From IMG/VR virus record IMGVR_UViG_3300017605_000209, positions 1-53,115 of that record: 53,115 bases of DNA; one strand, given 5' to 3'. The DNA comes from a virus. Below, in pieces: positions 1 to 53,115 of the stretch. The translations under genes were made by a program, and so were the position numbers. The notes under the pieces are model-generated. The model was not told where the DNA came from and ran no database searches. It saw only the letters and a list, made by a program, of their open reading frames with translations. The first letter of the stretch is position 1; each line of letters opens with the position of its first letter.

Positions 1-2
1 AA

Positions 3-329
3 CACGTCCGGACGGGGCACACGACCTACTACACAGGGGCATCGTCGCAAGCTGTTGCAGGCGCATCGTACCACACCACAGCGCCAGCTAGTCTTTCGGG
101 GTCGTCCAAAACGACGCAAAACATGGTGATTGAAGCCACGACCGTAACAGAACCCAAGCAGGCCGGGGGTTCTGCCGTCAAGCTCCCTTTCGTCCAGACG
201 CGGTGGCAGGACATACCGCTGGAAGAAGCGCGGGTTTTGTGGCAAGCGGGACAACTGTCGAACAAAAAGTACAAGAAGATTCGGAAAAAGTTCGACAATC
301 AGCCGTTGACCGGGACCGTCGTGAGCTAA
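3..329 (+). CDS. Hypothetical protein, 5'-truncated by window edge
   Basis: The frame is open from the first bases of the window through the ATG at 123 to the stop, so I read this as the C-terminal part of a gene that begins outside. The visible part opens with a low-complexity Ser/Thr/Tyr/Ala-rich stretch and ends in a basic segment (LSNKKYKKIRKKFDN). Two A-rich runs in the basic segment, C AAA AAG at 263-269 and G AAA AAG at 284-290, are plausible -1 slippery sites leading into the overlapping downstream frame. I do not recognise the family. If the gene really starts at 123 it encodes 68 residues. Confidence 0.5.
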   Translation, partial: HVRTGHTTYYTGASSQAVAGASYHTTAPASLSGSSKTTQNMVIEATTVTEPKQAGGSAVKLPFVQTRWQDIPLEEARVLWQAGQLSNKKYKKIRKKFDNQPLTGTVVS

Positions 330-502
330 TCGTTCCGAATCCTGACGCCATTGGGATCATCGAATGGGTGCGGTCAAAGAATCCAAACCCGTACCGTACT
401 TCCGCATGGAAGCAGGCCCAGGAAAACTTAGTGGAAGATCTGGAACTCAAAAAGCGGCGAGAGCTTGCCAAGAACGGCATCACCGTCGTAGGCAAGATGT
501 GA
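203..502 (+). CDS. Overlapping ORF, possible -1 frameshift extension
   Basis: This frame lies -1 relative to the preceding gene and overlaps its end by 127 bases. The listed start is a GTG with no ribosome binding site; another GTG lies at 239. The part beyond the upstream stop looks like real protein (VPNPDAIGIIEWVRSKNPNP, then a charged Lys/Arg/Glu-rich tail) and fills the gap to the next gene. It may be translated from an internal start or as a frameshift fusion to the upstream basic segment through C AAA AAG or G AAA AAG. No function is suggested. The coding end is well supported, the start is not. Confidence 0.45.
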   Translation: MAGHTAGRSAGFVASGTTVEQKVQEDSEKVRQSAVDRDRRELIVPNPDAIGIIEWVRSKNPNPYRTSAWKQAQENLVEDLELKKRRELAKNGITVVGKM

Positions 503-509
503 GGAACCC

Positions 510-1184
510 ATGGTAACGAGACTCTACAACGACACACTGGAAGAACTCTTGGCAATCGTGGAAGCCGTAGATTTCGTACACGGCAGTCTTGGAAGTGTTA
601 ACAGGGGTGAGCTCACCGGCACGAAAGCATACAACGACATTGTTGGCCGTCGCTGGAATCGCATGTGCTTCTCAGACGTTGAGGATTCTGCCATTCCACG
701 TACGTTGTCGGGAATCAAGGAGTTTCTCAGAGAAAGGATCTCTGAAGGCAACAGTCCAGTTCAACGTTCCACGGCAACCTACAAAGACTTGATTGAGGAA
801 ATCGTTGCAATCTGTCAGCTTCCATATGCGGATTCCAAGATTTCTAAAAAGGCATTCGCAGCCTTGCGCAAAGCAATCTTGACACCTGAGGAAATTCTGA
901 CCTTCCAAGCAGAAATCCAAAAGCAAGAACTGTACTGCTCCAGGTGTCAACGACCATTCGTCAGTGGTGAGGCTGCCACGCTGATAAAGACTTCGGATAC
1001 TTTTTCCGTCGTATGTCAGCAATGCACACAGCCAACCATGATTCGCTGCAATTGTGGTATAGTAAAGCGTGTGTCAGATCCTTTCCGTCGCCGGATTCGT
1101 AAGGATGCTGTCTGCACCTGTAACACACCCACACCTTCGTTGGAACAGGTGATCGCACCGCCGTTGCCCGACGATTCGCTTTAG
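510..1184 (+). CDS. Hypothetical zinc-binding protein
   Basis: A 224-residue protein preceded by a good GAGG ribosome binding site. The N-terminal two thirds look alpha-helical. The C-terminal third carries paired cysteines: CSRC near residue 142, CQQC near 169, CNC near 181 and CTC near 203. This spacing fits one or two zinc ribbons. Zinc ribbons in phage early proteins often bind nucleic acid or host RNA polymerase, but nothing here shows which. It is followed after nine bases by an acidic protein gene, so the two are probably co-translated. I do not recognise the family. Confidence 0.75.
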   Translation: MVTRLYNDTLEELLAIVEAVDFVHGSLGSVNRGELTGTKAYNDIVGRRWNRMCFSDVEDSAIPRTLSGIKEFLRERISEGNSPVQRSTATYKDLIEEIVAICQLPYADSKISKKAFAALRKAILTPEEILTFQAEIQKQELYCSRCQRPFVSGEAATLIKTSDTFSVVCQQCTQPTMIRCNCGIVKRVSDPFRRRIRKDAVCTCNTPTPSLEQVIAPPLPDDSL

Positions 1185-1193
1185 GGAGATAGC

Positions 1194-1508
1194 ATGACTC
1201 TCGATGACTTGTACGAAGAACTGGAAATTCAAGACTACATCCCCAATCTGAATGATGACGCAGCGACCCCGTGTTGTGTTACCATTAAGAAGGATGTGGT
1301 CCTTCCCGGCGAAGATGAGTTTGATGAGAACGATCCTGAGGAGGATCTTCTCACCACACTTACCCTCTTGGAAGATTGCCTGTGCGTCCTTGAGGAAATC
1401 ATTGACCCGACGTCAGACACGATTACTCAGCGCCAGTTGAACGATGCTGAGGAAAAAGCATTACAGGCACGCGCTTGGCTCAATCAACACAATGGAGAGG
1501 ACAAATGA
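1194..1508 (+). CDS. Hypothetical acidic protein
   Basis: A 104-residue, strongly acidic protein with a central run rich in Asp and Glu (EDEFDENDPEEDLL) and a helical C-terminus. The start follows a GGGAGA ribosome binding site. Acidity of this kind is common in phage early proteins that mimic DNA or bind host proteins, but that is only an analogy. Its stop overlaps the start of the ATP-grasp gene (ATGA), indicating translational coupling. Confidence 0.7.
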   Translation: MTLDDLYEELEIQDYIPNLNDDAATPCCVTIKKDVVLPGEDEFDENDPEEDLLTTLTLLEDCLCVLEEIIDPTSDTITQRQLNDAEEKALQARAWLNQHNGEDK

Positions 1509-2185
1509 TTTACGTTTACCGCCGACCGCAATCTGACAGCGCCAACACGCTCAGCGAAGCACTTGAAGCATGCCGCATCCGATCTCTTGGTGGCAGAGAC
1601 TTTACGCGAAACGACCGCATCGTCTGTTGGGGTGAGCACATTGACGGAGGAATCGCAGCCAAAATTCTCAACGGCAAAGCTCCACTTCGCAGCAAGTTTA
1701 CCGACGTGAAGTTGCTCAAGGATGCCGGAGTACCAACAATCGACGCACGTACTTCCCCAGGAACTCGTGGCGAATGGCTTGCCCGTACCAGTGACCATGA
1801 ACGCGGCTCAGACTTGCTGAATCCCAACACCCGTGCGGACTACTACGTGCGGAAGGAAAAGATCGTCAAGGAATTCCGGGTCCACAGCTTCAACGGACTC
1901 AGCATTCGTGCCGGTGAGAAAATCAAGAGTCGTCCCGATGCCCACCCGTGGATTCGTTCGTGGGATTCTGGTTGGGACGTTCGCTACAACGGTGTTACGC
2001 CCGCTCATCGTACGATTGCAAAGAACGCATGCAAGGCTCTCAAGCTGGACTTTGGTGCGGTCGATATCGGCCAGAAAGACGACGGCGAACTGATTGTCCT
2101 TGAGGTTAACCGCGCACCCGCAATGGACGAGGGCAACACTGCCAAGATCTACGCGCAGTACATTCTGGAGTGGTTCGGTCAATAA
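1505..2185 (+). CDS. ATP-grasp (RimK-like) ligase
   Basis: A 226-residue protein with the C-terminal signature of ATP-grasp carboxylate-amine ligases: a KEFRVHSF strand at 122-129, then VDIG (D187) and VLEVNRAP (E200, N202) that would hold Mg-ATP. The N-terminal domain (CWGEH, then KLLKDAGVPTIDAR) matches the pre-ATP-grasp fold and the lysine-bearing nucleotide loop. Family members join a carboxylate to an amine using ATP, for example modifying ribosomal S6 or making peptides. The substrate cannot be told. I chose the ATG overlapping the upstream stop, preceded by GGAGAGG, over an in-frame start 30 bases earlier. It is short for the family but the core is complete. Confidence 0.75.
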   Translation: MIYVYRRPQSDSANTLSEALEACRIRSLGGRDFTRNDRIVCWGEHIDGGIAAKILNGKAPLRSKFTDVKLLKDAGVPTIDARTSPGTRGEWLARTSDHERGSDLLNPNTRADYYVRKEKIVKEFRVHSFNGLSIRAGEKIKSRPDAHPWIRSWDSGWDVRYNGVTPAHRTIAKNACKALKLDFGAVDIGQKDDGELIVLEVNRAPAMDEGNTAKIYAQYILEWFGQ

Positions 2186-2388
2186 TGGCTAACATTAAGC
2201 TTTCTCACAATGAAGCAGTAACGCTTATTCGTGAGCTTGAACTTCTCGGTAATACCGCACACGATGCAGGATTGGGCACTAGAAATCCTGTATCTGGATG
2301 GGTATTTGCTAAAGTCTTACACGAATTAGATTTACATGTTAATAACGAAAACAACTGGCGTGATTTTGGAGAGGATGGTGGATCATGA
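2185..2388 (+). CDS. Hypothetical small protein
   Basis: A 67-residue protein starting at the ATG of a TAATG overlap with the ATP-grasp gene; five extra in-frame codons upstream are probably not used. The first half is amphipathic helix (SHNEAVTLIRELELLGNTAH). No cysteines or membrane segment are seen. The close coupling suggests it is made with the ATP-grasp ligase, but no function can be assigned. Confidence 0.6.
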   Translation: MANIKLSHNEAVTLIRELELLGNTAHDAGLGTRNPVSGWVFAKVLHELDLHVNNENNWRDFGEDGGS

Positions 2389-2543
2389 GTCTTAACCGAA
2401 ACAGCCTGAAAGGCAAGGCCAAACAAGCTGCTGCCCGAGAGACCATCAGGGCCAGAGCACTGTTTCGCATGTTGCCCATTGGCAAGAAACGAAACGATCC
2501 AGCATTTGTGGAATACGCTTTCAACATTCTGAAAAAGATCTGA
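2385..2543 (+). CDS. Hypothetical small basic protein
   Basis: A 52-residue, Lys/Arg-rich protein (LKGKAKQAAARETIRARALF near the start) that overlaps the preceding stop by ATGA. It is short but fills its interval exactly and is followed by GAGGACA and the next gene. The basic helix could bind nucleic acid. The family is unknown. Confidence 0.55.
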   Translation: MSLNRNSLKGKAKQAAARETIRARALFRMLPIGKKRNDPAFVEYAFNILKKI

Positions 2544-2550
2544 GGACAAC

Positions 2551-2805
2551 ATGACACTTGACGAACTTCGCAAGGAAGCTGGAGTTGATTTGCCTGAAAT
2601 TCCGATCGACAAGACTGTTCACCTGACGCCGCATCGTGAGGTGACGGCCATGCTTCGGTTTCCCTCAACCACCCGACCTGCTCGGGAGACTCGTCCATCT
2701 CGACTTCTGCCCGGAGGATCAGTGGTAGTTGTTGAGAACGAGGACGGACACATCGAGTACAAGATTCGATATCCTGACGGCCATCTCGGTGGCGTGGAGG
2801 ACTAG
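2551..2805 (+). CDS. Hypothetical protein
   Basis: An 84-residue protein preceded by a GAGGACA ribosome binding site. The start is acidic and helical; the end is beta-rich (GGSVVVVENEDGHIEYKIRYP). No known motif is seen. It abuts the next gene with no gap. Confidence 0.6.
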   Translation: MTLDELRKEAGVDLPEIPIDKTVHLTPHREVTAMLRFPSTTRPARETRPSRLLPGGSVVVVENEDGHIEYKIRYPDGHLGGVED

Positions 2806-3003
2806 GTGAACACCATCGATACGCTCACGGTTATAACGAGATTTTCAATCGGTTATGGCCTCGCTTGGGGGGCATGGGAGTTAGTAAAGCTATGGGTCGT
2901 GAGGCAAAGATCAAAAAAGCTCGTGCGATTCGTTCCACGGGAGAGGTCCAGTATCAAACCGCTAACGGAATCAAGGATTCTGCCAGGACGGTGGCCATCC
3001 TAA
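2806..3003 (+). CDS. Hypothetical small membrane protein
   Basis: A 65-residue ORF that begins with GTG immediately after the upstream stop, with GGAGG about six bases before it. Residues 8-31 are hydrophobic and aromatic (FSIGYGLAWGAWELVKLWVV) and could span the membrane, followed by a very basic tail. Its last 130 bases overlap the next gene in another frame, so the basic tail could partly reflect that frame. It is less certain than its neighbours. Confidence 0.45.
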   Translation: MNTIDTLTVITRFSIGYGLAWGAWELVKLWVVRQRSKKLVRFVPRERSSIKPLTESRILPGRWPS

Positions 3004-3107
3004 ACAAGCTTGGCCTTATCGCACCCTCGCAAGACGTTGAATCGAAACTAATCATCAAGAAGCTTGACATCCCCGACGAGTTTGGGGGGAACGAGTCTTG
3101 GAAGTGA
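2874..3107 (+). CDS. Hypothetical basic protein
   Basis: A 77-residue protein in a different frame from the overlapping membrane ORF. The ATG used here follows a G-rich run; the ATG at 2892 is an alternative. The N-terminal half is basic (MGREAKIKKARAIRS), the C-terminal half mixed (VAILNKLGLIAPSQDVESKL). The next gene starts four bases after its stop. The family is unknown. Confidence 0.55.
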   Translation: MGVSKAMGREAKIKKARAIRSTGEVQYQTANGIKDSARTVAILNKLGLIAPSQDVESKLIIKKLDIPDEFGGNESWK

Positions 3108-3110
3108 TCT

Positions 3111-3428
3111 ATGAATTTTTACGCAATCGGGTTCAAAGGATGGGTTGAGATTCGCAAAGCCAGGGTCGCCCCTAAACGCCACATTACCACTGTGGTACAT
3201 GAAGGTACCATTGAAGTAAGGGACGACTTTTATTGGGGCAAGATGAAAGAAATCCCTACCAAGACAACTCTAAAATCAATCTTTCACGAGGGTGGTCAGG
3301 TTGTGGCATCATTTCCGGCCAATAAATTGGGTAACGCTGTCCCAAGAATTCGTGTAGGGACCTGTAAGAAACTGACCGCAGGCCAAGTGCAACTCTTAGA
3401 GCTACGGCTTGGTAAGACTTTTCAATAG
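3111..3428 (+). CDS. Hypothetical protein
   Basis: A 105-residue mixed alpha/beta protein with a Lys/Arg-rich start (EIRKARVAPKRHITT) and no cysteine pairs or membrane segment. It follows its neighbour by three bases. Nothing in it points to a function. Confidence 0.6.
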   Translation: MNFYAIGFKGWVEIRKARVAPKRHITTVVHEGTIEVRDDFYWGKMKEIPTKTTLKSIFHEGGQVVASFPANKLGNAVPRIRVGTCKKLTAGQVQLLELRLGKTFQ

Positions 3429-3437
3429 GACATCTCA

Positions 3438-3617
3438 ATGGAGAGTGACCTTGAATACGAAGTTGTGTGGAGTGGTGGCCCTTTGCTCCCCCCACGCGAC
3501 GAACGACCTAGTGCAGCATGGAACGTCAACTCAGAAAACAAACGCAAGTACACGCATAAGCAGAATCCCCAACCCGAAGCGGGTGGGCAACCAAAAACGG
3601 AGACTTCAAATGGCTGA
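3438..3617 (+). CDS. Hypothetical small protein (59 aa)
   Basis: A 59-residue ORF beginning MESDLEYEVVWSGGPLLPPR and ending in a Lys/Gln/Pro-rich tail. It fills the otherwise empty stretch between the flanking genes, starts ten bases after the previous stop with AGGA upstream, and overlaps the next start by eight bases. The acidic head and polar, probably disordered tail suggest a binding protein. No family is recognised. Confidence 0.5.
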   Translation: MESDLEYEVVWSGGPLLPPRDERPSAAWNVNSENKRKYTHKQNPQPEAGGQPKTETSNG

Positions 3618-3789
3618 ATCGAACATCGCTGACCTCTCGACCGACAACAAGATTGATCTTCTTATCGAAGCTACTGACCGCCTTGAGGCACAGTACGAAC
3701 GAGTCGCTGGCCTTCTGGAAGATCTCAGCGAAAAGCTTGACAACCTTAACCTGAGCGGTGATGGGTTCGATGTTGAGGATTACAACTAA
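3610..3789 (+). CDS. Hypothetical coiled-coil protein
   Basis: A 59-residue, acidic and almost entirely helical protein; heptad spacing of Leu/Ile runs from about residue 12 to 47 (IDLLIEATDRLEAQYERVAG). I take the ATG before AESNIAD rather than the longer in-frame start, because the upstream sequence encodes a different small protein in another frame. Its stop forms a TAATG overlap with the RNA ligase gene, so the two are coupled and might interact. Confidence 0.6.
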   Translation: MAESNIADLSTDNKIDLLIEATDRLEAQYERVAGLLEDLSEKLDNLNLSGDGFDVEDYN

Positions 3790-4868
3790 TGGGAAGCTGG
3801 CAGAGCTATCCATCAATCTACAACTTGGGCCATCGTGCCATCAAGGATCTCCTCTTGGTACCGCACTACGTAGAGGAAAAGGTGGATGGCTCTCAGTTCT
3901 CTTTCGGTCTAGTTGAAACCGCTTCAGGTGCGATGCACTCAGAAGAAACAGGAGTTGTACCATTTAGGGATTACGAACTTATGGTGCGTTCCAAGGGTGC
4001 CATAATGATCGTTGATGCCCCAATGAAGATGTTCACCGAAGCAGTCAATACGGCCAAGTTCTTGGAGCACAAGCTTCACAAGGGCTGGACCTACAGGTGT
4101 GAATACCTGATGAAGCCGAAGCACAACACGCTGTCTTACGACCGCATTCCCGAGAAGCACTTGATCCTATTCGATGTGTCAACGGGTGACGGTGAGTTCC
4201 TCTCAGCGGCTGAAAAGAAAGCCGAAGCTGATCGCATTGGCTTGGAGTGTGTCCCGGTCTTGCACGAAGGTCCTGTCACACTTGACATTCTTCGGGGAAT
4301 CATCGACAATCAGGTCTCGGTATTAGGCGGGCAGAAGATAGAGGGCGTGGTCATCAAACAGAAAGGCCCTGACTACCTTTATGGTACCGACAAAAAGATT
4401 CTCATCGGCAAGTTCGTCTCGGAGCGTTTCAAGGAAGCGCACAAACTCTCGTGGGGCGAAAGCAATCCGACTTCAGGGGATATTCTTACGAAACTTGGTG
4501 CTGCCTACGGGACCCCTGGGCGATGGCTCAAGGCTATCCAGCATCTCCGAGATGCAGGTGCGCTTGAAGATTCTCCAAGGGATATTGGCAAGCTCCTGAT
4601 AGAAATCCAGAAGGACACCGGGATTGAGTGCAAGGAAGAGATCCAGAAAGCCTTGTGGAAGTGGGCGTGGCCGCACGTCTCGCGTCTGATTATCAAGGGG
4701 TTTCCTGAATACTATAAGCAGCAGCTAATGCAGCTTCAGTTTGAACGAGGTGAGCATGTCGATCCAGAAGATATCGTCCTCCCGTGTGTCCGTGAAGGTT
4801 GCGAAAAGCCGCGACTTGCAGGCTCCCAAGCCTGTGAAGATCACGTCCCAGGAAGCTTTTTCAATTAA
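3789..4868 (+). CDS. RNA ligase (nucleotidyltransferase family)
   Basis: A 359-residue ATP-dependent ligase. The motif I lysine is K31 in EEKVDGSQFSFG (KxDG), which would be adenylated. Motif IV is EGVVIKQ and motif V is in KILIGKFVSERFKEAHK. It resembles the T4 Rnl2-type/short phage RNA ligases more than DNA ligases, as there is no OB-fold or helix-hairpin-helix region of DNA-ligase size. The C-terminus carries an extra Cys/His cluster (CVREGCEK, then ACEDH) resembling a small zinc knuckle. Family members seal 3'-OH/5'-phosphate breaks in RNA. The kinase/phosphatase that would prepare such ends is encoded 6 kb downstream, and two tRNAs lie between. Confidence 0.85.
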   Translation: MGSWQSYPSIYNLGHRAIKDLLLVPHYVEEKVDGSQFSFGLVETASGAMHSEETGVVPFRDYELMVRSKGAIMIVDAPMKMFTEAVNTAKFLEHKLHKGWTYRCEYLMKPKHNTLSYDRIPEKHLILFDVSTGDGEFLSAAEKKAEADRIGLECVPVLHEGPVTLDILRGIIDNQVSVLGGQKIEGVVIKQKGPDYLYGTDKKILIGKFVSERFKEAHKLSWGESNPTSGDILTKLGAAYGTPGRWLKAIQHLRDAGALEDSPRDIGKLLIEIQKDTGIECKEEIQKALWKWAWPHVSRLIIKGFPEYYKQQLMQLQFERGEHVDPEDIVLPCVREGCEKPRLAGSQACEDHVPGSFFN

Positions 4869-4941
4869 GCATGGACGCCACTGCGATTGTGTAACTTGCG
4901 GAGAATACAACTCCGCATTCTACGACTGGTTAGAATCATGA
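4756..4941 (+). CDS. Hypothetical small CxC..C protein
   Basis: A 61-residue protein starting inside the end of the RNA ligase gene, in another frame, with GAGGTGA just before the ATG. The first 40 residues are basic; the end has CDCVTCGEYNSAFYDWLES, a compact metal-binding-like cluster. The 113-base overlap is unusual, but the portion beyond the ligase stop is needed to fill the gap to the next gene. Confidence 0.5.
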   Translation: MSIQKISSSRVSVKVAKSRDLQAPKPVKITSQEAFSIKHGRHCDCVTCGEYNSAFYDWLES

Positions 4942-5207
4942 AACATGCTATTCCTCTAGAGACTGTTGCTCATTTTGAAGGTGATCCTACATGTGTAAAA
5001 ATAAGTAGTTACCAAGAAGTACTTGGCCCTTGCGATAAGGATTGTACTTTGGATCATGATCATTACGGGGAAGCCTACATTTGTGTAAGAGAAGAAAGTT
5101 GGACAGCTAGACCACTCTCTAAACTCAGACTTCTATTTGATCCAGATACACACATGGGACGACCTCCGACACTGAAAGAATTAGGACAAAACCATGATCA
5201 GGTTTAG
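4938..5207 (+). CDS. Hypothetical Cys/His-rich protein
   Basis: An 89-residue protein beginning at the ATG of an ATGA overlap; an in-frame start 51 bases upstream lies in the previous gene. It contains GPCDKDCTLDHDHYGEAYIC, a dense Cys/Asp/His cluster that could bind a metal. Function unknown. Confidence 0.6.
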   Translation: MKHAIPLETVAHFEGDPTCVKISSYQEVLGPCDKDCTLDHDHYGEAYICVREESWTARPLSKLRLLFDPDTHMGRPPTLKELGQNHDQV

Positions 5208-5334
5208 AATCTTTATGTGGCTGGTCGGGCTAGTTTACATCGCGGAAGGACTGGCCCGTCTTGTTGGGTTTGGATTCTGGCTTCCATCGTGGACCACACG
5301 GATTAACTTTTGGTTCTTTTTGCTAGACGATTAA
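5194..5334 (+). CDS. Hypothetical small membrane protein (46 aa)
   Basis: A 46-residue, very hydrophobic and aromatic ORF (FRIFMWLVGLVYIAEGLARL, then GFGFWLPSW and FWFFLLDD) with one or two possible membrane helices. It overlaps the preceding gene by 14 bases. Its stop codon is immediately followed by the first base of tRNA-Tyr, so tRNA processing would cut the message at the end of this gene. Function unknown. Confidence 0.5.
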   Translation: MIRFRIFMWLVGLVYIAEGLARLVGFGFWLPSWTTRINFWFFLLDD

Positions 5335-5419
5335 GGCGAGGTAGACTAGTAGGGGGCTAGGCCAGACTGTAAATCTGGTGTCTTAAGGGGCTCCGATGGT
5401 TCGACTCCATCCCGCGCCA
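5335..5419 (+). tRNA. tRNA-Tyr (GTA)
   Basis: The sequence folds as a class II tRNA with a long variable arm, as expected for bacterial tRNA-Tyr. The acceptor GGCGAGG pairs with CCGCGCC with one A-G mismatch. The anticodon stem CCAGA/TCTGG encloses CTGTAAA with anticodon GTA at 5369-5371. The T arm is GATGG-TTCGACT-CCATC. The 3' CCA is not encoded (AAAA follows), so the host must add it. Confidence 0.88.
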
Positions 5420-5423
5420 AAAT

Positions 5424-5515
5424 AGTGACAGCACGCCCTGAAATGGGAAGGTCCAAACGGTGAAACTCCGTAGGGGCGAATAAATAGGTAAATAGCTCCC
5501 AGGAATGCTGTCACT
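5424..5515 (+). ncRNA. Candidate structured RNA between two tRNAs
   Basis: The spacer between the tRNAs is closed by a perfect 10-bp inverted repeat (5424-5433 with 5506-5515). Directly stacked inside it, 5434-5439 pairs with 5473-5478, and 5457-5460 with 5468-5471 makes a hairpin. TGGGA at 5444-5448 can pair with TCCCA at 5497-5501, which would be a pseudoknot. The remaining single-stranded parts are purine-rich (AATAAATAGGTAAATAG). No open reading frame fills it. It does not show hammerhead, tRNA or twister cores that I can recognise. T4 also encodes small stable RNAs (C and D) of unknown function inside its tRNA cluster. Confidence 0.6.
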
Positions 5516-5521
5516 TATAGT

Positions 5522-5593
5522 TTGCCTGTAGCTTAACGGTAAAGCATCTGCTTGTGGAGCAGGCGATTGTGGGTTCGAATCCCATCAGGCAAC
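5522..5593 (+). tRNA. tRNA-His (GTG)
   Basis: A standard cloverleaf: acceptor TTGCCTG/CAGGCAA, anticodon stem TCTGC/GCAGG with loop TTGTGGA and anticodon GTG at 5554-5556, and T arm GTGGG-TTCGAAT-CCCAT. By alignment to bacterial tRNA-His, position 73 is C, as in that family. Position -1 is T rather than the usual G, so the extra 5' G is not encoded. The bases CCA do follow the acceptor, but one of them serves as the discriminator. Confidence 0.88.
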
Positions 5594-5612
5594 CATTTTT
5601 AAGGAGTATTCA

Positions 5613-5864
5613 ATGATCCCCGTTCCCGAGAACGCGCCCCAAGAGGAGCGATTTGATCTATTAGAAGATCCGACGCGCGGGTTGCATGCAGTGCTGACAC
5701 GCCACGGGATTGCTAGCCGCTCTGACTGTCTGTCACTTGTAACAGATTTAGTGCATTGGGCGTCCGATGCGTGTCGGTCATCTGGGCATGTAGAACTCAA
5801 GGCTGAAATTGTTCGCTTGCGTGGGATTTTGTGGCATGCGGGCGTGGATGGAGACTGGCGATGA
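5613..5864 (+). CDS. Hypothetical protein
   Basis: An 83-residue helical protein with a strong AAGGAG ribosome binding site just after tRNA-His. It contains GIASRSDCLSLVTDLVHWAS and a helical C-terminus. No metal site or membrane segment is seen. It overlaps the next gene by ATGA. Confidence 0.6.
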   Translation: MIPVPENAPQEERFDLLEDPTRGLHAVLTRHGIASRSDCLSLVTDLVHWASDACRSSGHVELKAEIVRLRGILWHAGVDGDWR

Positions 5865-6157
5865 AACATCCTTCCCCTTCCCCGGTGGAGAGACTCCGCC
5901 CGTTGATTGAGCAATGGCGCGAACGAAGCAAAGAGAAGGTATATCCCTATGGAAAGTTATTCAGCCCGTGGGCACAGGACGCATATCGTCAGTGTGCGGA
6001 GGAACTCGAAGCCCTGCTCTCCGCTCCACGGTCTTGCACTTGTAACGAAGAACAGGGAATGCCCGTCTACTCACCAACGTGCCCGAACTCTGTCCATTCA
6101 GGGCGTGCGATTAAGAATGCCCTGCTCTCCGCTCCCTCAGGCCGAAGCCATGATTGA
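5861..6157 (+). CDS. Hypothetical protein with internal repeat
   Basis: A 98-residue protein starting at the ATGA overlap. It contains a cysteine group (RSCTCNEEQ, then PTCPNS) flanked by two copies of ALLSAP encoded by an identical 17-base DNA repeat. This small internal duplication suggests a short metal-binding loop framed by repeats. Family not recognised. Confidence 0.55.
   Translation: MKHPSPSPVERLRPLIEQWRERSKEKVYPYGKLFSPWAQDAYRQCAEELEALLSAPRSCTCNEEQGMPVYSPTCPNSVHSGRAIKNALLSAPSGRSHD
6011..6135 (+). repeat. Pair of identical 17-bp direct repeats
   Basis: GCCCTGCTCTCCGCTCC occurs at 6011-6027 and again at 6119-6135, in the same reading frame of one gene. The 91 bases between carry the gene's cysteine cluster. 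Recombination between the copies would delete that cluster in frame. Confidence 0.8.
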
Positions 6158-6182
6158 TCCAAAGAAGCCTTGGTAAAACCAA

Positions 6183-6470
6183 ATGAAAACATTCAAACTA
6201 GTACGTGACGTAGACGTTTCGGGTGTCAGTGGCACCGGCATAGTAGCGGAAGGCGTCGTGTTTCACGATGGCCAAACCGTTGTAAGCTGGTACGGACAGT
6301 ACCATTCAATAGAAGTTCATGCCTCAATCGCGCAGGTAGAAGCCATTCACGGTCACAGCGGAAGCACCAAGGTTGTCTTTCCAGAAGCTAGTTGCCACGC
6401 CTGTGGAGAACTAATTCCACAAAATAAAGAGTGTGCAGTTTACTGTGTAACCTGTGACGACATCGAGTAA
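6183..6470 (+). CDS. Hypothetical protein with C-terminal zinc ribbon
   Basis: A 95-residue protein with a beta-rich N-terminus (GIVAEGVVFHDGQTVVSWYG) and a C-terminal ribbon: CHACGEL, then CAVYCVTC near the end. The N-terminal part resembles small beta-barrel phage proteins that carry an insertable hairpin, but I cannot name the family. Four bases separate it from the deaminase gene, so co-translation is likely. Confidence 0.65.
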   Translation: MKTFKLVRDVDVSGVSGTGIVAEGVVFHDGQTVVSWYGQYHSIEVHASIAQVEAIHGHSGSTKVVFPEASCHACGELIPQNKECAVYCVTCDDIE

Positions 6471-6473
6471 GCT

Positions 6474-6809
6474 ATGAATAAGCAAGCCCATCCGACGGAC
6501 ATCGCGGCTACCCTTCTGAGACGGTCGGTCTGTTCCGTACAAGTAGCTGCAGTCCTAGCAGATAAATTCGGCGTGTTCGCGTGGGGCTGGAATTCCGCTG
6601 GTCCCGATGGCTACGGCCAACATGCAGAGGCCCATTGCCTGCAGAGGGCAAATAGAAAGAGGGTCGCAGGGGCAACACTCTACGTTGCTGCACGACGTAG
6701 ACGGAATGGTAGAACGGTGACGGCTCGTCCCTGCCCGAGCTGTCAGGTCTTGATTAAGGACGTCCCGCGAGTCGTCTATCGAGACGGCAACGGTGTATGG
6801 TGTGGTTAA
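6474..6809 (+). CDS. Cytidine/deoxycytidylate deaminase-like protein
   Basis: A 111-residue protein with both zinc-site motifs of the cytidine deaminase fold: HAE at 50-52 (GQHAEAHCL) and PCPSC at 86-90. The histidine and two cysteines would bind zinc, and the glutamate would move the proton. The family deaminates cytosine nucleosides or nucleotides, DNA, RNA or tRNA; the sequence does not say which. At 111 residues it is shorter than most dCMP deaminases, with no obvious allosteric region. It could supply deoxyuridylate, or edit a nucleic acid. Confidence 0.72.
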   Translation: MNKQAHPTDIAATLLRRSVCSVQVAAVLADKFGVFAWGWNSAGPDGYGQHAEAHCLQRANRKRVAGATLYVAARRRRNGRTVTARPCPSCQVLIKDVPRVVYRDGNGVWCG

Positions 6810-6823
6810 CTAAAGGATAAAAA

Positions 6824-7051
6824 ATGACAACGACACAGCTAGCTATCGCAGTATTTCTCGGTTCGGCGCTCAACACTCTTTTCTGGGGTGCATTCTCCGT
6901 GTTGGCTCGCATCTACGTTCACTACCGTGAGAAGCCTTATCGTGAGAAGCTTCAGCGAGAACAGGAAGCCTTCGCCCGCTTGCTCTCCGGTGCATACGGC
7001 AACAGTCAGTTCAATGATTTCGATACCGACAAGCCAGAGTCAGTGAACTAA
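6824..7051 (+). CDS. Hypothetical membrane-anchored protein
   Basis: A 75-residue protein with one N-terminal membrane helix (LAIAVFLGSALNTLFWGAFS) followed by a charged helix containing a repeated YREK unit and an acidic tail. This is an inner-membrane anchor with a cytoplasmic coiled helix. It sits two bases before the phosphoesterase gene. Function unknown. Confidence 0.6.
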   Translation: MTTTQLAIAVFLGSALNTLFWGAFSVLARIYVHYREKPYREKLQREQEAFARLLSGAYGNSQFNDFDTDKPESVN

Positions 7052-7052
7052 C

Positions 7053-7751
7053 ATGAAGATCGTTGCAATCAGCGACACACATGGCAGGCTGGACTTCAAG
7101 GTTCCGGCCTGCGATCTTCTCCTTCATGCTGGTGACATCTGCCCAGACTTCGCTCCAGGTTCTTCTTGGGGCAGTGACATGCAGCTACAGTGGATCAACT
7201 CTAAGTTTGCAAACTGGCTTGATCTTCAACCAGTGGAGAACTTCTACTTCACGTTGGGAAACCACGACTTCTTACGCAAGGCCAACTTTGCTGAATCAGA
7301 ACTCTCTGAAGAACTCAAGATTGACCAGCAGGTATTTTTTCGTGCAGACAACGACGAGAAGATTGGAAAAATCTGGTTCAGTCCATGGTCCAATGAGTTC
7401 GGCGCGTGGGCATGGATGAATCCGCCAGAACTTCTCGAAAGAAAGTACAACCTAATCCCAGACGATACGAACATCATCGTCAGCCATCAGCCCCCTTATG
7501 GCCTTGGTGATGAGATCCCCGAAGAGTATCTACGCTTCCACGACAATGGCGATCGTCACGTAGGCAGCAAGGAACTTCTCAGGGCAATCGAGCGGGTACG
7601 TCCAGCAGTTGTTATCTGTGGTCACATTCATGATGGCCGTGGTGTCTACGACTATCCACACGACGATGGCTTTATCACGCGTGTCTACAACGTCGCAATG
7701 GTCAACGAACAGTACAAACGGGTGCATGAACCCGTGGAGATTGAGTTCTAA
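7053..7751 (+). CDS. Calcineurin-like metallophosphoesterase
   Basis: A 232-residue protein with the full metallophosphoesterase motif set: DTH at 8-10, GD at 27-28 (LLHAGDICPD), GNHD, an SHQPP histidine, and GHIH (CGHIHDGRG). These bind two metal ions. Family members split phosphomono- or phosphodiesters, including cyclic nucleotides and diadenosine tetraphosphate. Lambda phosphatase is a phage example. With an RNA ligase and a kinase nearby, a role in RNA ends is possible, as is removal of a defence signal; neither is shown. Confidence 0.85.
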   Translation: MKIVAISDTHGRLDFKVPACDLLLHAGDICPDFAPGSSWGSDMQLQWINSKFANWLDLQPVENFYFTLGNHDFLRKANFAESELSEELKIDQQVFFRADNDEKIGKIWFSPWSNEFGAWAWMNPPELLERKYNLIPDDTNIIVSHQPPYGLGDEIPEEYLRFHDNGDRHVGSKELLRAIERVRPAVVICGHIHDGRGVYDYPHDDGFITRVYNVAMVNEQYKRVHEPVEIEF

Positions 7752-7927
7752 TGGTTGCACAGGTAATCTTTATTTGCCACACATGCCAGCACACCAATTA
7801 CTACAATTTAGATACACCTGGATTTGAAGATCTACCTTACAAGTTCGAATCTTTGACCGAAGCTGTTAAATGTGCGATGGCCGGTCACCACGTCTATACA
7901 GAAATAAATTTTGAGGATGAACTATGA
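7751..7927 (+). CDS. Hypothetical small CxxC protein
   Basis: A 58-residue protein joined to the phosphoesterase by a TAATG overlap. It has CHTCQHTNYYN near the start and CAMAGHH near the end, a Cys/His set that could hold one zinc. Function unknown, but made together with the phosphoesterase. Confidence 0.55.
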   Translation: MVAQVIFICHTCQHTNYYNLDTPGFEDLPYKFESLTEAVKCAMAGHHVYTEINFEDEL

Positions 7928-8073
7928 CTATTACACTAGCTCTTTTCGTGACGAACTTTACCTTGGGCATTGTCAATACCCTTATTGGTGTCAAAGATAA
8001 AAGCCTATTTCACATTGTTGTTGGCATCGCTTGCTTTCTCTCAGCCAGTATTGTTCTTGCAGTAACCCTTTAA
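7924..8073 (+). CDS. Small two-helix membrane protein (49 aa)
   Basis: A 49-residue hydrophobic protein with two probable membrane helices separated by a short GVKDKS turn, starting at an ATGA overlap. The design is repeated in the next gene, which is the same length. Confidence 0.55.
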   Translation: MTITLALFVTNFTLGIVNTLIGVKDKSLFHIVVGIACFLSASIVLAVTL

Positions 8074-8083
8074 GGATTAAACC

Positions 8084-8233
8084 ATGTTTCTCATTCTGAT
8101 CAATCTGTTCTTTGGTGTGCTCAATCTGTACATCGGGATCAAACTTGGAGCTACACTCTCCATCATCCTTGGTGCCTTTAATTTTTGGGCATGCGGACTT
8201 TCCATGGGTACATGGGCACTAGGGAGACACTAA
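8084..8233 (+). CDS. Small two-helix membrane protein (49 aa)
   Basis: A 49-residue hydrophobic protein starting after AAGGATTAAACC. It has two membrane helices around GIKLG, echoing the GVK turn of the preceding protein and sharing an NxxxGxxNxxIG pattern (FTLGIVNTLIG against FFGVLNLYIG). I read the pair as diverged duplicates. The next gene begins directly after the stop. Function unknown; small membrane pairs of this kind can act in host takeover or in blocking superinfection. Confidence 0.55.
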   Translation: MFLILINLFFGVLNLYIGIKLGATLSIILGAFNFWACGLSMGTWALGRH

Positions 8234-8992
8234 ATGGTAGTCTATGACGGACCCTCGATGCTGGATGGCTCCCCCATTCTTGGCATCATCACAGGTGTCA
8301 ACTCAGCCAGCACCAATGTAAAGACAGGCCCGATGGCCCAGCTATACATCATTGCTGCTGAAGAACATCCGGTTAACGCCCTGAAATCGGGGGGAGATGC
8401 GGGGATTTGTGGTGATTGTAAACATCGTCCAGTTAACCTTGGTAGTTGCTATGTTGTTGTGGCTCAGGGCGCTTCTGCAGTGTTTCGAGCATGGCAGCAA
8501 GGCAATTACCCTACTGCTACACCAGAGCAGGCCAACCAGATCCTCAGGGACAAGGGTAAATCCCTACGTCTGGGTGCTTATGGTGATCCTGCTGCTCTAC
8601 CTATCGAGTTGCTCCGTCGTCTAACCCCAGGCTTGCGCTACACCGGCTACACCCATCAGTGGAAGTCGTGTGACCCCGGCTATAAGCTCTACACGATGGC
8701 CTCGGTGGACACACCAGTGGAGCACGCTAAGGCCAAGGCAATGGGCTGGCGTACCTTTAGAGTGCGGCTTGAAAGTGAGCCCCTCTTTGCTGGTGCCGAA
8801 ATCATGTGCCCTGCCAGCGAAGAGATGGGCTTCCGCACGACCTGCGACAAGTGTATCCTATGCCAAGGCACCGCTACCAAGGCACGCGACATCGCTATCG
8901 TAGTTCACGGTCAGCACGTCAACAAATTTATCAACCTAAGGAGAAGCGATGGGAGCACAATCCAAAGTTCAACGCGTGGCCCGATTGCTTGA
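8234..8992 (+). CDS. Conserved phage protein (DUF7227-like)
   Basis: A 252-residue protein of a type I recall as widespread in phages and, I believe, named DUF7227. Marks are DGSPILGIITGV near the start, a cysteine group GICGDCKHRP (C59, C62) with C72, the stretch LRLGAYGDPAA, then TGYTHQW, and a C-terminal CDKCILCQG. Two metal sites, perhaps zinc or iron-sulfur, look likely. The enzymatic role is unknown to me; the conserved glycine, tryptophan and histidine positions suggest an enzyme rather than a structural protein. Confidence 0.75.
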   Translation: MVVYDGPSMLDGSPILGIITGVNSASTNVKTGPMAQLYIIAAEEHPVNALKSGGDAGICGDCKHRPVNLGSCYVVVAQGASAVFRAWQQGNYPTATPEQANQILRDKGKSLRLGAYGDPAALPIELLRRLTPGLRYTGYTHQWKSCDPGYKLYTMASVDTPVEHAKAKAMGWRTFRVRLESEPLFAGAEIMCPASEEMGFRTTCDKCILCQGTATKARDIAIVVHGQHVNKFINLRRSDGSTIQSSTRGPIA

Positions 8993-9143
8993 AGTATTCA
9001 AATACTCTGATAATCGTCCCACTAAAGATATTGAAGATCTTAATTTCATTCTTCAGCTTCTCGATGAGATTGATCGGGACCTAACCGACTTCTGGCTAGA
9101 CATGAAAGCGCAAGGTGCATATGAGGATTTTAGTAGCCTGTGA
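8949..9143 (+). CDS. Hypothetical small helical protein
   Basis: A 64-residue helical, acidic protein with a strong AAGGAGAAG ribosome binding site inside the end of the preceding gene. It overlaps that gene by 44 bases and the next by 23. No motif is recognised. Confidence 0.6.
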   Translation: MGAQSKVQRVARLLEVFKYSDNRPTKDIEDLNFILQLLDEIDRDLTDFWLDMKAQGAYEDFSSL

Positions 9144-9705
9144 GTTCAGCGGCGTTGTGCGCAGGGCTTTCCACCGATTGGGCCATGAGGCATGGAGTTG
9201 TGACCTGTTGCCCTCAGAAGAAGTTGATGAATCATATCATTATCGGGGAGATGTAATTCCAATCCTCCGGGAACATTGGGACTTGATGATTGCACATCCG
9301 CCTTGCCAGCATCTAGCTGTAAGTGGTGCCCGCTGGTTCAAAGACAAGCAGGCCGAGCAAGCTGAGGCTCTTGAGTTTGTCCGTAAGCTACTCGATGCAC
9401 CCATCCCACGTATCGCCCTAGAGAACCCCGTCAGTATCATCAGCAGCCGCATTCGCAAGCCCGACCAGATCATCCAGCCGTGGCAATTCGGACATCCTGA
9501 AGCCAAAAAAACCTGCCTATGGCTTAAAGGCTTGCCTAAGTTGGTACCAACAAATGTGTTGCCGCTGCCAGTTTCCGGCTATTGGGACAACCAGACACCC
9601 TCAGGACAGAACAAGCTTGGCCCCTCAGAGGACCGCTGGAAGGAACGTAGTCGCACCTACGAGGGAATTGCTGAAGCGATGGCCGAACAGTGGGGAAATT
9701 TATAA
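9121..9705 (+). CDS. Short C5-cytosine-methyltransferase-like protein
   Basis: A 194-residue protein carrying the core motifs of DNA cytosine methyltransferases: motif I-like MRILVACEFSGVVRRAF for S-adenosylmethionine, an acidic SCDLLPSEE, motif IV HPPCQ with catalytic C62, and the ENP of motif VI (E101-N102). The usual target-recognition domain and motifs IX-X are missing, since typical enzymes exceed 300 residues. It may be a minimal methylase, a nucleotide-modifying relative, or need a partner. The ATG after AAGGTG is preferred over a GTG two codons upstream. Confidence 0.65.
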   Translation: MRILVACEFSGVVRRAFHRLGHEAWSCDLLPSEEVDESYHYRGDVIPILREHWDLMIAHPPCQHLAVSGARWFKDKQAEQAEALEFVRKLLDAPIPRIALENPVSIISSRIRKPDQIIQPWQFGHPEAKKTCLWLKGLPKLVPTNVLPLPVSGYWDNQTPSGQNKLGPSEDRWKERSRTYEGIAEAMAEQWGNL

Positions 9706-9939
9706 ATGTGCCTTGATTTTGACGAAACAGGATGGTGTGGTCACATGACTAAGAAATGCAACACGCACGGATGCAATCGAAGAGCTACTAGAACTGCCTA
9801 CGCAGGACCAACCGGCAATCGCTATACAGTAAAGGTGTGCCCTGATTGTAAAGATGCGATGGAAAAGGCAGATCGTCATTGGGCGGGTATCAGTCGTGGT
9901 TTCGCTGAATACAATGCTTACTACGACAGTAAGAGGTAA
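9706..9939 (+). CDS. Hypothetical small zinc-binding protein
   Basis: A 77-residue protein with CNTHGC and CPDCKD, a four-cysteine ribbon, and a tail rich in Tyr and charged residues. Translation could start here or at the ATG 13 codons later. It follows the methyltransferase-like gene without a gap. Function unknown. Confidence 0.6.
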   Translation: MCLDFDETGWCGHMTKKCNTHGCNRRATRTAYAGPTGNRYTVKVCPDCKDAMEKADRHWAGISRGFAEYNAYYDSKR

Positions 9940-9944
9940 TCAGT

Positions 9945-10034
9945 ATGGGACATTACGACGAATGTTACGAAGCAGAAGAAGCTGCTCGTCAGAAAAAACT
10001 TGATGAATATCGAGGAAAGAATGATCTCAGCTAA
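9945..10034 (+). CDS. Very small hypothetical peptide (29 aa)
   Basis: A 29-residue charged peptide (MGHYDECYEAEEAARQKKLD, then a short tail). It fills the interval between the flanking genes and overlaps the next start by 14 bases. Such a short ORF could be chance, or a leader that couples translation. Confidence 0.35.
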   Translation: MGHYDECYEAEEAARQKKLDEYRGKNDLS

Positions 10035-10389
10035 AGAAGCTAAAAGCCACAGCAAGGCTAAGCTAAAAGCAAAGCAGGAACGAATCTTTGAAGAGCGTGC
10101 CAAGCAACGTAAACTTGATGAAACATGGGCAAAGAATAACTTTGAATCTTATCTCAAAGAGGCAGAAAAAGAAATCAGAATTGCTGTAAAAAATGCTTAT
10201 GAGAGCACCTCTATCCGACTTCCTGGTGAAGATCATGATCAAGGTACGTTACTTTTAGCCAGTAAGTTGTCAAACGAACTAAGAAAACATGGGTATAAAA
10301 CCAGTTATAACTACTATAGAACCCATGATATAGATTATCCAGACGATCACTGGACTTTTGAAATTTATTGGGGAGAAGAGAATGGCTAA
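10021..10389 (+). CDS. Hypothetical helical protein
   Basis: A 122-residue protein. I chose the ATG preceded by GAGGAA over two earlier in-frame starts. The first 60 residues form a long basic and acidic helix (coiled-coil-like); the second half is mixed and Tyr-rich. It overlaps the kinase gene by eight bases. Family unknown. Confidence 0.6.
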   Translation: MISAKEAKSHSKAKLKAKQERIFEERAKQRKLDETWAKNNFESYLKEAEKEIRIAVKNAYESTSIRLPGEDHDQGTLLLASKLSNELRKHGYKTSYNYYRTHDIDYPDDHWTFEIYWGEENG

Positions 10390-11293
10390 GCTAATCATGT
10401 GTAAGGGCCTGCCAGGATCGGGCAAGTCCACTTGGGCTGCTGATCAGGTACTCAGTTCTCAGATGCGGAACGATGACGCCTCACAGTGGTGGACTATCGT
10501 GAACCGGGACAAGATCCGGCGTAATTTGGAAACGACTGGCTGGTCTTGGTCCTTTGAGAATGAAAAAGACGTTGTACTTAAGCGTGATTATCTCATTCGT
10601 AACGCCCTAGCTGACGGCAGGACGGTCATCTCGGACGATACCAACATGAGCCACAAGCATAAGGTCCAGCTTGAAGCCCTAGCCCGTGAGTTCGGGGCCG
10701 ATTTTGAGGTAAAAGATTTCACCAACTTGGTCACTGTCGAAGAGTGCATCCGGCGTGATTCCCTGCGGCAGGGGAAGGCCAAGGTTGGAGAGAAGGTTAT
10801 CACCGATATGGCAAACCGTTACCACATCGCGAACCGGGAAGAGCCTGTCTTTCAGCCTGTCCAGCAGACTGTTGGCCTCCCCACTGCAATCATTTGTGAC
10901 CTTGATGGTACACTTGCATTGTTCAATGGTAAGCGTTCTCCGTATGATGCATCCACCTGTGAGCAGGACGAGGTCAACGAGCCTATCGCGGCTATTATCG
11001 AGGAGTTCTATGCTTCCGATAGCGCAGACATCCTCTACGTCTCTGGGCGGGAGGACAAGTATAGGGATGCGACTGAACGTTGGCTCCGTAAGTCCATGTT
11101 GCCTGCTGGCCCCCTCTACATGCGAACTACCGGGGACCACCGGAAGGATTGGATTGTCAAGGGCGAAATCTTTGATGCTCATATCCGTCATAAGTATAAT
11201 GTGCTGTTCTGCCTGGACGACCGTGACCAAGTAGTTAAGTTCTGGCGCTCTATCGGTTTAACCTGCCTTCAAGTGACAGAAGGGAATTTCTAA
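10382..11293 (+). CDS. pnk: Polynucleotide kinase/3'-phosphatase (T4 Pnkp-like)
   Basis: A 303-residue protein with the two-domain order and length of T4 PseT (301 residues). The N-terminal kinase has the P-loop GLPGSGKST at 9-17 and an NRD motif at 41-43. The C-terminal HAD phosphatase has DLDGT (D173, D175) and a later SGRED. It would phosphorylate 5'-OH ends and remove 3'-phosphates or 2',3'-cyclic phosphates, which are the ends left by anticodon nucleases. The RNA ligase needed for sealing is encoded upstream in the same direction, with the phage tRNAs between them. Confidence 0.9.
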   Translation: MAKLIMCKGLPGSGKSTWAADQVLSSQMRNDDASQWWTIVNRDKIRRNLETTGWSWSFENEKDVVLKRDYLIRNALADGRTVISDDTNMSHKHKVQLEALAREFGADFEVKDFTNLVTVEECIRRDSLRQGKAKVGEKVITDMANRYHIANREEPVFQPVQQTVGLPTAIICDLDGTLALFNGKRSPYDASTCEQDEVNEPIAAIIEEFYASDSADILYVSGREDKYRDATERWLRKSMLPAGPLYMRTTGDHRKDWIVKGEIFDAHIRHKYNVLFCLDDRDQVVKFWRSIGLTCLQVTEGNF

Positions 11294-11297
11294 TCAA

Positions 11298-11540
11298 ATG
11301 AATTTCTATGTATTTGAAGTGACATACGACCAGCGACAGTGGCAACAAGTTGGCATGGAAATGGAAAATCGTGGTACTCGTAGAAATACCATGTCGTTTA
11401 CCGTAGTTGCCGAATCATTAGCTTTTGCTGAAGCTGAAGTTGTAAATAATAAAAACTTTTATACACATCAAAATCCTCAAGTAGTTTTGATTTCTCAAAC
11501 TCGTGTTAATCAACTTGTATTAGTACGACGTATTCCATAA
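11298..11540 (+). CDS. Hypothetical beta-rich protein
   Basis: An 80-residue protein starting MNFYVFEVTYDQRQWQQVGM, with repeated beta strands and no cysteines. It follows the kinase gene by four bases. Function unknown. Confidence 0.6.
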   Translation: MNFYVFEVTYDQRQWQQVGMEMENRGTRRNTMSFTVVAESLAFAEAEVVNNKNFYTHQNPQVVLISQTRVNQLVLVRRIP

Positions 11541-11551
11541 GAGGAAGTCTA

Positions 11552-11758
11552 ATGCCCAAAGAAACCGTTGTTAATTTTCGTGATGCTCTATATGATACCA
11601 AATGCCCTGTCTGTGATGGCCGGATCTTCTGGACGGCTCAGTTCTATGCAGACGGTACCAATTATCATGCAAGATGCTGCAATCACGAATTTGCCATGTA
11701 TCCTCACACCGTTGTTGTAGAGAACTGGAAGAGTGCCCATGAAACTCCGCTTGTTTAA
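11552..11758 (+). CDS. Hypothetical small zinc-binding protein
   Basis: A 68-residue protein with an AGGAAG ribosome binding site. CPVCDGRIFW and ARCCNHEF give a four-cysteine ribbon around a central beta hairpin. It overlaps the following lipoprotein gene by 20 bases. Function unknown. Confidence 0.62.
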   Translation: MPKETVVNFRDALYDTKCPVCDGRIFWTAQFYADGTNYHARCCNHEFAMYPHTVVVENWKSAHETPLV

Positions 11759-11996
11759 TATTATCTTTCTAGCCTTTCTTGCTACCGGATGCAAGGAGTA
11801 CCGCTGCACAGCTTCTCAAGAAGTACTCCACCCTGCTATCCCAGACCAGTGGGTATATTGGCCGTCTGAATCCGTGGGCCTAGGCATTACCCCGTATGGT
11901 GCCGGAATCTCCATGGGTGGTGGTATGCACTTTATTCCTGGCCGCGCTGCCTTTGTCAGTACCGAATGTGTAACTTGGGAAGAGGTACCAAAATGA
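11739..11996 (+). CDS. Predicted lipoprotein
   Basis: An 85-residue protein whose first 18 residues are a lipoprotein signal: Lys/Arg start, hydrophobic FNIIFLAFLAT core and the lipobox ATGC at C18. The mature part is Gly/Pro/Trp-rich (GLGITPYGAGISMGGGMHF) with two further cysteines. It would be lipid-anchored in the cell envelope early in infection. It is not next to the lysis genes, so I do not call it an outer-membrane spanin; envelope alteration or superinfection exclusion is possible. Confidence 0.65.
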   Translation: MKLRLFNIIFLAFLATGCKEYRCTASQEVLHPAIPDQWVYWPSESVGLGITPYGAGISMGGGMHFIPGRAAFVSTECVTWEEVPK

Positions 11997-12190
11997 TGTG
12001 GCGAACCACTAATCGTCAAGCTCCTATTTTCTGTAGACACTGTGGCTCCAAACTGGTACCTGATACAAAGATTCATTACTATGATGAGTATACAGGGGCA
12101 CCAGTACAAGCTAATTTACACCTTAATATTTGCCCTAATGCTGATTGCCAACGAAACCAAGTCCTTAATTCGATGCCTTACTATCCCTAA
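11993..12190 (+). CDS. Hypothetical small zinc-binding protein
   Basis: A 65-residue protein starting at the ATGA overlap with the lipoprotein gene. CRHCGSKL and CPNADCQRN form a zinc ribbon, with a Tyr-rich loop between. It is the last + strand gene before the oppositely oriented primase gene. Function unknown. Confidence 0.62.
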   Translation: MMWRTTNRQAPIFCRHCGSKLVPDTKIHYYDEYTGAPVQANLHLNICPNADCQRNQVLNSMPYYP

Positions 12191-12337
12191 AAAGAGGTAC
12201 CAATTTAATTATCATGTGCCTCTCCGACCCTTCGAATTAAATTTTTCGGCTAACCCTTTTTGATTCAACAACTTAACCTCAATTTTGAAAATCAAATCAA
12301 TTAACCCCCCTTATATAGAAGGGGAAGATAATTAAAT
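12191..12337. other. AT-rich convergent intergenic region
   Basis: This gap separates the + strand gene cluster from the end of the - strand primase gene. It is clearly AT-rich, begins with GGTACC six bases after the upstream stop, and carries one 6-bp hairpin near its far end. No ORF or promoter is evident. Confidence 0.6.
12307..12324. terminator. Possible bidirectional terminator hairpin
   Basis: CCCCTT and AAGGGG pair perfectly around ATATAG, between converging genes. Neither side has a convincing T run, so I call it only a possible terminator or convergence barrier. Confidence 0.4.
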
Positions 12338-13909
12338 TTACTTCCCCACCGACAAACTGATTCCTGACTTTGCGTCGTCTGTCCAATTTGGTACAATCTT
12401 TAAAGTTTCACGTAATCCAAAGGCTCGCACCTTGTTAGGATTGAGTTGAGTATTTTTTAATCCATCGACTCGTGGACGACCTACCGTGTGGGTCTGGAAT
12501 ATGATCCCGTCCACCTGTCCTTCCCAGGCTTTAGCACCACGTAACGTATAGCCTTCTCCATCGGCTAAAAGCTTAGCATGTTTAAGCACTATTGCAGAGG
12601 CAGCAGGATGAGTCAAACCCATAAGCTGACGAACTCGGCCAATTACAATAGCGGCTTCGGAGTTGTCATTCTCATCCTCAATCCTGAAGCATGGCGTTGC
12701 TGTGTCAAAGATAATGACGTCAGGCTGGTGCGCTTCAACCTGAGCCTTTGCGACTTCAAACCAATCTTTGGTACCGAGCACGAACGAGAATCGCCAGAAA
12801 TTTTTCAGCAATAGGTCGGCATCAGGCTTGTCTAATCCGTTGTAACACCACCGCTCGTACTGAACGCGATCGTGATAGCTGTTTTCCTGGTCGAAGTAGC
12901 AAATCTTTGCCGGTCTAACAGGCTGCTTGCCCAAAAACTCGGTGTTCGTGGCCATCGCCATTCCCATGTAGTAGCTGATATATGACTTACCAACTCCAGG
13001 CATTCCTGCCAACGCCAATAGAGTCCCGTTTGGAAGAAACTCCGGAATCAACCATTGAACTACCGGCGCTGTCCCAAACAACTCATCATACAGAGGATTC
13101 TTTTCAGGAACAACAGCTATCTGAGACTTTCTCGGCTGAGGTTCTTCAGGTTGTTCCTTCAGTTTCTCCTCGTTTGGACGATACCTACACGCAGATTCGC
13201 ATAGAATGCTAATCTCACGATCGCTCAGAGGCGGGTTGCATCGCTCTAAGTTCATAGTCGTGATGGCTGCGTATATTACCGCCTCTTCATAGCCTCGACC
13301 TCTGAGTGACGCAGCCTCTTTGAACAGCATGCTGTTACGTTCGCCGTTCTTGATAGGAGCCTTGTGGTTGAGCATCGGAGATAGTTCGCCTTCGACCATC
13401 TCGGTGGCGTTGACCATCCATTCCGGTGGCTCATTGATTCCACCATCTTCATTTTCCAGATCATATGTGCGGCCTGAAATATGCTTTGAGCCTGGGCCTA
13501 ATACATAGGCACCGTCTGCTCTAAGATCTAGGCCAGGTTCCAACTTCATGGTACGCATTCCATCGTCAGGACACTGGTACCAAAAATGATAACCTCTGCC
13601 AGTCTTAACCTTGGCTGTGTAGGGTAGACTTTTATCAACCAGTGTGCTAAGATCGTCGGCATCGAGCACAACAATCCCCGAAGCCTTGCCGGTGGGCATT
13701 CCAATGTTGGCATCGGGCCACATCTGCCACCACTGCTTGATGTAATCTGGATTCGTAGTCGCTTCGTTTAGTCCTCGTTTAGTTCTTGGATGCTTAGCTG
13801 GAGAAGTACACTTTGGATTACGGCATGAACACAACCCATTCTCTACTGGCGAATGCACAGGGAAAACTGGAATGCCCTTGCTGGCAAGTTCCAACGCTTT
13901 TTCAATCAA
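12338..13909 (-). CDS. Primase-polymerase/helicase (Prim-Pol + RepA-like ATPase)
   Basis: A 523-residue replication protein. Residues 1-150 match the bifunctional primase/polymerase domain: a CSCRNPKC cluster (C27, C29, C34) followed by KHP, catalytic VLDADD (D83, D85), GYHFW (H108), and GLDLRADGAYVLGPGS. The middle is a helical linker. Residues 290-500 are a RecA-like helicase with Walker A GMPGVGKS (302-309) and Walker B VIIFDTATP. It would prime and unwind DNA for the family A polymerase. It is the only - strand gene in the early region. The start follows TAGGAG. Confidence 0.88.
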   Translation of the reverse strand: MIEKALELASKGIPVFPVHSPVENGLCSCRNPKCTSPAKHPRTKRGLNEATTNPDYIKQWWQMWPDANIGMPTGKASGIVVLDADDLSTLVDKSLPYTAKVKTGRGYHFWYQCPDDGMRTMKLEPGLDLRADGAYVLGPGSKHISGRTYDLENEDGGINEPPEWMVNATEMVEGELSPMLNHKAPIKNGERNSMLFKEAASLRGRGYEEAVIYAAITTMNLERCNPPLSDREISILCESACRYRPNEEKLKEQPEEPQPRKSQIAVVPEKNPLYDELFGTAPVVQWLIPEFLPNGTLLALAGMPGVGKSYISYYMGMAMATNTEFLGKQPVRPAKICYFDQENSYHDRVQYERWCYNGLDKPDADLLLKNFWRFSFVLGTKDWFEVAKAQVEAHQPDVIIFDTATPCFRIEDENDNSEAAIVIGRVRQLMGLTHPAASAIVLKHAKLLADGEGYTLRGAKAWEGQVDGIIFQTHTVGRPRVDGLKNTQLNPNKVRAFGLRETLKIVPNWTDDAKSGISLSVGK

Positions 13910-13992
13910 TGGTACACTCCTAAAGAGAAAATCGTAAGAGAAATCTGTGGCTGAGTAGCAGGTAGCTTAACATACAGGGAGAACAATGTCAA

Positions 13993-14223
13993 ATGGCTCT
14001 TACACGCATACACGTAAGGCGCGACCTAATCGCAAAGGACCGGAGAGACGGCACCAGCAGTCGAGCTATTGGGGTGGAGACGACCGGCTTATCGAAACGC
14101 TATGGGCGCTCAGTATCGGTGCTTGGGCCGGTGAAGTTCATCTACCGCCCGACGAATCCGCTAAGGTGCGGAGCAAGAGCTTGGGCCGAAACAAGAAGCC
14201 GAGTGGTGGTACATAGATCTTGA
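13993..14223 (+). CDS. Conserved small phage protein (xCGARAWAET type)
   Basis: A 76-residue protein with RIHVRRDLIAKDRRDG near the start and FIYRPTNPLRCGARAWAET near the end. I recall similar small proteins with a VYRP..PL.CGARVWIET motif from many actinophages and proteobacterial phages, where the function is unknown. A second ORF of equal length starts at 13986 in another frame with a better spaced GGGAG site; I favour this frame because of the motif. Its stop codon lies inside the -35 box of the next promoter. Confidence 0.65.
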   Translation: MALTRIHVRRDLIAKDRRDGTSSRAIGVETTGLSKRYGRSVSVLGPVKFIYRPTNPLRCGARAWAETRSRVVVHRS

Positions 14224-14248
14224 CAAACAAGCCAGAGCATGTTACAGT
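14220..14248 (+). promoter_or_regulatory. Sigma70-like promoter
   Basis: TTGACA (perfect -35) is followed after exactly 17 bases by TACAGT as -10. The TGA of TTGACA is the stop codon of the preceding gene. It is well placed to drive the nuclease, lipoprotein and resolvase genes. Confidence 0.6.
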
Positions 14249-14282
14249 TGACTCCTTCATGACAATTAAATCTGGGGGTAGA

Positions 14283-14375
14283 ATGAAACTGTTTATCGGT
14301 GGGCTCTTTCTGGCTTATTGGATTGTCTATCGTATCAAATTACTGAGGGTTAATGCCGAACTTAATTCAGATTAA
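14283..14375 (+). CDS. Very small membrane peptide (30 aa)
   Basis: A 30-residue ORF: one hydrophobic helix (LFIGGLFLAYWIVYRI) with a short polar tail. It starts after GGGGGTAGA downstream of the promoter and overlaps the nuclease gene by 23 bases. The position and composition fit a real small membrane protein or a translational leader. Confidence 0.42.
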   Translation: MKLFIGGLFLAYWIVYRIKLLRVNAELNSD

Positions 14376-15474
14376 ATCATCACGTGCAACAGCGGATGGA
14401 AAATGTCCACGCTCACGTTACTTCGGTAACGAATACATGGGCAGAGGTCTCACTATCGAGGGCGAGATCTACGAGTTCCTGGTCGGGGCAGTTATCCATA
14501 AAGCATTTGCGGAAATCGCCAATGCAACCAAGGATAGCCGACCTGTAGATATCGATCTCATTGTGTATGAGGCTGTTAACGAGCTTCAGAAATTCCTGCT
14601 GCCAGAGGAAGATGGTATTATCTTTACCGACGATGAGTTCTACTATGCACATGAGCAAACCGCTCTTGTCGAGGGAATCATCCGTGGATTCTACAAGCAC
14701 CAGTGGCCGCTCCTGTTGGAGCAGTTTCCCACGATTGTTGCCGTCGAGAAAGAGTGCATCTACACCGATGAGACCAAGACCTTCAAGCGTATTCCGGATC
14801 TTATTCTGGCTGACCCTGACGGTGAGCTTGTATACGTTGAATACAAGTCCACTTCTATGGTAAGTGACGAGTGGATGGCTTCATGGGAAACCCATGTTCA
14901 AGTACATGCAGCGTGCCTCGCAATTAAACAGACTCTCGGTCAGGACTGCAGCCGAATCATTGTACAGGGCCTTCTCAAGGGTACCAAGAGTTATGGGAAG
15001 CAGGGCTCGCCCTTCTGTTACGCCTACAAAAAGAATGGCCAGCCGCCCTTCAACGAGGACCAGATTCAGTATGAATACAAGGCTGGCTTTAAGCGGGAGC
15101 CTACATGGGAACAAGAGGGCGGCGTTAAGGCGTGGGTTGAAGGAATGCCTTCAAACATCCTGTCGAATCAGTTTCCACAGACACCCCCTATCTTCATCAA
15201 GGAACAGCTTATCTATCGCTGGCTCAACCAACGATTTGCCCGTGAAGTAGAAGTCAGCATGTCTTTGGGAATGATTGAGGCGCAACCTGAAGCTGCTGGA
15301 GACGTGCTAGATTATGCGTTCCCACAGCGGTTTGACCAGTGCCAACCAGGATTTAGAAACGCTCGTCCGTGCCCATTTAAGTTACTCTGCTTCGGTGAGC
15401 AGATCAATCCATTGCAAGCAGGCTTTATTCTTCGTCCTGAGGTTATTACAAATGCTGAAACGGTTTCTGATTAG
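14353..15474 (+). CDS. PD-(D/E)XK nuclease (Cas4/RecB-like)
   Basis: A 373-residue protein with the RecB-type nuclease motif: H49 in an early helix, D149 (RIPDLIL), then E163 and K165 (VEYKS), followed by a Q-containing helix. A single early cysteine (C18) and a C-terminal trio (CQPGF..PCPFKLLC) match the four-cysteine iron-sulfur cluster of Cas4/AddB-type exonucleases. It probably resects DNA ends in recombination or degrades host DNA. The neighbouring resolvase and P-loop ATPase support a recombination role. Confidence 0.85.
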   Translation: MPNLIQIKSSRATADGKCPRSRYFGNEYMGRGLTIEGEIYEFLVGAVIHKAFAEIANATKDSRPVDIDLIVYEAVNELQKFLLPEEDGIIFTDDEFYYAHEQTALVEGIIRGFYKHQWPLLLEQFPTIVAVEKECIYTDETKTFKRIPDLILADPDGELVYVEYKSTSMVSDEWMASWETHVQVHAACLAIKQTLGQDCSRIIVQGLLKGTKSYGKQGSPFCYAYKKNGQPPFNEDQIQYEYKAGFKREPTWEQEGGVKAWVEGMPSNILSNQFPQTPPIFIKEQLIYRWLNQRFAREVEVSMSLGMIEAQPEAAGDVLDYAFPQRFDQCQPGFRNARPCPFKLLCFGEQINPLQAGFILRPEVITNAETVSD

Positions 15475-16756
15475 CCTAGTGCTGGCGGCAACGCTAGCGT
15501 GTAAGATCGTAGTCACACTTCCACATCCACCTGATAAGCCACCAGTGGACCCACCGCCCCCACAGGTACCAGTGCGTACAGTAGCGGCTCTGGTCACCAC
15601 ATCTGGTACTGCTCAGCCTGTCGTAGGGGCAGCGTGTCATTTGAAGCAGCAGAGAGTTCCCTATTCGGTGGATGCATCGACCAACCACGATGGCTATGTA
15701 GCCTTCAACGGAGTCTATGCTGACCTCAGAGATACTGTTATTACGTGCTATCTGATTGGATACAACGATTTCTATCAGCAGATTACATTGCACACTAGTG
15801 AGAATGAGAACATTCCCGGTTTCCTTGTGATGACGCCGGATATGCCTCCACCGCCTGACCGTATGACCCTGATGACTGCACAGCTTACGTTCCAAGGGCT
15901 CACGTTGAGCTGTCCTGAGACTGGCAAGGTAGGCATTTTTGACGTGATGCTTGACACACTATCCCCAAGCTGTCGTCAGGAATTCTATAAGGTCAAGCGT
16001 GCGGCTGGTGACAAGGTTATTGCACTGGCGATTTCACATAGCTATTCTGAGCCGGGAGTTCCTGCAGCTATTGCTGCGGGTAAGGATTGGACGAACGATC
16101 TTACAAGCTTCTACTCATTCCTAACTGAGGTAGTTCAGCAGGGCTTCTATGTACAGCTTCATCTAGCAATGGACGGAGAAGGTGCAGGTCCAGGATATAA
16201 CGATCCCGTGGGTTCAACATATGGATTCGATTGGGGTATGGCAAATCTTCCACGGATTCTAGATAGACTTAAGCCCCTCGCCCAATACATCAGGTTCTAT
16301 CCTGGATTCGATGGTGTGTTCTATGGATGGGAACCCTCAGGTGTGAAGGTACCAGCATATGCAGCTTTGGTCCGGTCGATTATTCCAAACGCGGTAATCG
16401 GTATTGAGTTCAACACTGGCCATATCCCGATTGGAGAAGGCGGTGGTGACTTTCTGCCGGGAAGTCGAATGAAGGACTATGATATCGTAGCCGGAGAGTT
16501 CAATCCTGGGCTTAACGATGACGCGACATGGCAAATCCTAGGCCGGATGGTAAGGCCATATAACAGGCCAGCCGACCAGCCGAGCGGTGATGATCCAAAT
16601 CCGCCATTCTACCTGATTGATTCCGAGCGTGGGCCACGAGTGTTCAACTGCTTCGAATGGAACCTGTATGATTGGGTTCGTGATCGTGTAAGTGTAGACC
16701 AATTAGCTAAGGATCGTGCCCGACTTATTGCAATGGGATGTAAAGTGGTGGGTTAA
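15452..16756 (+). CDS. Predicted lipoprotein with barrel-like domain
   Basis: A 434-residue protein. Residues 1-17 are a lipoprotein signal (MLKRFLISLVLAATLAC, lipid on C17), then a Pro-rich tether. About 40-120 looks like a small beta-sandwich of the carboxypeptidase-regulatory kind (VVGAACHL, DGYVAFNGVY). From about 130 the pattern suggests a TIM barrel: MLDTLSPSCRQEFYKVKR, VQLHLAMDGEG, IRFYPGFDGVFYGWEPSG, IVAGEFNPG, FYLIDSERGP. Several acidic residues sit at strand ends, as in glycoside hydrolases. It would be exported and anchored in the envelope. I start at the ATG that gives the signal peptide; an upstream in-frame start overlaps the nuclease gene. Confidence 0.65.
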   Translation: MLKRFLISLVLAATLACKIVVTLPHPPDKPPVDPPPPQVPVRTVAALVTTSGTAQPVVGAACHLKQQRVPYSVDASTNHDGYVAFNGVYADLRDTVITCYLIGYNDFYQQITLHTSENENIPGFLVMTPDMPPPPDRMTLMTAQLTFQGLTLSCPETGKVGIFDVMLDTLSPSCRQEFYKVKRAAGDKVIALAISHSYSEPGVPAAIAAGKDWTNDLTSFYSFLTEVVQQGFYVQLHLAMDGEGAGPGYNDPVGSTYGFDWGMANLPRILDRLKPLAQYIRFYPGFDGVFYGWEPSGVKVPAYAALVRSIIPNAVIGIEFNTGHIPIGEGGGDFLPGSRMKDYDIVAGEFNPGLNDDATWQILGRMVRPYNRPADQPSGDDPNPPFYLIDSERGPRVFNCFEWNLYDWVRDRVSVDQLAKDRARLIAMGCKVVG

Positions 16757-17061
16757 TGCCAAACGAAAACTATATCGCTGGCCGTGCTTTCGAATACAGT
16801 ACCAAAAAGGTATATGAAGCTAAAGGTTATACTGTATTGAGAACAGCAGGTAGTCATGGGGAATATGATCTGGTGGCTTATAGACCATGGACTCCAGTAC
16901 TTATGATTCAATGTAAGCGAGTAGCCACACAAGCAGAAGCAGTTAGATTAATTAGGAACTTTCGTGAAGAGCCTCCCATGCCACCGGGGGGTGCTTCTTT
17001 TCAACAGAGGCTTGAGGTTAAGGTAAAGGGATCTAAAGAACGGCATGGAGTAACCGTATGA
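16756..17061 (+). CDS. Holliday-junction resolvase-like nuclease (Hjc type)
   Basis: A 101-residue protein matching the archaeal Hjc/VRR-like PD-(D/E)XK resolvase pattern: GRAFEY (E13), GYTVLRTAGSHGEYDLVAY (D38) and LMIQCKR (Q52, K54). It would cut branched DNA during recombination and before packaging. Gln in place of the usual Glu in the E/QxK motif is tolerated in the family. It starts with a TAATG overlap with the lipoprotein gene. Confidence 0.75.
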   Translation: MPNENYIAGRAFEYSTKKVYEAKGYTVLRTAGSHGEYDLVAYRPWTPVLMIQCKRVATQAEAVRLIRNFREEPPMPPGGASFQQRLEVKVKGSKERHGVTV

Positions 17062-17231
17062 GCACACGAAAGATTCACATCTGCAACGACTGCAAAAGAA
17101 TGAAGGATCGTTGTAAGGCTGTCTCGGTGGATGAGCACGGAAACATTGTGTGGGTCTGCCGTAACTGTTGGAACGAAAAGGATTACGATGCCTTTATGTA
17201 TGAGCATCGTGTAGAGCAGCAGAGGGCTTGA
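17058..17231 (+). CDS. Hypothetical small zinc-binding protein
   Basis: A 57-residue protein with CNDCKRMKDRCK and CRNCWNE, giving a four- to five-cysteine ribbon, and an acidic-aromatic tail. It overlaps the resolvase gene by ATGA. Its TGA stop lies inside a TTGACA box. Confidence 0.62.
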   Translation: MSTRKIHICNDCKRMKDRCKAVSVDEHGNIVWVCRNCWNEKDYDAFMYEHRVEQQRA

Positions 17232-17256
17232 CAAACCTAAAAGGCTGTGATAAGCT
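17228..17256 (+). promoter_or_regulatory. Possible sigma70-like promoter
   Basis: TTGACA with a 17-base spacer and a weak -10, TAAGCT. As at 14220, TGA of the -35 box is the stop of the preceding gene. The next ATG is two bases past the -10, so transcripts would start inside that gene and serve the genes from 17398 on. Confidence 0.4.
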
Positions 17257-17257
17257 T

Positions 17258-17461
17258 ATGTTCATCGTAACCAAACAATATCTTTTCAAAGCGGAATGGC
17301 GAGCAACAGCCCTCAAATTTTGGATTACTGCCAAGAATGAGGAAGAGGCTGAGAAGCGAGCATGGCGCTATGTAAAGAAAATGCAGGGGTGGACATTATG
17401 CTACAATCTCACACAAATCGAACCCCCTCCGTCAAAGAGCACGGCTTCATCCTCGCAATAG
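17258..17461 (+). CDS. Hypothetical small protein
   Basis: A 67-residue protein with a beta start (MFIVTKQYLFKAEWRATALK) and a charged helix. The ribosome binding site is weak. The first ATG lies just downstream of a promoter-like element, so it may be translated only from read-through transcripts. Function unknown. Confidence 0.5.
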   Translation: MFIVTKQYLFKAEWRATALKFWITAKNEEEAEKRAWRYVKKMQGWTLCYNLTQIEPPPSKSTASSSQ

Positions 17462-17586
17462 AGGTCGATGATGCTGTGTCAATCGAGCAGGTAGAACTCA
17501 AACTTGCCGATGCTTTGACATGGATGGAAGGGGTAGGACGTTGCGAAGTGACACACATGGGCGTGCTTGAAAACGAAGGAGAATAA
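17398..17586 (+). CDS. Hypothetical small protein
   Basis: A 62-residue acidic protein; the ATG after GGGGTGGA is preferred to an earlier in-frame start. It overlaps the previous gene by 64 bases and shares its stop with the start of the ATPase gene. It contains an alternating strand-helix pattern (GFILAIEVDDAVSIEQVEL). Function unknown. Confidence 0.55.
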   Translation: MLQSHTNRTPSVKEHGFILAIEVDDAVSIEQVELKLADALTWMEGVGRCEVTHMGVLENEGE

Positions 17587-18530
17587 TGCTAGAGAAGAAA
17601 AAGATTCTTTTGTACGGTCGAACTAACGCAGGTAAGACAGGGCAACTCGGTGAGCTAGCTGAGTATGCTTACGAATTGACCAAGAAAGAATGGGGCGTTC
17701 CTGGATATATGCGCCTCTACACAGGTGACAAGGGTGGTATCCAGACTATCTCACCATACATTCGGCTTGGAATTATCGATCCACACATTCTGGGTCAAGA
17801 GCGTTATGCCAAATCCGATCCTTGGGTTTTCATCAATCAGGCTGCTAAAGGCCATGTGAAAAACAATGATGGAAAATGGGGTGTTGATGCCCGTCCAGAG
17901 TGGAAAGATAAACGTATCGGTGTCTACGCCTTCGAAAGTATGCGTTCCTTCGCAGAGCTTATCATGTCATCAATGGCTGGTATGGCTGGCAAAGGCGTAA
18001 ACATCGGCGGGGGTTCCAACACTTCGTTTGAAGTCGGTGGTAGCGTAGAGGACGGCGGTATCAAGCTGAAAATTTCTGGCAACAACATGGCCCATTTCGG
18101 CGTGGCGCAGCAGCGTCTCACCGATGAAATTTGGGAAAGCCAGAAGCTCGATGCTCCCTTCATTTGCTGGACTAGCAGCGTTTCAAAGGATGAAGATACT
18201 GCAGCCGCAGGTAAGGTGCTAGGCCCTGACGTAATAGGCAAGGCTCTCACAGTAGAAGTACCACGATGGTTCGATCTGACCTTCCGACTGGATGTTATTC
18301 CAGCCCAACAAGGTAAACCTGAAGAACACGTCCTCTACCTTGGTACTCACGTTGATCTTGGCGCAGGCAATGCGGCCGGTCTAGGAAATATCCGACTGCC
18401 ATTGGATGCCCCAAAGCTAGAAACCGTTGTTGTCAAGCCTGCATCAATCCGTAAGGCGTTGGAAATGCTCAACGGCGGTGGTACTAGCGCAGAAGATGCA
18501 ATCGCAAAGCGCATGGGAATCAAAGCTTAA
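17586..18530 (+). CDS. P-loop ATPase, possibly RecA/Sak4-like
   Basis: A 314-residue protein with an N-terminal Walker A loop YGRTNAGKTGQ (K17). A candidate Walker B-like strand is RIGVYAFESM. A Gly/Ser-rich insert follows at about 130-160. Phages often place a RecA-like single-strand-annealing ATPase (Sak4 type) next to an ssDNA-binding protein, and the following gene could be that partner. The nuclease and resolvase upstream support a recombination role. The exact family is uncertain; it could instead be another AAA-type protein. Confidence 0.6.
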   Translation: MLEKKKILLYGRTNAGKTGQLGELAEYAYELTKKEWGVPGYMRLYTGDKGGIQTISPYIRLGIIDPHILGQERYAKSDPWVFINQAAKGHVKNNDGKWGVDARPEWKDKRIGVYAFESMRSFAELIMSSMAGMAGKGVNIGGGSNTSFEVGGSVEDGGIKLKISGNNMAHFGVAQQRLTDEIWESQKLDAPFICWTSSVSKDEDTAAAGKVLGPDVIGKALTVEVPRWFDLTFRLDVIPAQQGKPEEHVLYLGTHVDLGAGNAAGLGNIRLPLDAPKLETVVVKPASIRKALEMLNGGGTSAEDAIAKRMGIKA

Positions 18531-18551
18531 CTCTAACAAAAGGAAAAAAGA

Positions 18552-19118
18552 ATGCCCGACATTTCAGCACTCGGAGAACTAAAGGATATTCAGCCGCTCG
18601 ACCTCGAAAACTTCAAGGAAGTCCAGAAGCCCCGGTTTACGTTCCCTCGCAAGGGCACATACACGCTTCAGGCTCCCGAGTCGTTTACCTACAGCCGTAC
18701 CAACAATGGTGATCTCTCAGTTGACGTTAGCTCGACTGTGCTAGGACCAACAAACGAAGGTCTCAAGCTACGGTTCCAGCGTCTGAGCGCAAAGCCATTC
18801 GCAAACCAGCCAGAAATCTCACAGGTTGGTATGTATCTGCGGGCCTTCGGGATCAAGCAGAAGTTCACGAATGAGCAGGAACTCATTGCTGCCATTGAAA
18901 GCACAGCCAATCGTCCGTATCAGGCAGTGCTTGACCGTGAAGCCAATCACTTCGCAACGCGCTTCGTGCTCCGTGGCGAGGACAAGTTCCCCAAGGATGA
19001 GAACGGCGAACCACAGTCGTGGGTCGAACATCCAACGGAGCTTGGTGCAGATGGCAAGGAACCACTACGGCTGCGTGCGAACGTCGTCGTAACCAAGTAT
19101 GTCTCGGCGGTCGTCTAG
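18552..19118 (+). CDS. Possible ssDNA-binding protein
   Basis: A 188-residue protein with an AAGGAAAAAAGA site. It has repeated beta strands (RFTFPRKGTYTLQAP, LSVDVSSTVLGP, LRLRANVVVTKYVS) and ends abruptly without the acidic tail usual for SSB. Its place right behind the P-loop ATPase and before the polymerase cluster suggests a single-strand-binding or recombination accessory protein. This is inference from position and fold-like pattern only. Confidence 0.45.
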   Translation: MPDISALGELKDIQPLDLENFKEVQKPRFTFPRKGTYTLQAPESFTYSRTNNGDLSVDVSSTVLGPTNEGLKLRFQRLSAKPFANQPEISQVGMYLRAFGIKQKFTNEQELIAAIESTANRPYQAVLDREANHFATRFVLRGEDKFPKDENGEPQSWVEHPTELGADGKEPLRLRANVVVTKYVSAVV

Positions 19119-19236
19119 TAACTGAATTGCAGGTTGTGTCTCAGGGCCTGCATATTATAAACTGGGGAAGTGGCCGGGGTCTTTGGTGCTCAACACCAGA
19201 GAGCGCACCTCGGCCGCGTGCATTTTAGGAGCCTAA
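19119..19236 (+). promoter_or_regulatory. Intergenic leader with inverted repeats and weak promoter
   Basis: The longest + strand gap in this cluster. TGCAGG at 19128-19133 pairs with CCTGCA at 19147-19152. A TTGTGT/TATAAA pair with a 16-base spacer (19134-19161) overlaps this palindrome, so it could be an operator-controlled promoter. Two more hairpins follow (TGGTG/CACCA and GCAC/GTGC) before the AGGAG of the next gene. Confidence 0.35.
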
Positions 19237-19497
19237 ATGAGAAATGTAACCCACGCTAGTGGGGAAGATGTAGATAAAGTAATCGAGGCCATTGAAAACA
19301 ACACCAAGGTATTCCCTCGTGAGCAAGTAATTATGGCCTGTTTGGCATACGCAATCTGGACAATGTACCCGCAAGCAACGGCTACAGACATCTTTGAAGG
19401 CGTAGGAGTTCTCAGTAATCGACTCTGTGATTTCTTGGCGACCCGTTATCCCGAACTTGAAGTAGCACAAAACGTACCAAACAATCAACTCAACTAG
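19237..19497 (+). CDS. Hypothetical helical protein
   Basis: An 86-residue helical protein (FPREQVIMACLAYAIWTMYP in the middle) with a GGAGCC site. No metal or membrane signature is clear. Function unknown. Confidence 0.6.
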   Translation: MRNVTHASGEDVDKVIEAIENNTKVFPREQVIMACLAYAIWTMYPQATATDIFEGVGVLSNRLCDFLATRYPELEVAQNVPNNQLN

Positions 19498-19509
19498 ACT
19501 GGAGACACA

Positions 19510-19713
19510 ATGAGCGCAACCGTCCTGAATATGCCGACAGCTTGGCCAGAAGAAATGGAACGTACGATCGACATGACTATTGATGGTACCACAACTGGTA
19601 CTGAGGCTGAGCGTGGTCGGTCAGAGTGGACGCTACGCAGTGCAATCAAGGCTTATCTCGATACACACGACACAACCGAGCTAACCGACCTGACCAACGA
19701 GTACGTTGACTAA
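19510..19713 (+). CDS. Hypothetical acidic protein
   Basis: A 67-residue acidic, Thr-rich protein preceded by CTGGAGACACA. The C-terminal part is helical (TLRSAIKAYLDTHDTTELTD). Function unknown. Confidence 0.58.
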   Translation: MSATVLNMPTAWPEEMERTIDMTIDGTTTGTEAERGRSEWTLRSAIKAYLDTHDTTELTDLTNEYVD

Positions 19714-19714
19714 C

Positions 19715-19936
19715 ATGGTAAAGTTCTTGCAGTACATTGCAAGGTGGGAATGGGGTCAGAAGTTGCTTCTGGCCCTATTCGGCATTACATCCAGTGTATT
19801 CTTCAACCACACGCTTATCTGGCCAAGCTCAGGAAAGTACGTTCGTATTATAATCCTGGCTACCGATGAATTCAGTCTGAAATCCTGCATTAGAGATCTT
19901 CAGAGCGAGCTTGAAAACACGGAGACTATTCAATGA
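19715..19936 (+). CDS. Hypothetical membrane protein
   Basis: A 73-residue protein; the ATG after the upstream stop is used rather than an in-frame TTG nine bases earlier. An N-terminal hydrophobic helix (GQKLLLALFGITSSVFFNHT) is followed by a second hydrophobic strand and an acidic tail. It overlaps the SLOG gene by ATGA. Confidence 0.55.
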   Translation: MVKFLQYIARWEWGQKLLLALFGITSSVFFNHTLIWPSSGKYVRIIILATDEFSLKSCIRDLQSELENTETIQ

Positions 19937-20391
19937 AGATAGGAATCGTTGGTAGTGAGGCTGCTAAGTTTACGCCAGTAACCGAAGCAGCAGCTAGACA
20001 TCTTATCAAGAGGCTTATCCTTGATACCGAAGGTGTTATCAGCGGTGAGTGTCATCTTGGTGGTGCTGACATCTATGCCCAGGAAGAGGCTGAAAGTATG
20101 GGCCTTGAGTTTTGGGGCTGTCCTCCAGCAAGACTTCAATGGGAAGGTGGATACAAACAACGTAACTTACTCATTGCCAAACTTAGTGACCGCGTGGACT
20201 GCATCACGGTCAAAGAGCTTCCAGAAGGCTACGAAGGAATGCGATTCTCTAGGTGTTATCATTGCAAGCCCCAAGACCATGTAAAGTCTGGTGGCTGTTG
20301 GACCGTCAAGCAGGCAGTTAAGATGGGCAAACAGGGCTGGATTCATATCATCAGCCCAGATGGAAGTTTTCTTAGCAGACCATTTCTATGA
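19933..20391 (+). CDS. SLOG-family nucleotide-binding protein
   Basis: A 152-residue protein with the SLOG Rossmann-like pattern: KIGIVGSEAAKFTP at the start, a middle GECHLGGADIYAQEEAE with the glycine-rich loop, and GYKQRNLLIAKLSDRVDCIT. A C-terminal Cys/His set (CYHCKPQDHV, GGCW) may bind metal. SLOG proteins bind nucleotides or NAD-like ligands, and some are sensors or hydrolases in bacterial defence. In this phage it could act on a nucleotide signal or in metabolism. It overlaps the polymerase gene. Confidence 0.7.
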   Translation: MKIGIVGSEAAKFTPVTEAAARHLIKRLILDTEGVISGECHLGGADIYAQEEAESMGLEFWGCPPARLQWEGGYKQRNLLIAKLSDRVDCITVKELPEGYEGMRFSRCYHCKPQDHVKSGGCWTVKQAVKMGKQGWIHIISPDGSFLSRPFL

Positions 20392-22940
20392 GCCAAATCC
20401 TCGTTGCGACAGACTCTTATGATGAAATCCCCCTTAGTAATAAAGCTGGCTACTATATGTGGCAGGAGCTTAAGAGGGCTGGTGTCGAACGTGATAACTT
20501 TAGAGCACACAATACCTTAACTGCTAAGCCGATTCTGCTAGATCCCAACGAGAAGCCATCTGCCATTGTTACTTTGGGTGCGAATGCCCTTAGTCAAATC
20601 CTTGGCATTGAGCGGAAAGACCCGATCTTCTCAGAGGACTATCTGTGCTATCCCATCTGGAGCGAAAAGTATTCCACATGGGTAATTCCTGGCGAACGTC
20701 CGGAAGAGATTCAAAAGGGCCGACATCATATGATGCCCGTCCTGCAGTTCGCGTTCAAGCGGGCACTAGAGATTGCAAAGAATGGCCTGACGCTGGACAT
20801 CTCAGCCTATTTGCTGGACCCTACAGCCGACACATTCCAGCGGTGGGTAGACGAATACTTCAACTGGCTGCGAGTTAACCTGGATACGACCCTTAGTTAC
20901 GACATTGAGACTAACTATAAGCAGGGAGAGAGCGAGGACTCCCTAGGCAAAGACGAAGAGAACGAGGACTTCAGGATTCTACGCATATCGTTTGCCTATA
21001 GACCCAATGAAGCCGTGTCGATTCCATGGACAGCCGAGTACTGGCCTCAAATCGAGCGGATTCTTGCTTCGAATGGTACCAAGCTAGGATGGAACAGCGC
21101 CAATTACGACGATCCACGCATTCTCCAGTTCTTCCCGATTAATGGGGACCGGCTGGATGGAATGCTCATGTGGCACGTCCTGAATTCGGCCCTTCCAAAG
21201 TCCCTAGGGTTTGTAACACCATTCTACGTACCAACAACAAGCCTTTGGAAGCACTTAAGCAGCGATCAACCGGCGTTCTACAATGCTAAAGATGCTGATA
21301 TGGCCCTCCGCTGCTACTTGGGGATCAAAAACGACCTGATTAAGAACAAGCAGTGGGACATTTTCATGCGGCACGTCGTAGAATTGAACCGTGCCCTGAC
21401 CTATATGTCTGGAAAGGGTGTAATCCTGGATCAAGTGGCCCGTAAAGAGGCTGAAACCAAGGTTCAAACCCTACTTGATGGTACACAACTAAGCATTGAT
21501 GCGGCGATTCCTCAGGAAGTCTTTAAACTGAAGGCTTACAAGAAAACACCTAAGGATACCAGCGGGCTTATCCTGACTGATGGCATCTTACAGGAGAAAG
21601 TGTGCGTCAAATGCGGCGAGGTTAAGCCCAAAAAGCCACATGATGCTCTGTGCGGTGGCGAAGTCGTAAAACGGGACTATAAGACCAAGCTGTGGGCTCT
21701 AAAGCAGGAGTTCAAGCTCAGCAAACAGAGCTTAACACGGTACCAGGAAGTAGTTGGGCACATTCCAATTTACGACCACAAAGAAAAGACGACCACCTTT
21801 AATGAGAAGGCAATGCTCAAGCTCATTAAAACCTATAAGGAAGATAAACTCTATCCAAGGATTATAGAATATCGTGGACTTCAAAAGCTTCTCAGCACGT
21901 ATATTGGAATATGCGATAGTAGCGGTCGTATCAATGGTGGTATGCCTTGTGGGGCTGATGGCCGCATACATACTATCTATACTCACAATCCTAGCACTCT
22001 TAGATTAGCGTCTCAGAACCCTAATCTTCAGAATCTGCCTAGGCCAAATTCGAAAGATCCAAATGCGCTTGCGAACCTCATTCGTAACTTTATCATCGCG
22101 GCAGAAGGACACACGTTTGCGGCCAGAGACTATTCCGGTATCGAGGCTGTCCTTGTTGGTTACTTTGCAGCGAGTCCTGGCTATATCCGATTGGCCAAGA
22201 TGGATGTGCATAGCTTCTACACAGCCTATGCGCTCCACGAACTCGATGGTAGAGTCTCAGCAAATGACCTCCCATTGCTCAGTTGGGACGACGACAAACT
22301 GCGCAAGCGATTGTCTGAGATTAAGAAAGAATTCAGCTATGACCGTAACACCCTGTATAAGCACCTGATTCACGGTGGCAACTACAAGCAGGGAGCAAAG
22401 GGAGCCGCTGAGAAGATCTTCTTGGAAACCGGCGTGGAGTATGCTGTTAGCTTGGTACAGAAGGTCATGCATATTTATTTTGAACTGTTTCCTGAGATTC
22501 CAAAGTGGCATACGGCTACACTGCTGCAGGCTGAGCGGGATGGCTACTTGCGCAATCCTTTCAACTATGTGCATCGTTTCAACAAGGTGTTTGACTGGGA
22601 AAAGATCGGCGGGAAGTGGCAGCGTAAGCATGGGCCTGACACCAATAAGGTCATTGCGTTCTTGCCACAATCGACGGCGGCAGGTATCATCAAGGAAGCG
22701 ATCCTGAGATTGTTCTTCGATCGGTTTGAAGAGGCTGGTCAGTTCCTTAGGCTGCAGATTCACGACGAAATCTTCAGCGAGGTTCCTGACTCATTGGTAC
22801 AAATCGTTGACGCCATTAAAAAGGAAGAGATGGAGAAGCCCATCCTTTCGATGCCCCTACCGGCAAGCTACAACATGGGGCCGTATCTGACAATTGACAC
22901 CGAGCCTAAGTTTGGCAAGCGGTGGGGGAGTATGAAATGA
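20388..22940 (+). CDS. Family A DNA polymerase with 3'-5' exonuclease
   Basis: An 850-residue replicative polymerase. About 1-135 resembles the uracil-glycosylase-like N-terminal domain seen in some phage polymerases. The DEDD exonuclease has SYDIET (D172, E174), GWNSANYDDPRI and YNAKDADMA. Polymerase motif A is near 580 (ARDYSGIEA), motif B near 655-678 (KHLIHGGNYKQGAKG) and motif C near 790 (QIHDEIFSEVP). A cysteine group CVKCGEVKPKKPHDALCGG at about 405-425 is an unusual zinc-ribbon-like insert before the polymerase domain. It likely works with the Prim-Pol/helicase. The MazG gene overlaps its stop. Confidence 0.93.
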   Translation: MSQILVATDSYDEIPLSNKAGYYMWQELKRAGVERDNFRAHNTLTAKPILLDPNEKPSAIVTLGANALSQILGIERKDPIFSEDYLCYPIWSEKYSTWVIPGERPEEIQKGRHHMMPVLQFAFKRALEIAKNGLTLDISAYLLDPTADTFQRWVDEYFNWLRVNLDTTLSYDIETNYKQGESEDSLGKDEENEDFRILRISFAYRPNEAVSIPWTAEYWPQIERILASNGTKLGWNSANYDDPRILQFFPINGDRLDGMLMWHVLNSALPKSLGFVTPFYVPTTSLWKHLSSDQPAFYNAKDADMALRCYLGIKNDLIKNKQWDIFMRHVVELNRALTYMSGKGVILDQVARKEAETKVQTLLDGTQLSIDAAIPQEVFKLKAYKKTPKDTSGLILTDGILQEKVCVKCGEVKPKKPHDALCGGEVVKRDYKTKLWALKQEFKLSKQSLTRYQEVVGHIPIYDHKEKTTTFNEKAMLKLIKTYKEDKLYPRIIEYRGLQKLLSTYIGICDSSGRINGGMPCGADGRIHTIYTHNPSTLRLASQNPNLQNLPRPNSKDPNALANLIRNFIIAAEGHTFAARDYSGIEAVLVGYFAASPGYIRLAKMDVHSFYTAYALHELDGRVSANDLPLLSWDDDKLRKRLSEIKKEFSYDRNTLYKHLIHGGNYKQGAKGAAEKIFLETGVEYAVSLVQKVMHIYFELFPEIPKWHTATLLQAERDGYLRNPFNYVHRFNKVFDWEKIGGKWQRKHGPDTNKVIAFLPQSTAAGIIKEAILRLFFDRFEEAGQFLRLQIHDEIFSEVPDSLVQIVDAIKKEEMEKPILSMPLPASYNMGPYLTIDTEPKFGKRWGSMK

Positions 22941-23254
22941 AACTACGTGATTATGAGAATTGGGTAGAGAGACAGGCAGCATATCCACTGGACAACATTA
23001 ACTATAGTTTTGTGGGGCTGGCTGGTGAAGTTGGCGAGGCTATGGAATGGCACAAGAAAGTCAACCTCAGAGCCCAGATTTGCAAGCTTGGTAAGAATGA
23101 TTTGAAGTCTGAGCTTGGCGATGTGCTTCACTATACGGTCAGGATCGCTCGTCACTATGGCTGGACAGTCAAGGATCTTATTAATGACAACGTCGAGAAA
23201 ATCGAGAAGCGTGTCCAAGAACGGAACACGCCCAAACAAGCGATTGGAGCTTAA
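22937..23254 (+). CDS. MazG-like nucleotide pyrophosphohydrolase
   Basis: A 105-residue, all-helical protein with the MazG pattern: GLAGEVGEAMEW (ExxE) and KSELGDVLHYTVRIA (ExxD). These acids bind Mg for splitting NTPs or dNTPs into monophosphate and pyrophosphate. It begins at the ATG overlapping the polymerase stop. In phages MazG proteins may adjust dNTP pools or lower ppGpp; this one sits among other nucleotide genes. Confidence 0.85.
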   Translation: MKLRDYENWVERQAAYPLDNINYSFVGLAGEVGEAMEWHKKVNLRAQICKLGKNDLKSELGDVLHYTVRIARHYGWTVKDLINDNVEKIEKRVQERNTPKQAIGA

Positions 23255-23259
23255 ATAAT

Positions 23260-23670
23260 ATGGCAGTGATTTACTTGGCGGCACCATCAAAGTTTCATGA
23301 AGAGGCTAAAAAAGTTCGGGATCATTTTGTAGCCAATGGTATTGATGTGAATTCTCGTTGGCTAGAACTTAATGAAGTTAGATACGACAAAACTCCTGAA
23401 GAAATGGAACGTGAAGCTATTGAGGATCTTGAGGATATTTGTGCCTCAGATGGTATGGTAGTATTGCATTATGCCCCATCAGAAGGCAAGTCCTTTGAAC
23501 AGGGCTTCTTCTTGGGCATCTCAGGAGCTTTACAGAAAAATAACAAGATGATTGTAATCCTTCCAGAAGATTATGGATTTAGTGAGAATGTTTTTCATTC
23601 TGTTAAGGACATCTACAACAAGGTCAGCACCGTGGAAGAAGCAATTAACCTAGTGAAGGAGTGGCAATGA
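23260..23670 (+). CDS. Nucleoside 2-deoxyribosyltransferase-like protein
   Basis: A 136-residue Rossmann-like protein: VIYLAAPSKFHEEAKKVRDH at the start, SRWLEL, an acidic AIEDLEDICASDGMVVLH stretch, and GKSFEQGFFLG, where the glutamate would be the nucleophile of NDT-family enzymes. The family exchanges or hydrolyses the base of deoxynucleosides or their monophosphates. It fits the neighbouring MazG and dNTP hydrolase genes, suggesting nucleotide salvage, but the related fold also occurs in NAD-degrading proteins. Confidence 0.72.
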   Translation: MAVIYLAAPSKFHEEAKKVRDHFVANGIDVNSRWLELNEVRYDKTPEEMEREAIEDLEDICASDGMVVLHYAPSEGKSFEQGFFLGISGALQKNNKMIVILPEDYGFSENVFHSVKDIYNKVSTVEEAINLVKEWQ

Positions 23671-23903
23671 GCGAAAATGAAGCACCAACATACCCCAATC
23701 AGAGGGCATTCGATCTAGTAAAGGAAGAACTGGCAAGAGGCGGCGCACTCACCTTTGAGCAAATCGGTGAAGTGTTCGGACCTGATTTCTGGATCATGGT
23801 TGTATACTCGCTGATGGATGCACAAGACGCAGCACGAGCCATCCAAGGAGCTATCAACCGACTGTCAGTTCGTGAAGTTAAAAAGGGAAAGAAGGCCAAC
23901 TAA
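23667..23903 (+). CDS. Hypothetical helical protein
   Basis: A 78-residue helical protein starting at an ATGA overlap. It has two amphipathic helices and a basic tail (REVKKGKKAN). It lies between two nucleotide-metabolism genes and overlaps the next by TAATG, so it may be an accessory subunit. No family is recognised. Confidence 0.6.
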   Translation: MSENEAPTYPNQRAFDLVKEELARGGALTFEQIGEVFGPDFWIMVVYSLMDAQDAARAIQGAINRLSVREVKKGKKAN

Positions 23904-24382
23904 TGAGCAAAGAGCAGAAGCCAAGCAACCCTAAGGATCTTATTGGTACCAACAAAGTTCCTCTCGGCTTGGTGCCCGATACAACAAAGGTGCTTCTAGC
24001 TCTTGGCCATCTTGAGGGCAACCTGAAGTACGGATTGGTAAATTGGCGGGAAGCTGGCGTTCGGTTTAGTATCTATATCGACGCACTAGAGCGGCATGTG
24101 GCGAAGCTAAAGGCCGGTGAATGGGCCGATCCCATCACAATGGTACCTCATCTTGGCAACGCAATGGCATGTCTAAGCATCATCACAGATGCGGTTTATG
24201 CGGGTAAATTAATCGATGATCGGCCGATGACAACTATGGGTTTCAAGCAGGCATCGCTGCCGGGACAGATGTCGGTACCAGAGTTAATTGACAGTGCGGT
24301 AATTATCGTGAAGCATTTGAGGGAGTTGTTCGGAGACAGTAAGCCGATTGACTACTTCATCGATGGACCAAAGCAGAGGTAA
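23903..24382 (+). CDS. dATP/dGTP diphosphohydrolase-like protein
   Basis: A 159-residue helical protein matching the phage family annotated as dATP/dGTP diphosphohydrolase (formerly DUF5664): NPKDLIGTNKVPLGLVP, then KYGLVNWREAGV, HVAKLKAGEWADP and HLGNAMACLSIITDA. Such proteins belong to the MazG-like all-alpha NTP-hydrolase group. In 2-aminoadenine phages a related enzyme supplies dGMP, but no purZ-like gene is present here. The start overlaps the preceding stop. Confidence 0.75.
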   Translation: MSKEQKPSNPKDLIGTNKVPLGLVPDTTKVLLALGHLEGNLKYGLVNWREAGVRFSIYIDALERHVAKLKAGEWADPITMVPHLGNAMACLSIITDAVYAGKLIDDRPMTTMGFKQASLPGQMSVPELIDSAVIIVKHLRELFGDSKPIDYFIDGPKQR

Positions 24383-24384
24383 AG

Positions 24385-24525
24385 ATGACAAGAGAGGAAC
24401 TAGAAAATCTACCTGTTGGGGATATTACAATCAATTTTGTCTTGCTTGAAATTTTGAAAGAATTGAAAGATATCAAAGCAGATTTAGAAGATCTTCATTG
24501 TTTGATCTTTGACAACATACAGTAA
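24385..24525 (+). CDS. Hypothetical small helical protein (46 aa)
   Basis: A 46-residue acidic protein with a likely coiled coil (LLEILKELKDIKADLEDLH). It starts three bases after the preceding stop, and its stop runs into the A-rich arm of the terminator. It is the last gene of the + strand block. Confidence 0.55.
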   Translation: MTREELENLPVGDITINFVLLEILKELKDIKADLEDLHCLIFDNIQ

Positions 24526-24530
24526 AAAAA

Positions 24531-24564
24531 AAGAGCCCCAAGGACTTAAATCCAAGGGGCTCTT
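24531..24564. terminator. Bidirectional Rho-independent terminator
   Basis: AAGAGCCCC and GGGGCTCTT form a 9-bp stem, with an inner GGA/TCC pair and loop. A run of A precedes it and TTTTT lies just after it, so it ends transcription on both strands. It sits exactly between the converging early (+) and late (-) blocks. Confidence 0.9.
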
Positions 24565-24591
24565 AGTTTTTGTGGGCTTGTTTTTCAGCCC

Positions 24592-25197
24592 CTATTCGGT
24601 GTAGGGCTCAAGGACACGCTTGAGAATGCTCTGAGGAACTCCTCCGGTAATTCTTCCTGCTTGCCATCCTACCTGTAGAATCGAAATTACTTTGTGATCT
24701 TTGTTAAGTACTGGCGAACCGCTGTTTCCTGGGGCTGCTGTACAATCAAATAGCATCCAGCGTTCGTTGCGGTCGTCACCAACAATGGTGATATCAGGGA
24801 ATGAAACCTCCCCACTGAATACAATCATGTTGGGCATGCCATAAGGGAATCCATGGATTTCGATAGGATCATGCATCTTTGGTGCTTTATCTGAGATCTT
24901 GAGGGCGGGGGCTCCGAAGGCTGCACGGACAACAGCAATGTCTGCTTCTTTATCGGCCATTACGACATCTACACGCTGGCCTAGGATGTGTGGGACAGGT
25001 GACTTTTCTCCTGATTCATCCTCCAGGACACAGTGAGCGGCAGTTGCGTAGAGATGCTGTTTTTCGTTGATGCTGAAGGCAGTGCAGAAGTTATTTCCGG
25101 CAGCGTTTTGTAAACCTTGAACACTCTTTGGGGGGCCTGCGCTAGGGCTGATTGTCACAACTAGGAACAACAGCGTAGCAACAATTAATCTTTTCAT
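24592..25197 (-). CDS. Secreted trypsin-like serine protease
   Basis: A 201-residue protein with a signal peptide (MKRLIVATLLFLVVTISPSA) and the complete chymotrypsin-fold triad: H55 in TAAHC, D86 in ADIAVV, and S159 in GNSGSP. Three cysteines (38, 56, 152) are present. It resembles bacterial extracellular or HtrA-type protease domains without PDZ. It would act in the periplasm or outside the cell. It is the last gene of the - strand block, right before the terminator, so it is likely transcribed from the promoter upstream of the exonuclease and perhaps from late read-through. Exported serine proteases are uncommon in phages. Confidence 0.82.
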   Translation of the reverse strand: MKRLIVATLLFLVVTISPSAGPPKSVQGLQNAAGNNFCTAFSINEKQHLYATAAHCVLEDESGEKSPVPHILGQRVDVVMADKEADIAVVRAAFGAPALKISDKAPKMHDPIEIHGFPYGMPNMIVFSGEVSFPDITIVGDDRNERWMLFDCTAAPGNSGSPVLNKDHKVISILQVGWQAGRITGGVPQSILKRVLEPYTE

Positions 25198-25491
25198 CTA
25201 TCTCTCCGGGGGTGAGGTCTCCTTTTTCTTGCGAGGCTTGCTGAGTGCGAACTCCGTAACCTTCTGAACCATTGGCCGTGGAATGAAGGTGCGACCTCGA
25301 AAACGTTCGGTGCCATCCTCTGTGGAATGCTCATTAACCACCGAAATACCGACTTCATCATCAGCAATAATCCAGCCCAAAGTGTTGACTACTAGAGGCT
25401 GGTGAGTTGATGCAATGCCGTGAGCCGAAGAAAAATTGTCAGTGTCTTGCCAAGCGTCGTGCCACGTAACGAGAACCAAGCGTCTATTCAT
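25198..25491 (-). CDS. Hypothetical conserved protein
   Basis: A 97-residue protein with MNRRLVLVTWHDAWQDTDNF at the start, GWIIADDEVGISVV, FRGRTFIPRPMV and a Lys-rich tail. It reads like a small single-domain phage protein whose relatives I believe occur in other podophages, but I know no function. It abuts the protease gene, so the two are co-transcribed. Confidence 0.6.
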   Translation of the reverse strand: MNRRLVLVTWHDAWQDTDNFSSAHGIASTHQPLVVNTLGWIIADDEVGISVVNEHSTEDGTERFRGRTFIPRPMVQKVTEFALSKPRKKKETSPPER

Positions 25492-25497
25492 AAGTCC

Positions 25498-25737
25498 TCA
25501 CGTAAGCCAAAGAGCGAAGGCGGAACCACAACAACCGCCCACAATGTAAGCTGCCTTTTCCTGCCAAGTGTTCGCAGCAACAGCAAATTTCGTTAAAATC
25601 AAAGCGTTAGCTGCAATAACCGTATCGGTAGAGATTGTACCAATGTAGGAGTGTAGGGCGATAAAGCGGGTGTTGGCTACGACTAGTCCATACTGCGTAG
25701 CCATCAGGAAAGCAATCCTTAACAACCCTAAAATCAT
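25498..25737 (-). CDS. Hypothetical membrane protein
   Basis: A 79-residue hydrophobic protein with about two to three membrane helices (LLRIAFLMATQYGLVVAN, TVIAANALILTKFAVAAN, YIVGGCCGSAFALWL). It starts with an ATGA overlap with the exonuclease stop. A small multi-helix protein beside a secreted protease could be a second holin or transport aid, without direct support. Confidence 0.58.
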   Translation of the reverse strand: MILGLLRIAFLMATQYGLVVANTRFIALHSYIGTISTDTVIAANALILTKFAVAANTWQEKAAYIVGGCCGSAFALWLT

Positions 25738-26513
25738 AGAACCCGTGTCTTGGCTGACTTTGAACGGTCGGCCTTCTGTTCACGGAACCAACCACCACAC
25801 GCTTGACATTGATACCGCTGATAAACTTGGCTGATAGCTCTATGGACGCCACGAGATTGAACGTGGGTTGAGCCACAGCGGGGGCAACCTGTCTGTCCGA
25901 ACAACTGACGATTGATATGGTTCTGAACGTAGGGCTGAAGCTTTTTGAAAACGGCCTCAAGTAGGAGAACGTCCTGCTTGTTGTAACGAACCATCTTTTT
26001 AACAGCTTCCTTTTTCCCCGCCAGAACATCCAGCCAAAGTTCAAGTGATGTGTGGATCTTCCGACCGACACCAAGAACCTTGCCAAGGTAGTTCAGGTTG
26101 TTCGCATTGAACAGGAACCTGTCCTTAGCCACTTTTTTAGTATCGATTTTAGTGATTGGGGGAAGTGGTGATAAGCCCTGAATTAACATGCGGGCTTCAA
26201 CGAATTTAATGTCGAAAGCATCCCCATTGTGATGTACAATTACGTCAGCATCACTCAATACTTTATGGATAGTCTTTAGAACATGGGAATCGTCGTGAGG
26301 ATCTTTTGCGTAAAGCTTTGGATCATCCAGAACGCTTACAGATTCTACCTTGTTGCTATCAAGTTCCTTCCAGCAAGCAGAGATAACGTAACGTTCTTTA
26401 AGGATGTTGTCCGGATTAATCCAGTCATTGTAACGAAGCTGAAACACGCTAACGACGTTCGGGCTTGTTTCAATGTCCCACAGAATAATCTTGGGACTGT
26501 TAGATTTACTCAT
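25734..26513 (-). CDS. DEDD 3'-5' exonuclease with C-terminal zinc ribbon
   Basis: A 259-residue RNase H-fold exonuclease: LWDIETSP (first D and E), HNGDAFDIKF (second D), and YNKQDVLLLE (final D with the YxxxD spacing of DnaQ-like enzymes). The last 60 residues add a four-cysteine ribbon (GCPRCGSTH, CQACGGWF) and a basic tail, likely for nucleic-acid binding. It would trim DNA or RNA ends. The polymerase already has its own exonuclease, so this is a second activity. An AAGGAG site and a promoter lie directly upstream. Confidence 0.82.
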   Translation of the reverse strand: MSKSNSPKIILWDIETSPNVVSVFQLRYNDWINPDNILKERYVISACWKELDSNKVESVSVLDDPKLYAKDPHDDSHVLKTIHKVLSDADVIVHHNGDAFDIKFVEARMLIQGLSPLPPITKIDTKKVAKDRFLFNANNLNYLGKVLGVGRKIHTSLELWLDVLAGKKEAVKKMVRYNKQDVLLLEAVFKKLQPYVQNHINRQLFGQTGCPRCGSTHVQSRGVHRAISQVYQRYQCQACGGWFREQKADRSKSAKTRVL

Positions 26514-26547
26514 TCAGACTCCTTAAAATTTGGTCAGATGTAAATGG

Positions 26548-26576
26548 AGTTTACCATGAAGGAGCCGAATTGTCAA
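26548..26576 (-). promoter_or_regulatory. Sigma70-like promoter (- strand)
   Basis: Read on the - strand: TTGACA, a 17-base spacer, then TAAACT. The TGA of TTGACA is the stop codon of the gene upstream (26573). It gives the exonuclease-to-protease group its own transcript, separate from the late genes. Confidence 0.65.
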
Positions 26577-26842
26577 GGCATGTTCTGCTCTGGCATGGGT
26601 GTTCGTTTTTGCTGTTCAAGGAGTTGAAGCATCTGTAATGCCACAGGATAGGGCACCGGAGAAGCGCCTTGTGGAACACCAAACTCATTGCCCTCGGTCA
26701 GACGGTTCTTATTGAGTTTTTGCTGGCTCCCGTCGTCTGATGGATTGTGCAGGCCAAGACCCCGCAATGCATCGAGTGCAGCCGAGCCCATACCGGGACC
26801 TTCTTGCGGAAATACCATTGGCATATATTTACTTTGTTTCAA
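26573..26842 (-). CDS. Hypothetical virion-associated protein
   Basis: An 89-residue Gln/Pro/Gly-rich protein (YMPMVFPQEGPGMGSAALDA, GASPVPYPVALQMLQLLEQQ). The composition resembles the ejection-type proteins nearby. It overlaps the preceding gene by 14 bases. Function unknown. Confidence 0.5.
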   Translation of the reverse strand: MKQSKYMPMVFPQEGPGMGSAALDALRGLGLHNPSDDGSQQKLNKNRLTEGNEFGVPQGASPVPYPVALQMLQLLEQQKRTPMPEQNMP

Positions 26843-27056
26843 ACAGGCTGCAACAGCCTTTAGGATCGATGTTTCCAGCGACTAATTCACACGAACTAGG
26901 TGCCTTAAAATACTCGCAGTTCTGACATTCAAACGGGCCAGATTCAGAGCCCATGTAAAGGACAGTTGGTTTGCCACCAATCATCACCTTAGTGTCCTGC
27001 GCCAGCTTCCCTGCAGGCTTTGCGGTTTCTTTAAGTGCTTTTAATGGTACACTCAT
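26829..27056 (-). CDS. Small Cys-motif protein
   Basis: A 75-residue protein with a basic start and a C-terminal cysteine set: ECQNCEYFKAPSSCELVAGN, then IDPKGCCSLF. The CxxCxYF...C...GxC spacing resembles the four-cysteine motif of high-potential iron-sulfur-like proteins found in several phages. A metal site is probable; the role is unknown. It joins its neighbours through TAATG overlaps. Confidence 0.58.
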   Translation of the reverse strand: MSVPLKALKETAKPAGKLAQDTKVMIGGKPTVLYMGSESGPFECQNCEYFKAPSSCELVAGNIDPKGCCSLFETK

Positions 27057-27283
27057 TAGCCACCACCTAAAGCAGCGACCTGACGAGACAACTCGGCTAC
27101 TTGCGCAGCTTCGATAGCATGCTTAAGGCCCAAGATAGGACTCTTGGTGGCGGCTGCTTTGTCTTTTGGAGACGCTGATGACGTTTCTCTAATTGCATTG
27201 AGACCCTGTAAAGCCTTATTCTTCTGTTTAGGGTGTTTCTCATTGGCTTTAGCAGACTTTTTAGAGTGTTTATCGTGTCTCAT
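27056..27283 (-). CDS. Hypothetical basic protein
   Basis: A 75-residue, Lys-rich protein (HDKHSKKSAKANEKHPKQKN) with an Ala-rich helical tail. The sequence looks disordered and could bind DNA, either packaged or injected. It is coupled to both neighbours. Family unknown. Confidence 0.52.
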   Translation of the reverse strand: MRHDKHSKKSAKANEKHPKQKNKALQGLNAIRETSSASPKDKAAATKSPILGLKHAIEAAQVAELSRQVAALGGG

Positions 27284-27873
27284 TACTTCTGTCCATAAGG
27301 CGATACGAGATCAGAGTACTTTCTAAGTGGGTTTATCTTTTTCTCTAGCTCATCTTTCTTGCCAGCGAACTCGTCGTAGAGCTTTTTGCCTGCATAACCG
27401 AGCCCTGCTGTTGCTCCGCCAGTTAGAATGGCTGCTTCAGGGCTGATTGCACCTGTTTCACTTGCCATATTGCGTCCACCGTTTGCTAAGATGCGGCTGT
27501 AGGCTGCTTCCAGTGGGTTTGCGATGGCTTGTGCGGCTGGTCTAGCTGCGTTAAAGGCCGCTTCTGCACCCTGAGGCACGAATTCAGCCGCTGGAGCTAG
27601 ACTTTCGACACCTCTGGCAATATTAGCTGCTGATCTGGCTGCACCAAGTTCTGGTGCTCCCATAACCATACTGCCTATTGCAAGTGGTGACGTGAAACCT
27701 CGGAGCCCTTCAAGAGCCCCGGCACCGAAACCACGTAACCGAGCTTCCATGGGTGACCTGTCCAGACTAGGTGCATCCAGAGCTTCTTGGGCGGGTTCGA
27801 TGGCTGACTTTGGAACAAGTGGCGTAGTGGCAAAGTTATACGCTGACTTGAGGTAATCGAGTGGTCCTGGCAT
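27283..27873 (-). CDS. Probable ejected protein, MPGPLD tag
   Basis: A 196-residue Ala/Gly-rich protein with amphipathic and hydrophobic helices (GAGALEGLRGFTSPLAIGSM, then TGGATAGLGYAGKKLYDEF). The composition is like the large ejection protein upstream. Its N-terminus MPGPLDYLKSA matches that of the adjacent ART-like protein (MPGPLDALKKA), although the rest differs. The shared start may direct both into the virion, or show a partial duplication. Confidence 0.55.
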   Translation of the reverse strand: MPGPLDYLKSAYNFATTPLVPKSAIEPAQEALDAPSLDRSPMEARLRGFGAGALEGLRGFTSPLAIGSMVMGAPELGAARSAANIARGVESLAPAAEFVPQGAEAAFNAARPAAQAIANPLEAAYSRILANGGRNMASETGAISPEAAILTGGATAGLGYAGKKLYDEFAGKKDELEKKINPLRKYSDLVSPYGQK

Positions 27874-28787
27874 TACTGTTCGTCCTTATTAGAGAATAAC
27901 GCTTTGAGCCCTAGTAGTGGGGCACCTGAGGCCATGATGTTGCGAGTCTTACCGGCCATCGCTGGATTGAAGGCCGCAAATTTCGATCTGATGTTTCTTG
28001 GGTCGAGTACCATAAAGGAAGGTTCCCCTGCACCTTCAGTAAAGTTTGAATACTGAAGTGAGTCGTATCCAGCTTTTCTTAGTAGATCTCTAACATCAGA
28101 TGCAAACGTACTGGAAGGCCCGCCATTATTAGCTTGTATATCTTTTAATGCTAATTCATAGATGGCTTTGATGGTTTCAGGATCATTTGTTGATTGTTCA
28201 TATCCAGGTCTTATTCTAAATGGTACACCCGCATAATTTTTATCAGCACTTCCATAAGTATTTACCCAATGACTAGGACTGGTCCAAAGACCGACATCAC
28301 GTGTATCTAACGTTTGATCCATCTTAACTTGAAGAGGCATAATACGTGCGCCAGGTCCAAAGCGGCCGTTAGATCCTTTTGTCATCGTTGTATTTACGGC
28401 TGTGTTTGCTGTATCTGCCCGTGGTGTAACATGAATACCAAGGTCGGAAATTGCAGGGTCAAACTCAGTGAAGTCAGCACGGGTACCATGATACATAGGA
28501 TTGGTGAACCCCTGTTCAGCGGCACGGCCCATACGTGAAGCTTCGTCCATTGCTAGAGCTTCACCAGTCTTAAGGCCCTTGAGACCTTTAAGAGCTAAAC
28601 CAGCACCAGCTAGAGGCATGGCTGCACCGGCAACATCAGTTACACCAATATCTGCCGGATCTGGAGTGACCCCCGGAGAGATAAGCTTAGCAATACCTCC
28701 CAAGATTGGATGGTCGGTAAACCACTGCTCATAGGGAGAGGGTGCAATGCTTTGAGCTTTCTTTAAAGCGTCTAAAGGTCCAGGCAT
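27873..28787 (-). CDS. ADP-ribosyltransferase-like protein, probably injected
   Basis: A 304-residue protein. After an MPGPLD N-terminus and an Ala/Gly-rich stretch (about 50-80), the ART-like core begins: PMYHGT at 98-102 with H100, ADFTEFDP, GIHVTP, and near 235-277 the pattern AGYDSLQYSNFTEGAGEPSF followed by VLDPRNIRSKF. This matches ADP-ribosyltransferase domains I recall from phage polyvalent proteins: histidine, a second-strand residue, and a glutamate-bearing loop. It would transfer ADP-ribose from NAD to a host target. The late position beside ejection proteins suggests packaging, as for T4 Alt. Confidence 0.7.
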   Translation of the reverse strand: MPGPLDALKKAQSIAPSPYEQWFTDHPILGGIAKLISPGVTPDPADIGVTDVAGAAMPLAGAGLALKGLKGLKTGEALAMDEASRMGRAAEQGFTNPMYHGTRADFTEFDPAISDLGIHVTPRADTANTAVNTTMTKGSNGRFGPGARIMPLQVKMDQTLDTRDVGLWTSPSHWVNTYGSADKNYAGVPFRIRPGYEQSTNDPETIKAIYELALKDIQANNGGPSSTFASDVRDLLRKAGYDSLQYSNFTEGAGEPSFMVLDPRNIRSKFAAFNPAMAGKTRNIMASGAPLLGLKALFSNKDEQ

Positions 28788-28793
28788 TATTGT

Positions 28794-29273
28794 TTAGGCA
28801 AGGAATTGGACAGCGCGGTCGAGCCATCCATTGAGGAATTTAAGCTGCGATGGGTTTTTACTGACAATGGACCCGATCATCTTGACACGAAGGGCTACCA
28901 AGCAGTTGTTAACATCGTCAGAATGCAGTCTGTCAATGGCCGCAAAGGTTTCTGGGCCTAGAATGCCGTCCTGAGGGACTCCAACGATTTCCTGAAGCTT
29001 TTTGATAGCGACGTAGGGACCGGAATTTACACCGAAATCCACTAGTTGGGCCTTGAGCTTACTGTCCTTAATCTTGTCGAAACCTGGTGTCTTGACATAC
29101 TTGGTTTCGTAAATAGCTCTAGCCTCGTCCTCGGTCACTTTACCGTCAGCCCATGCTTCTGGATTAGCTTTCTCGGAGATACCATAATTGGTACGTCCAC
29201 CCCTATCGTTGGGATCGTTGCTGAAGCCACCTTCGGTTTTCAATACGTTGTCGATGATCTGTTTTTCGTCCAT
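28794..29273 (-). CDS. Endolysin (GH108-type muramidase)
   Basis: A 159-residue lysozyme-like protein with the GH108 catalytic signature TEGGFSNDPNDRGGRTNYGI (E14) at the N-terminus and the family's C-terminal peptidoglycan-binding region (QEIVGVPQDGILGPETFAAI). It would cut peptidoglycan glycan strands at lysis. There is no signal peptide, so it needs the holin encoded just upstream. GH108 lysins are typical of phages of Gram-negative bacteria. Confidence 0.9.
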   Translation of the reverse strand: MDEKQIIDNVLKTEGGFSNDPNDRGGRTNYGISEKANPEAWADGKVTEDEARAIYETKYVKTPGFDKIKDSKLKAQLVDFGVNSGPYVAIKKLQEIVGVPQDGILGPETFAAIDRLHSDDVNNCLVALRVKMIGSIVSKNPSQLKFLNGWLDRAVQFLA

Positions 29274-29285
29274 TGTCCGTCTCCG

Positions 29286-29555
29286 TTAGTCGAGTTTGCC
29301 TTTTACGTACGAGATGTCTGATCGAATGTCGTTTAGGGTCGCGGCTTGTTCTTTAAGTGATGCTGCCTGAGCATCCCCATTTAACACTATCTTATCGAGA
29401 GCCATTTGGACATGCTCAAGATGGTTGTTGGCTAGCTGTTTGATCGGCCCTTTTTCGTGTGTCATCAAGATAATTACAACAACAAGTAGGGCACAAATGC
29501 CAAGCGGCGTCATACTATTTGCAGCTTGGAGCAAGGTAGTAATGATAGTGAACAT
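29286..29555 (-). CDS. Probable holin
   Basis: An 89-residue protein with one N-terminal hydrophobic helix (PLGICALLVVVIILM at about 17-31) followed by a charged, coiled-coil-like tail (DKIVLNGDAQAASLKEQAAT). Its place directly before the endolysin gene supports the holin call. Only one clear membrane helix is visible, so it would be a class III-like holin. No spanin pair was recognised beside it. Confidence 0.68.
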   Translation of the reverse strand: MFTIITTLLQAANSMTPLGICALLVVVIILMTHEKGPIKQLANNHLEHVQMALDKIVLNGDAQAASLKEQAATLNDIRSDISYVKGKLD

Positions 29556-29556
29556 T

Positions 29557-32331
29557 CTAACGTCTCCGAAATACTAGGTCGGGTTCATTGGGTGTTTCTG
29601 CGGCTGGTGTTTCGTCAGCAGACAGAGCAGCCTTACCCATACCTAGAATACTAGCTAGGTCTTTTGCAACGCCGGGGACCGCACCACGAGGGACAGACGC
29701 CGAGATTGAGGGATCAAGGAACGATGCTCCGAATTTGCCCCATTCTGTCAGGGGTTCCGCTGTCGGTAGAGGTAGAGAATATGCTGCTTCGTTGATGACA
29801 CCAGAAATGGGTGATTTACCCTTTCTCGCTGCTTGTCCCATTGCGAAGCCTAATCCTGCGGGTAACGAGTATTGTCCTCCAAAGTTGGTAACGTATTTTC
29901 GTACTGTTTTTGCGGTTTCTGGGTCTAGTTGTGAGCCTAATGCTGCGCTTCCTGCACCAACGGCACCACCAATACCCTGTTGAACGAGCTGTGTTTTAAT
30001 TGGATCTGGAACATCACGGCCAGCTTGTGCTAGAAACCCAAGCCCTGGAACTCTCTGAGCACCCTGCTCTAGAATGTTCGTGGTGGTACGTTTAAATGGG
30101 AACATCAACTGAATCAATGGTGAAGCTTTTCCACCTTCAGTTGTTGCTTTACCGATTCGTACGATGTTTCGGCCTAGAGCACTTTCTGGTTCTGAAGTCA
30201 GGGTAATGACTCGTGCTTCATCGGCAGTAAAACCTGCACGTTGTAAAATGTTTCTTGCTGCGATGTCTCCGGCCGTCATAAGCTGGCCAGGTCGTGCCAT
30301 TAGGCGCTGAAACGCATTGGCATCCGCACCGAGAGCCACACCTTCTGCACGGCCGATCGCAGTCTGTGCTTCTTCCAGTGAGCGGGCGTTCAAGTGCTCT
30401 CTCAAGAAGTTTGCTGGCGTCAGTTCTTTTAGAGCAGCCCATCCTCTGGCATCTCCTGAGAGACCCTTTTCGATGGATGCCATGATAGCGGAGCCGTATG
30501 GTCCAGCAAAAGCGTTAGCTGAAAGGCCCGTAAGGTCAGACAGATAATTGAAACGCTGCACTTGAGGCAATTCATGGTAAATTGCTCTCGCCTTATCTGC
30601 AAGCGATCCAGGAGATTTCTCAATCGCACTGGCAACCTCCGGTCTTACACCGAGTTTCATCAGGTTAGGCGCTGCGGCACCAACGGCTGCACCAAATGCT
30701 GCCGATTGAAGCTTATTGTCGAATGGGTCGGTAGCTGCACCAGCAAGCGCACCTCCGGCACCGAGGCCCAAGCGAGCCAAGAGGACAGGATCGATAGCAC
30801 CTTTTTGTTCGTCAGACAGCTTTTGCAGTCGATCAACGATACCAAGCTGTTCTTTAACCCAATCAGGTGTTTCTGGGGCTACTGGCGATTCTGGAGTTGC
30901 CGGTGGAGGTTCAGCAATATGGAACTGCTCTCTAGCTTTTAGGGCCGCTTCATCTTGATCAGCAATTCTTAGAGCTTCCTGATGGGCTGCAAGTTCTGCT
31001 TCTGATGCTGCCTTAGCTGCCGCTACAGAGTCTGCCGTCACTGGACCTGCGGCTTGCGGACCTTTGCCCGGAGCATATGGACCAATAACTTTTCCAGCTT
31101 CACCTTCTGCTGCTGGAAGTTTGCCTAGCTGCCGTAAATGGGCTTCACGAGCAAGCTCAGCAGATGGGATTTCCCCTGCTGTTGCTGCATCCTTAGCCAA
31201 TCTATAGTTCTGGCCAGTTGCACCCTGAGGCGTCTTGAAGAACTTCAGGAGGTTGTCTAGTGGGGATTCGGCTGCAGTAGCTCCTGCAGGAATTCCTGCT
31301 GCTGCCGATGGAGTCGGTGACACTTCTGGGGTTTGTGGGACAACTGGTGCTGGTGGAGCTTTTGGTGCTGGACGCTCATCAAACGACTGGCCCATAGACA
31401 CACGTTCACCCTCAGGTCCAACAGCCGATAGGGACTCGCTGAATCTGGGATCACCAGGAACAAGTCCTTCGCGTGCTGCTTGGATCTTTGCGTAACGGTC
31501 AGCATTTTCCTGAGCCAAACGATCAGTTTCTGCAGCCTTTTCAGCCTCAGCAGCTTCTTTAGCCATGACCTTCTGGACGCGGCCAGATGCTGACGCGGGG
31601 GTACCAGTAATAGGAATTCTCCCACTATACGGGTAGGTCCCTTCTGGCACACCGGATGGACGGAAGTTTCCGCCCTTTCCACCAATCTTTGTGCCCTTCT
31701 CTATAATATCTGTTGGGTTACCACGAGCATCCAGAATGGTCTGTGCTGTCGGTACAACTTCATAAGTGGCGGGTGGAATGGCATTAGCACGGTTAGCCTT
31801 CCATGCTTCGTAGGATGCTTTGTCAGCAAACTTTGGTACGTCGGATTCGGCTGCTTTCGCTGCTCCACCGAGACCAAGAAACTTACCGAGAACACCACCG
31901 AGCACACCACCTGTAGCTGCAGATGTACCAATCGCAGCAGGGTCTAGTGGCTTACCTTCACCGAGGACTTCACGGGCTGCTGTGCCACCACCAGCGTAGA
32001 GAGCACCTCTAGCTGCTGAAAGGGCAGGCTTACCCGCTTGGAAGATCTTGGATAGAGGAATAGCTGATAGGCCAGCTTCTGTGGCCACGCGAGAAAATGA
32101 AGGTTTTGAACCTTCAATAAGTTCTGCAGCTAGCTCGCCTGCACCACCGATTGCGGCACCAGGAAAACCACCTTCTGCACCAAGGATTCCAGCAAGCGCA
32201 CGAGTACCCATGCCACCAACGCCACGAATCCCGCCTAGGCGATCCCAAAAGGATGGGGCCGCTGCAGCAGGCTGTTCCGCTGGTGACTGATCTGGTTCGT
32301 CGTCTACTAGATAAAACTTTTTATCAGGCAT
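29557..32331 (-). CDS. Large internal virion/ejection protein
   Basis: A 924-residue protein, the largest of the ejection group. It has an acidic start (FYLVDDEPDQSP), Gly/Ala-rich membrane-active segments (GGFPGAAIGGAGELAAELI; AATGGVLGGVLGKFLGLGG), a long Pro/Ala-rich disordered centre, and a C-terminal helical domain (LSANAFAGPYGSAIMASIEK). This layout fits proteins that leave the virion and form a channel in the host envelope, like P22 gp16 or T7 gp16. No lytic transglycosylase motif was recognised. It follows the 294-residue gene with a stop-start overlap. Confidence 0.68.
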   Translation of the reverse strand: MPDKKFYLVDDEPDQSPAEQPAAAAPSFWDRLGGIRGVGGMGTRALAGILGAEGGFPGAAIGGAGELAAELIEGSKPSFSRVATEAGLSAIPLSKIFQAGKPALSAARGALYAGGGTAAREVLGEGKPLDPAAIGTSAATGGVLGGVLGKFLGLGGAAKAAESDVPKFADKASYEAWKANRANAIPPATYEVVPTAQTILDARGNPTDIIEKGTKIGGKGGNFRPSGVPEGTYPYSGRIPITGTPASASGRVQKVMAKEAAEAEKAAETDRLAQENADRYAKIQAAREGLVPGDPRFSESLSAVGPEGERVSMGQSFDERPAPKAPPAPVVPQTPEVSPTPSAAAGIPAGATAAESPLDNLLKFFKTPQGATGQNYRLAKDAATAGEIPSAELAREAHLRQLGKLPAAEGEAGKVIGPYAPGKGPQAAGPVTADSVAAAKAASEAELAAHQEALRIADQDEAALKAREQFHIAEPPPATPESPVAPETPDWVKEQLGIVDRLQKLSDEQKGAIDPVLLARLGLGAGGALAGAATDPFDNKLQSAAFGAAVGAAAPNLMKLGVRPEVASAIEKSPGSLADKARAIYHELPQVQRFNYLSDLTGLSANAFAGPYGSAIMASIEKGLSGDARGWAALKELTPANFLREHLNARSLEEAQTAIGRAEGVALGADANAFQRLMARPGQLMTAGDIAARNILQRAGFTADEARVITLTSEPESALGRNIVRIGKATTEGGKASPLIQLMFPFKRTTTNILEQGAQRVPGLGFLAQAGRDVPDPIKTQLVQQGIGGAVGAGSAALGSQLDPETAKTVRKYVTNFGGQYSLPAGLGFAMGQAARKGKSPISGVINEAAYSLPLPTAEPLTEWGKFGASFLDPSISASVPRGAVPGVAKDLASILGMGKAALSADETPAAETPNEPDLVFRRR

Positions 32332-33215
32332 TAGAAATCTCGGCCACGTAGAATGTTGAGAAGATCCCGAAGCTGATCGGCTTCACCTGGATCTAGCTGG
32401 TCTCCCCCGACGCGAGCAAGAATTTGAGCGAATGGAAGTCCTGCTACCTTTTGGTTGCTAACGACCTGATGTGCCAAGTCCTTAACACCGTTGGAAGCCG
32501 GATGCTGATTGAAAATGTCGGCAACAAGCTGATCGACCTTGGCCTGCTTGGATTGAGAAGCACCAGTAAAGCTGCTGAATAGGCCGCTCTTTGCTGTCTG
32601 TAGTTCTTCGCGGGCTTTTGCTAGCTGGCTCATAAGGGTTGCAGAGACTGGATCTTTCTCTGGACTGCCACGATGCACTGAGCCAAGACCAGCAATAGAT
32701 ACTGTATCACCAGCTTGCAGTCCTGAGCCTTGGCCACCAAGAAGTCCCATGAAGCTCTCGTAGGGCTTCTGGTTGACCTTAGCAACTTCAAGATCACCGG
32801 CTGCTTTTGCACGGGCTGCTGCCACGGCTGCGTTACCTGGAGCGTTGATCTTTGCCTGTTCAGTTGCGCGGGCATACTGACCGGCTTGGGCTGCTGGCAT
32901 GTCTGATGGCTGTCCAAAACCTGCTGTTACGGCTCTGCGCTGCGCATCCTCAAATTCTTCCAGACCGGGACGTTGCCGTTCGATCGGAGTTTTAGAAATC
33001 TTATCGCCGTATTGATTAGCTAAACCCTGAAATGCTGCCGCCGATGGATCTCCAGCACGCTCATATGTTTTGGCGCGGGTGGCTGCTTCATCCTGTAGCT
33101 GTTGCAAAAGGGCATAACGCTGTAGTTCTGGGCTCATACCTTCTGGTACTTCAATATCTGAGCCAGGAACCTGTCTGCGAAGCCCGTTAAGAGGAGAATT
33201 GTAATCGAATGGCAT
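32331..33215 (-). CDS. Ejection-type internal virion protein
   Basis: A 294-residue, Ala/Gln-rich, mainly helical protein (GNAAVAAARAKAAGDLEVAK; LMSQLAKAREELQTAKSGLF). It is placed between the other ejection-type proteins. The composition and operon position fit an injected or internal virion protein. No enzymatic motif is visible. Confidence 0.6.
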   Translation of the reverse strand: MPFDYNSPLNGLRRQVPGSDIEVPEGMSPELQRYALLQQLQDEAATRAKTYERAGDPSAAAFQGLANQYGDKISKTPIERQRPGLEEFEDAQRRAVTAGFGQPSDMPAAQAGQYARATEQAKINAPGNAAVAAARAKAAGDLEVAKVNQKPYESFMGLLGGQGSGLQAGDTVSIAGLGSVHRGSPEKDPVSATLMSQLAKAREELQTAKSGLFSSFTGASQSKQAKVDQLVADIFNQHPASNGVKDLAHQVVSNQKVAGLPFAQILARVGGDQLDPGEADQLRDLLNILRGRDF

Positions 33216-33224
33216 TTTCTTTCC

Positions 33225-33671
33225 TTAGCTATTTGGGTAGTAAGCGTTGCGCCGTGGTCCAACGTTATTTTCCTGATCGATATTCTGGACGTTGGCAATA
33301 CGTTCGCGGCGTTTTCGTTCCATTGTATCTGATTGCTTTAGACCTTGGAGGGCTGGATTAAAAAATGAATCAATTCCAACGCCTTCACCAGTTTTGTTAT
33401 CATACTCTTCATGGTAACTGGAAGGCGTACCAAATTTCGATACATCCATATGCATACCACCAGGCTTAGAAGCACCAGCGGCATCAAACCAATTTCCCCA
33501 GCCGGTACCAATAAAAGGGTCAAACTGGGTGTTTCCCTGCGGTACAGCTACTTCTGGTGCGCCTTCTGGAACCATCCATCGAGGATTAAAAGCCGGATTC
33601 AAGTTTTGGTTTCGTAGCTGTTGATTCGGGGACCAACCAAGAAGTCCTGCTAATGCTGTTTTAGGGTCCAT
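33225..33671 (-). CDS. Hypothetical virion protein
   Basis: A 148-residue, Asn/Gly/Pro-rich protein (NQQLRNQNLNPAFNPRWMVP). It has no hydrophobic helix and little predicted secondary structure. It sits between two ejection-type genes, so it is probably a structural accessory protein. Confidence 0.52.
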   Translation of the reverse strand: MDPKTALAGLLGWSPNQQLRNQNLNPAFNPRWMVPEGAPEVAVPQGNTQFDPFIGTGWGNWFDAAGASKPGGMHMDVSKFGTPSSYHEEYDNKTGEGVGIDSFFNPALQGLKQSDTMERKRRERIANVQNIDQENNVGPRRNAYYPNS

Positions 33672-33672
33672 G

Positions 33673-34500
33673 TTAGTAGTTGTAGCTTGAAAGCGAGTTT
33701 AGGATGCGATCTAGCTGAGCCTGCTGGAGAGACTGCTGTTGCAAGGCTCTCTGTGAGTTAGCAATCTGAGCAGAAATGTCCTGACCGCGTTGAGTAATCT
33801 GACCGCTGTACTGAGCTTCTTGAAGTTGTGCTGCAAGAGCATCGGCTGCTTGTTTGGCTGAGAGATCCTGACCACGCTGGCTGATTCCGCCTGTGAAGGA
33901 CAGTTCGGCCTGCTTCTCGGCAAGGTCCGCACGCTTCATGGCTGCATCACGTTCGGCTTCACCAAGCTGACGCTGGCCACCAGTAATGATATTTGAGGTA
34001 CCACGAAATTCACCACCTGAGCCAAGCATTCCTCGGCCACCAAGGGATGAACGGAGTGCTGTTAGGGCACCCTGGGTGTTCAATCCAATATCGTCTTTTG
34101 CTCGCCCGAGTGCCGCGTTTTGTGCCGCTGACACGTCTGGACTAGCGAATGCAACAGGAGGAGGCAAATTAGCTGCAGCGCCTGTCCCACCGGGATTAAA
34201 TACACCTGTACCAAATGAGCCACTTCCGCCTCCCATCGTTACGGTCGCTGGATAACCAGAGCCGGTTGAACTAGAGGACCCAGAGGAAGTCGTGGATGAT
34301 GTATTTGGGGCTAGTGCGTTAGGCTGATATGACTGCAGCGTCTTTAGGGCTGAGCCACCAGCAGTACCAGCCGCTTGTCCAGCAACTTCTGCGTTATGAA
34401 CCTTTTGAGCATCCATGGCAGCATACCATTGTGGCGTATACATATCGTACTTTACGCCATTAATGATCTGCGTGTTCATAGTTCTTGTTTCTTCGGCCAT
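33673..34500 (-). CDS. Ejection-type protein with Gln-rich repeats
   Basis: A 275-residue protein. The middle is Ser/Gly-rich and disordered; the C-terminal 120 residues form a long helix with a repeated unit, SQRGQDLSAKQAADALAAQL and TQRGQDISAQIANSQRALQQ. Such RGQDxSA repeats are familiar from podophage internal proteins. It probably packs inside the head or along the ejection path. Confidence 0.62.
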   Translation of the reverse strand: MAEETRTMNTQIINGVKYDMYTPQWYAAMDAQKVHNAEVAGQAAGTAGGSALKTLQSYQPNALAPNTSSTTSSGSSSSTGSGYPATVTMGGGSGSFGTGVFNPGGTGAAANLPPPVAFASPDVSAAQNAALGRAKDDIGLNTQGALTALRSSLGGRGMLGSGGEFRGTSNIITGGQRQLGEAERDAAMKRADLAEKQAELSFTGGISQRGQDLSAKQAADALAAQLQEAQYSGQITQRGQDISAQIANSQRALQQQSLQQAQLDRILNSLSSYNY

Positions 34501-34536
34501 TGAGTTAGATCTCCACTGCGCTGATAAATTACTGGA

Positions 34537-34908
34537 TTATAGTTGAATTCCGATTTCGCCTTCACCCTGAATTGTAAGCGAAGTTGAAGCTGATGCACCA
34601 CCGACCAAGAAGTCTGCTGGCAAAAGTGGCAAGATTCCGTACCAATCAACGAAGCTGTTAGCGGCTACAGCCATGTCATACCCCATGAATTCGGTACCGG
34701 CTGTGTTTGCACCAGTGGCACCAATATAAAGTCTGAAAGAAACCGCCGCACCTGTCTTGTTGACAATGCGGATATGCCTTAGAATGATTCTAAGATTGCT
34801 TCCAGAGCCACTGTTGGTACCCCCGGTAGTTGTACCAGGATTAAGGATATTCGTAGTATAGGTGTTAGTCAGGGCTAGAGGGCCGAACTTGAATGGTGCA
34901 TTTGTCAT
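34537..34908 (-). CDS. Beta-rich tail/decoration protein
   Basis: A 123-residue, Thr/Gly-rich beta protein. The stretch IRIVNKTGAAVSFRLYIGAT followed by MAVAANSFVDWYG resembles small beta-sandwich phage proteins that sit with tail fibres or on the capsid. It is grouped with two fibre-like genes. Confidence 0.52.
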   Translation of the reverse strand: MTNAPFKFGPLALTNTYTTNILNPGTTTGGTNSGSGSNLRIILRHIRIVNKTGAAVSFRLYIGATGANTAGTEFMGYDMAVAANSFVDWYGILPLLPADFLVGGASASTSLTIQGEGEIGIQL

Positions 34909-34911
34909 GGT

Positions 34912-35904
34912 TTACGTCTGTCTCCAGCTTGTAACACGAACAATAGGAGCAAAGTTGGGTACTCCTGAGTTCTCTGTGCCTACGACGAATCCAACTTGGT
35001 TTGCCGTTAGGAAATCTGTTCGCCCAACTGAATGGATTGTCTGGAAGTCAACCCCATCAGAAGAGATGGAGCAAATTCTATTAACGTTATCGTCCGCGAT
35101 TCTCAGCCAGCGTGTAAATCCTGGAACGTGGTTAGTTGCTGTGTAGTCGGCGCTAAAGGTCGTCGCGTTGGTAAACTTGGTAGACCGTGCAATTAAGGTC
35201 TGAAGTCCAGCATCTGCAGCAAGGATGTCAAGGATTGCTAGCTTGCCACTGGCGGAATCACGAAAGCACAGCCCATAAGATTGGAAAGGCTTCATGATCA
35301 TGTTGGCTACCATGCGTACTGTGATTACATATGGGGCTGCTGGGGCTGTTTTAACGCGGGCTACAACGTTTGCTCCGGCTCCAGTTGCCCCGCCAGTAAG
35401 AACGACGCTAGTAACATCGTCTCTAATGGTACTGGTTCCTTGGTTTACCCAAGCAAAATCGCCATTGATTGGGGCGACAATATTTGCATACCGTACTTCA
35501 TCATCGTCATTAACATCAAGGCTGATTAACTGCCATTGAGTTCCATCGTAATACCACTCTGCGGCACTTTTTGGTCCGACTAGAATGGTCCCGCCTACGT
35601 TCGTGTTGAAGATCTTATTGCCTGCACTAGATGAACCACTGTTATGGGCAAAGTAAGCATTGACGGAGCTTACGTTCTTAAAGACCAAGCGTAGGCCGGT
35701 GACACCACCAGAGAAGCCTGTTACTGTCAGGTCTGAAGCACCGTTCCATTCAAGTAGGGTGTTATTTGAAATTCCTGGTGCCCAGTTGTTTTGGGTTCCA
35801 GTGCTGGTGCTTGTAACACGGGTAAAAAGCGCCGTATACGTCACTGTGGACGTAACAGACGCAATCTTCTCGTTGCCGTTTGTGTCGATAACTCTGATGC
35901 TCAT
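34912..35904 (-). CDS. Probable tail-fibre/receptor-binding protein
   Basis: A 330-residue beta-rich protein. About 35-125 is a module shared with the next gene upstream (LVFKNVSSVNAYFAHNSGSS, then EWYYDGTQWQLIS). From about 140 a jelly-roll domain follows (VITVRMVANMIMKPFQSYGL; STKFTNATTFSADY; RWLRIADDNVNRIC), of the lectin-like type that often binds sugars. It is likely part of the host-recognition apparatus. Its stop-start joint with the upstream gene supports joint expression. Confidence 0.6.
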   Translation of the reverse strand: MSIRVIDTNGNEKIASVTSTVTYTALFTRVTSTSTGTQNNWAPGISNNTLLEWNGASDLTVTGFSGGVTGLRLVFKNVSSVNAYFAHNSGSSSAGNKIFNTNVGGTILVGPKSAAEWYYDGTQWQLISLDVNDDDEVRYANIVAPINGDFAWVNQGTSTIRDDVTSVVLTGGATGAGANVVARVKTAPAAPYVITVRMVANMIMKPFQSYGLCFRDSASGKLAILDILAADAGLQTLIARSTKFTNATTFSADYTATNHVPGFTRWLRIADDNVNRICSISSDGVDFQTIHSVGRTDFLTANQVGFVVGTENSGVPNFAPIVRVTSWRQT

Positions 35905-36668
35905 TAGTCGATTACAATATTAAGTGACATACGAATAAGGTCACTAGTAGCCCAAGTAAATGGATGTGTTGCATCTACACCAGCGCCTGTTGAATCATAA
36001 GCGAGAAATCCACCTGATCCGAAAGATGAATAGGTTGCTGCAATTAGTCCTCCTGGTGTGCCTGAACTGTTGTCGTACACAAAAGCACCTGTTCCTGGAG
36101 TAATTACTGTTGATGGGGCCACTGGAGTAGAGAATTGCCAGAATCCTGTACCAAAAGTAGTTGTACTGCCCATTGATACGTTAATGAAAACTGAAAGTTC
36201 TCGATTAGTCAAAAAATACTGACCATTTAACGTTCCATTACCGATTGCTGGATTGGAGACACTGCCTGTCCATGTTACAGTATAGGCAATGGGGGCTCCT
36301 TGAGAATGTGAAATTAAACGCCATCGAGCAGTTGTTGCATCATATTGATATGTCGCTGCGCCTGAGCCTGCCGCAGCCGACGTAACCATACTTGTTGCAA
36401 GATTAATTAAACGATTGGCTGCTGAAGAACCTGCGTTTTGGTGTGCGAAGTCTACCTGACCGGCACCAATACTGACGATCGTTACTGTCTGGCCAGAGCG
36501 CCCAGCTACAAGTCCTCGGATCGTTGACAGAGAGGCATTGTTCATTCGGATTAGATCTGCGTTACCAAAATCAAGATTATCAATATTTCCTGTAGTGGTA
36601 ACTGTAGTTGCAGATACGGCTGGCGTTACGCGTAAACCACCCGATGCATCATGAACCGAAATGCCCAT
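35904..36668 (-). CDS. Probable tail-fibre protein
   Basis: A 254-residue Gly/Ser/Thr-rich beta protein. Its first 120 residues contain the module shared with its neighbour (GQVDFAHQNAGSSAANRLIN, then YQYDATTARWRLISH). The C-terminal part differs (FINVSMGSTTTFGTGFWQFS) and may be the receptor-facing tip. It resembles short fibre or spike accessory proteins. Confidence 0.58.
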   Translation of the reverse strand: MGISVHDASGGLRVTPAVSATTVTTTGNIDNLDFGNADLIRMNNASLSTIRGLVAGRSGQTVTIVSIGAGQVDFAHQNAGSSAANRLINLATSMVTSAAAGSGAATYQYDATTARWRLISHSQGAPIAYTVTWTGSVSNPAIGNGTLNGQYFLTNRELSVFINVSMGSTTTFGTGFWQFSTPVAPSTVITPGTGAFVYDNSSGTPGGLIAATYSSFGSGGFLAYDSTGAGVDATHPFTWATSDLIRMSLNIVID

Positions 36669-36670
36669 GT

Positions 36671-37018
36671 TTAGTCCTCGTCAATCACAAGCGTATCACC
36701 CGCAGCCATTGTCGTGTGGGTAATGATTCGAAGCGTTCCGTTATTGTTAATCTGCACAGTCACTACTGCTGAAACGGTGTCCTTATTATAAACTGATAGG
36801 GACTTTACCGTGCGGGTATGGCCTGATGCAGGGGCTGCAACTGCCGTTACTGCTGTAGTATTATTGGTTACTGTGTCGTTTTCACTGATGGTACTGATCG
36901 ATTGGTCAGAAGAAAGCACATCAATGTAGTGGGCTGTAATAGGAAGCTGGTTGGTTGTTACGGCACCATCAAGGGTAACTTCCAGAGACTTTAAGGTAGA
37001 ATCAAGATTGATTAGCAC
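36671..37018 (-). CDS. Beta-rich structural protein
   Basis: A 115-residue protein with SLEVTLDGAVTTNQLPITAH and LSVYNKDTVSAVVTVQINNN, ending in AGDTLVIDED. I recall similar small beta-sandwich proteins next to tail or head-fibre genes in other phages. Probably a minor virion component. Confidence 0.58.
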   Translation of the reverse strand: MLINLDSTLKSLEVTLDGAVTTNQLPITAHYIDVLSSDQSISTISENDTVTNNTTAVTAVAAPASGHTRTVKSLSVYNKDTVSAVVTVQINNNGTLRIITHTTMAAGDTLVIDED

Positions 37019-37019
37019 A

Positions 37020-37322
37020 CTAGACTCCTACCCAGACTCTGGTTGCGATGATAGCCATATTTACTGAGCCACCAGTGCCACTGCTGCCTGCACCCCCTAC
37101 AAGACACATTTCATCGTTTCCACCGCCAGAATCATCTGAAGGAAGAAAGATCGTGTTTTGGATAACCGTAGGTGTTTGCGTAGACACAGTTTGAATGTTT
37201 GTATCGAGGTTACGTACAGCTCGAAACAATGTTTCCAGCATTTCATCGATAGCTTCTACCTGATTAGGGGTAAGAGGCCATTTGATTCGCCGTTGCTGTG
37301 GTCTTAGTCGTGGTGCTGGCAT
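37020..37322 (-). CDS. Hypothetical tail-associated protein
   Basis: A 100-residue protein: a basic start (MPAPRLRPQQRRIKWPL), a helical segment (VEAIDEMLETLFRAVRNLDT), then a Gly/Ser-rich C-terminus. It overlaps the stabilisation-protein gene by one base. Function unknown, but its position points to the tail. Confidence 0.52.
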   Translation of the reverse strand: MPAPRLRPQQRRIKWPLTPNQVEAIDEMLETLFRAVRNLDTNIQTVSTQTPTVIQNTIFLPSDDSGGGNDEMCLVGGAGSSGTGGSVNMAIIATRVWVGV

Positions 37323-38917
37323 TAACGTCGTCCTAGAACAAAGACTGGATCAATCATGTAACCGTAAAGTTCTACGTCCTGACCGACTTCACTGTTGGTA
37401 AACTCTAGTTCAGTGTGCTTGCCAGTGCCGATACGTGAGATACGCTGACGATTTCTCGTCATACTGTAGCTCTTAGTAGTGGTAGTTGTCTGGTTTAATT
37501 CGCCGGTTCTGCAAGTGATCGTCAGAGTACCAGCGGATTGGGCTTTTCCGACTATGGAAAGCTCACCGAAGTATTTGTCGTGATCTGGCAGGCCACCATC
37601 ATGACGCTTACCAATTACATCTAGCTCGATTGCAGTGGCGGTTCCATCAGTTCTGGTATCCTGTTCAGTGTTAACGTCGCCTTGAACAGAACCAAACGTT
37701 AGGACTGGTTTGCTGCTAGGCAATGAAACGAACACGAAAGAACTTGGGTCGAAAGCGTTAGTTTTATGTGGCCCCCACCAAGTTCCGTCCTTGATGTCGT
37801 ATTCTACCCAAGTGTTTTCTTCGGTAGAGCCTGCTTCAGCCAGACAGATTCGGTATTTGGTTCTTACCGGATCAACTGCTGCGAAGGCATACTGGAAGCG
37901 ATCCTGATTGAAGTATGAATCAGTATTAAACCAAGAATCCACACCGCCCGCTTCAGCAATGTTCGTGATGCCTTCACTGTTCCATTTATAAACACCGTCA
38001 TACCAGAGAAAATAGGCTGTGTCTCGATAAACCGCTACGGACTCTTGGGAAAGAACACCAAGTTCTTTCGAAAGAATCACGTTGTCGAAGTCTACAAGGC
38101 CATCAGTAGTTTCCTCACCTGTACCTGTGATTTGGGCTAGTTGGTTCAATCGGCCTACACCGAGAGCTTCCCGGCGACCGATTAGTGCTGTGATACCAAT
38201 TGAATCAGAGCCTCTGGGTTGAATCTCGATGACGTTTTCAGCGGGCCATGAGTAGCGGATACCGGCCTCTGTGTAACGTACGTGGTCAATGTCGTCGCCT
38301 GCAACACCGAATAAACGCCCTCGAAAGGATGCGATATGGGTCAGGTATGGAGGATTGCCCAAGATAGGAGCGGCAGTTAGGGATAAACCGGCATCAGGAA
38401 GATCGTCCTTGATTGTCTGGATGATATTGCCGTCCAGGTCCACCCACTGGAACAAAACTGCTCCGTTGGAAGTCGGACGATAGATTCTTCGGCCAGAGAT
38501 TTCATCAGGGCTGATATCGATACCAGAAACCTGAATAGCTTGGTTGGTTACTGAGACTGTACCAGAAGCGGGGCTATAGTCCGATTCTGACAGGATGTTG
38601 CCAACTTCATCAAGAACAATGAACGTGTATCTGATTCCTCGATAAGTACCAGAAAGGGTGCCGCCAGCGGCTGCAGCCACCGTAGCAGCTAGACGTGGCG
38701 GTCTTGGAACCAATAATCGAACCTTGCCAGAGCTATTAATCAATAATGGCTGGCTTGGTGTATTAACTAGAATGAGATATCCATCGGCGCTGAGAAATCG
38801 CGCTGGCTTCGTAATGGACATCGTGATGCTGCTTGGAATTGTCAGCGGAGCACTGACCGTTCCATCGTCACTGACGAAGAGTAGATTTTCGCCTGCCTGA
38901 ACACAGGTTAATGACAT
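37322..38917 (-). CDS. Tail hub / packaged-DNA stabilisation protein (P22 gp10-like)
   Basis: A 531-residue beta-propeller-like protein. Features recalled from the family: IRYTFIVLDEVGNILSESDY, RRIYRPTSNGAVLFQW, IASFRGRLFGVAGDDIDHVR, PRGSDSIGITALIGRREALG, and the VSQESV-like stretch LSQESVAVYRDTAYFLWYDG. It would plug the portal vertex and link to the fibres. The length is close to P22 gp10 (472). The large protein upstream in transcription shares the propeller style. Confidence 0.75.
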   Translation of the reverse strand: MSLTCVQAGENLLFVSDDGTVSAPLTIPSSITMSITKPARFLSADGYLILVNTPSQPLLINSSGKVRLLVPRPPRLAATVAAAAGGTLSGTYRGIRYTFIVLDEVGNILSESDYSPASGTVSVTNQAIQVSGIDISPDEISGRRIYRPTSNGAVLFQWVDLDGNIIQTIKDDLPDAGLSLTAAPILGNPPYLTHIASFRGRLFGVAGDDIDHVRYTEAGIRYSWPAENVIEIQPRGSDSIGITALIGRREALGVGRLNQLAQITGTGEETTDGLVDFDNVILSKELGVLSQESVAVYRDTAYFLWYDGVYKWNSEGITNIAEAGGVDSWFNTDSYFNQDRFQYAFAAVDPVRTKYRICLAEAGSTEENTWVEYDIKDGTWWGPHKTNAFDPSSFVFVSLPSSKPVLTFGSVQGDVNTEQDTRTDGTATAIELDVIGKRHDGGLPDHDKYFGELSIVGKAQSAGTLTITCRTGELNQTTTTTKSYSMTRNRQRISRIGTGKHTELEFTNSEVGQDVELYGYMIDPVFVLGRR

Positions 38918-41900
38918 TAAACAACACCGTAGGTTGGAATGATGGTTTCTGTGATTGGGCCATACAGAAACGCGGTTAAGTCAGTGTAGGAAACTAGATC
39001 GTCAGTTCTCATCATGAAGGCTGAACGATCTTTTGCCCCGCCCAGAATGTAGAGATTGTCAACTGCCGGGAACATCAGGATGTAGGGCCGTAGAGAGCCG
39101 CTTGATCCTGTGAAAGGAGTTGTCCAGGTTGTACCATCGAACTTGTAAACCTTGGCAACAGACGTGGTATCTGGGTTCCAGTAGCCTGCAATAAGCTGGT
39201 CTACCCCGACAGAGTTCTTGAATACAATCAGATATGGGAAGCCGTTGTTAACGCGGGCTGTACCGCCTGTAGCTGTTAAACTGGTGCTGTATACCCCTAG
39301 GGTGCTACGGACCAGAACTTTGGCGAAGCTGGCTGCTGCGTTATCAGTCCCCACGTAGAGCTGACCACCATAGGAAGCCAAGGACGTGCAACCCCCTGTG
39401 GTGCTTGAGGATAGCGTATAATCCAAGGTCCAATCAGTGTCGATTCCTGGCCGGATAAAGTAGATTTTCCCCGTGGTTCCATTACCCTTGTTGGTACCAA
39501 GCCAGAGTCGGCCCATGTGCCAACACATAGCGTAGGGAAGCTCACCACCGGAAAAACCTGATCCTAAAGGACTTAGCGTATTTGACAGGACGTCATAGGT
39601 AAAGACCCTACCTGCGAAATCGGCTGCTGAAGTGCCTGAATCGTAGGTAGACACATAGATTGTATCACCATTTCGTAACATTGACAAGACCGCCTTTGGG
39701 ATGGCAGCACTTGCCGTTATTGGAATAGTGACCAATTCCCGGTCTGTAAGGCCGTCAAAGATCCTAATAGGGGGTTGATCGGTGCCTAGGGTATAGTCGT
39801 TAGCCGGATAGATAATATGGTTATTAAAGACTGCTGAAGCCGCTGGGAAGCCTCCTAGATAGGAAGGCCCGCCTGTGGCCCAGTTAGCCAGCTTGGTCCA
39901 GTCTCTTGGGGCATATGGTCGGTCAGTTGATTCAATGACCGTTACACTGCCTGTAAAGCCTTCTGTAGATAGCCACCAGCCATTTGGGTCCGTTGTAACA
40001 TACGGGCCAAGTGGTGGGTTTGTCGTAGGAACTGGATAGAACACAGCATCGGAACCAGTAGAACCACCAGAGATAACAAATACATCGTAAACGATAAGGT
40101 TCGCGTTTAAGGTTAGGCCGACCGTGATTGAGTCCGCACCCATGGCTGTAATGCCGGTTGTGATGGTTGAACCTGTCGTGATAGCTTGGCTATTGGAGCC
40201 AGTCATCGTAGCGTTTCGGTGGTATGATGCGTTATTGTGTGGTACCACGATAGCTAGAGCAGGGATATTACCATTAAGGTCAACAGCAATCGCTCTGGAG
40301 GCTGTACCGTCACCTGTATAGCTAACCATGTCAACTGCGCCGTCATAGGTACCGTCTGAGCTACGCCAGAGATTACCAATAATGTGGTGATCTTCTGAGT
40401 TAGCAAATCCGTTAGTATCTAGTAAGAGACCACCTTGAGCAAATGAATCTACTGATGCAGTTTCTCCAGCGTTGAACGTGGAAGCGTTCTCACTGGTATG
40501 ACCGATGCCACGATAGAGTGTTGTGCTAAAGCTGCTTACACCAGTTGTTGCAAATAACAAGAAAGCGCCTTCAGGAGTAAACTGAAAGTCCTTGATGGCT
40601 GTGGTCTTTACAGATGCTAGGTTGTTATCTGCTTGGGTCGTGATGGTGTTTCGATTGAATCGCCCACCAGGATCAGCAAATGTAATGTATCGATAGGTTG
40701 CACCGTTTGCGTTCGTTTGAGCATCACTACCAGAAATACGAACTGTGAACCCTGTAACTACTTGAGTTGTTGGATCGATGTTCGTGCGGACACGAGACAC
40801 TAAATCGCAATCTACAATGTGGTTAGATGCAGCTCTGCCGGTTTCCAACGCTGAGTTCCACAGAACAGGCTCAAATCCGCTTCTGTGAATGTAAATGAAC
40901 GTTGGAGGATGTAGCGTGGTGATCTCAGTGATAGTACCGTTACCTACGTAGGTTCCCTGCTCTTGGGCAATGATACTTGGAGGAGCAACACCAATCGTTC
41001 CAGTGAACCCTAATTTTGGATACTGTGACTGATGAGGATCAAAGTTGCTGGAAAGTGCGCTTGGATTGTCTACAACACCCCATGCACCCAAACAGGCAAT
41101 TGTACCATGAAGGGCAGAAAGCGTGGTGCTTCCTGAGAAGGTGCCGGGAGTGAATGCGATGGATAAAGTTTCTGGCTGAATGGGTGTTTCGCCGTCAGAT
41201 GGAATGCTGGCGATGATCGCACCGCTAGCTGCCAAGCTTGACATGGTGAAAGTGCTTGAACTATAGGTAAAAGGAGTAGACACATCGGCAACAAGCGTGG
41301 TTCCACGAAGGCTGACAGTTGATCCTGTGGCCGTGGTTGCACTGATGTTGTTTACGCCGATAAAGGCTCCGACGATACCTAGCTGGACATCGACTTTATT
41401 GAATTCGGCAATATCGACGCTGAGGATGCTACCGTTTACACTGCAGGTTTCACCTACACTACCTTTGGCTGCACGATAGGCATCAAATGAGCCGGTTGTT
41501 CCTGACCAGTTTCCGCTTACATCGGATGCTAGAACTGAACCTCTAATTGGTAGAATGTGAGTGCCATTTACCCAATCAAGATTCATACTGAAATCGCCAG
41601 TTGGTAACGCCCTAATGGTCCAATCGTCAAAGTTGATTGATTGGCCAGCGGTACCTGCACCGATATTTATTCGACATAGAGTTGACTGGAAGATGTACTG
41701 GACGTTTACCGTTGAAGATTGAACGTGAGCAACTAGAGATTTATTGATATAGACATCCCAAGTAGCACCAACATCGGCTCCAAGTTCGTTTTGAACGTTG
41801 AAGTCCTCCATGATATCGATACGGGTCCAAGTATACGTTGGAATTGGGCCTACTGTGGTTAGCAGTGTTTTGACACCGGCTGGAGAATGATAGAGAAGCA

Positions 41901-42591
41901 GGTTGCCACTCGTATCAAGTTCCATTGCTAGAGTGGTGTTGGCTCCGGTTCGACCTTCTGTCTTGTAGATTTCTGCCTGAACAAGTAGGACTTGTGGCTG
42001 AATGTAAAACTGGGTCCACTGAGACGTGTAAACGTCTGTTGGAGGCGTATAAGTCACACCAACGTTGTTGACTGTACTTCGTAGACCTAGGCCACGGTGA
42101 CCTGTTACACGGGAGGCATCGAATGAAGGCATGAATGCATTGGTACCTTCTTCATTTTCCTCAAGCTCAAACCCCTGCTGATATCGGATTGCTGATAGAG
42201 TTGTGGTGATGGATGTTGGTGTTGATGAAGCAAACAGGAATACACCCTTCCAAGCGATAACCCCACTTCCACCCGTAATACCAATTGGAGTACGAAGATT
42301 ACCAAAATTATCTACGATCTTATTTGGACCGTAGGTTACACTGAAAACGTCCAAAGCTAGCGCACAACTTGCTGAATATCCACCAGAGATTACAATATAT
42401 GGTGGAGTATCAAAAGTTGAGGTACCTGCATCAATTCCAAGGATGGGAGCATCATACGTTGTCGATGCTTCCCGTGGGGAAATATCGATACCGTTTGGAT
42501 ATTGACTTTGAAGTAGTTCTGCCTGTGCCTCATCACCAATGTAGATGATGTACATCAGTCTTAAATAATTTGGATCGCCAGGGACTGCCAT
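38917..42591 (-). CDS. Very large tail/fibre protein with propeller-like end
   Basis: A 1,224-residue beta-rich protein. About 200-350 has a lectin/LamG-like segment (WTQFYIQPQVLLVQAEIYKT; INIGAGTAGQSINFDDWTIR). A long Thr/Ser/Gly-rich centre follows. The last 330 residues contain repeated propeller-like blades (LSMLRNGDTIYVSTYDSGTS; AMCWHMGRLWLGTNKGNGTT; LASYGGQLYVGTDNAAA; ILMFPAVDNLYILGGAKD). It lies between the neck protein and the stabilisation protein, so it probably forms part of the tail or host-recognition complex. No enzyme site is obvious. Confidence 0.6.
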   Translation of the reverse strand: MAVPGDPNYLRLMYIIYIGDEAQAELLQSQYPNGIDISPREASTTYDAPILGIDAGTSTFDTPPYIVISGGYSASCALALDVFSVTYGPNKIVDNFGNLRTPIGITGGSGVIAWKGVFLFASSTPTSITTTLSAIRYQQGFELEENEEGTNAFMPSFDASRVTGHRGLGLRSTVNNVGVTYTPPTDVYTSQWTQFYIQPQVLLVQAEIYKTEGRTGANTTLAMELDTSGNLLLYHSPAGVKTLLTTVGPIPTYTWTRIDIMEDFNVQNELGADVGATWDVYINKSLVAHVQSSTVNVQYIFQSTLCRINIGAGTAGQSINFDDWTIRALPTGDFSMNLDWVNGTHILPIRGSVLASDVSGNWSGTTGSFDAYRAAKGSVGETCSVNGSILSVDIAEFNKVDVQLGIVGAFIGVNNISATTATGSTVSLRGTTLVADVSTPFTYSSSTFTMSSLAASGAIIASIPSDGETPIQPETLSIAFTPGTFSGSTTLSALHGTIACLGAWGVVDNPSALSSNFDPHQSQYPKLGFTGTIGVAPPSIIAQEQGTYVGNGTITEITTLHPPTFIYIHRSGFEPVLWNSALETGRAASNHIVDCDLVSRVRTNIDPTTQVVTGFTVRISGSDAQTNANGATYRYITFADPGGRFNRNTITTQADNNLASVKTTAIKDFQFTPEGAFLLFATTGVSSFSTTLYRGIGHTSENASTFNAGETASVDSFAQGGLLLDTNGFANSEDHHIIGNLWRSSDGTYDGAVDMVSYTGDGTASRAIAVDLNGNIPALAIVVPHNNASYHRNATMTGSNSQAITTGSTITTGITAMGADSITVGLTLNANLIVYDVFVISGGSTGSDAVFYPVPTTNPPLGPYVTTDPNGWWLSTEGFTGSVTVIESTDRPYAPRDWTKLANWATGGPSYLGGFPAASAVFNNHIIYPANDYTLGTDQPPIRIFDGLTDRELVTIPITASAAIPKAVLSMLRNGDTIYVSTYDSGTSAADFAGRVFTYDVLSNTLSPLGSGFSGGELPYAMCWHMGRLWLGTNKGNGTTGKIYFIRPGIDTDWTLDYTLSSSTTGGCTSLASYGGQLYVGTDNAAASFAKVLVRSTLGVYSTSLTATGGTARVNNGFPYLIVFKNSVGVDQLIAGYWNPDTTSVAKVYKFDGTTWTTPFTGSSGSLRPYILMFPAVDNLYILGGAKDRSAFMMRTDDLVSYTDLTAFLYGPITETIIPTYGVV

Positions 42592-42869
42592 TATGAGATT
42601 GGTCCTCGACCTACGTAAATAGACGGATTACCAGAATCCTGCAAGTTTGTGAGTGGTACGCCGATACCACCAAGAACGATACCACCTAGACCTGTGGTAT
42701 TAAACGGAATAAGCCCAGGACGCTTTCGGAGGCCCGCGTTCACTCCAATTGGGTCATGGAAAGCATTCTGGGACTTTCTTAGTTCGTCATCATTCAATTC
42801 GATGGGATCTTTATCGACGTTAACGCCTTTAAGACCCAACGTTCGAATATCAATTTTTCCATCAGCCAT
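42591..42869 (-). CDS. Small neck/tail protein
   Basis: A 92-residue protein with GVNVDKDPIELNDDELRKSQ followed by GLRKRPGLIPFNTTG. This start (binding positions then a KRPG turn) is typical of the N-terminus of podophage tail hub proteins. Here it is a separate small gene, which suggests the hub's N-terminal part is encoded apart. It overlaps the next gene by one base. Confidence 0.58.
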   Translation of the reverse strand: MADGKIDIRTLGLKGVNVDKDPIELNDDELRKSQNAFHDPIGVNAGLRKRPGLIPFNTTGLGGIVLGGIGVPLTNLQDSGNPSIYVGRGPIS

Positions 42870-42872
42870 GAT

Positions 42873-43583
42873 TTACCAGTACTCAGACCACATTGCGTCT
42901 ACGTAAGAGGGCTCCTGATATTCACGGAGGCCCAAAGACTGTAGAAGATTAGCTTTTTCTGTTGCGTAGATGCCCAACCATGCTGGATCTGGGCTTCGAT
43001 CATCTCGTTCTTTTGCTCGGGCGTAAGCGACAGTCCAAGCAATGATGGCATTGTCGGCCTCACCAGGAATTGGCACCTTCATCGTGATGTTCAAGTCTGG
43101 CAAAGTGGGGATATAACTGAGGCTGATTGCCACACTGCTGGTTACCTTAGGGGCAGTCTTGATTACAGGAGGTTCGACCGGAGCACCAGCCTGAAAAATA
43201 TCGTAATAAATGGTATCATTTGCTGGATCGATCGGATCTCGACTGCGGGCAAGCTGGAACGTGTTATTGTTGTAGGGAGTTGGTTTGAATAAAAGGCCGT
43301 GATTCGTACCACTGGTGGTAAGATCTTCCGGCTCAATCATGTAAACCTTATGGACGTCGGCAGGAACACCTGAAAGTTGAGTTGCGTTGGCTGCAAGTGT
43401 AACGATTCCTGATGGGGTTGTCGTGATGAAATGCTCTTGCTTAAGGTCTGCAATTGATCGCCAGAGATCTTTAATCCCAGCAATCATAATAGTGGTCAAT
43501 TCAGCATCTGTCCAGAATACGGCTACAGGCTCGATTAGCCGTGCTCGTACTGGTGTGAGAAGATCCCCGATTAATGTTGCCAT
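42873..43583 (-). CDS. Head-tail adaptor protein
   Basis: A 236-residue protein: an N-terminal helical part (WTDAELTTIMIAGIKDLWRS) with the tryptophan-aspartate pattern of neck adaptors, a beta middle (ADVHKVYMIEPEDL), and a helical end (NAIIAWTVAYARAKERDDRS). Length and position (after the decoration genes, before the tail hub) fit a P22 gp4-like or gp6-like adaptor ring. Confidence 0.62.
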   Translation of the reverse strand: MATLIGDLLTPVRARLIEPVAVFWTDAELTTIMIAGIKDLWRSIADLKQEHFITTTPSGIVTLAANATQLSGVPADVHKVYMIEPEDLTTSGTNHGLLFKPTPYNNNTFQLARSRDPIDPANDTIYYDIFQAGAPVEPPVIKTAPKVTSSVAISLSYIPTLPDLNITMKVPIPGEADNAIIAWTVAYARAKERDDRSPDPAWLGIYATEKANLLQSLGLREYQEPSYVDAMWSEYW

Positions 43584-43598
43584 TTATACTGACTCACT

Positions 43599-44006
43599 TT
43601 ATAGAATGTCGTTACTTGGAAGAATCTTGCGTTCGTAAGCATCAATGGAAATAATTCCGGCTACACCGGCACCAGATAAGATTAAACTTAGTGATGCCCC
43701 TAATGTAAGAGTAACTCCGTGAGGTCCATAGTCCAATTCCAGGACTTGATTTCCTAAAGCTCCGGTTACGCTGCCTGGGACTACCAAAAGACCAATGGGC
43801 ATACCACTGGAGTCTTGGAATCCCAAGTTTTTAGCTGAATAGGTTGTTACAGAGACCTTAATTCTTTGGATTGCTAGAGTGTTTCCTGGACGCGAAACAC
43901 TTAATAGGGAAACAGGACCGGCTTCTGATGCCAAAAGTTGGTACTGAACATGCTTATCTCCAAAGATAGTATGGAATGAATTGTAGTCTCCGGTATATTG
44001 GGACAT
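43599..44006 (-). CDS. Hypothetical structural protein
   Basis: A 135-residue beta-rich protein (HVQYQLLASEAGPVSLLSVS; TLTLGASLSLILSGAGVAGI). No cysteines or long helices are seen. Its position among head and neck genes suggests a minor virion component. Confidence 0.55.
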   Translation of the reverse strand: MSQYTGDYNSFHTIFGDKHVQYQLLASEAGPVSLLSVSRPGNTLAIQRIKVSVTTYSAKNLGFQDSSGMPIGLLVVPGSVTGALGNQVLELDYGPHGVTLTLGASLSLILSGAGVAGIISIDAYERKILPSNDIL

Positions 44007-44012
44007 AGAGGA

Positions 44013-44459
44013 TTAGAGAAGGTAACTTCCACCAACTGAGAATGTTACTGTAGCAGTGGCAACGGTAATTTGTAAACGCCAAAGTACTCCAAGGTTACTA
44101 TTACCTTGTGTGTCCGTAGTTGCTGTACCAGCGGCCGTGGTCAAACCAGGATAGATAGTTAAAGTTCTAGTTTGGGTTGCAGTTCCAAAAGCAGCACTTG
44201 TACTATTTGGATTAGTGACCCAGTTACCAGAAACAGGATCTTTTTCTTGAATGGCAATAGTAACAGTTCCACCATTAGCGTTGGTGACATCGCAGAAAAT
44301 ACGCACACCACGGGCATTGGCATTATAAATTGGATCAGTATTATAGGTAGCCGCAGTTCTTGCAGCAGAAGGAAGAAGAATGCCTTCTAGATTTGAACTT
44401 CCCGCCGCAGTTTGAGACGCAGGAAGAGGAGAAGGAACCCACTGATTTTGATTTGGCAT
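44013..44459 (-). CDS. Hypothetical beta-rich structural protein
   Basis: A 148-residue Thr/Asn/Ala-rich beta protein beginning MPNQNQWVPSPLPASQTAAG. I use this ATG, with an AAGGGTTCC stretch before it, because a longer in-frame start would run 73 bases into the preceding gene. It contains GVRIFCDVTNANGGTVTIAI and a matching C-terminal strand set. Likely a decoration or neck protein. Confidence 0.58.
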   Translation of the reverse strand: MPNQNQWVPSPLPASQTAAGSSNLEGILLPSAARTAATYNTDPIYNANARGVRIFCDVTNANGGTVTIAIQEKDPVSGNWVTNPNSTSAAFGTATQTRTLTIYPGLTTAAGTATTDTQGNSNLGVLWRLQITVATATVTFSVGGSYLL

Positions 44460-44482
44460 CGGAACCCTTAAAAGAAAATTTA

Positions 44483-44872
44483 TTAGGTAAGTTCTGTCAC
44501 GCGAGCGAATCCGCCGCCTGATCCATCCCAAATTCCATGAATGGTCCCGGTGTAATCATAAAGATCACTCTCGTAACTGTCATTCTGGGGGATAACGAAG
44601 CTGAAATTTGTAGCTGAAGCAGCACCATCAAGAGCGACCTTGACTGGCTTAGTGCCTGCATTGTAGATATGAAACTTTTTGCGGGCTGCGTTTGATGCTA
44701 AAAGCACCGTATCAACGTTTGCCTGAGCAACTGATGTGATTGCACCGCTTGATGGTGGAGTTGGTGGGGTTGTTGAAAAGGATGTAATCTGATCGCCGTT
44801 TGCATCGACAATCGCAACATCCATTGCACGAGAATTTGTTAGATCTCGTAGGGCTGCACCTAAAAGAGACAT
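44483..44872 (-). CDS. Hypothetical beta-rich structural protein
   Basis: A 129-residue protein: a short helical start, a Pro-rich linker (STTPPTPPSSG), and a beta sandwich with KKFHIYNAGTKPVKVALDGA. This xxIYNxG strand recurs in two other small proteins of the tail region, pointing to a shared small virion fold. Confidence 0.55.
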   Translation of the reverse strand: MSLLGAALRDLTNSRAMDVAIVDANGDQITSFSTTPPTPPSSGAITSVAQANVDTVLLASNAARKKFHIYNAGTKPVKVALDGAASATNFSFVIPQNDSYESDLYDYTGTIHGIWDGSGGGFARVTELT

Positions 44873-44879
44873 GCTGACC

Positions 44880-45107
44880 TCATGGTTGGTAATAAGTAAC
44901 TGTTATGTGACAAAGATGATTATTGTCATACTTGTCTATGGAGTCTAGTGAGTATTGAACGTCCAATACGTTTTCCGGTTGAAGAGTTGCTAGAAAAGTA
45001 TTAACGTCGCTCCATAATGTACCGATGAGATTTTCGATATCCTGGGGCGCTGATGGGCTTGTCCATCCCTTACGAAACGACTTAACTTGTACGGAGCCTG
45101 ATAGCAC
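44880..45107 (-). CDS. Hypothetical small protein (GTG start)
   Basis: A 75-residue protein whose frame is opened by GTG directly after an in-frame TGA, so no longer start exists. It contains APQDIENLIGTLWSDVNTFL and a beta end. The ribosome binding site is weak, and a terminator lies just upstream, so its expression is probably low. Position suggests a minor head or neck role. Confidence 0.48.
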   Translation of the reverse strand: MLSGSVQVKSFRKGWTSPSAPQDIENLIGTLWSDVNTFLATLQPENVLDVQYSLDSIDKYDNNHLCHITVTYYQP

Positions 45108-45136
45108 TCATATTGCACTTCCGGGTGCCCTCCGTG

Positions 45137-45175
45137 AAAAATTGGGAAGCGGCCCAAAAAGACCGCTCCCAAATT
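45137..45175 (-). terminator. Rho-independent terminator
   Basis: On the - strand a 12-bp stem (with one bulge on each arm) around TCTTTTTGGG is followed by AATTTTT. It lies directly after the 199-residue structural gene and would lower expression of the genes beyond it. Confidence 0.8.
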
Positions 45176-45176
45176 G

Positions 45177-45776
45177 TTATGCTACTGCTGCTGAGAACGG
45201 AGTTGCTTCTGTACCGCTTGCGTTGTTGGCAGTCTTAACTGACCAAACAGCCGTTGCGATATCCTGAAATTCAACCAAATCACCAACGATACAAGTACCC
45301 GTAGTTGTACGGTTCCATGTAAGTGTGTCGGATTCTGTTCCCACTGTGCCGGTATTGGCAGTTGCGAAGCCCTGAACTGTTCCTGCACCGTCGTCCTTTA
45401 GGAAGGCGATACCACGGAAGTAATCAGTGCCGCTTGCTGCCTGAACAATGAAGCTATTCGACGTGACAAGAGTACCAATGTAGATAAGGAACTTTGCGCC
45501 TGAGCCGGTTGCGGCTGGCAGGGTAAGCGTTAGACCTGCTGCTGCGTTCACAATGATCGGACGACCACTGTGTGCTGCTGTTGTAAGGGCTGTGCTTGCT
45601 GTGATTGCTACTGGAACGTCGGCACCTGTCTGGATATAGCGTTTGCTGGTACCAGAAGAACCAGACCCGATATAAAGAGCTTCAGTCGCGCTGTCAACAT
45701 AGATGTCGTTAGCATTTGCGCGGTTTGTGAAGTCTGTTGGTGTTCCGTTTGACCGGCGGATATTTTTATTTGGCAT
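45177..45776 (-). CDS. Probable head fibre/decoration protein
   Basis: A 199-residue, Ala/Thr/Gly-rich beta protein. IIVNAAAGLTLTLPAATGSG and KFLIYIGTLVTSNSFIVQAA are typical of capsid-fibre and decoration modules. A strong terminator follows its stop, as it does for the capsid gene, which suggests high-level expression. Confidence 0.6.
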   Translation of the reverse strand: MPNKNIRRSNGTPTDFTNRANANDIYVDSATEALYIGSGSSGTSKRYIQTGADVPVAITASTALTTAAHSGRPIIVNAAAGLTLTLPAATGSGAKFLIYIGTLVTSNSFIVQAASGTDYFRGIAFLKDDGAGTVQGFATANTGTVGTESDTLTWNRTTTGTCIVGDLVEFQDIATAVWSVKTANNASGTEATPFSAAVA

Positions 45777-45801
45777 TGAAAACCTCAGCGGCCATCGATT
45801 G

Positions 45802-45821
45802 TCGGGGCGATCAGACCCCGA
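45802..45821 (-). other. Hairpin between structural genes
   Basis: TCGGGG and CCCCGA form a 6-bp stem around a CGATCAGA loop between the 166-residue paralogue and the fibre-like gene. There is no T run after it, so a processing or attenuation role is as likely as termination. Confidence 0.4.
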
Positions 45822-45865
45822 ACCCTTAGCCGCGAGAAAATAAGTTGCTGATCCAACTCAGAGCA

Positions 45866-46366
45866 TTATGCTCCGACGATGATGAAGCCGTCAGTTGCGT
45901 CTGCCGCTGCGGCTGTTTCGGCTGAACCACCAACTGCCTGAGCTGCCGAAATCACTGCGTCAGTTGCGAGAGCCACGCCATCTGGATGGAGGACCATGAA
46001 ACTCTGGCCAGCCGCGTTGATCTTTGCAGTGTCAACGGTCGTGGTTGTTGCTGAGTTGTCTGCTGCGTCATGAATTGCCTGGAAGGAAGCAGTCGTACCT
46101 GAGGTCCGACGAGCTAGTCCATACCATGCGTACAGGGTGCAAGCTCCACCAATCAGCGAGGTGCCGAGGTTGGTAATAGCTTGTTCTGCCGAGTAAGCTG
46201 CGAACTGAAGATCAGGGTTGCCCTTGTTCGCTGCGAGATGCAGGAAGAGAGCCTTCAAGGCATAGAAATGACCTGGGCTGACCTTGCGTGACGATGTGCC
46301 AAAGCCGTAGATTGCATTGTATGCCTTCTGACGAACTAGGTTGGCATTCTGAACTGTTAGAGCCAT
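45866..46366 (-). CDS. Virion protein, paralogue of the next gene
   Basis: A 166-residue protein, equal in length to the gene upstream and clearly related: MAL.xxNANxVRQxAYNAxYG at the start, KVSPxxxYAxKALFxHL, GNPxLQ, and an xDGFxIxG ending in both. The central parts differ. Such proteins are likely capsid decoration or cement proteins. The intergenic stretch on either side contains hairpins. Confidence 0.62.
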   Translation of the reverse strand: MALTVQNANLVRQKAYNAIYGFGTSSRKVSPGHFYALKALFLHLAANKGNPDLQFAAYSAEQAITNLGTSLIGGACTLYAWYGLARRTSGTTASFQAIHDAADNSATTTTVDTAKINAAGQSFMVLHPDGVALATDAVISAAQAVGGSAETAAAADATDGFIIVGA

Positions 46367-46456
46367 TGTTTAATTCTCATCCTTACGTAGGAATAAACGT
46401 CGTACCAGATAAGAGTGGGCACGATCACCCCCATCAATTACCTCTGATGAAGGAGG

Positions 46457-46957
46457 TTACTGACCAATAATGACAAAGCCATCAATACGATTTGCCGACA
46501 GCGTAAGCGTATTGTTTACACGATCGGTATTTTCCGTGACAGTTAGGCCCGCTGAGTAAGCACGGCCATCAGGATAGACAATCAATTCTGTACCAGAAGA
46601 AGTCAGAGCAAACGCAAGATCCTGAGTGCCATCGGTAGCACAAGTTGATGCACTATTTGCTCCCTTGAGAACTGTTTCAGTAGAACCATTTTTCTTTAGA
46701 AAGACGGCATACAAAGTACAAGGAGCATTGGCCAATACCTGATCAGCAGTATTTCCACCGTTGGAAGAGTTGATGAATCCGTCGATACCAACAAGCTGCA
46801 ATGCGGGATTCCCTGCAAACATCTGAAGATGAATGAACAGGGCTTTCATTGCGTAGTAGTTGTAAGGGGATACTTTGAGGGTAGATTTGCTGGTACCATA
46901 GACAGCATTGTAGGCTTGCTGCCGTACGATATTCGCATTCACAAGGTTTAGAGCCAT
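46457..46957 (-). CDS. Virion protein, paralogue of the preceding gene
   Basis: A 166-residue protein related to its downstream neighbour (NANIVRQQAYNAVYGTSKST; VSPYNYYAMKALFIHLQMF; ending RIDGFVIIGQ). The middle, with Asn/Thr-rich loops (GFINSSNGGNTADQ), has diverged. Tandem duplication followed by change of the exposed loops is the simplest reading. Preceded by a structured leader. Confidence 0.62.
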   Translation of the reverse strand: MALNLVNANIVRQQAYNAVYGTSKSTLKVSPYNYYAMKALFIHLQMFAGNPALQLVGIDGFINSSNGGNTADQVLANAPCTLYAVFLKKNGSTETVLKGANSASTCATDGTQDLAFALTSSGTELIVYPDGRAYSAGLTVTENTDRVNNTLTLSANRIDGFVIIGQ

Positions 46958-46964
46958 TATCTGG

Positions 46965-47015
46965 TCTCAGCCTAGCCGCTAGGCAATGCGTCTCAGCAGT
47001 CTACACAGGCTGAGA
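46965..47015 (-). other. Structured leader (inverted repeats)
   Basis: A 9-bp inverted repeat (TCTCAGCCT at 46965 with AGGCTGAGA at 47007) encloses or competes with a 6-bp hairpin GCCTAG-CCG-CTAGGC (46970-46984). It lies right before the paralogue gene in - strand sense. The two alternative folds could act as an attenuator or RNase site. Confidence 0.45.
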
Positions 47016-47025
47016 TCTGGAGCCA

Positions 47026-47556
47026 TCACTTAATCCTGATGGATGGACTGCGTCTCTTTTTGGAGACGACTTCAGCTTTGTTGCGAGGAATATACATGTG
47101 CGAGCGTAGACCGAGCTTCTTGTTGTAGAGTCCCCAAGCGTCTTTTCCAAGGCTGTTCAGATGGTCCTCTTGTGCTAGCTGTTTGTTAAGGGCGTCCTTA
47201 GCTTCCTGTTCCTCAATCTTCTTCAGGACTTCGTCCGCGCCACCCTGTCGATGGGGGGCTCTACGGGCAAGTTCCATGAAGTTTTCGGGGTCTGCCCAAT
47301 TGATGGTGGGCATAATGGAAGTTACGGGAACGAGACCATAACTGGCCAGCATTTGACTGTCTGATTCCTGGAAGAATGGATCTTGAAGCATCTTCTCAGA
47401 GAGATTGACCTTACGTCGCTGTGCAAGACGGTAGAGCGCCTGTTGCCGGGACGGGATGATAACGAGTGAATTGTCAAAGTCCCACAAGGCTGAAAGAAAC
47501 CATGCGGGAGGCTTTGCAAGAGCAAACCGATTCGTGTCGGAGATCCAATTGTTCAT
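47026..47556 (-). CDS. Hypothetical head/neck protein
   Basis: A 176-residue protein: WFLSALWDFDNSLVIIPSRQ at the start, RLAQRRKVNLSEKML, a charged helical centre, and a basic tail (KAEVVSKKRRSPSIRIK). Related small proteins next to capsid genes occur in podophages I recall, without known function. It follows the 129-residue gene closely. Confidence 0.58.
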   Translation of the reverse strand: MNNWISDTNRFALAKPPAWFLSALWDFDNSLVIIPSRQQALYRLAQRRKVNLSEKMLQDPFFQESDSQMLASYGLVPVTSIMPTINWADPENFMELARRAPHRQGGADEVLKKIEEQEAKDALNKQLAQEDHLNSLGKDAWGLYNKKLGLRSHMYIPRNKAEVVSKKRRSPSIRIK

Positions 47557-47565
47557 GGCTTTGAA

Positions 47566-47955
47566 TTATGGGGTTACGAAACCGCTGGTCGCTGGTCCGT
47601 CAGCAGGAATAGCTGAGTTCTTTTCATGAGCGAAGAGCCCATTCTTTCCGGCGATGACAGTTGTATCAGGAGCACCGATCAGCTTCTTACGATTCCAACG
47701 CTCGATCTCATGAGGAAAAGCTTCCTGGTCCGTGAGTTCAGTTAGAACGTCGCCCTCTTCCTCAATACCGACAAGGTAATCCATTACCATGGTATAAGGA
47801 TCTTCAGAGCCCATGATGGGATTCTGACGCTTGATTGCCTGGCAAACAGCCAAAGGATATTGATAAGCGCCGTGTGCTTTAAGTTCGTAGATTTTTCCGT
47901 CCCAAGTGCCTTTAAGATCCCGACCAGTTCGATTGACGATTTTCGCGTACTGCAT
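47566..47955 (-). CDS. Hypothetical head-associated protein
   Basis: A 129-residue protein directly downstream of the capsid gene and its terminator. YAKIVNRTGRDLKGTWDGKI forms a small beta unit that resembles head-associated proteins in other phages; the rest is acidic and helical. Function unknown. Confidence 0.58.
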   Translation of the reverse strand: MQYAKIVNRTGRDLKGTWDGKIYELKAHGAYQYPLAVCQAIKRQNPIMGSEDPYTMVMDYLVGIEEEGDVLTELTDQEAFPHEIERWNRKKLIGAPDTTVIAGKNGLFAHEKNSAIPADGPATSGFVTP

Positions 47956-47984
47956 TGTATAACCTCAATAAAAGGGAAGAAAGA

Positions 47985-48009
47985 GAGAGCCACCAGAATG
48001 ATGGCTCTC
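47985..48009 (-). terminator. Terminator after the capsid gene
   Basis: GAGAGCCA and TGGCTCTC pair perfectly (8 bp) around a 9-base loop; on the - strand a pyrimidine-rich tract ending CTTTTATT follows. It would make the capsid message end here in part. Confidence 0.72.
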
Positions 48010-48024
48010 CCTAGGTTGCTAGAT

Positions 48025-49326
48025 TTAGCTACCTGCCGCGCGAACAACCACGAGGCTCTGACCAGTCACACCGTCGAGGCGTGCGCAAAATGCTGGGTAC
48101 TCCAAGAAGTACTGCTTACGCATTCTGTACCATGCTTCGAAAGCGTCACGGCCTGAGGTGCCCGTGCCGACACGCCACAGAACTGATCCATCTTCGTCAA
48201 CCCACTTGCCTGGTTCCGAAACGTACTCACGGAATCCTGCGTTGTTAAGGTCGAGGAACATTAGAACGTCGAGTGGGAAGTCGCGGAGCGCACGCACAGG
48301 AACGTCGCCGAATGGGATATCGCCCTGCTTGAACGCGATGGTGCCTGGATCTGGACGTAGGAGGGATGCTCCCATGTACCGACGATCAGCATCGGTTAGC
48401 TGGATGATAAGCCGACGGGTGCTGTGATGGCAGAGCATGTTGCTCACTTTGCCGTTCAGCTTCTGATCAACCACGTCCGAGACGCGCTGAATCAGGTCAG
48501 TTGATAGAGCGCCTGTCGAGGCGGTAACGTACGAGCTGTAGGCAGGAACCGCTGTGCGGTCCAGACCGAAGTAGCTTGCACGATAGGTGCCGTCGTCAAC
48601 AAGTGCCATTAGGCCCCACCATGCGTGCTCGTACGAGGTGTCGAGAACGTCGGTGACGCTTGAGTTTGCTACCTGAACGATGTAGTCGCTTGCAGTCCAA
48701 CCTGTTAGGGTTGAGCTATCAAGAACGGCTGTACCGCCGGTTGCTGCAACGGAAACGACCTTGCGGATCGAGGTCCGAAGCTGTCCAGTATTTGGGTTAA
48801 CCGCACCAATGTACATACCGACCGAGAGGAATCGGTTGCCGAAGTTGGAGTTGGTGATACCACCTGGGTTTGCGACTGTAATTGTCGCACCTGACGCTGA
48901 GCTGTAAGTGGCAAGAACACCACGGCCATCCGAGTTTAGAGCGTACTCATCCCGGCGAGCCATGTCGTCAATGAGGTACTGCATTTCGCTCTTACGGGCA
49001 GAAATGAATGCGCCTTCATTGGCAGTTGAGTCCTGCATTACTTCCCAGGTTAGCCGCAGACGTGACATCAGCTTCCGCTGATCAACGAACATCCGGCTGT
49101 AGCCCTGGTTGCCTGCGTCGGCAAACGCTGAATCTTCACCAACGAACATTGGCGAAGTGTTACGCGATGTGTGTGCTAGACGCACGATTTCGCGACCACG
49201 GAAAGGTACACGCTCTGTCTTGATCATGTCCCGTAGTGGGTTTTTGTTGTTTACGCCCTCTGCAACGCCCTCTTCGAATACTTCCTTGAAGATAGCGTCT
49301 AGGGCCTGTTTATCTGCACCAGCCAT
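48025..49326 (-). CDS. Major capsid protein (HK97-fold)
   Basis: A 433-residue protein in the scaffold-capsid order. Features fit the HK97-type capsid fold: a helical N-terminus (DAIFKEVFEEGVAEGVNNKN), a long helix region (SARKSEMQYLIDDMARRDEY), a beta region with GLMALVDDGTYRASYFGLDR, RRLIIQLTDADRRYMGASLL, and a C-terminal YRMRKQYFLEYPAFCARL. A terminator follows it, in keeping with high expression. The start has GGGAGCA upstream. Confidence 0.85.
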   Translation of the reverse strand: MAGADKQALDAIFKEVFEEGVAEGVNNKNPLRDMIKTERVPFRGREIVRLAHTSRNTSPMFVGEDSAFADAGNQGYSRMFVDQRKLMSRLRLTWEVMQDSTANEGAFISARKSEMQYLIDDMARRDEYALNSDGRGVLATYSSASGATITVANPGGITNSNFGNRFLSVGMYIGAVNPNTGQLRTSIRKVVSVAATGGTAVLDSSTLTGWTASDYIVQVANSSVTDVLDTSYEHAWWGLMALVDDGTYRASYFGLDRTAVPAYSSYVTASTGALSTDLIQRVSDVVDQKLNGKVSNMLCHHSTRRLIIQLTDADRRYMGASLLRPDPGTIAFKQGDIPFGDVPVRALRDFPLDVLMFLDLNNAGFREYVSEPGKWVDEDGSVLWRVGTGTSGRDAFEAWYRMRKQYFLEYPAFCARLDGVTGQSLVVVRAAGS

Positions 49327-49354
49327 TTTGCTGTGCTCCCTTAGTTATACACGC

Positions 49355-50185
49355 CTACTTGCGTGCATTGTTTTGATACTGAGCCCATCCCATAGCAACT
49401 CGTTCATCGAGGTTTGCTGGCTTGGGAGCACCTTGGGCATGTGGAGTTCCACCAGGAGTATCCTGAGGAAGAGACTGCACAGCGGCCGCACGGGTTGCTA
49501 CCTGAGCACCAGCGTTTCTACGAACGGGGTCGATAAGAGATGTCGAGAATGCCTTCCAGAAATCCTCTACGATTGTGGGATCGCTTGCGTACCGCTGAGT
49601 CAATTCTGGAGAACTCTGAACGAAGCCAACGAACGAACTGTGCAGGGCACGCTTGCCTTCATCTGAGAGCGGACTCCCAAGTGAAGCTTCTGCTGCCTTG
49701 AACAGGTTGTCCATGGTCTGTCGGCCATAGGTCTGCCAATAGTGATTCGTCTGTGACTCAATGTCCCCGGCCCTTTCGAGAAGGGCCTCAAGCTGCGCAG
49801 CTTTTTCTTCAAGTTTAGCAAGACCTGGATAGATCCCACCAAACTGCTGCTTCACCTGATCAAGCTGAGGGTCCTGTGGAGGCTGAACTCCAACTAGAGC
49901 ACGGAGCTGATTCTGATATTGTTCAAGCTGTCGATTGAATTCGGCCTCTCGTGCAGAGAAACGTGTCTCTGCTTCACGAAGTGCCGCTTCTCGTGTCTCG
50001 CGGACTCGATAACTTGGTACCCAACCATCTCCGGGCGCACCTGATGTCGCGGGTGCTTGCGTTGCCTGTGTTGTCGCAACTGGCTGTGCGCTTGCTGCTG
50101 GTGTCGCTGCAGCGGGCGATGCAGATGTTGCTGTCGAAGAATCTGCGGCTCCGCTTGTCTGTCCTGTAACGTTCTCGTCTGCCAT
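49355..50185 (-). CDS. Capsid scaffold protein
   Basis: A 276-residue protein between portal and capsid genes. The first 60 residues are Ala/Thr/Ser/Pro-rich and disordered; then a long charged coiled coil (REAALREAETRFSAREAEFN; LAKLEEKAAQLEALLERAGD). The basic end NLDERVAMGWAQYQNNARK could bind the capsid protein. This is the usual scaffold architecture. AGGAG precedes the start. Confidence 0.8.
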   Translation of the reverse strand: MADENVTGQTSGAADSSTATSASPAAATPAASAQPVATTQATQAPATSGAPGDGWVPSYRVRETREAALREAETRFSAREAEFNRQLEQYQNQLRALVGVQPPQDPQLDQVKQQFGGIYPGLAKLEEKAAQLEALLERAGDIESQTNHYWQTYGRQTMDNLFKAAEASLGSPLSDEGKRALHSSFVGFVQSSPELTQRYASDPTIVEDFWKAFSTSLIDPVRRNAGAQVATRAAAVQSLPQDTPGGTPHAQGAPKPANLDERVAMGWAQYQNNARK

Positions 50186-50211
50186 TGTTAGTCTCCTAAG
50201 ACCTTTGGTAT

Positions 50212-50258
50212 CGCGGTTAGTTCCGCGCTTAGAAAGTAACGCCGGTACGAAGCGTTAC
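50212..50258 (-). other. Tandem hairpins between portal and scaffold genes
   Basis: GTAACGC/GCGTTAC (7 bp, loop 9) and CGCGG/CCGCG (5 bp, loop 6) lie side by side in the 93-base gap. No T run follows. They may protect the message end or set different portal and scaffold levels. Confidence 0.45.
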
Positions 50259-50278
50259 GCGTTTAAGTTTGTCGCCGT

Positions 50279-52573
50279 TTACGCTGGTCCCATTTGCTGA
50301 CCAGAATTAGGTCGCGGTTGATTTCCGCGTGGGACGGAACCCGTTCCGCCCGCTTTATTTGAATTAGTCATTGCCTGTCCACCAGGAGTTTGCTTGTGGC
50401 CTTCAGGACCAGATGGTCCCTGTGGTTGCACCATTTCCGGTGGTTGAAGCATCATTTGAATAGCAGCTAGATGCTGGCCGATAATTGGCTCCAGCCCTGG
50501 CTGAGCCTTGAGAATTTCCCGCATGTGATCGCTGTTGAGCCACTTGATCCTTTCGTTCAGGTGAACCTGAAGGTTGAACCACGGCTTGATTACTAGGGGT
50601 GGTGGTCCTTGTGGATTGTTTGCCCAATCTTCAAACTCGTCCTGAATCTGCAGGGCAGCTTGAACGTGAGCATCAAGAGATGGGATAAGATCCTGTAGAC
50701 CGAACTTGGTCAGAAGAACGCGCTTCTGATCTGGATCGGCTGGATCAAGTAGTTGAAGTTGATTGGCCTGTTCGACTGCTGCTCGTTCGCCTAGTGCCGT
50801 CTTAGGCATATTGGAGCCATCTTCAACCATGATGGCAACTTGCCCTTGAAGCTGAGCATTCTGAAAGTGCTTGAAAGTGTAGCCGCGATTAGGGCCAACA
50901 ACGGCCCAGACACGCTGCTGTGGACCAAACTGCCGTTCAAGTTCCAGTGCGCAAGAGTACCAATGACGATACATCTCCCCGCGAGCTTGGAAGGCTGCTG
51001 TGAATCGGCTCTGGCTTCGCTCAACTAGCAACTGGAGAGCACTGAATGCCTCCACGCCTGTTGGCTTCTGGCCTTTGATAATGTCGAATGCACCAGAGAG
51101 TTCTTCCATATCCTTCAAATACTGCTCTCGCAATGAGAACAGAGAAGGAGGAATATTCTCACCAGCAATTCTTTCAGGCTTACCTTGGCCCTGTGCAGCT
51201 AGAACGTTCCACTTGATGATCAGTCCAGGTTCGCCTGTGATATTTTCGATACCGGCGTTCTCTGGGATGACCCATGCTGGATTGGCTGTCCGCTGGATGA
51301 TGAGCTGAATCAGCGAATCGAGCTGGTTGATCTGGTCCTGTTTTTGGATCAGTGGCGATAGGGCACTACGGCCGTAAAGTCTGCCTCCCATATGCTCATA
51401 TTGAGCATGGAAGAATGGGAAAATTGGATTGCCCTCAATATCCTTGTATGGAAGAGGACCAGGAATAGATTCTTCTGGTGCCTGCATCACAACAGGGTTC
51501 TTGTCTCCGAGGATACGCAGGAGCAGGCCGTTTGGAAATTCTGGAGTTGGACGCATCCAGAGTTCATACTCTGTGACGCCTTCAACTGTATGGGCTCCAG
51601 CGGTACCAAGATAGGCAAACTGAGAACCTGTGCCGACATCGTTCGTGAGAGCTAGCGACTTGAAGATCTGGAGAGATCTATCGCTTGGGCTCTTTTCCCA
51701 TACGATCTTGCCGGTTAGCTCTGGATGGTTAGCTTCGATCCAGTGTTTATCGCGCCATCGAAGGCGGATGATGTAAGGAAGTTCATCCCATCTGGTGATG
51801 TTTGATGGAAATGCGTATTCGAAAGGAGATAGAGCTGTGGTCTTGCCGCGTCCGAAAGACACCCATTCACCAGCAGGAGATCCATCAGGGTTTTGCGCTT
51901 TTTGCAAAAAGGGCGAGCTGCACGCTGGGCAGTGATGGCCAGCATCAACGATGTCCTTTGGACTAGCGACGGTACCACAAAGGGAGCATTGTTCGTTTGG
52001 TACGAACACACGATTGAATCGGTTGTCCTTATCCCACGAAACTTGGAGGCATGCGTTGCCTGTAGCAATAAACCAGAAGTCAGCTTCACGCATGACTTGG
52101 TTCATGATGTGCTCTTCGTGAATTAGTGGTGCGATCTGATCTGCGACTTCAGCCGCTGCGATTGACTCGGTGTCATTGCCTACTGGCGTAGCCTTCACCT
52201 GAAGGTTGACTGAGATCAGAGTTGTTCGGATAGCCTGAAGGATTTCCGCGATCTTGTTGGTAACTGGCCGGGGAACCCACTTCTGTAGGCGTTTGTCTAC
52301 CCATTCACGGCGACTCGGATGGAAACTGATCCACTGACGGTTGGCCACATAAAATAAGTCTCTTAGCCACTCCCGTTCCCAAATCCAGCGATACTCGGTT
52401 GATTCCCGCTTCAACTGGTTGAAGAGGTCGATCAGGCGAGCTTCATTCTGATATGGAGATGGCTTAGCCAGTCCTACTGGGTTTCCTGGATCTGGAGTCT
52501 GTGGATATTCACCGCCTGGAGAAAGTCCAGGCTGAGCGCCAACTGAGAACGTGTTTGGGGCGATGTCTGCCAT
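50279..52573 (-). CDS. Portal protein with zinc-ribbon insert
   Basis: A 764-residue portal protein: a helical N-terminus (YRWIWEREWLRDLFYVANRQ), the wing part (ADQIAPLIHEEHIMNQVMRE), and the clip/stem region (YGRSALSPLIQKQDQINQLD; PTGVEAFSALQLLVERSQSR). It is close in length to P22 gp1 (725). An unusual cysteine set (QCSLCGTVA, then HHCPACSS) at about 195-225 forms a zinc-ribbon-like insert. The C-terminal 80 residues are Pro/Gln-rich and probably disordered. It forms the twelve-fold ring for DNA passage. Confidence 0.88.
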   Translation of the reverse strand: MADIAPNTFSVGAQPGLSPGGEYPQTPDPGNPVGLAKPSPYQNEARLIDLFNQLKRESTEYRWIWEREWLRDLFYVANRQWISFHPSRREWVDKRLQKWVPRPVTNKIAEILQAIRTTLISVNLQVKATPVGNDTESIAAAEVADQIAPLIHEEHIMNQVMREADFWFIATGNACLQVSWDKDNRFNRVFVPNEQCSLCGTVASPKDIVDAGHHCPACSSPFLQKAQNPDGSPAGEWVSFGRGKTTALSPFEYAFPSNITRWDELPYIIRLRWRDKHWIEANHPELTGKIVWEKSPSDRSLQIFKSLALTNDVGTGSQFAYLGTAGAHTVEGVTEYELWMRPTPEFPNGLLLRILGDKNPVVMQAPEESIPGPLPYKDIEGNPIFPFFHAQYEHMGGRLYGRSALSPLIQKQDQINQLDSLIQLIIQRTANPAWVIPENAGIENITGEPGLIIKWNVLAAQGQGKPERIAGENIPPSLFSLREQYLKDMEELSGAFDIIKGQKPTGVEAFSALQLLVERSQSRFTAAFQARGEMYRHWYSCALELERQFGPQQRVWAVVGPNRGYTFKHFQNAQLQGQVAIMVEDGSNMPKTALGERAAVEQANQLQLLDPADPDQKRVLLTKFGLQDLIPSLDAHVQAALQIQDEFEDWANNPQGPPPLVIKPWFNLQVHLNERIKWLNSDHMREILKAQPGLEPIIGQHLAAIQMMLQPPEMVQPQGPSGPEGHKQTPGGQAMTNSNKAGGTGSVPRGNQPRPNSGQQMGPA

Positions 52574-52575
52574 AG

Positions 52576-52914
52576 TTAGCTATACGTTGGAAGACCGAGG
52601 TTACGAGCTTTGTCGTCACCCATGTCAGTGAATAGATCAGAGCTTAGAAGTTGCTCGATAGACTGAGCGGAAACTGGACGGCTGATTTCTGGTACAGTCG
52701 TTTTTACGCCAGTCGCTTTTTCCAGGAGAAGGGCACGCTCAACTTCTAGTTGGTTTACTCGGGTGGTAAGCCAGTTGAAGTTGGACTTTGCTGTAGCTAG
52801 AGCTTCGGTTAGTTCGCGGACTTCAGTAGTACGTTGTGCAAGTTCTTCACGAACGGCAGCGAGATCTTGTGTGCGAAACACTAGGAAGTCAAATACGGTT
52901 TTCGAGATCCACAT
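52576..52914 (-). CDS. Hypothetical coiled-coil protein
   Basis: A 112-residue protein directly before the portal gene. The ATG at the TAATG joint is used instead of a start six codons earlier. Residues 15-70 are a coiled coil (DLAAVREELAQRTTEVRELT; NQLEVERALLLEK). It may be an assembly chaperone or small head protein. Confidence 0.62.
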   Translation of the reverse strand: MWISKTVFDFLVFRTQDLAAVREELAQRTTEVRELTEALATAKSNFNWLTTRVNQLEVERALLLEKATGVKTTVPEISRPVSAQSIEQLLSSDLFTDMGDDKARNLGLPTYS

Positions 52915-53115
52915 TAGATGATCACCTTCCAACGAAGCAGGGCCTTGTGCAGGCTCCAGCGGAAACGATCAAAGAACGTGGCATAGTTGGGATCAACCCA
53001 GCGGTTGTATATAGCAGCCTTGGCGTATGCTGCCTGATAGAGCACGAATGCATTTTTATAGGCTTCATCACTAAGTTTGGTTGATTCAGGAACTACATAA
53101 TCACTTTCAACTGGA
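52914..53115 (-). CDS. C-terminal part of a gene cut by the window edge
   Basis: An open frame enters from the right edge and stops at the TAATG joint with the coiled-coil gene. The last residues visible are helical and aromatic (NAFVLYQAAYAKAAIYNRWV; TFFDRFRWSLHKALLRWKV). The terminase genes are expected further upstream; this fragment shows no terminase motif, so I leave it unnamed. Confidence 0.62.
   Translation of the reverse strand, partial: PVESDYVVPESTKLSDEAYKNAFVLYQAAYAKAAIYNRWVDPNYATFFDRFRWSLHKALLRWKVII

What the first reader, a model, noticed from the sequence alone, without database searches (positions are those of the whole stretch)
5424..5515. Pseudoknotted RNA candidate between two tRNA genes
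Seen: the spacer between tRNA-Tyr and tRNA-His is closed by a perfect 10-bp helix, with a second helix stacked directly on it (5434-5439/5473-5478), a hairpin (5457-5471) and a possible pseudoknot (5444-5448 with 5497-5501). There is no ORF. Known: T4 has small stable RNAs of unknown function in its tRNA cluster. Inference: a stable small RNA or self-cleaving element released by tRNA processing.
Basis: partly seen in the sequence, partly recalled or inferred. Interest (0 to 1): 0.72.

Follow-up and report, generated by a model that had tools for sequence, protein, structure and literature searches.

The report
Small structured RNA between phage tRNAs
The gap between two phage tRNA genes encodes a compact RNA sealed by a perfect 10-base-pair stem; it looks like a distant, shortened cousin of an unannotated but clearly conserved RNA found between tRNA genes in more than 100 other phage records, although the pseudoknot first proposed is not supported.

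Summary
The window is a 53-kb uncultivated phage contig. The spacer between tRNA-Tyr (5335-5419) and tRNA-His (5522-5594) is closed by a perfect 10-bp helix; 0 of 20,000 shuffles reproduce it. There is no sense ORF and no Rfam match. Inside that helix the proposed pseudoknot is no better than chance: 278 of 5,000 shuffles reach its two stems, 98 of 5,000 reach them plus the hairpin, and nested folds compete.

No homologue turned up in viral, plasmid or GTDB genome collections, or in related phages. A survey of tRNA spacers uncovered something else: an RNA of about 108-122 nt, absent from Rfam 15, sits among tRNA genes in Klebsiella, Aeromonas, Pectobacterium, Kosakonia and Stenotrophomonas phages (116 records), with a 7-14 bp closing helix and strong covariation (18 pairs changed on both sides).

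A covariance model of that family aligns to the window spacer closing helix to closing helix (9.1 bits, E=0.012 for the locus but 1.8 for the whole window). The shared hairpin lies in exact register (13 of 20,000 shuffles). I read the spacer as a small RNA excised by tRNA processing, probably a reduced, distant relative of this family. Membership is suggestive, not proven; function is inferred only.

The parts
5335..5419 (+). tRNA-Tyr (GTA), upstream neighbour, CCA end encoded
   Evidence: ARAGORN; Rfam RF00005 36.4 bits
5424..5433 (+). P1 closing helix, 5' strand AGUGACAGCA
   Evidence: pairs perfectly with 5506-5515; 0/20000 shuffles
5436..5447 (+). possible P2 hairpin CCC-U-GAAA-U-GGG (family-like fold; weak in the thermodynamic ensemble)
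   Evidence: family-model alignment; pairing probability 0.02: tentative
5451..5477 (+). P3 extended hairpin: outer stem 5451-5454/5474-5477 (GUCC/GGGC), inner stem 5457-5460/5468-5471 (ACGG/CCGU), loop UGAAACU
   Evidence: pairing probability 0.61 outer, 0.95-0.99 inner; same place and motif as the conserved P3 of the family
   Evidence: pairing probability 0.004; chance-level in shuffles
   Evidence: chance-level as pseudoknot; nested pairing probability about 0.4-0.59
5478..5505 (+). A-rich 3' linker; the family has its P4/P5 region here, which the window lacks
   Evidence: alignments
5506..5515 (+). P1 closing helix, 3' strand UGCUGUCACU
5522..5594 (+). tRNA-His (GTG), downstream neighbour
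   Evidence: ARAGORN; Rfam 66.7 bits
3789..4868 (+). phage RNA ligase, upstream in the same orientation
   Evidence: Pfam PF09414 E=1.5e-13, phrog_548
10358..11293 (+). polynucleotide kinase (with the ligase, an RNA-repair pair)
   Evidence: phrog_505 E=1.3e-88

Best explanation
The spacer encodes a small structured phage RNA of about 92 nt that is co-transcribed with tRNA-Tyr and tRNA-His and freed when the ends of those tRNAs are made (RNase P at the 5' end of tRNA-His, 3'-end maturation of tRNA-Tyr). The perfect 10-bp helix P1 clamps its ends and should protect it from exonucleases. Inside it is not a pseudoknot but most likely a nested fold with a dominant hairpin P3 (inner stem ACGG/CCGU). 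It is probably a distant, reduced relative of a covarying RNA family (P1-P5) that occupies the same kind of site in many tRNA-carrying phages, lacking that family's P4/P5 part. I expect it to act in trans as a protein-binding or decoy RNA in tRNA metabolism or defence, rather than as a ribozyme. Shown: P1, the tRNA context, and covariation of the family. Supported but not proven: kinship of the window element with the family. Inferred: excision, stability and function.
For: P1: 0/20000 shuffles. The other two long spacers closed by 11-bp helices among the 38 surveyed match no Rfam family either. Family: 116 phage records by blastn, in Straboviridae (AhMtk13a, 44RR, phage 25, avDM4, IME13), Ackermannviridae (KpS110), Schitoviridae (CB4, Kc283, P184) and Vequintavirinae (KB57). 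Covariation: 91.9% of cells paired, 18 of 31 pairs changed on both sides; slid controls 37-47% and 3-5 pairs. No Rfam family matches it. Window vs family: model R2 hits exactly 5425-5514, P1 on P1, correct strand, 9.1 bits, E=0.012 in the 341-nt locus. Sequence-only profile of the interior: best match on diagonal 0 from P1, 13/20000 shuffles; hairpin with loop UGARA at that place, 5/20000. Model R1, built from the window alone, picks the homologous hairpin in nine family loci, with low scores. Same neighbour in KpS110, Kc283 and TASP117: tRNA-Tyr directly upstream with a few nt of gap. No terminator-like site between the tRNAs.
Against: Over the whole 53-kb window the R2 hit is only rank 5 (E=1.8). 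The banded profile test was chosen after the alignment was seen; without the register condition it is 100/5000. The conserved P4/P5 segments (AAGCCUUAA, GGACAGAAC, CCU-GUGAC-AGG) are missing. No intermediate member was found in related phages. No transcript evidence is available for the window.
Confidence: 0.5

Rival explanations
1. The spacer RNA is unrelated to the family. It is an independent, lineage-specific spacer whose only real feature is a strong closing stem that guides processing (for example an RNase III or RNase E site, or a stem that insulates the folding of the two tRNAs); the interior has no specific function.
For: Interior no more stable than shuffles; no homologues by sequence; long closing stems recur in unrelated spacers of different sequence.
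Against: Hairpin motif in exact register with a conserved family and same neighbour tRNA-Tyr in three members.
Confidence: 0.35
2. A pseudoknotted RNA or self-cleaving ribozyme: helix 5434-5439/5473-5478 stacked on P1 plus pseudoknot 5444-5448/5497-5501.
For: The named pseudoknot is the best one available in the interior and with the hairpin is reached by only 98/5000 shuffles; the loop lengths are sterically plausible.
Against: No ribozyme family in Rfam matches; the second helix has pairing probability 0.004 and nested folds compete. The best equivalent 5-bp pairings found in the family alignment are only 75-83% paired, against 91.9% for the nested structure.
Confidence: 0.08
3. A degenerate or aberrant tRNA (cloverleaf-like fold within 0.4 kcal of the minimum), that is, a tRNA fossil or tRNA mimic.
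For: A four-way-junction fold with 4-bp, 4-bp and 5-bp arms exists at -32.6 kcal/mol; a degenerate tRNA-like spacer occurs in the relative G022.
Against: No T-loop (UUCGA) or D-loop signature, 10-bp closing stem, no ARAGORN or Rfam tRNA call.
Confidence: 0.05

Closest known systems
Phage T4 RNA C and RNA D (species 1 and 2 RNA, rnaC/rnaD; NC_000866 70908-71171)
   Same: Small non-tRNA RNAs (139 and 119 nt) embedded in a phage tRNA cluster; roles unknown (PMC3014915)
   Different: No sequence or structural match to the window or the family (family model finds nothing in T4); rnaC carries a tRNA-like T arm
GOLLD (large phage/prophage RNA near tRNA islands)
   Same: Phage-encoded non-coding RNA near tRNA islands, function unknown (PMC12286853)
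   Different: Often over 800 nt, with a different structure and nanocage assembly; no Rfam match here
ROOL (large phage/prophage RNA near tRNA islands)
   Same: Phage-encoded structured RNA near tRNA islands, function unknown (PMC12286853)
   Different: Far larger, forms a nanocage; no Rfam match here
Family R2 described here (Klebsiella phage Tribble Asp-Pro spacer and relatives), not in Rfam 15
   Same: Site between tRNAs, perfect closing helix, hairpin with UGARA loop at the same distance from P1, similar overall length (92 vs 108-122 nt)
   Different: Window lacks the conserved P4/P5 segments; hits the model at only 9.1 bits
E. coli tRNA-spacer sRNA sponges such as 3'ETS-leuZ (from my own knowledge)
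   Same: A functional RNA cut from a tRNA precursor transcript
   Different: Sponges pair with sRNAs and need no clamped fold; no such pairing was tested here

Membership tests
R2 tRNA-array RNA family (defined here) | Located between or directly beside tRNA genes, a few nt from their ends | tested here: met
   4 nt after tRNA-Tyr, 6 nt before tRNA-His; family gaps similar
R2 tRNA-array RNA family (defined here) | Closing helix P1 of 7-14 bp | tested here: met
   10 bp perfect, 0/20000 shuffles; family range
R2 tRNA-array RNA family (defined here) | P3 hairpin AYRG-UGARAAG-CYRU at fixed distance from P1 | tested here: met
   AACGGUGAAACUCCGU on diagonal 0; two loop differences (AAG to ACU); 13/20000 and 5/20000 shuffles
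R2 tRNA-array RNA family (defined here) | P2 hairpin with GUC loop | tested here: inconclusive
   Window has CCC-UGAAAU-GGG at the place, different loop, low pairing probability
R2 tRNA-array RNA family (defined here) | Conserved P4/P5 segments AAGCCUUAA, GGACAGAAC, CCU-GUGAC-AGG | tested here: not met
   Absent from 5478-5505. So I do not file it as a confirmed member, only as a probable distant relative
R2 tRNA-array RNA family (defined here) | Covariance-model score clearly above background | tested here: inconclusive
   9.1 bits, exact ends; E=0.012 in the locus but 1.8 in the whole window
T4 RNA C/D | Homology to rnaC or rnaD | tested here: not met
   Family model finds nothing in T4; no blastn match of the spacer to any T4-like record
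Self-cleaving ribozymes (hammerhead, HDV-like, twister, pistol, hatchet) | Match to the Rfam model | tested here: not met
   No match at E<=10
GOLLD / ROOL | Match to the Rfam models; length over 500 nt | tested here: not met
   No Rfam match; element is 92 nt
Small stable phage RNA released by tRNA processing | Discrete stable transcript | not testable with these tools
   Needs RNA-seq or Northern blot of infected cells

The most novel reading that the evidence does not exclude
The window RNA is an outlying member of a widespread phage RNA family of tRNA arrays, unannotated in the records and models searched here, with covariation-supported structure across at least four phage groups, that travels with tRNA genes and acts in trans, for example as a decoy for host tRNA-targeting nucleases alongside the phage's RNA ligase and kinase.
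Probability: 0.3. Interest if true: 0.8.

Novelty: new variant of a known kind. Interest (0 to 1): 0.58.

Why it matters
Small RNAs in phage tRNA arrays have no known role; T4's RNA C and D are still listed as of unknown biological role (PMC3014915). A covarying family in cultured Klebsiella and Aeromonas phages makes the question testable: delete the RNA, look for it by Northern blot, pull down its partner. It also warns annotators: in several records the RNA is marked as a 'hypothetical protein'.

Tried and rejected
1) Homologues of the spacer: blastn in phages and plasmids, exact-pattern scans of viral contigs and GTDB genomes. All hits were coding DNA or chance: about 120 expected by chance in the genome scan, 104 found, and the repeated Brevibacillus hits are copies of one dispersed repeat. 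2) A 16-of-20 match upstream of tRNA-Ile in relative G004 (TGAAAnGGGAAGGnCCnAA) looked promising; I estimate about one such match by chance in the sequence scanned, and its fold differs, so I dropped it. 3) Related phages found by portal protein and RNA ligase: their tRNA loci hold no spacer like this one; in the closest relative, G006, the region between ligase and phosphoesterase has no tRNAs. 4) Pseudoknot and ribozyme readings. 5) Group II intron and CyVA-1 matches were far below gathering scores. 6) Coding: all three sense frames are broken. 7) Many closing-helix hits of 7 bp in the survey are probably unrecognised tRNAs (an acceptor stem is 7 bp), so I rely only on those of 8 bp or more.

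Full report
The window is a virus record of 53,115 bases: an uncultivated phage whose portal protein (P22-type) is 69-74% identical in its nearest IMG/VR relatives and only 29% identical in the nearest listed phage record. It carries two tRNA genes, tRNA-Tyr at 5335-5419 and tRNA-His at 5522-5594, an RNA ligase 470 bp upstream of the tRNAs and a polynucleotide kinase. The last two resemble the T4 tRNA-repair pair (PMC10264068 and its references).

Checking the observation. The 102-nt spacer is closed by a perfect 10-bp helix, 5424-5433 with 5506-5515. In 20,000 dinucleotide-preserving shuffles none reached 10 bp near the ends. That part is real. The rest is weaker. The fold's z-score of -3.83 comes from this helix: with it fixed, the interior is not more stable than its shuffles (236 of 1,000 as good). 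Nested alternatives at -33.0 and -32.6 kcal/mol use the same strands. Only P1 and the hairpin at 5457-5471 are robust.

Looking for relatives. No Rfam family matches the spacer, even at a loose threshold. Sequence searches of phages, plasmids, viral contigs and GTDB genomes found only chance or coding matches. Relatives of the phage were collected by portal and by RNA ligase. Their tRNA loci were read directly and scanned with a model of the window element without a convincing homologue. The tRNA cassette is evidently variable: in G006, which shares 71% (portal) and 61-63% (ligase) identity, the ligase and phosphoesterase genes lie 200 bp apart with no tRNA between them.

A survey of spacers. 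I took all inter-tRNA spacers of 45-350 nt in the sequence held, 38 in all, and measured the longest perfect helix closing each. Five reach 8 bp or more: the window (10 bp), a 223-nt spacer in related phage G022 (11 bp), two spacers in an unrelated 211-kb contig (11 and 8 bp; the 8-bp one closes only 43 nt) and a 121-nt spacer in Klebsiella phage Tribble (8 bp). The Tribble spacer opened the case. Blastn finds it in 116 phage records. In the members inspected it lies between or directly beside tRNA genes in Ackermannviridae, Schitoviridae, Straboviridae and Vequintavirinae, with different tRNA neighbours, unannotated or labelled 'hypothetical protein'. It is absent from Rfam 15. Twelve members align well. 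A structure with P1 (closing helix), P2, P3, P4 and P5 has 91.9% of cells paired against 37-47% when the partners are slid, and 18 of 31 pairs show changes on both sides. This is strong covariation, though the rows are clustered (about three effective sequences at 85% identity), so independent events are fewer than the cell counts suggest. Aeromonas and enterobacterial-phage members differ in most P1 pairs and still pair; the KB57 P1 is misregistered in the alignment but forms its own 8-bp helix.

Does the window belong to it? For: model R2 aligns the window at exactly 5425-5514, from closing helix to closing helix on the correct strand, 9.1 bits, E=0.012 in the 341-nt locus. In a separate search of tRNA regions, the 223-nt (L108) and 141-nt (L168) spacers with 11-bp closing helices did not reach 7.2 bits, so a closing helix alone does not give this score. 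A sequence-only profile of the family's interior finds its best match in the window at the same distance from P1 (diagonal 0), reached by 13 of 20,000 shuffles on that diagonal, 35 within two positions and 100 of 5,000 anywhere. The core of the match is the P3 hairpin, AACGGUGAAACUCCGU in the window and AACGGUGAGAAGCCGU in KpS110. A hairpin of this form at that place arises in 5 of 20,000 shuffles. Conversely, the model built from the window alone picks out this same hairpin in nine family loci, though with low scores. In KpS110, Kc283 and TASP117 the upstream neighbour is also tRNA-Tyr. Against: over the whole window the hit is rank 5, the register test was designed after the alignment was seen, the conserved P4/P5 segments are missing, and no intermediate was found. 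I put kinship at about one half, and do not file the window RNA as a confirmed member.

How it most likely works. The two tRNAs and the spacer lie on one strand with no terminator-like site between them. Maturation of the tRNA ends would cut the transcript 4 nt before and 6 nt after P1, leaving a compact RNA with clamped ends. This is inference from established tRNA processing, by analogy with T4 RNA C and D, which come from the T4 tRNA region and whose roles are unknown (PMC3014915). What the RNA then does is unknown. Because the family moves between unrelated phages together with different tRNAs, and because phage tRNAs are argued to counter host anticodon nucleases (PMC10264068), a trans-acting role in tRNA metabolism or defence is the most economical guess. 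I give that specific function no more than about 0.25.

Novelty. Structured RNAs near phage tRNA islands are a known kind (T4 RNA C/D; GOLLD and ROOL, PMC12286853). The family found here is a new, small member of that kind by Rfam and by the papers I could search; subscription literature was not covered. The window element is at best a divergent variant of it.

Noticed in passing
L284:7867-7974, L290:258-367, L291:262-369, L292:263-371, L293:233-354, L296:223-330, L297-L302: Covarying RNA family not in Rfam 15, wedged among tRNA genes in 116 phage records; in several records annotated as a 'hypothetical protein'.
   Followed up: yes
L168:3556-3696 (211-kb viral contig): A 141-nt spacer between two tRNA-Ser genes closed by a perfect 11-bp helix; no Rfam family, no blastn match in phages.
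   Followed up: partly
L108 (G022:10300-11700), minus strand, spacer tRNA-Leu to tRNA-Phe: A 223-nt spacer closed by a perfect 11-bp helix (ACACGGACAAG/CTTGTCCGTGT), fold z = -2.87.
   Followed up: partly
L109 (G022:35900-36500), minus strand 298-401: Y RNA-like (YrlA) match, 34.8 bits, below gathering but E=1e-4, with a tRNA T arm placed before a D arm.
   Followed up: no
L108, spacer between the Ala-like tRNA and tRNA-Met: A degenerate tRNA-Met-like hairpin set with a CAU anticodon-type loop, itself closed by a CACGG/CCGTG stem.
   Followed up: no
L137:6958-7318 (G048): A phage-encoded tmRNA (tag AEDYSFAEMLKVA) directly downstream of the RNA ligase gene.
   Followed up: no
L145 (G045:38400-41800): An array of 23 ARAGORN tRNAs in a relative that shares the RNA ligase; at least one further tRNA (Tyr-like, near 1970-2066 of the reverse complement) was missed by ARAGORN.
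   Followed up: no
window 5520-5595: The tRNA-His gene has T, not G, at position -1, and its CCA end does not appear fully encoded after C73.
   Followed up: no
window 3789-4868 and 10358-11293: RNA ligase plus polynucleotide kinase in a phage with only two tRNAs, a possible tRNA-repair pair.
   Followed up: no
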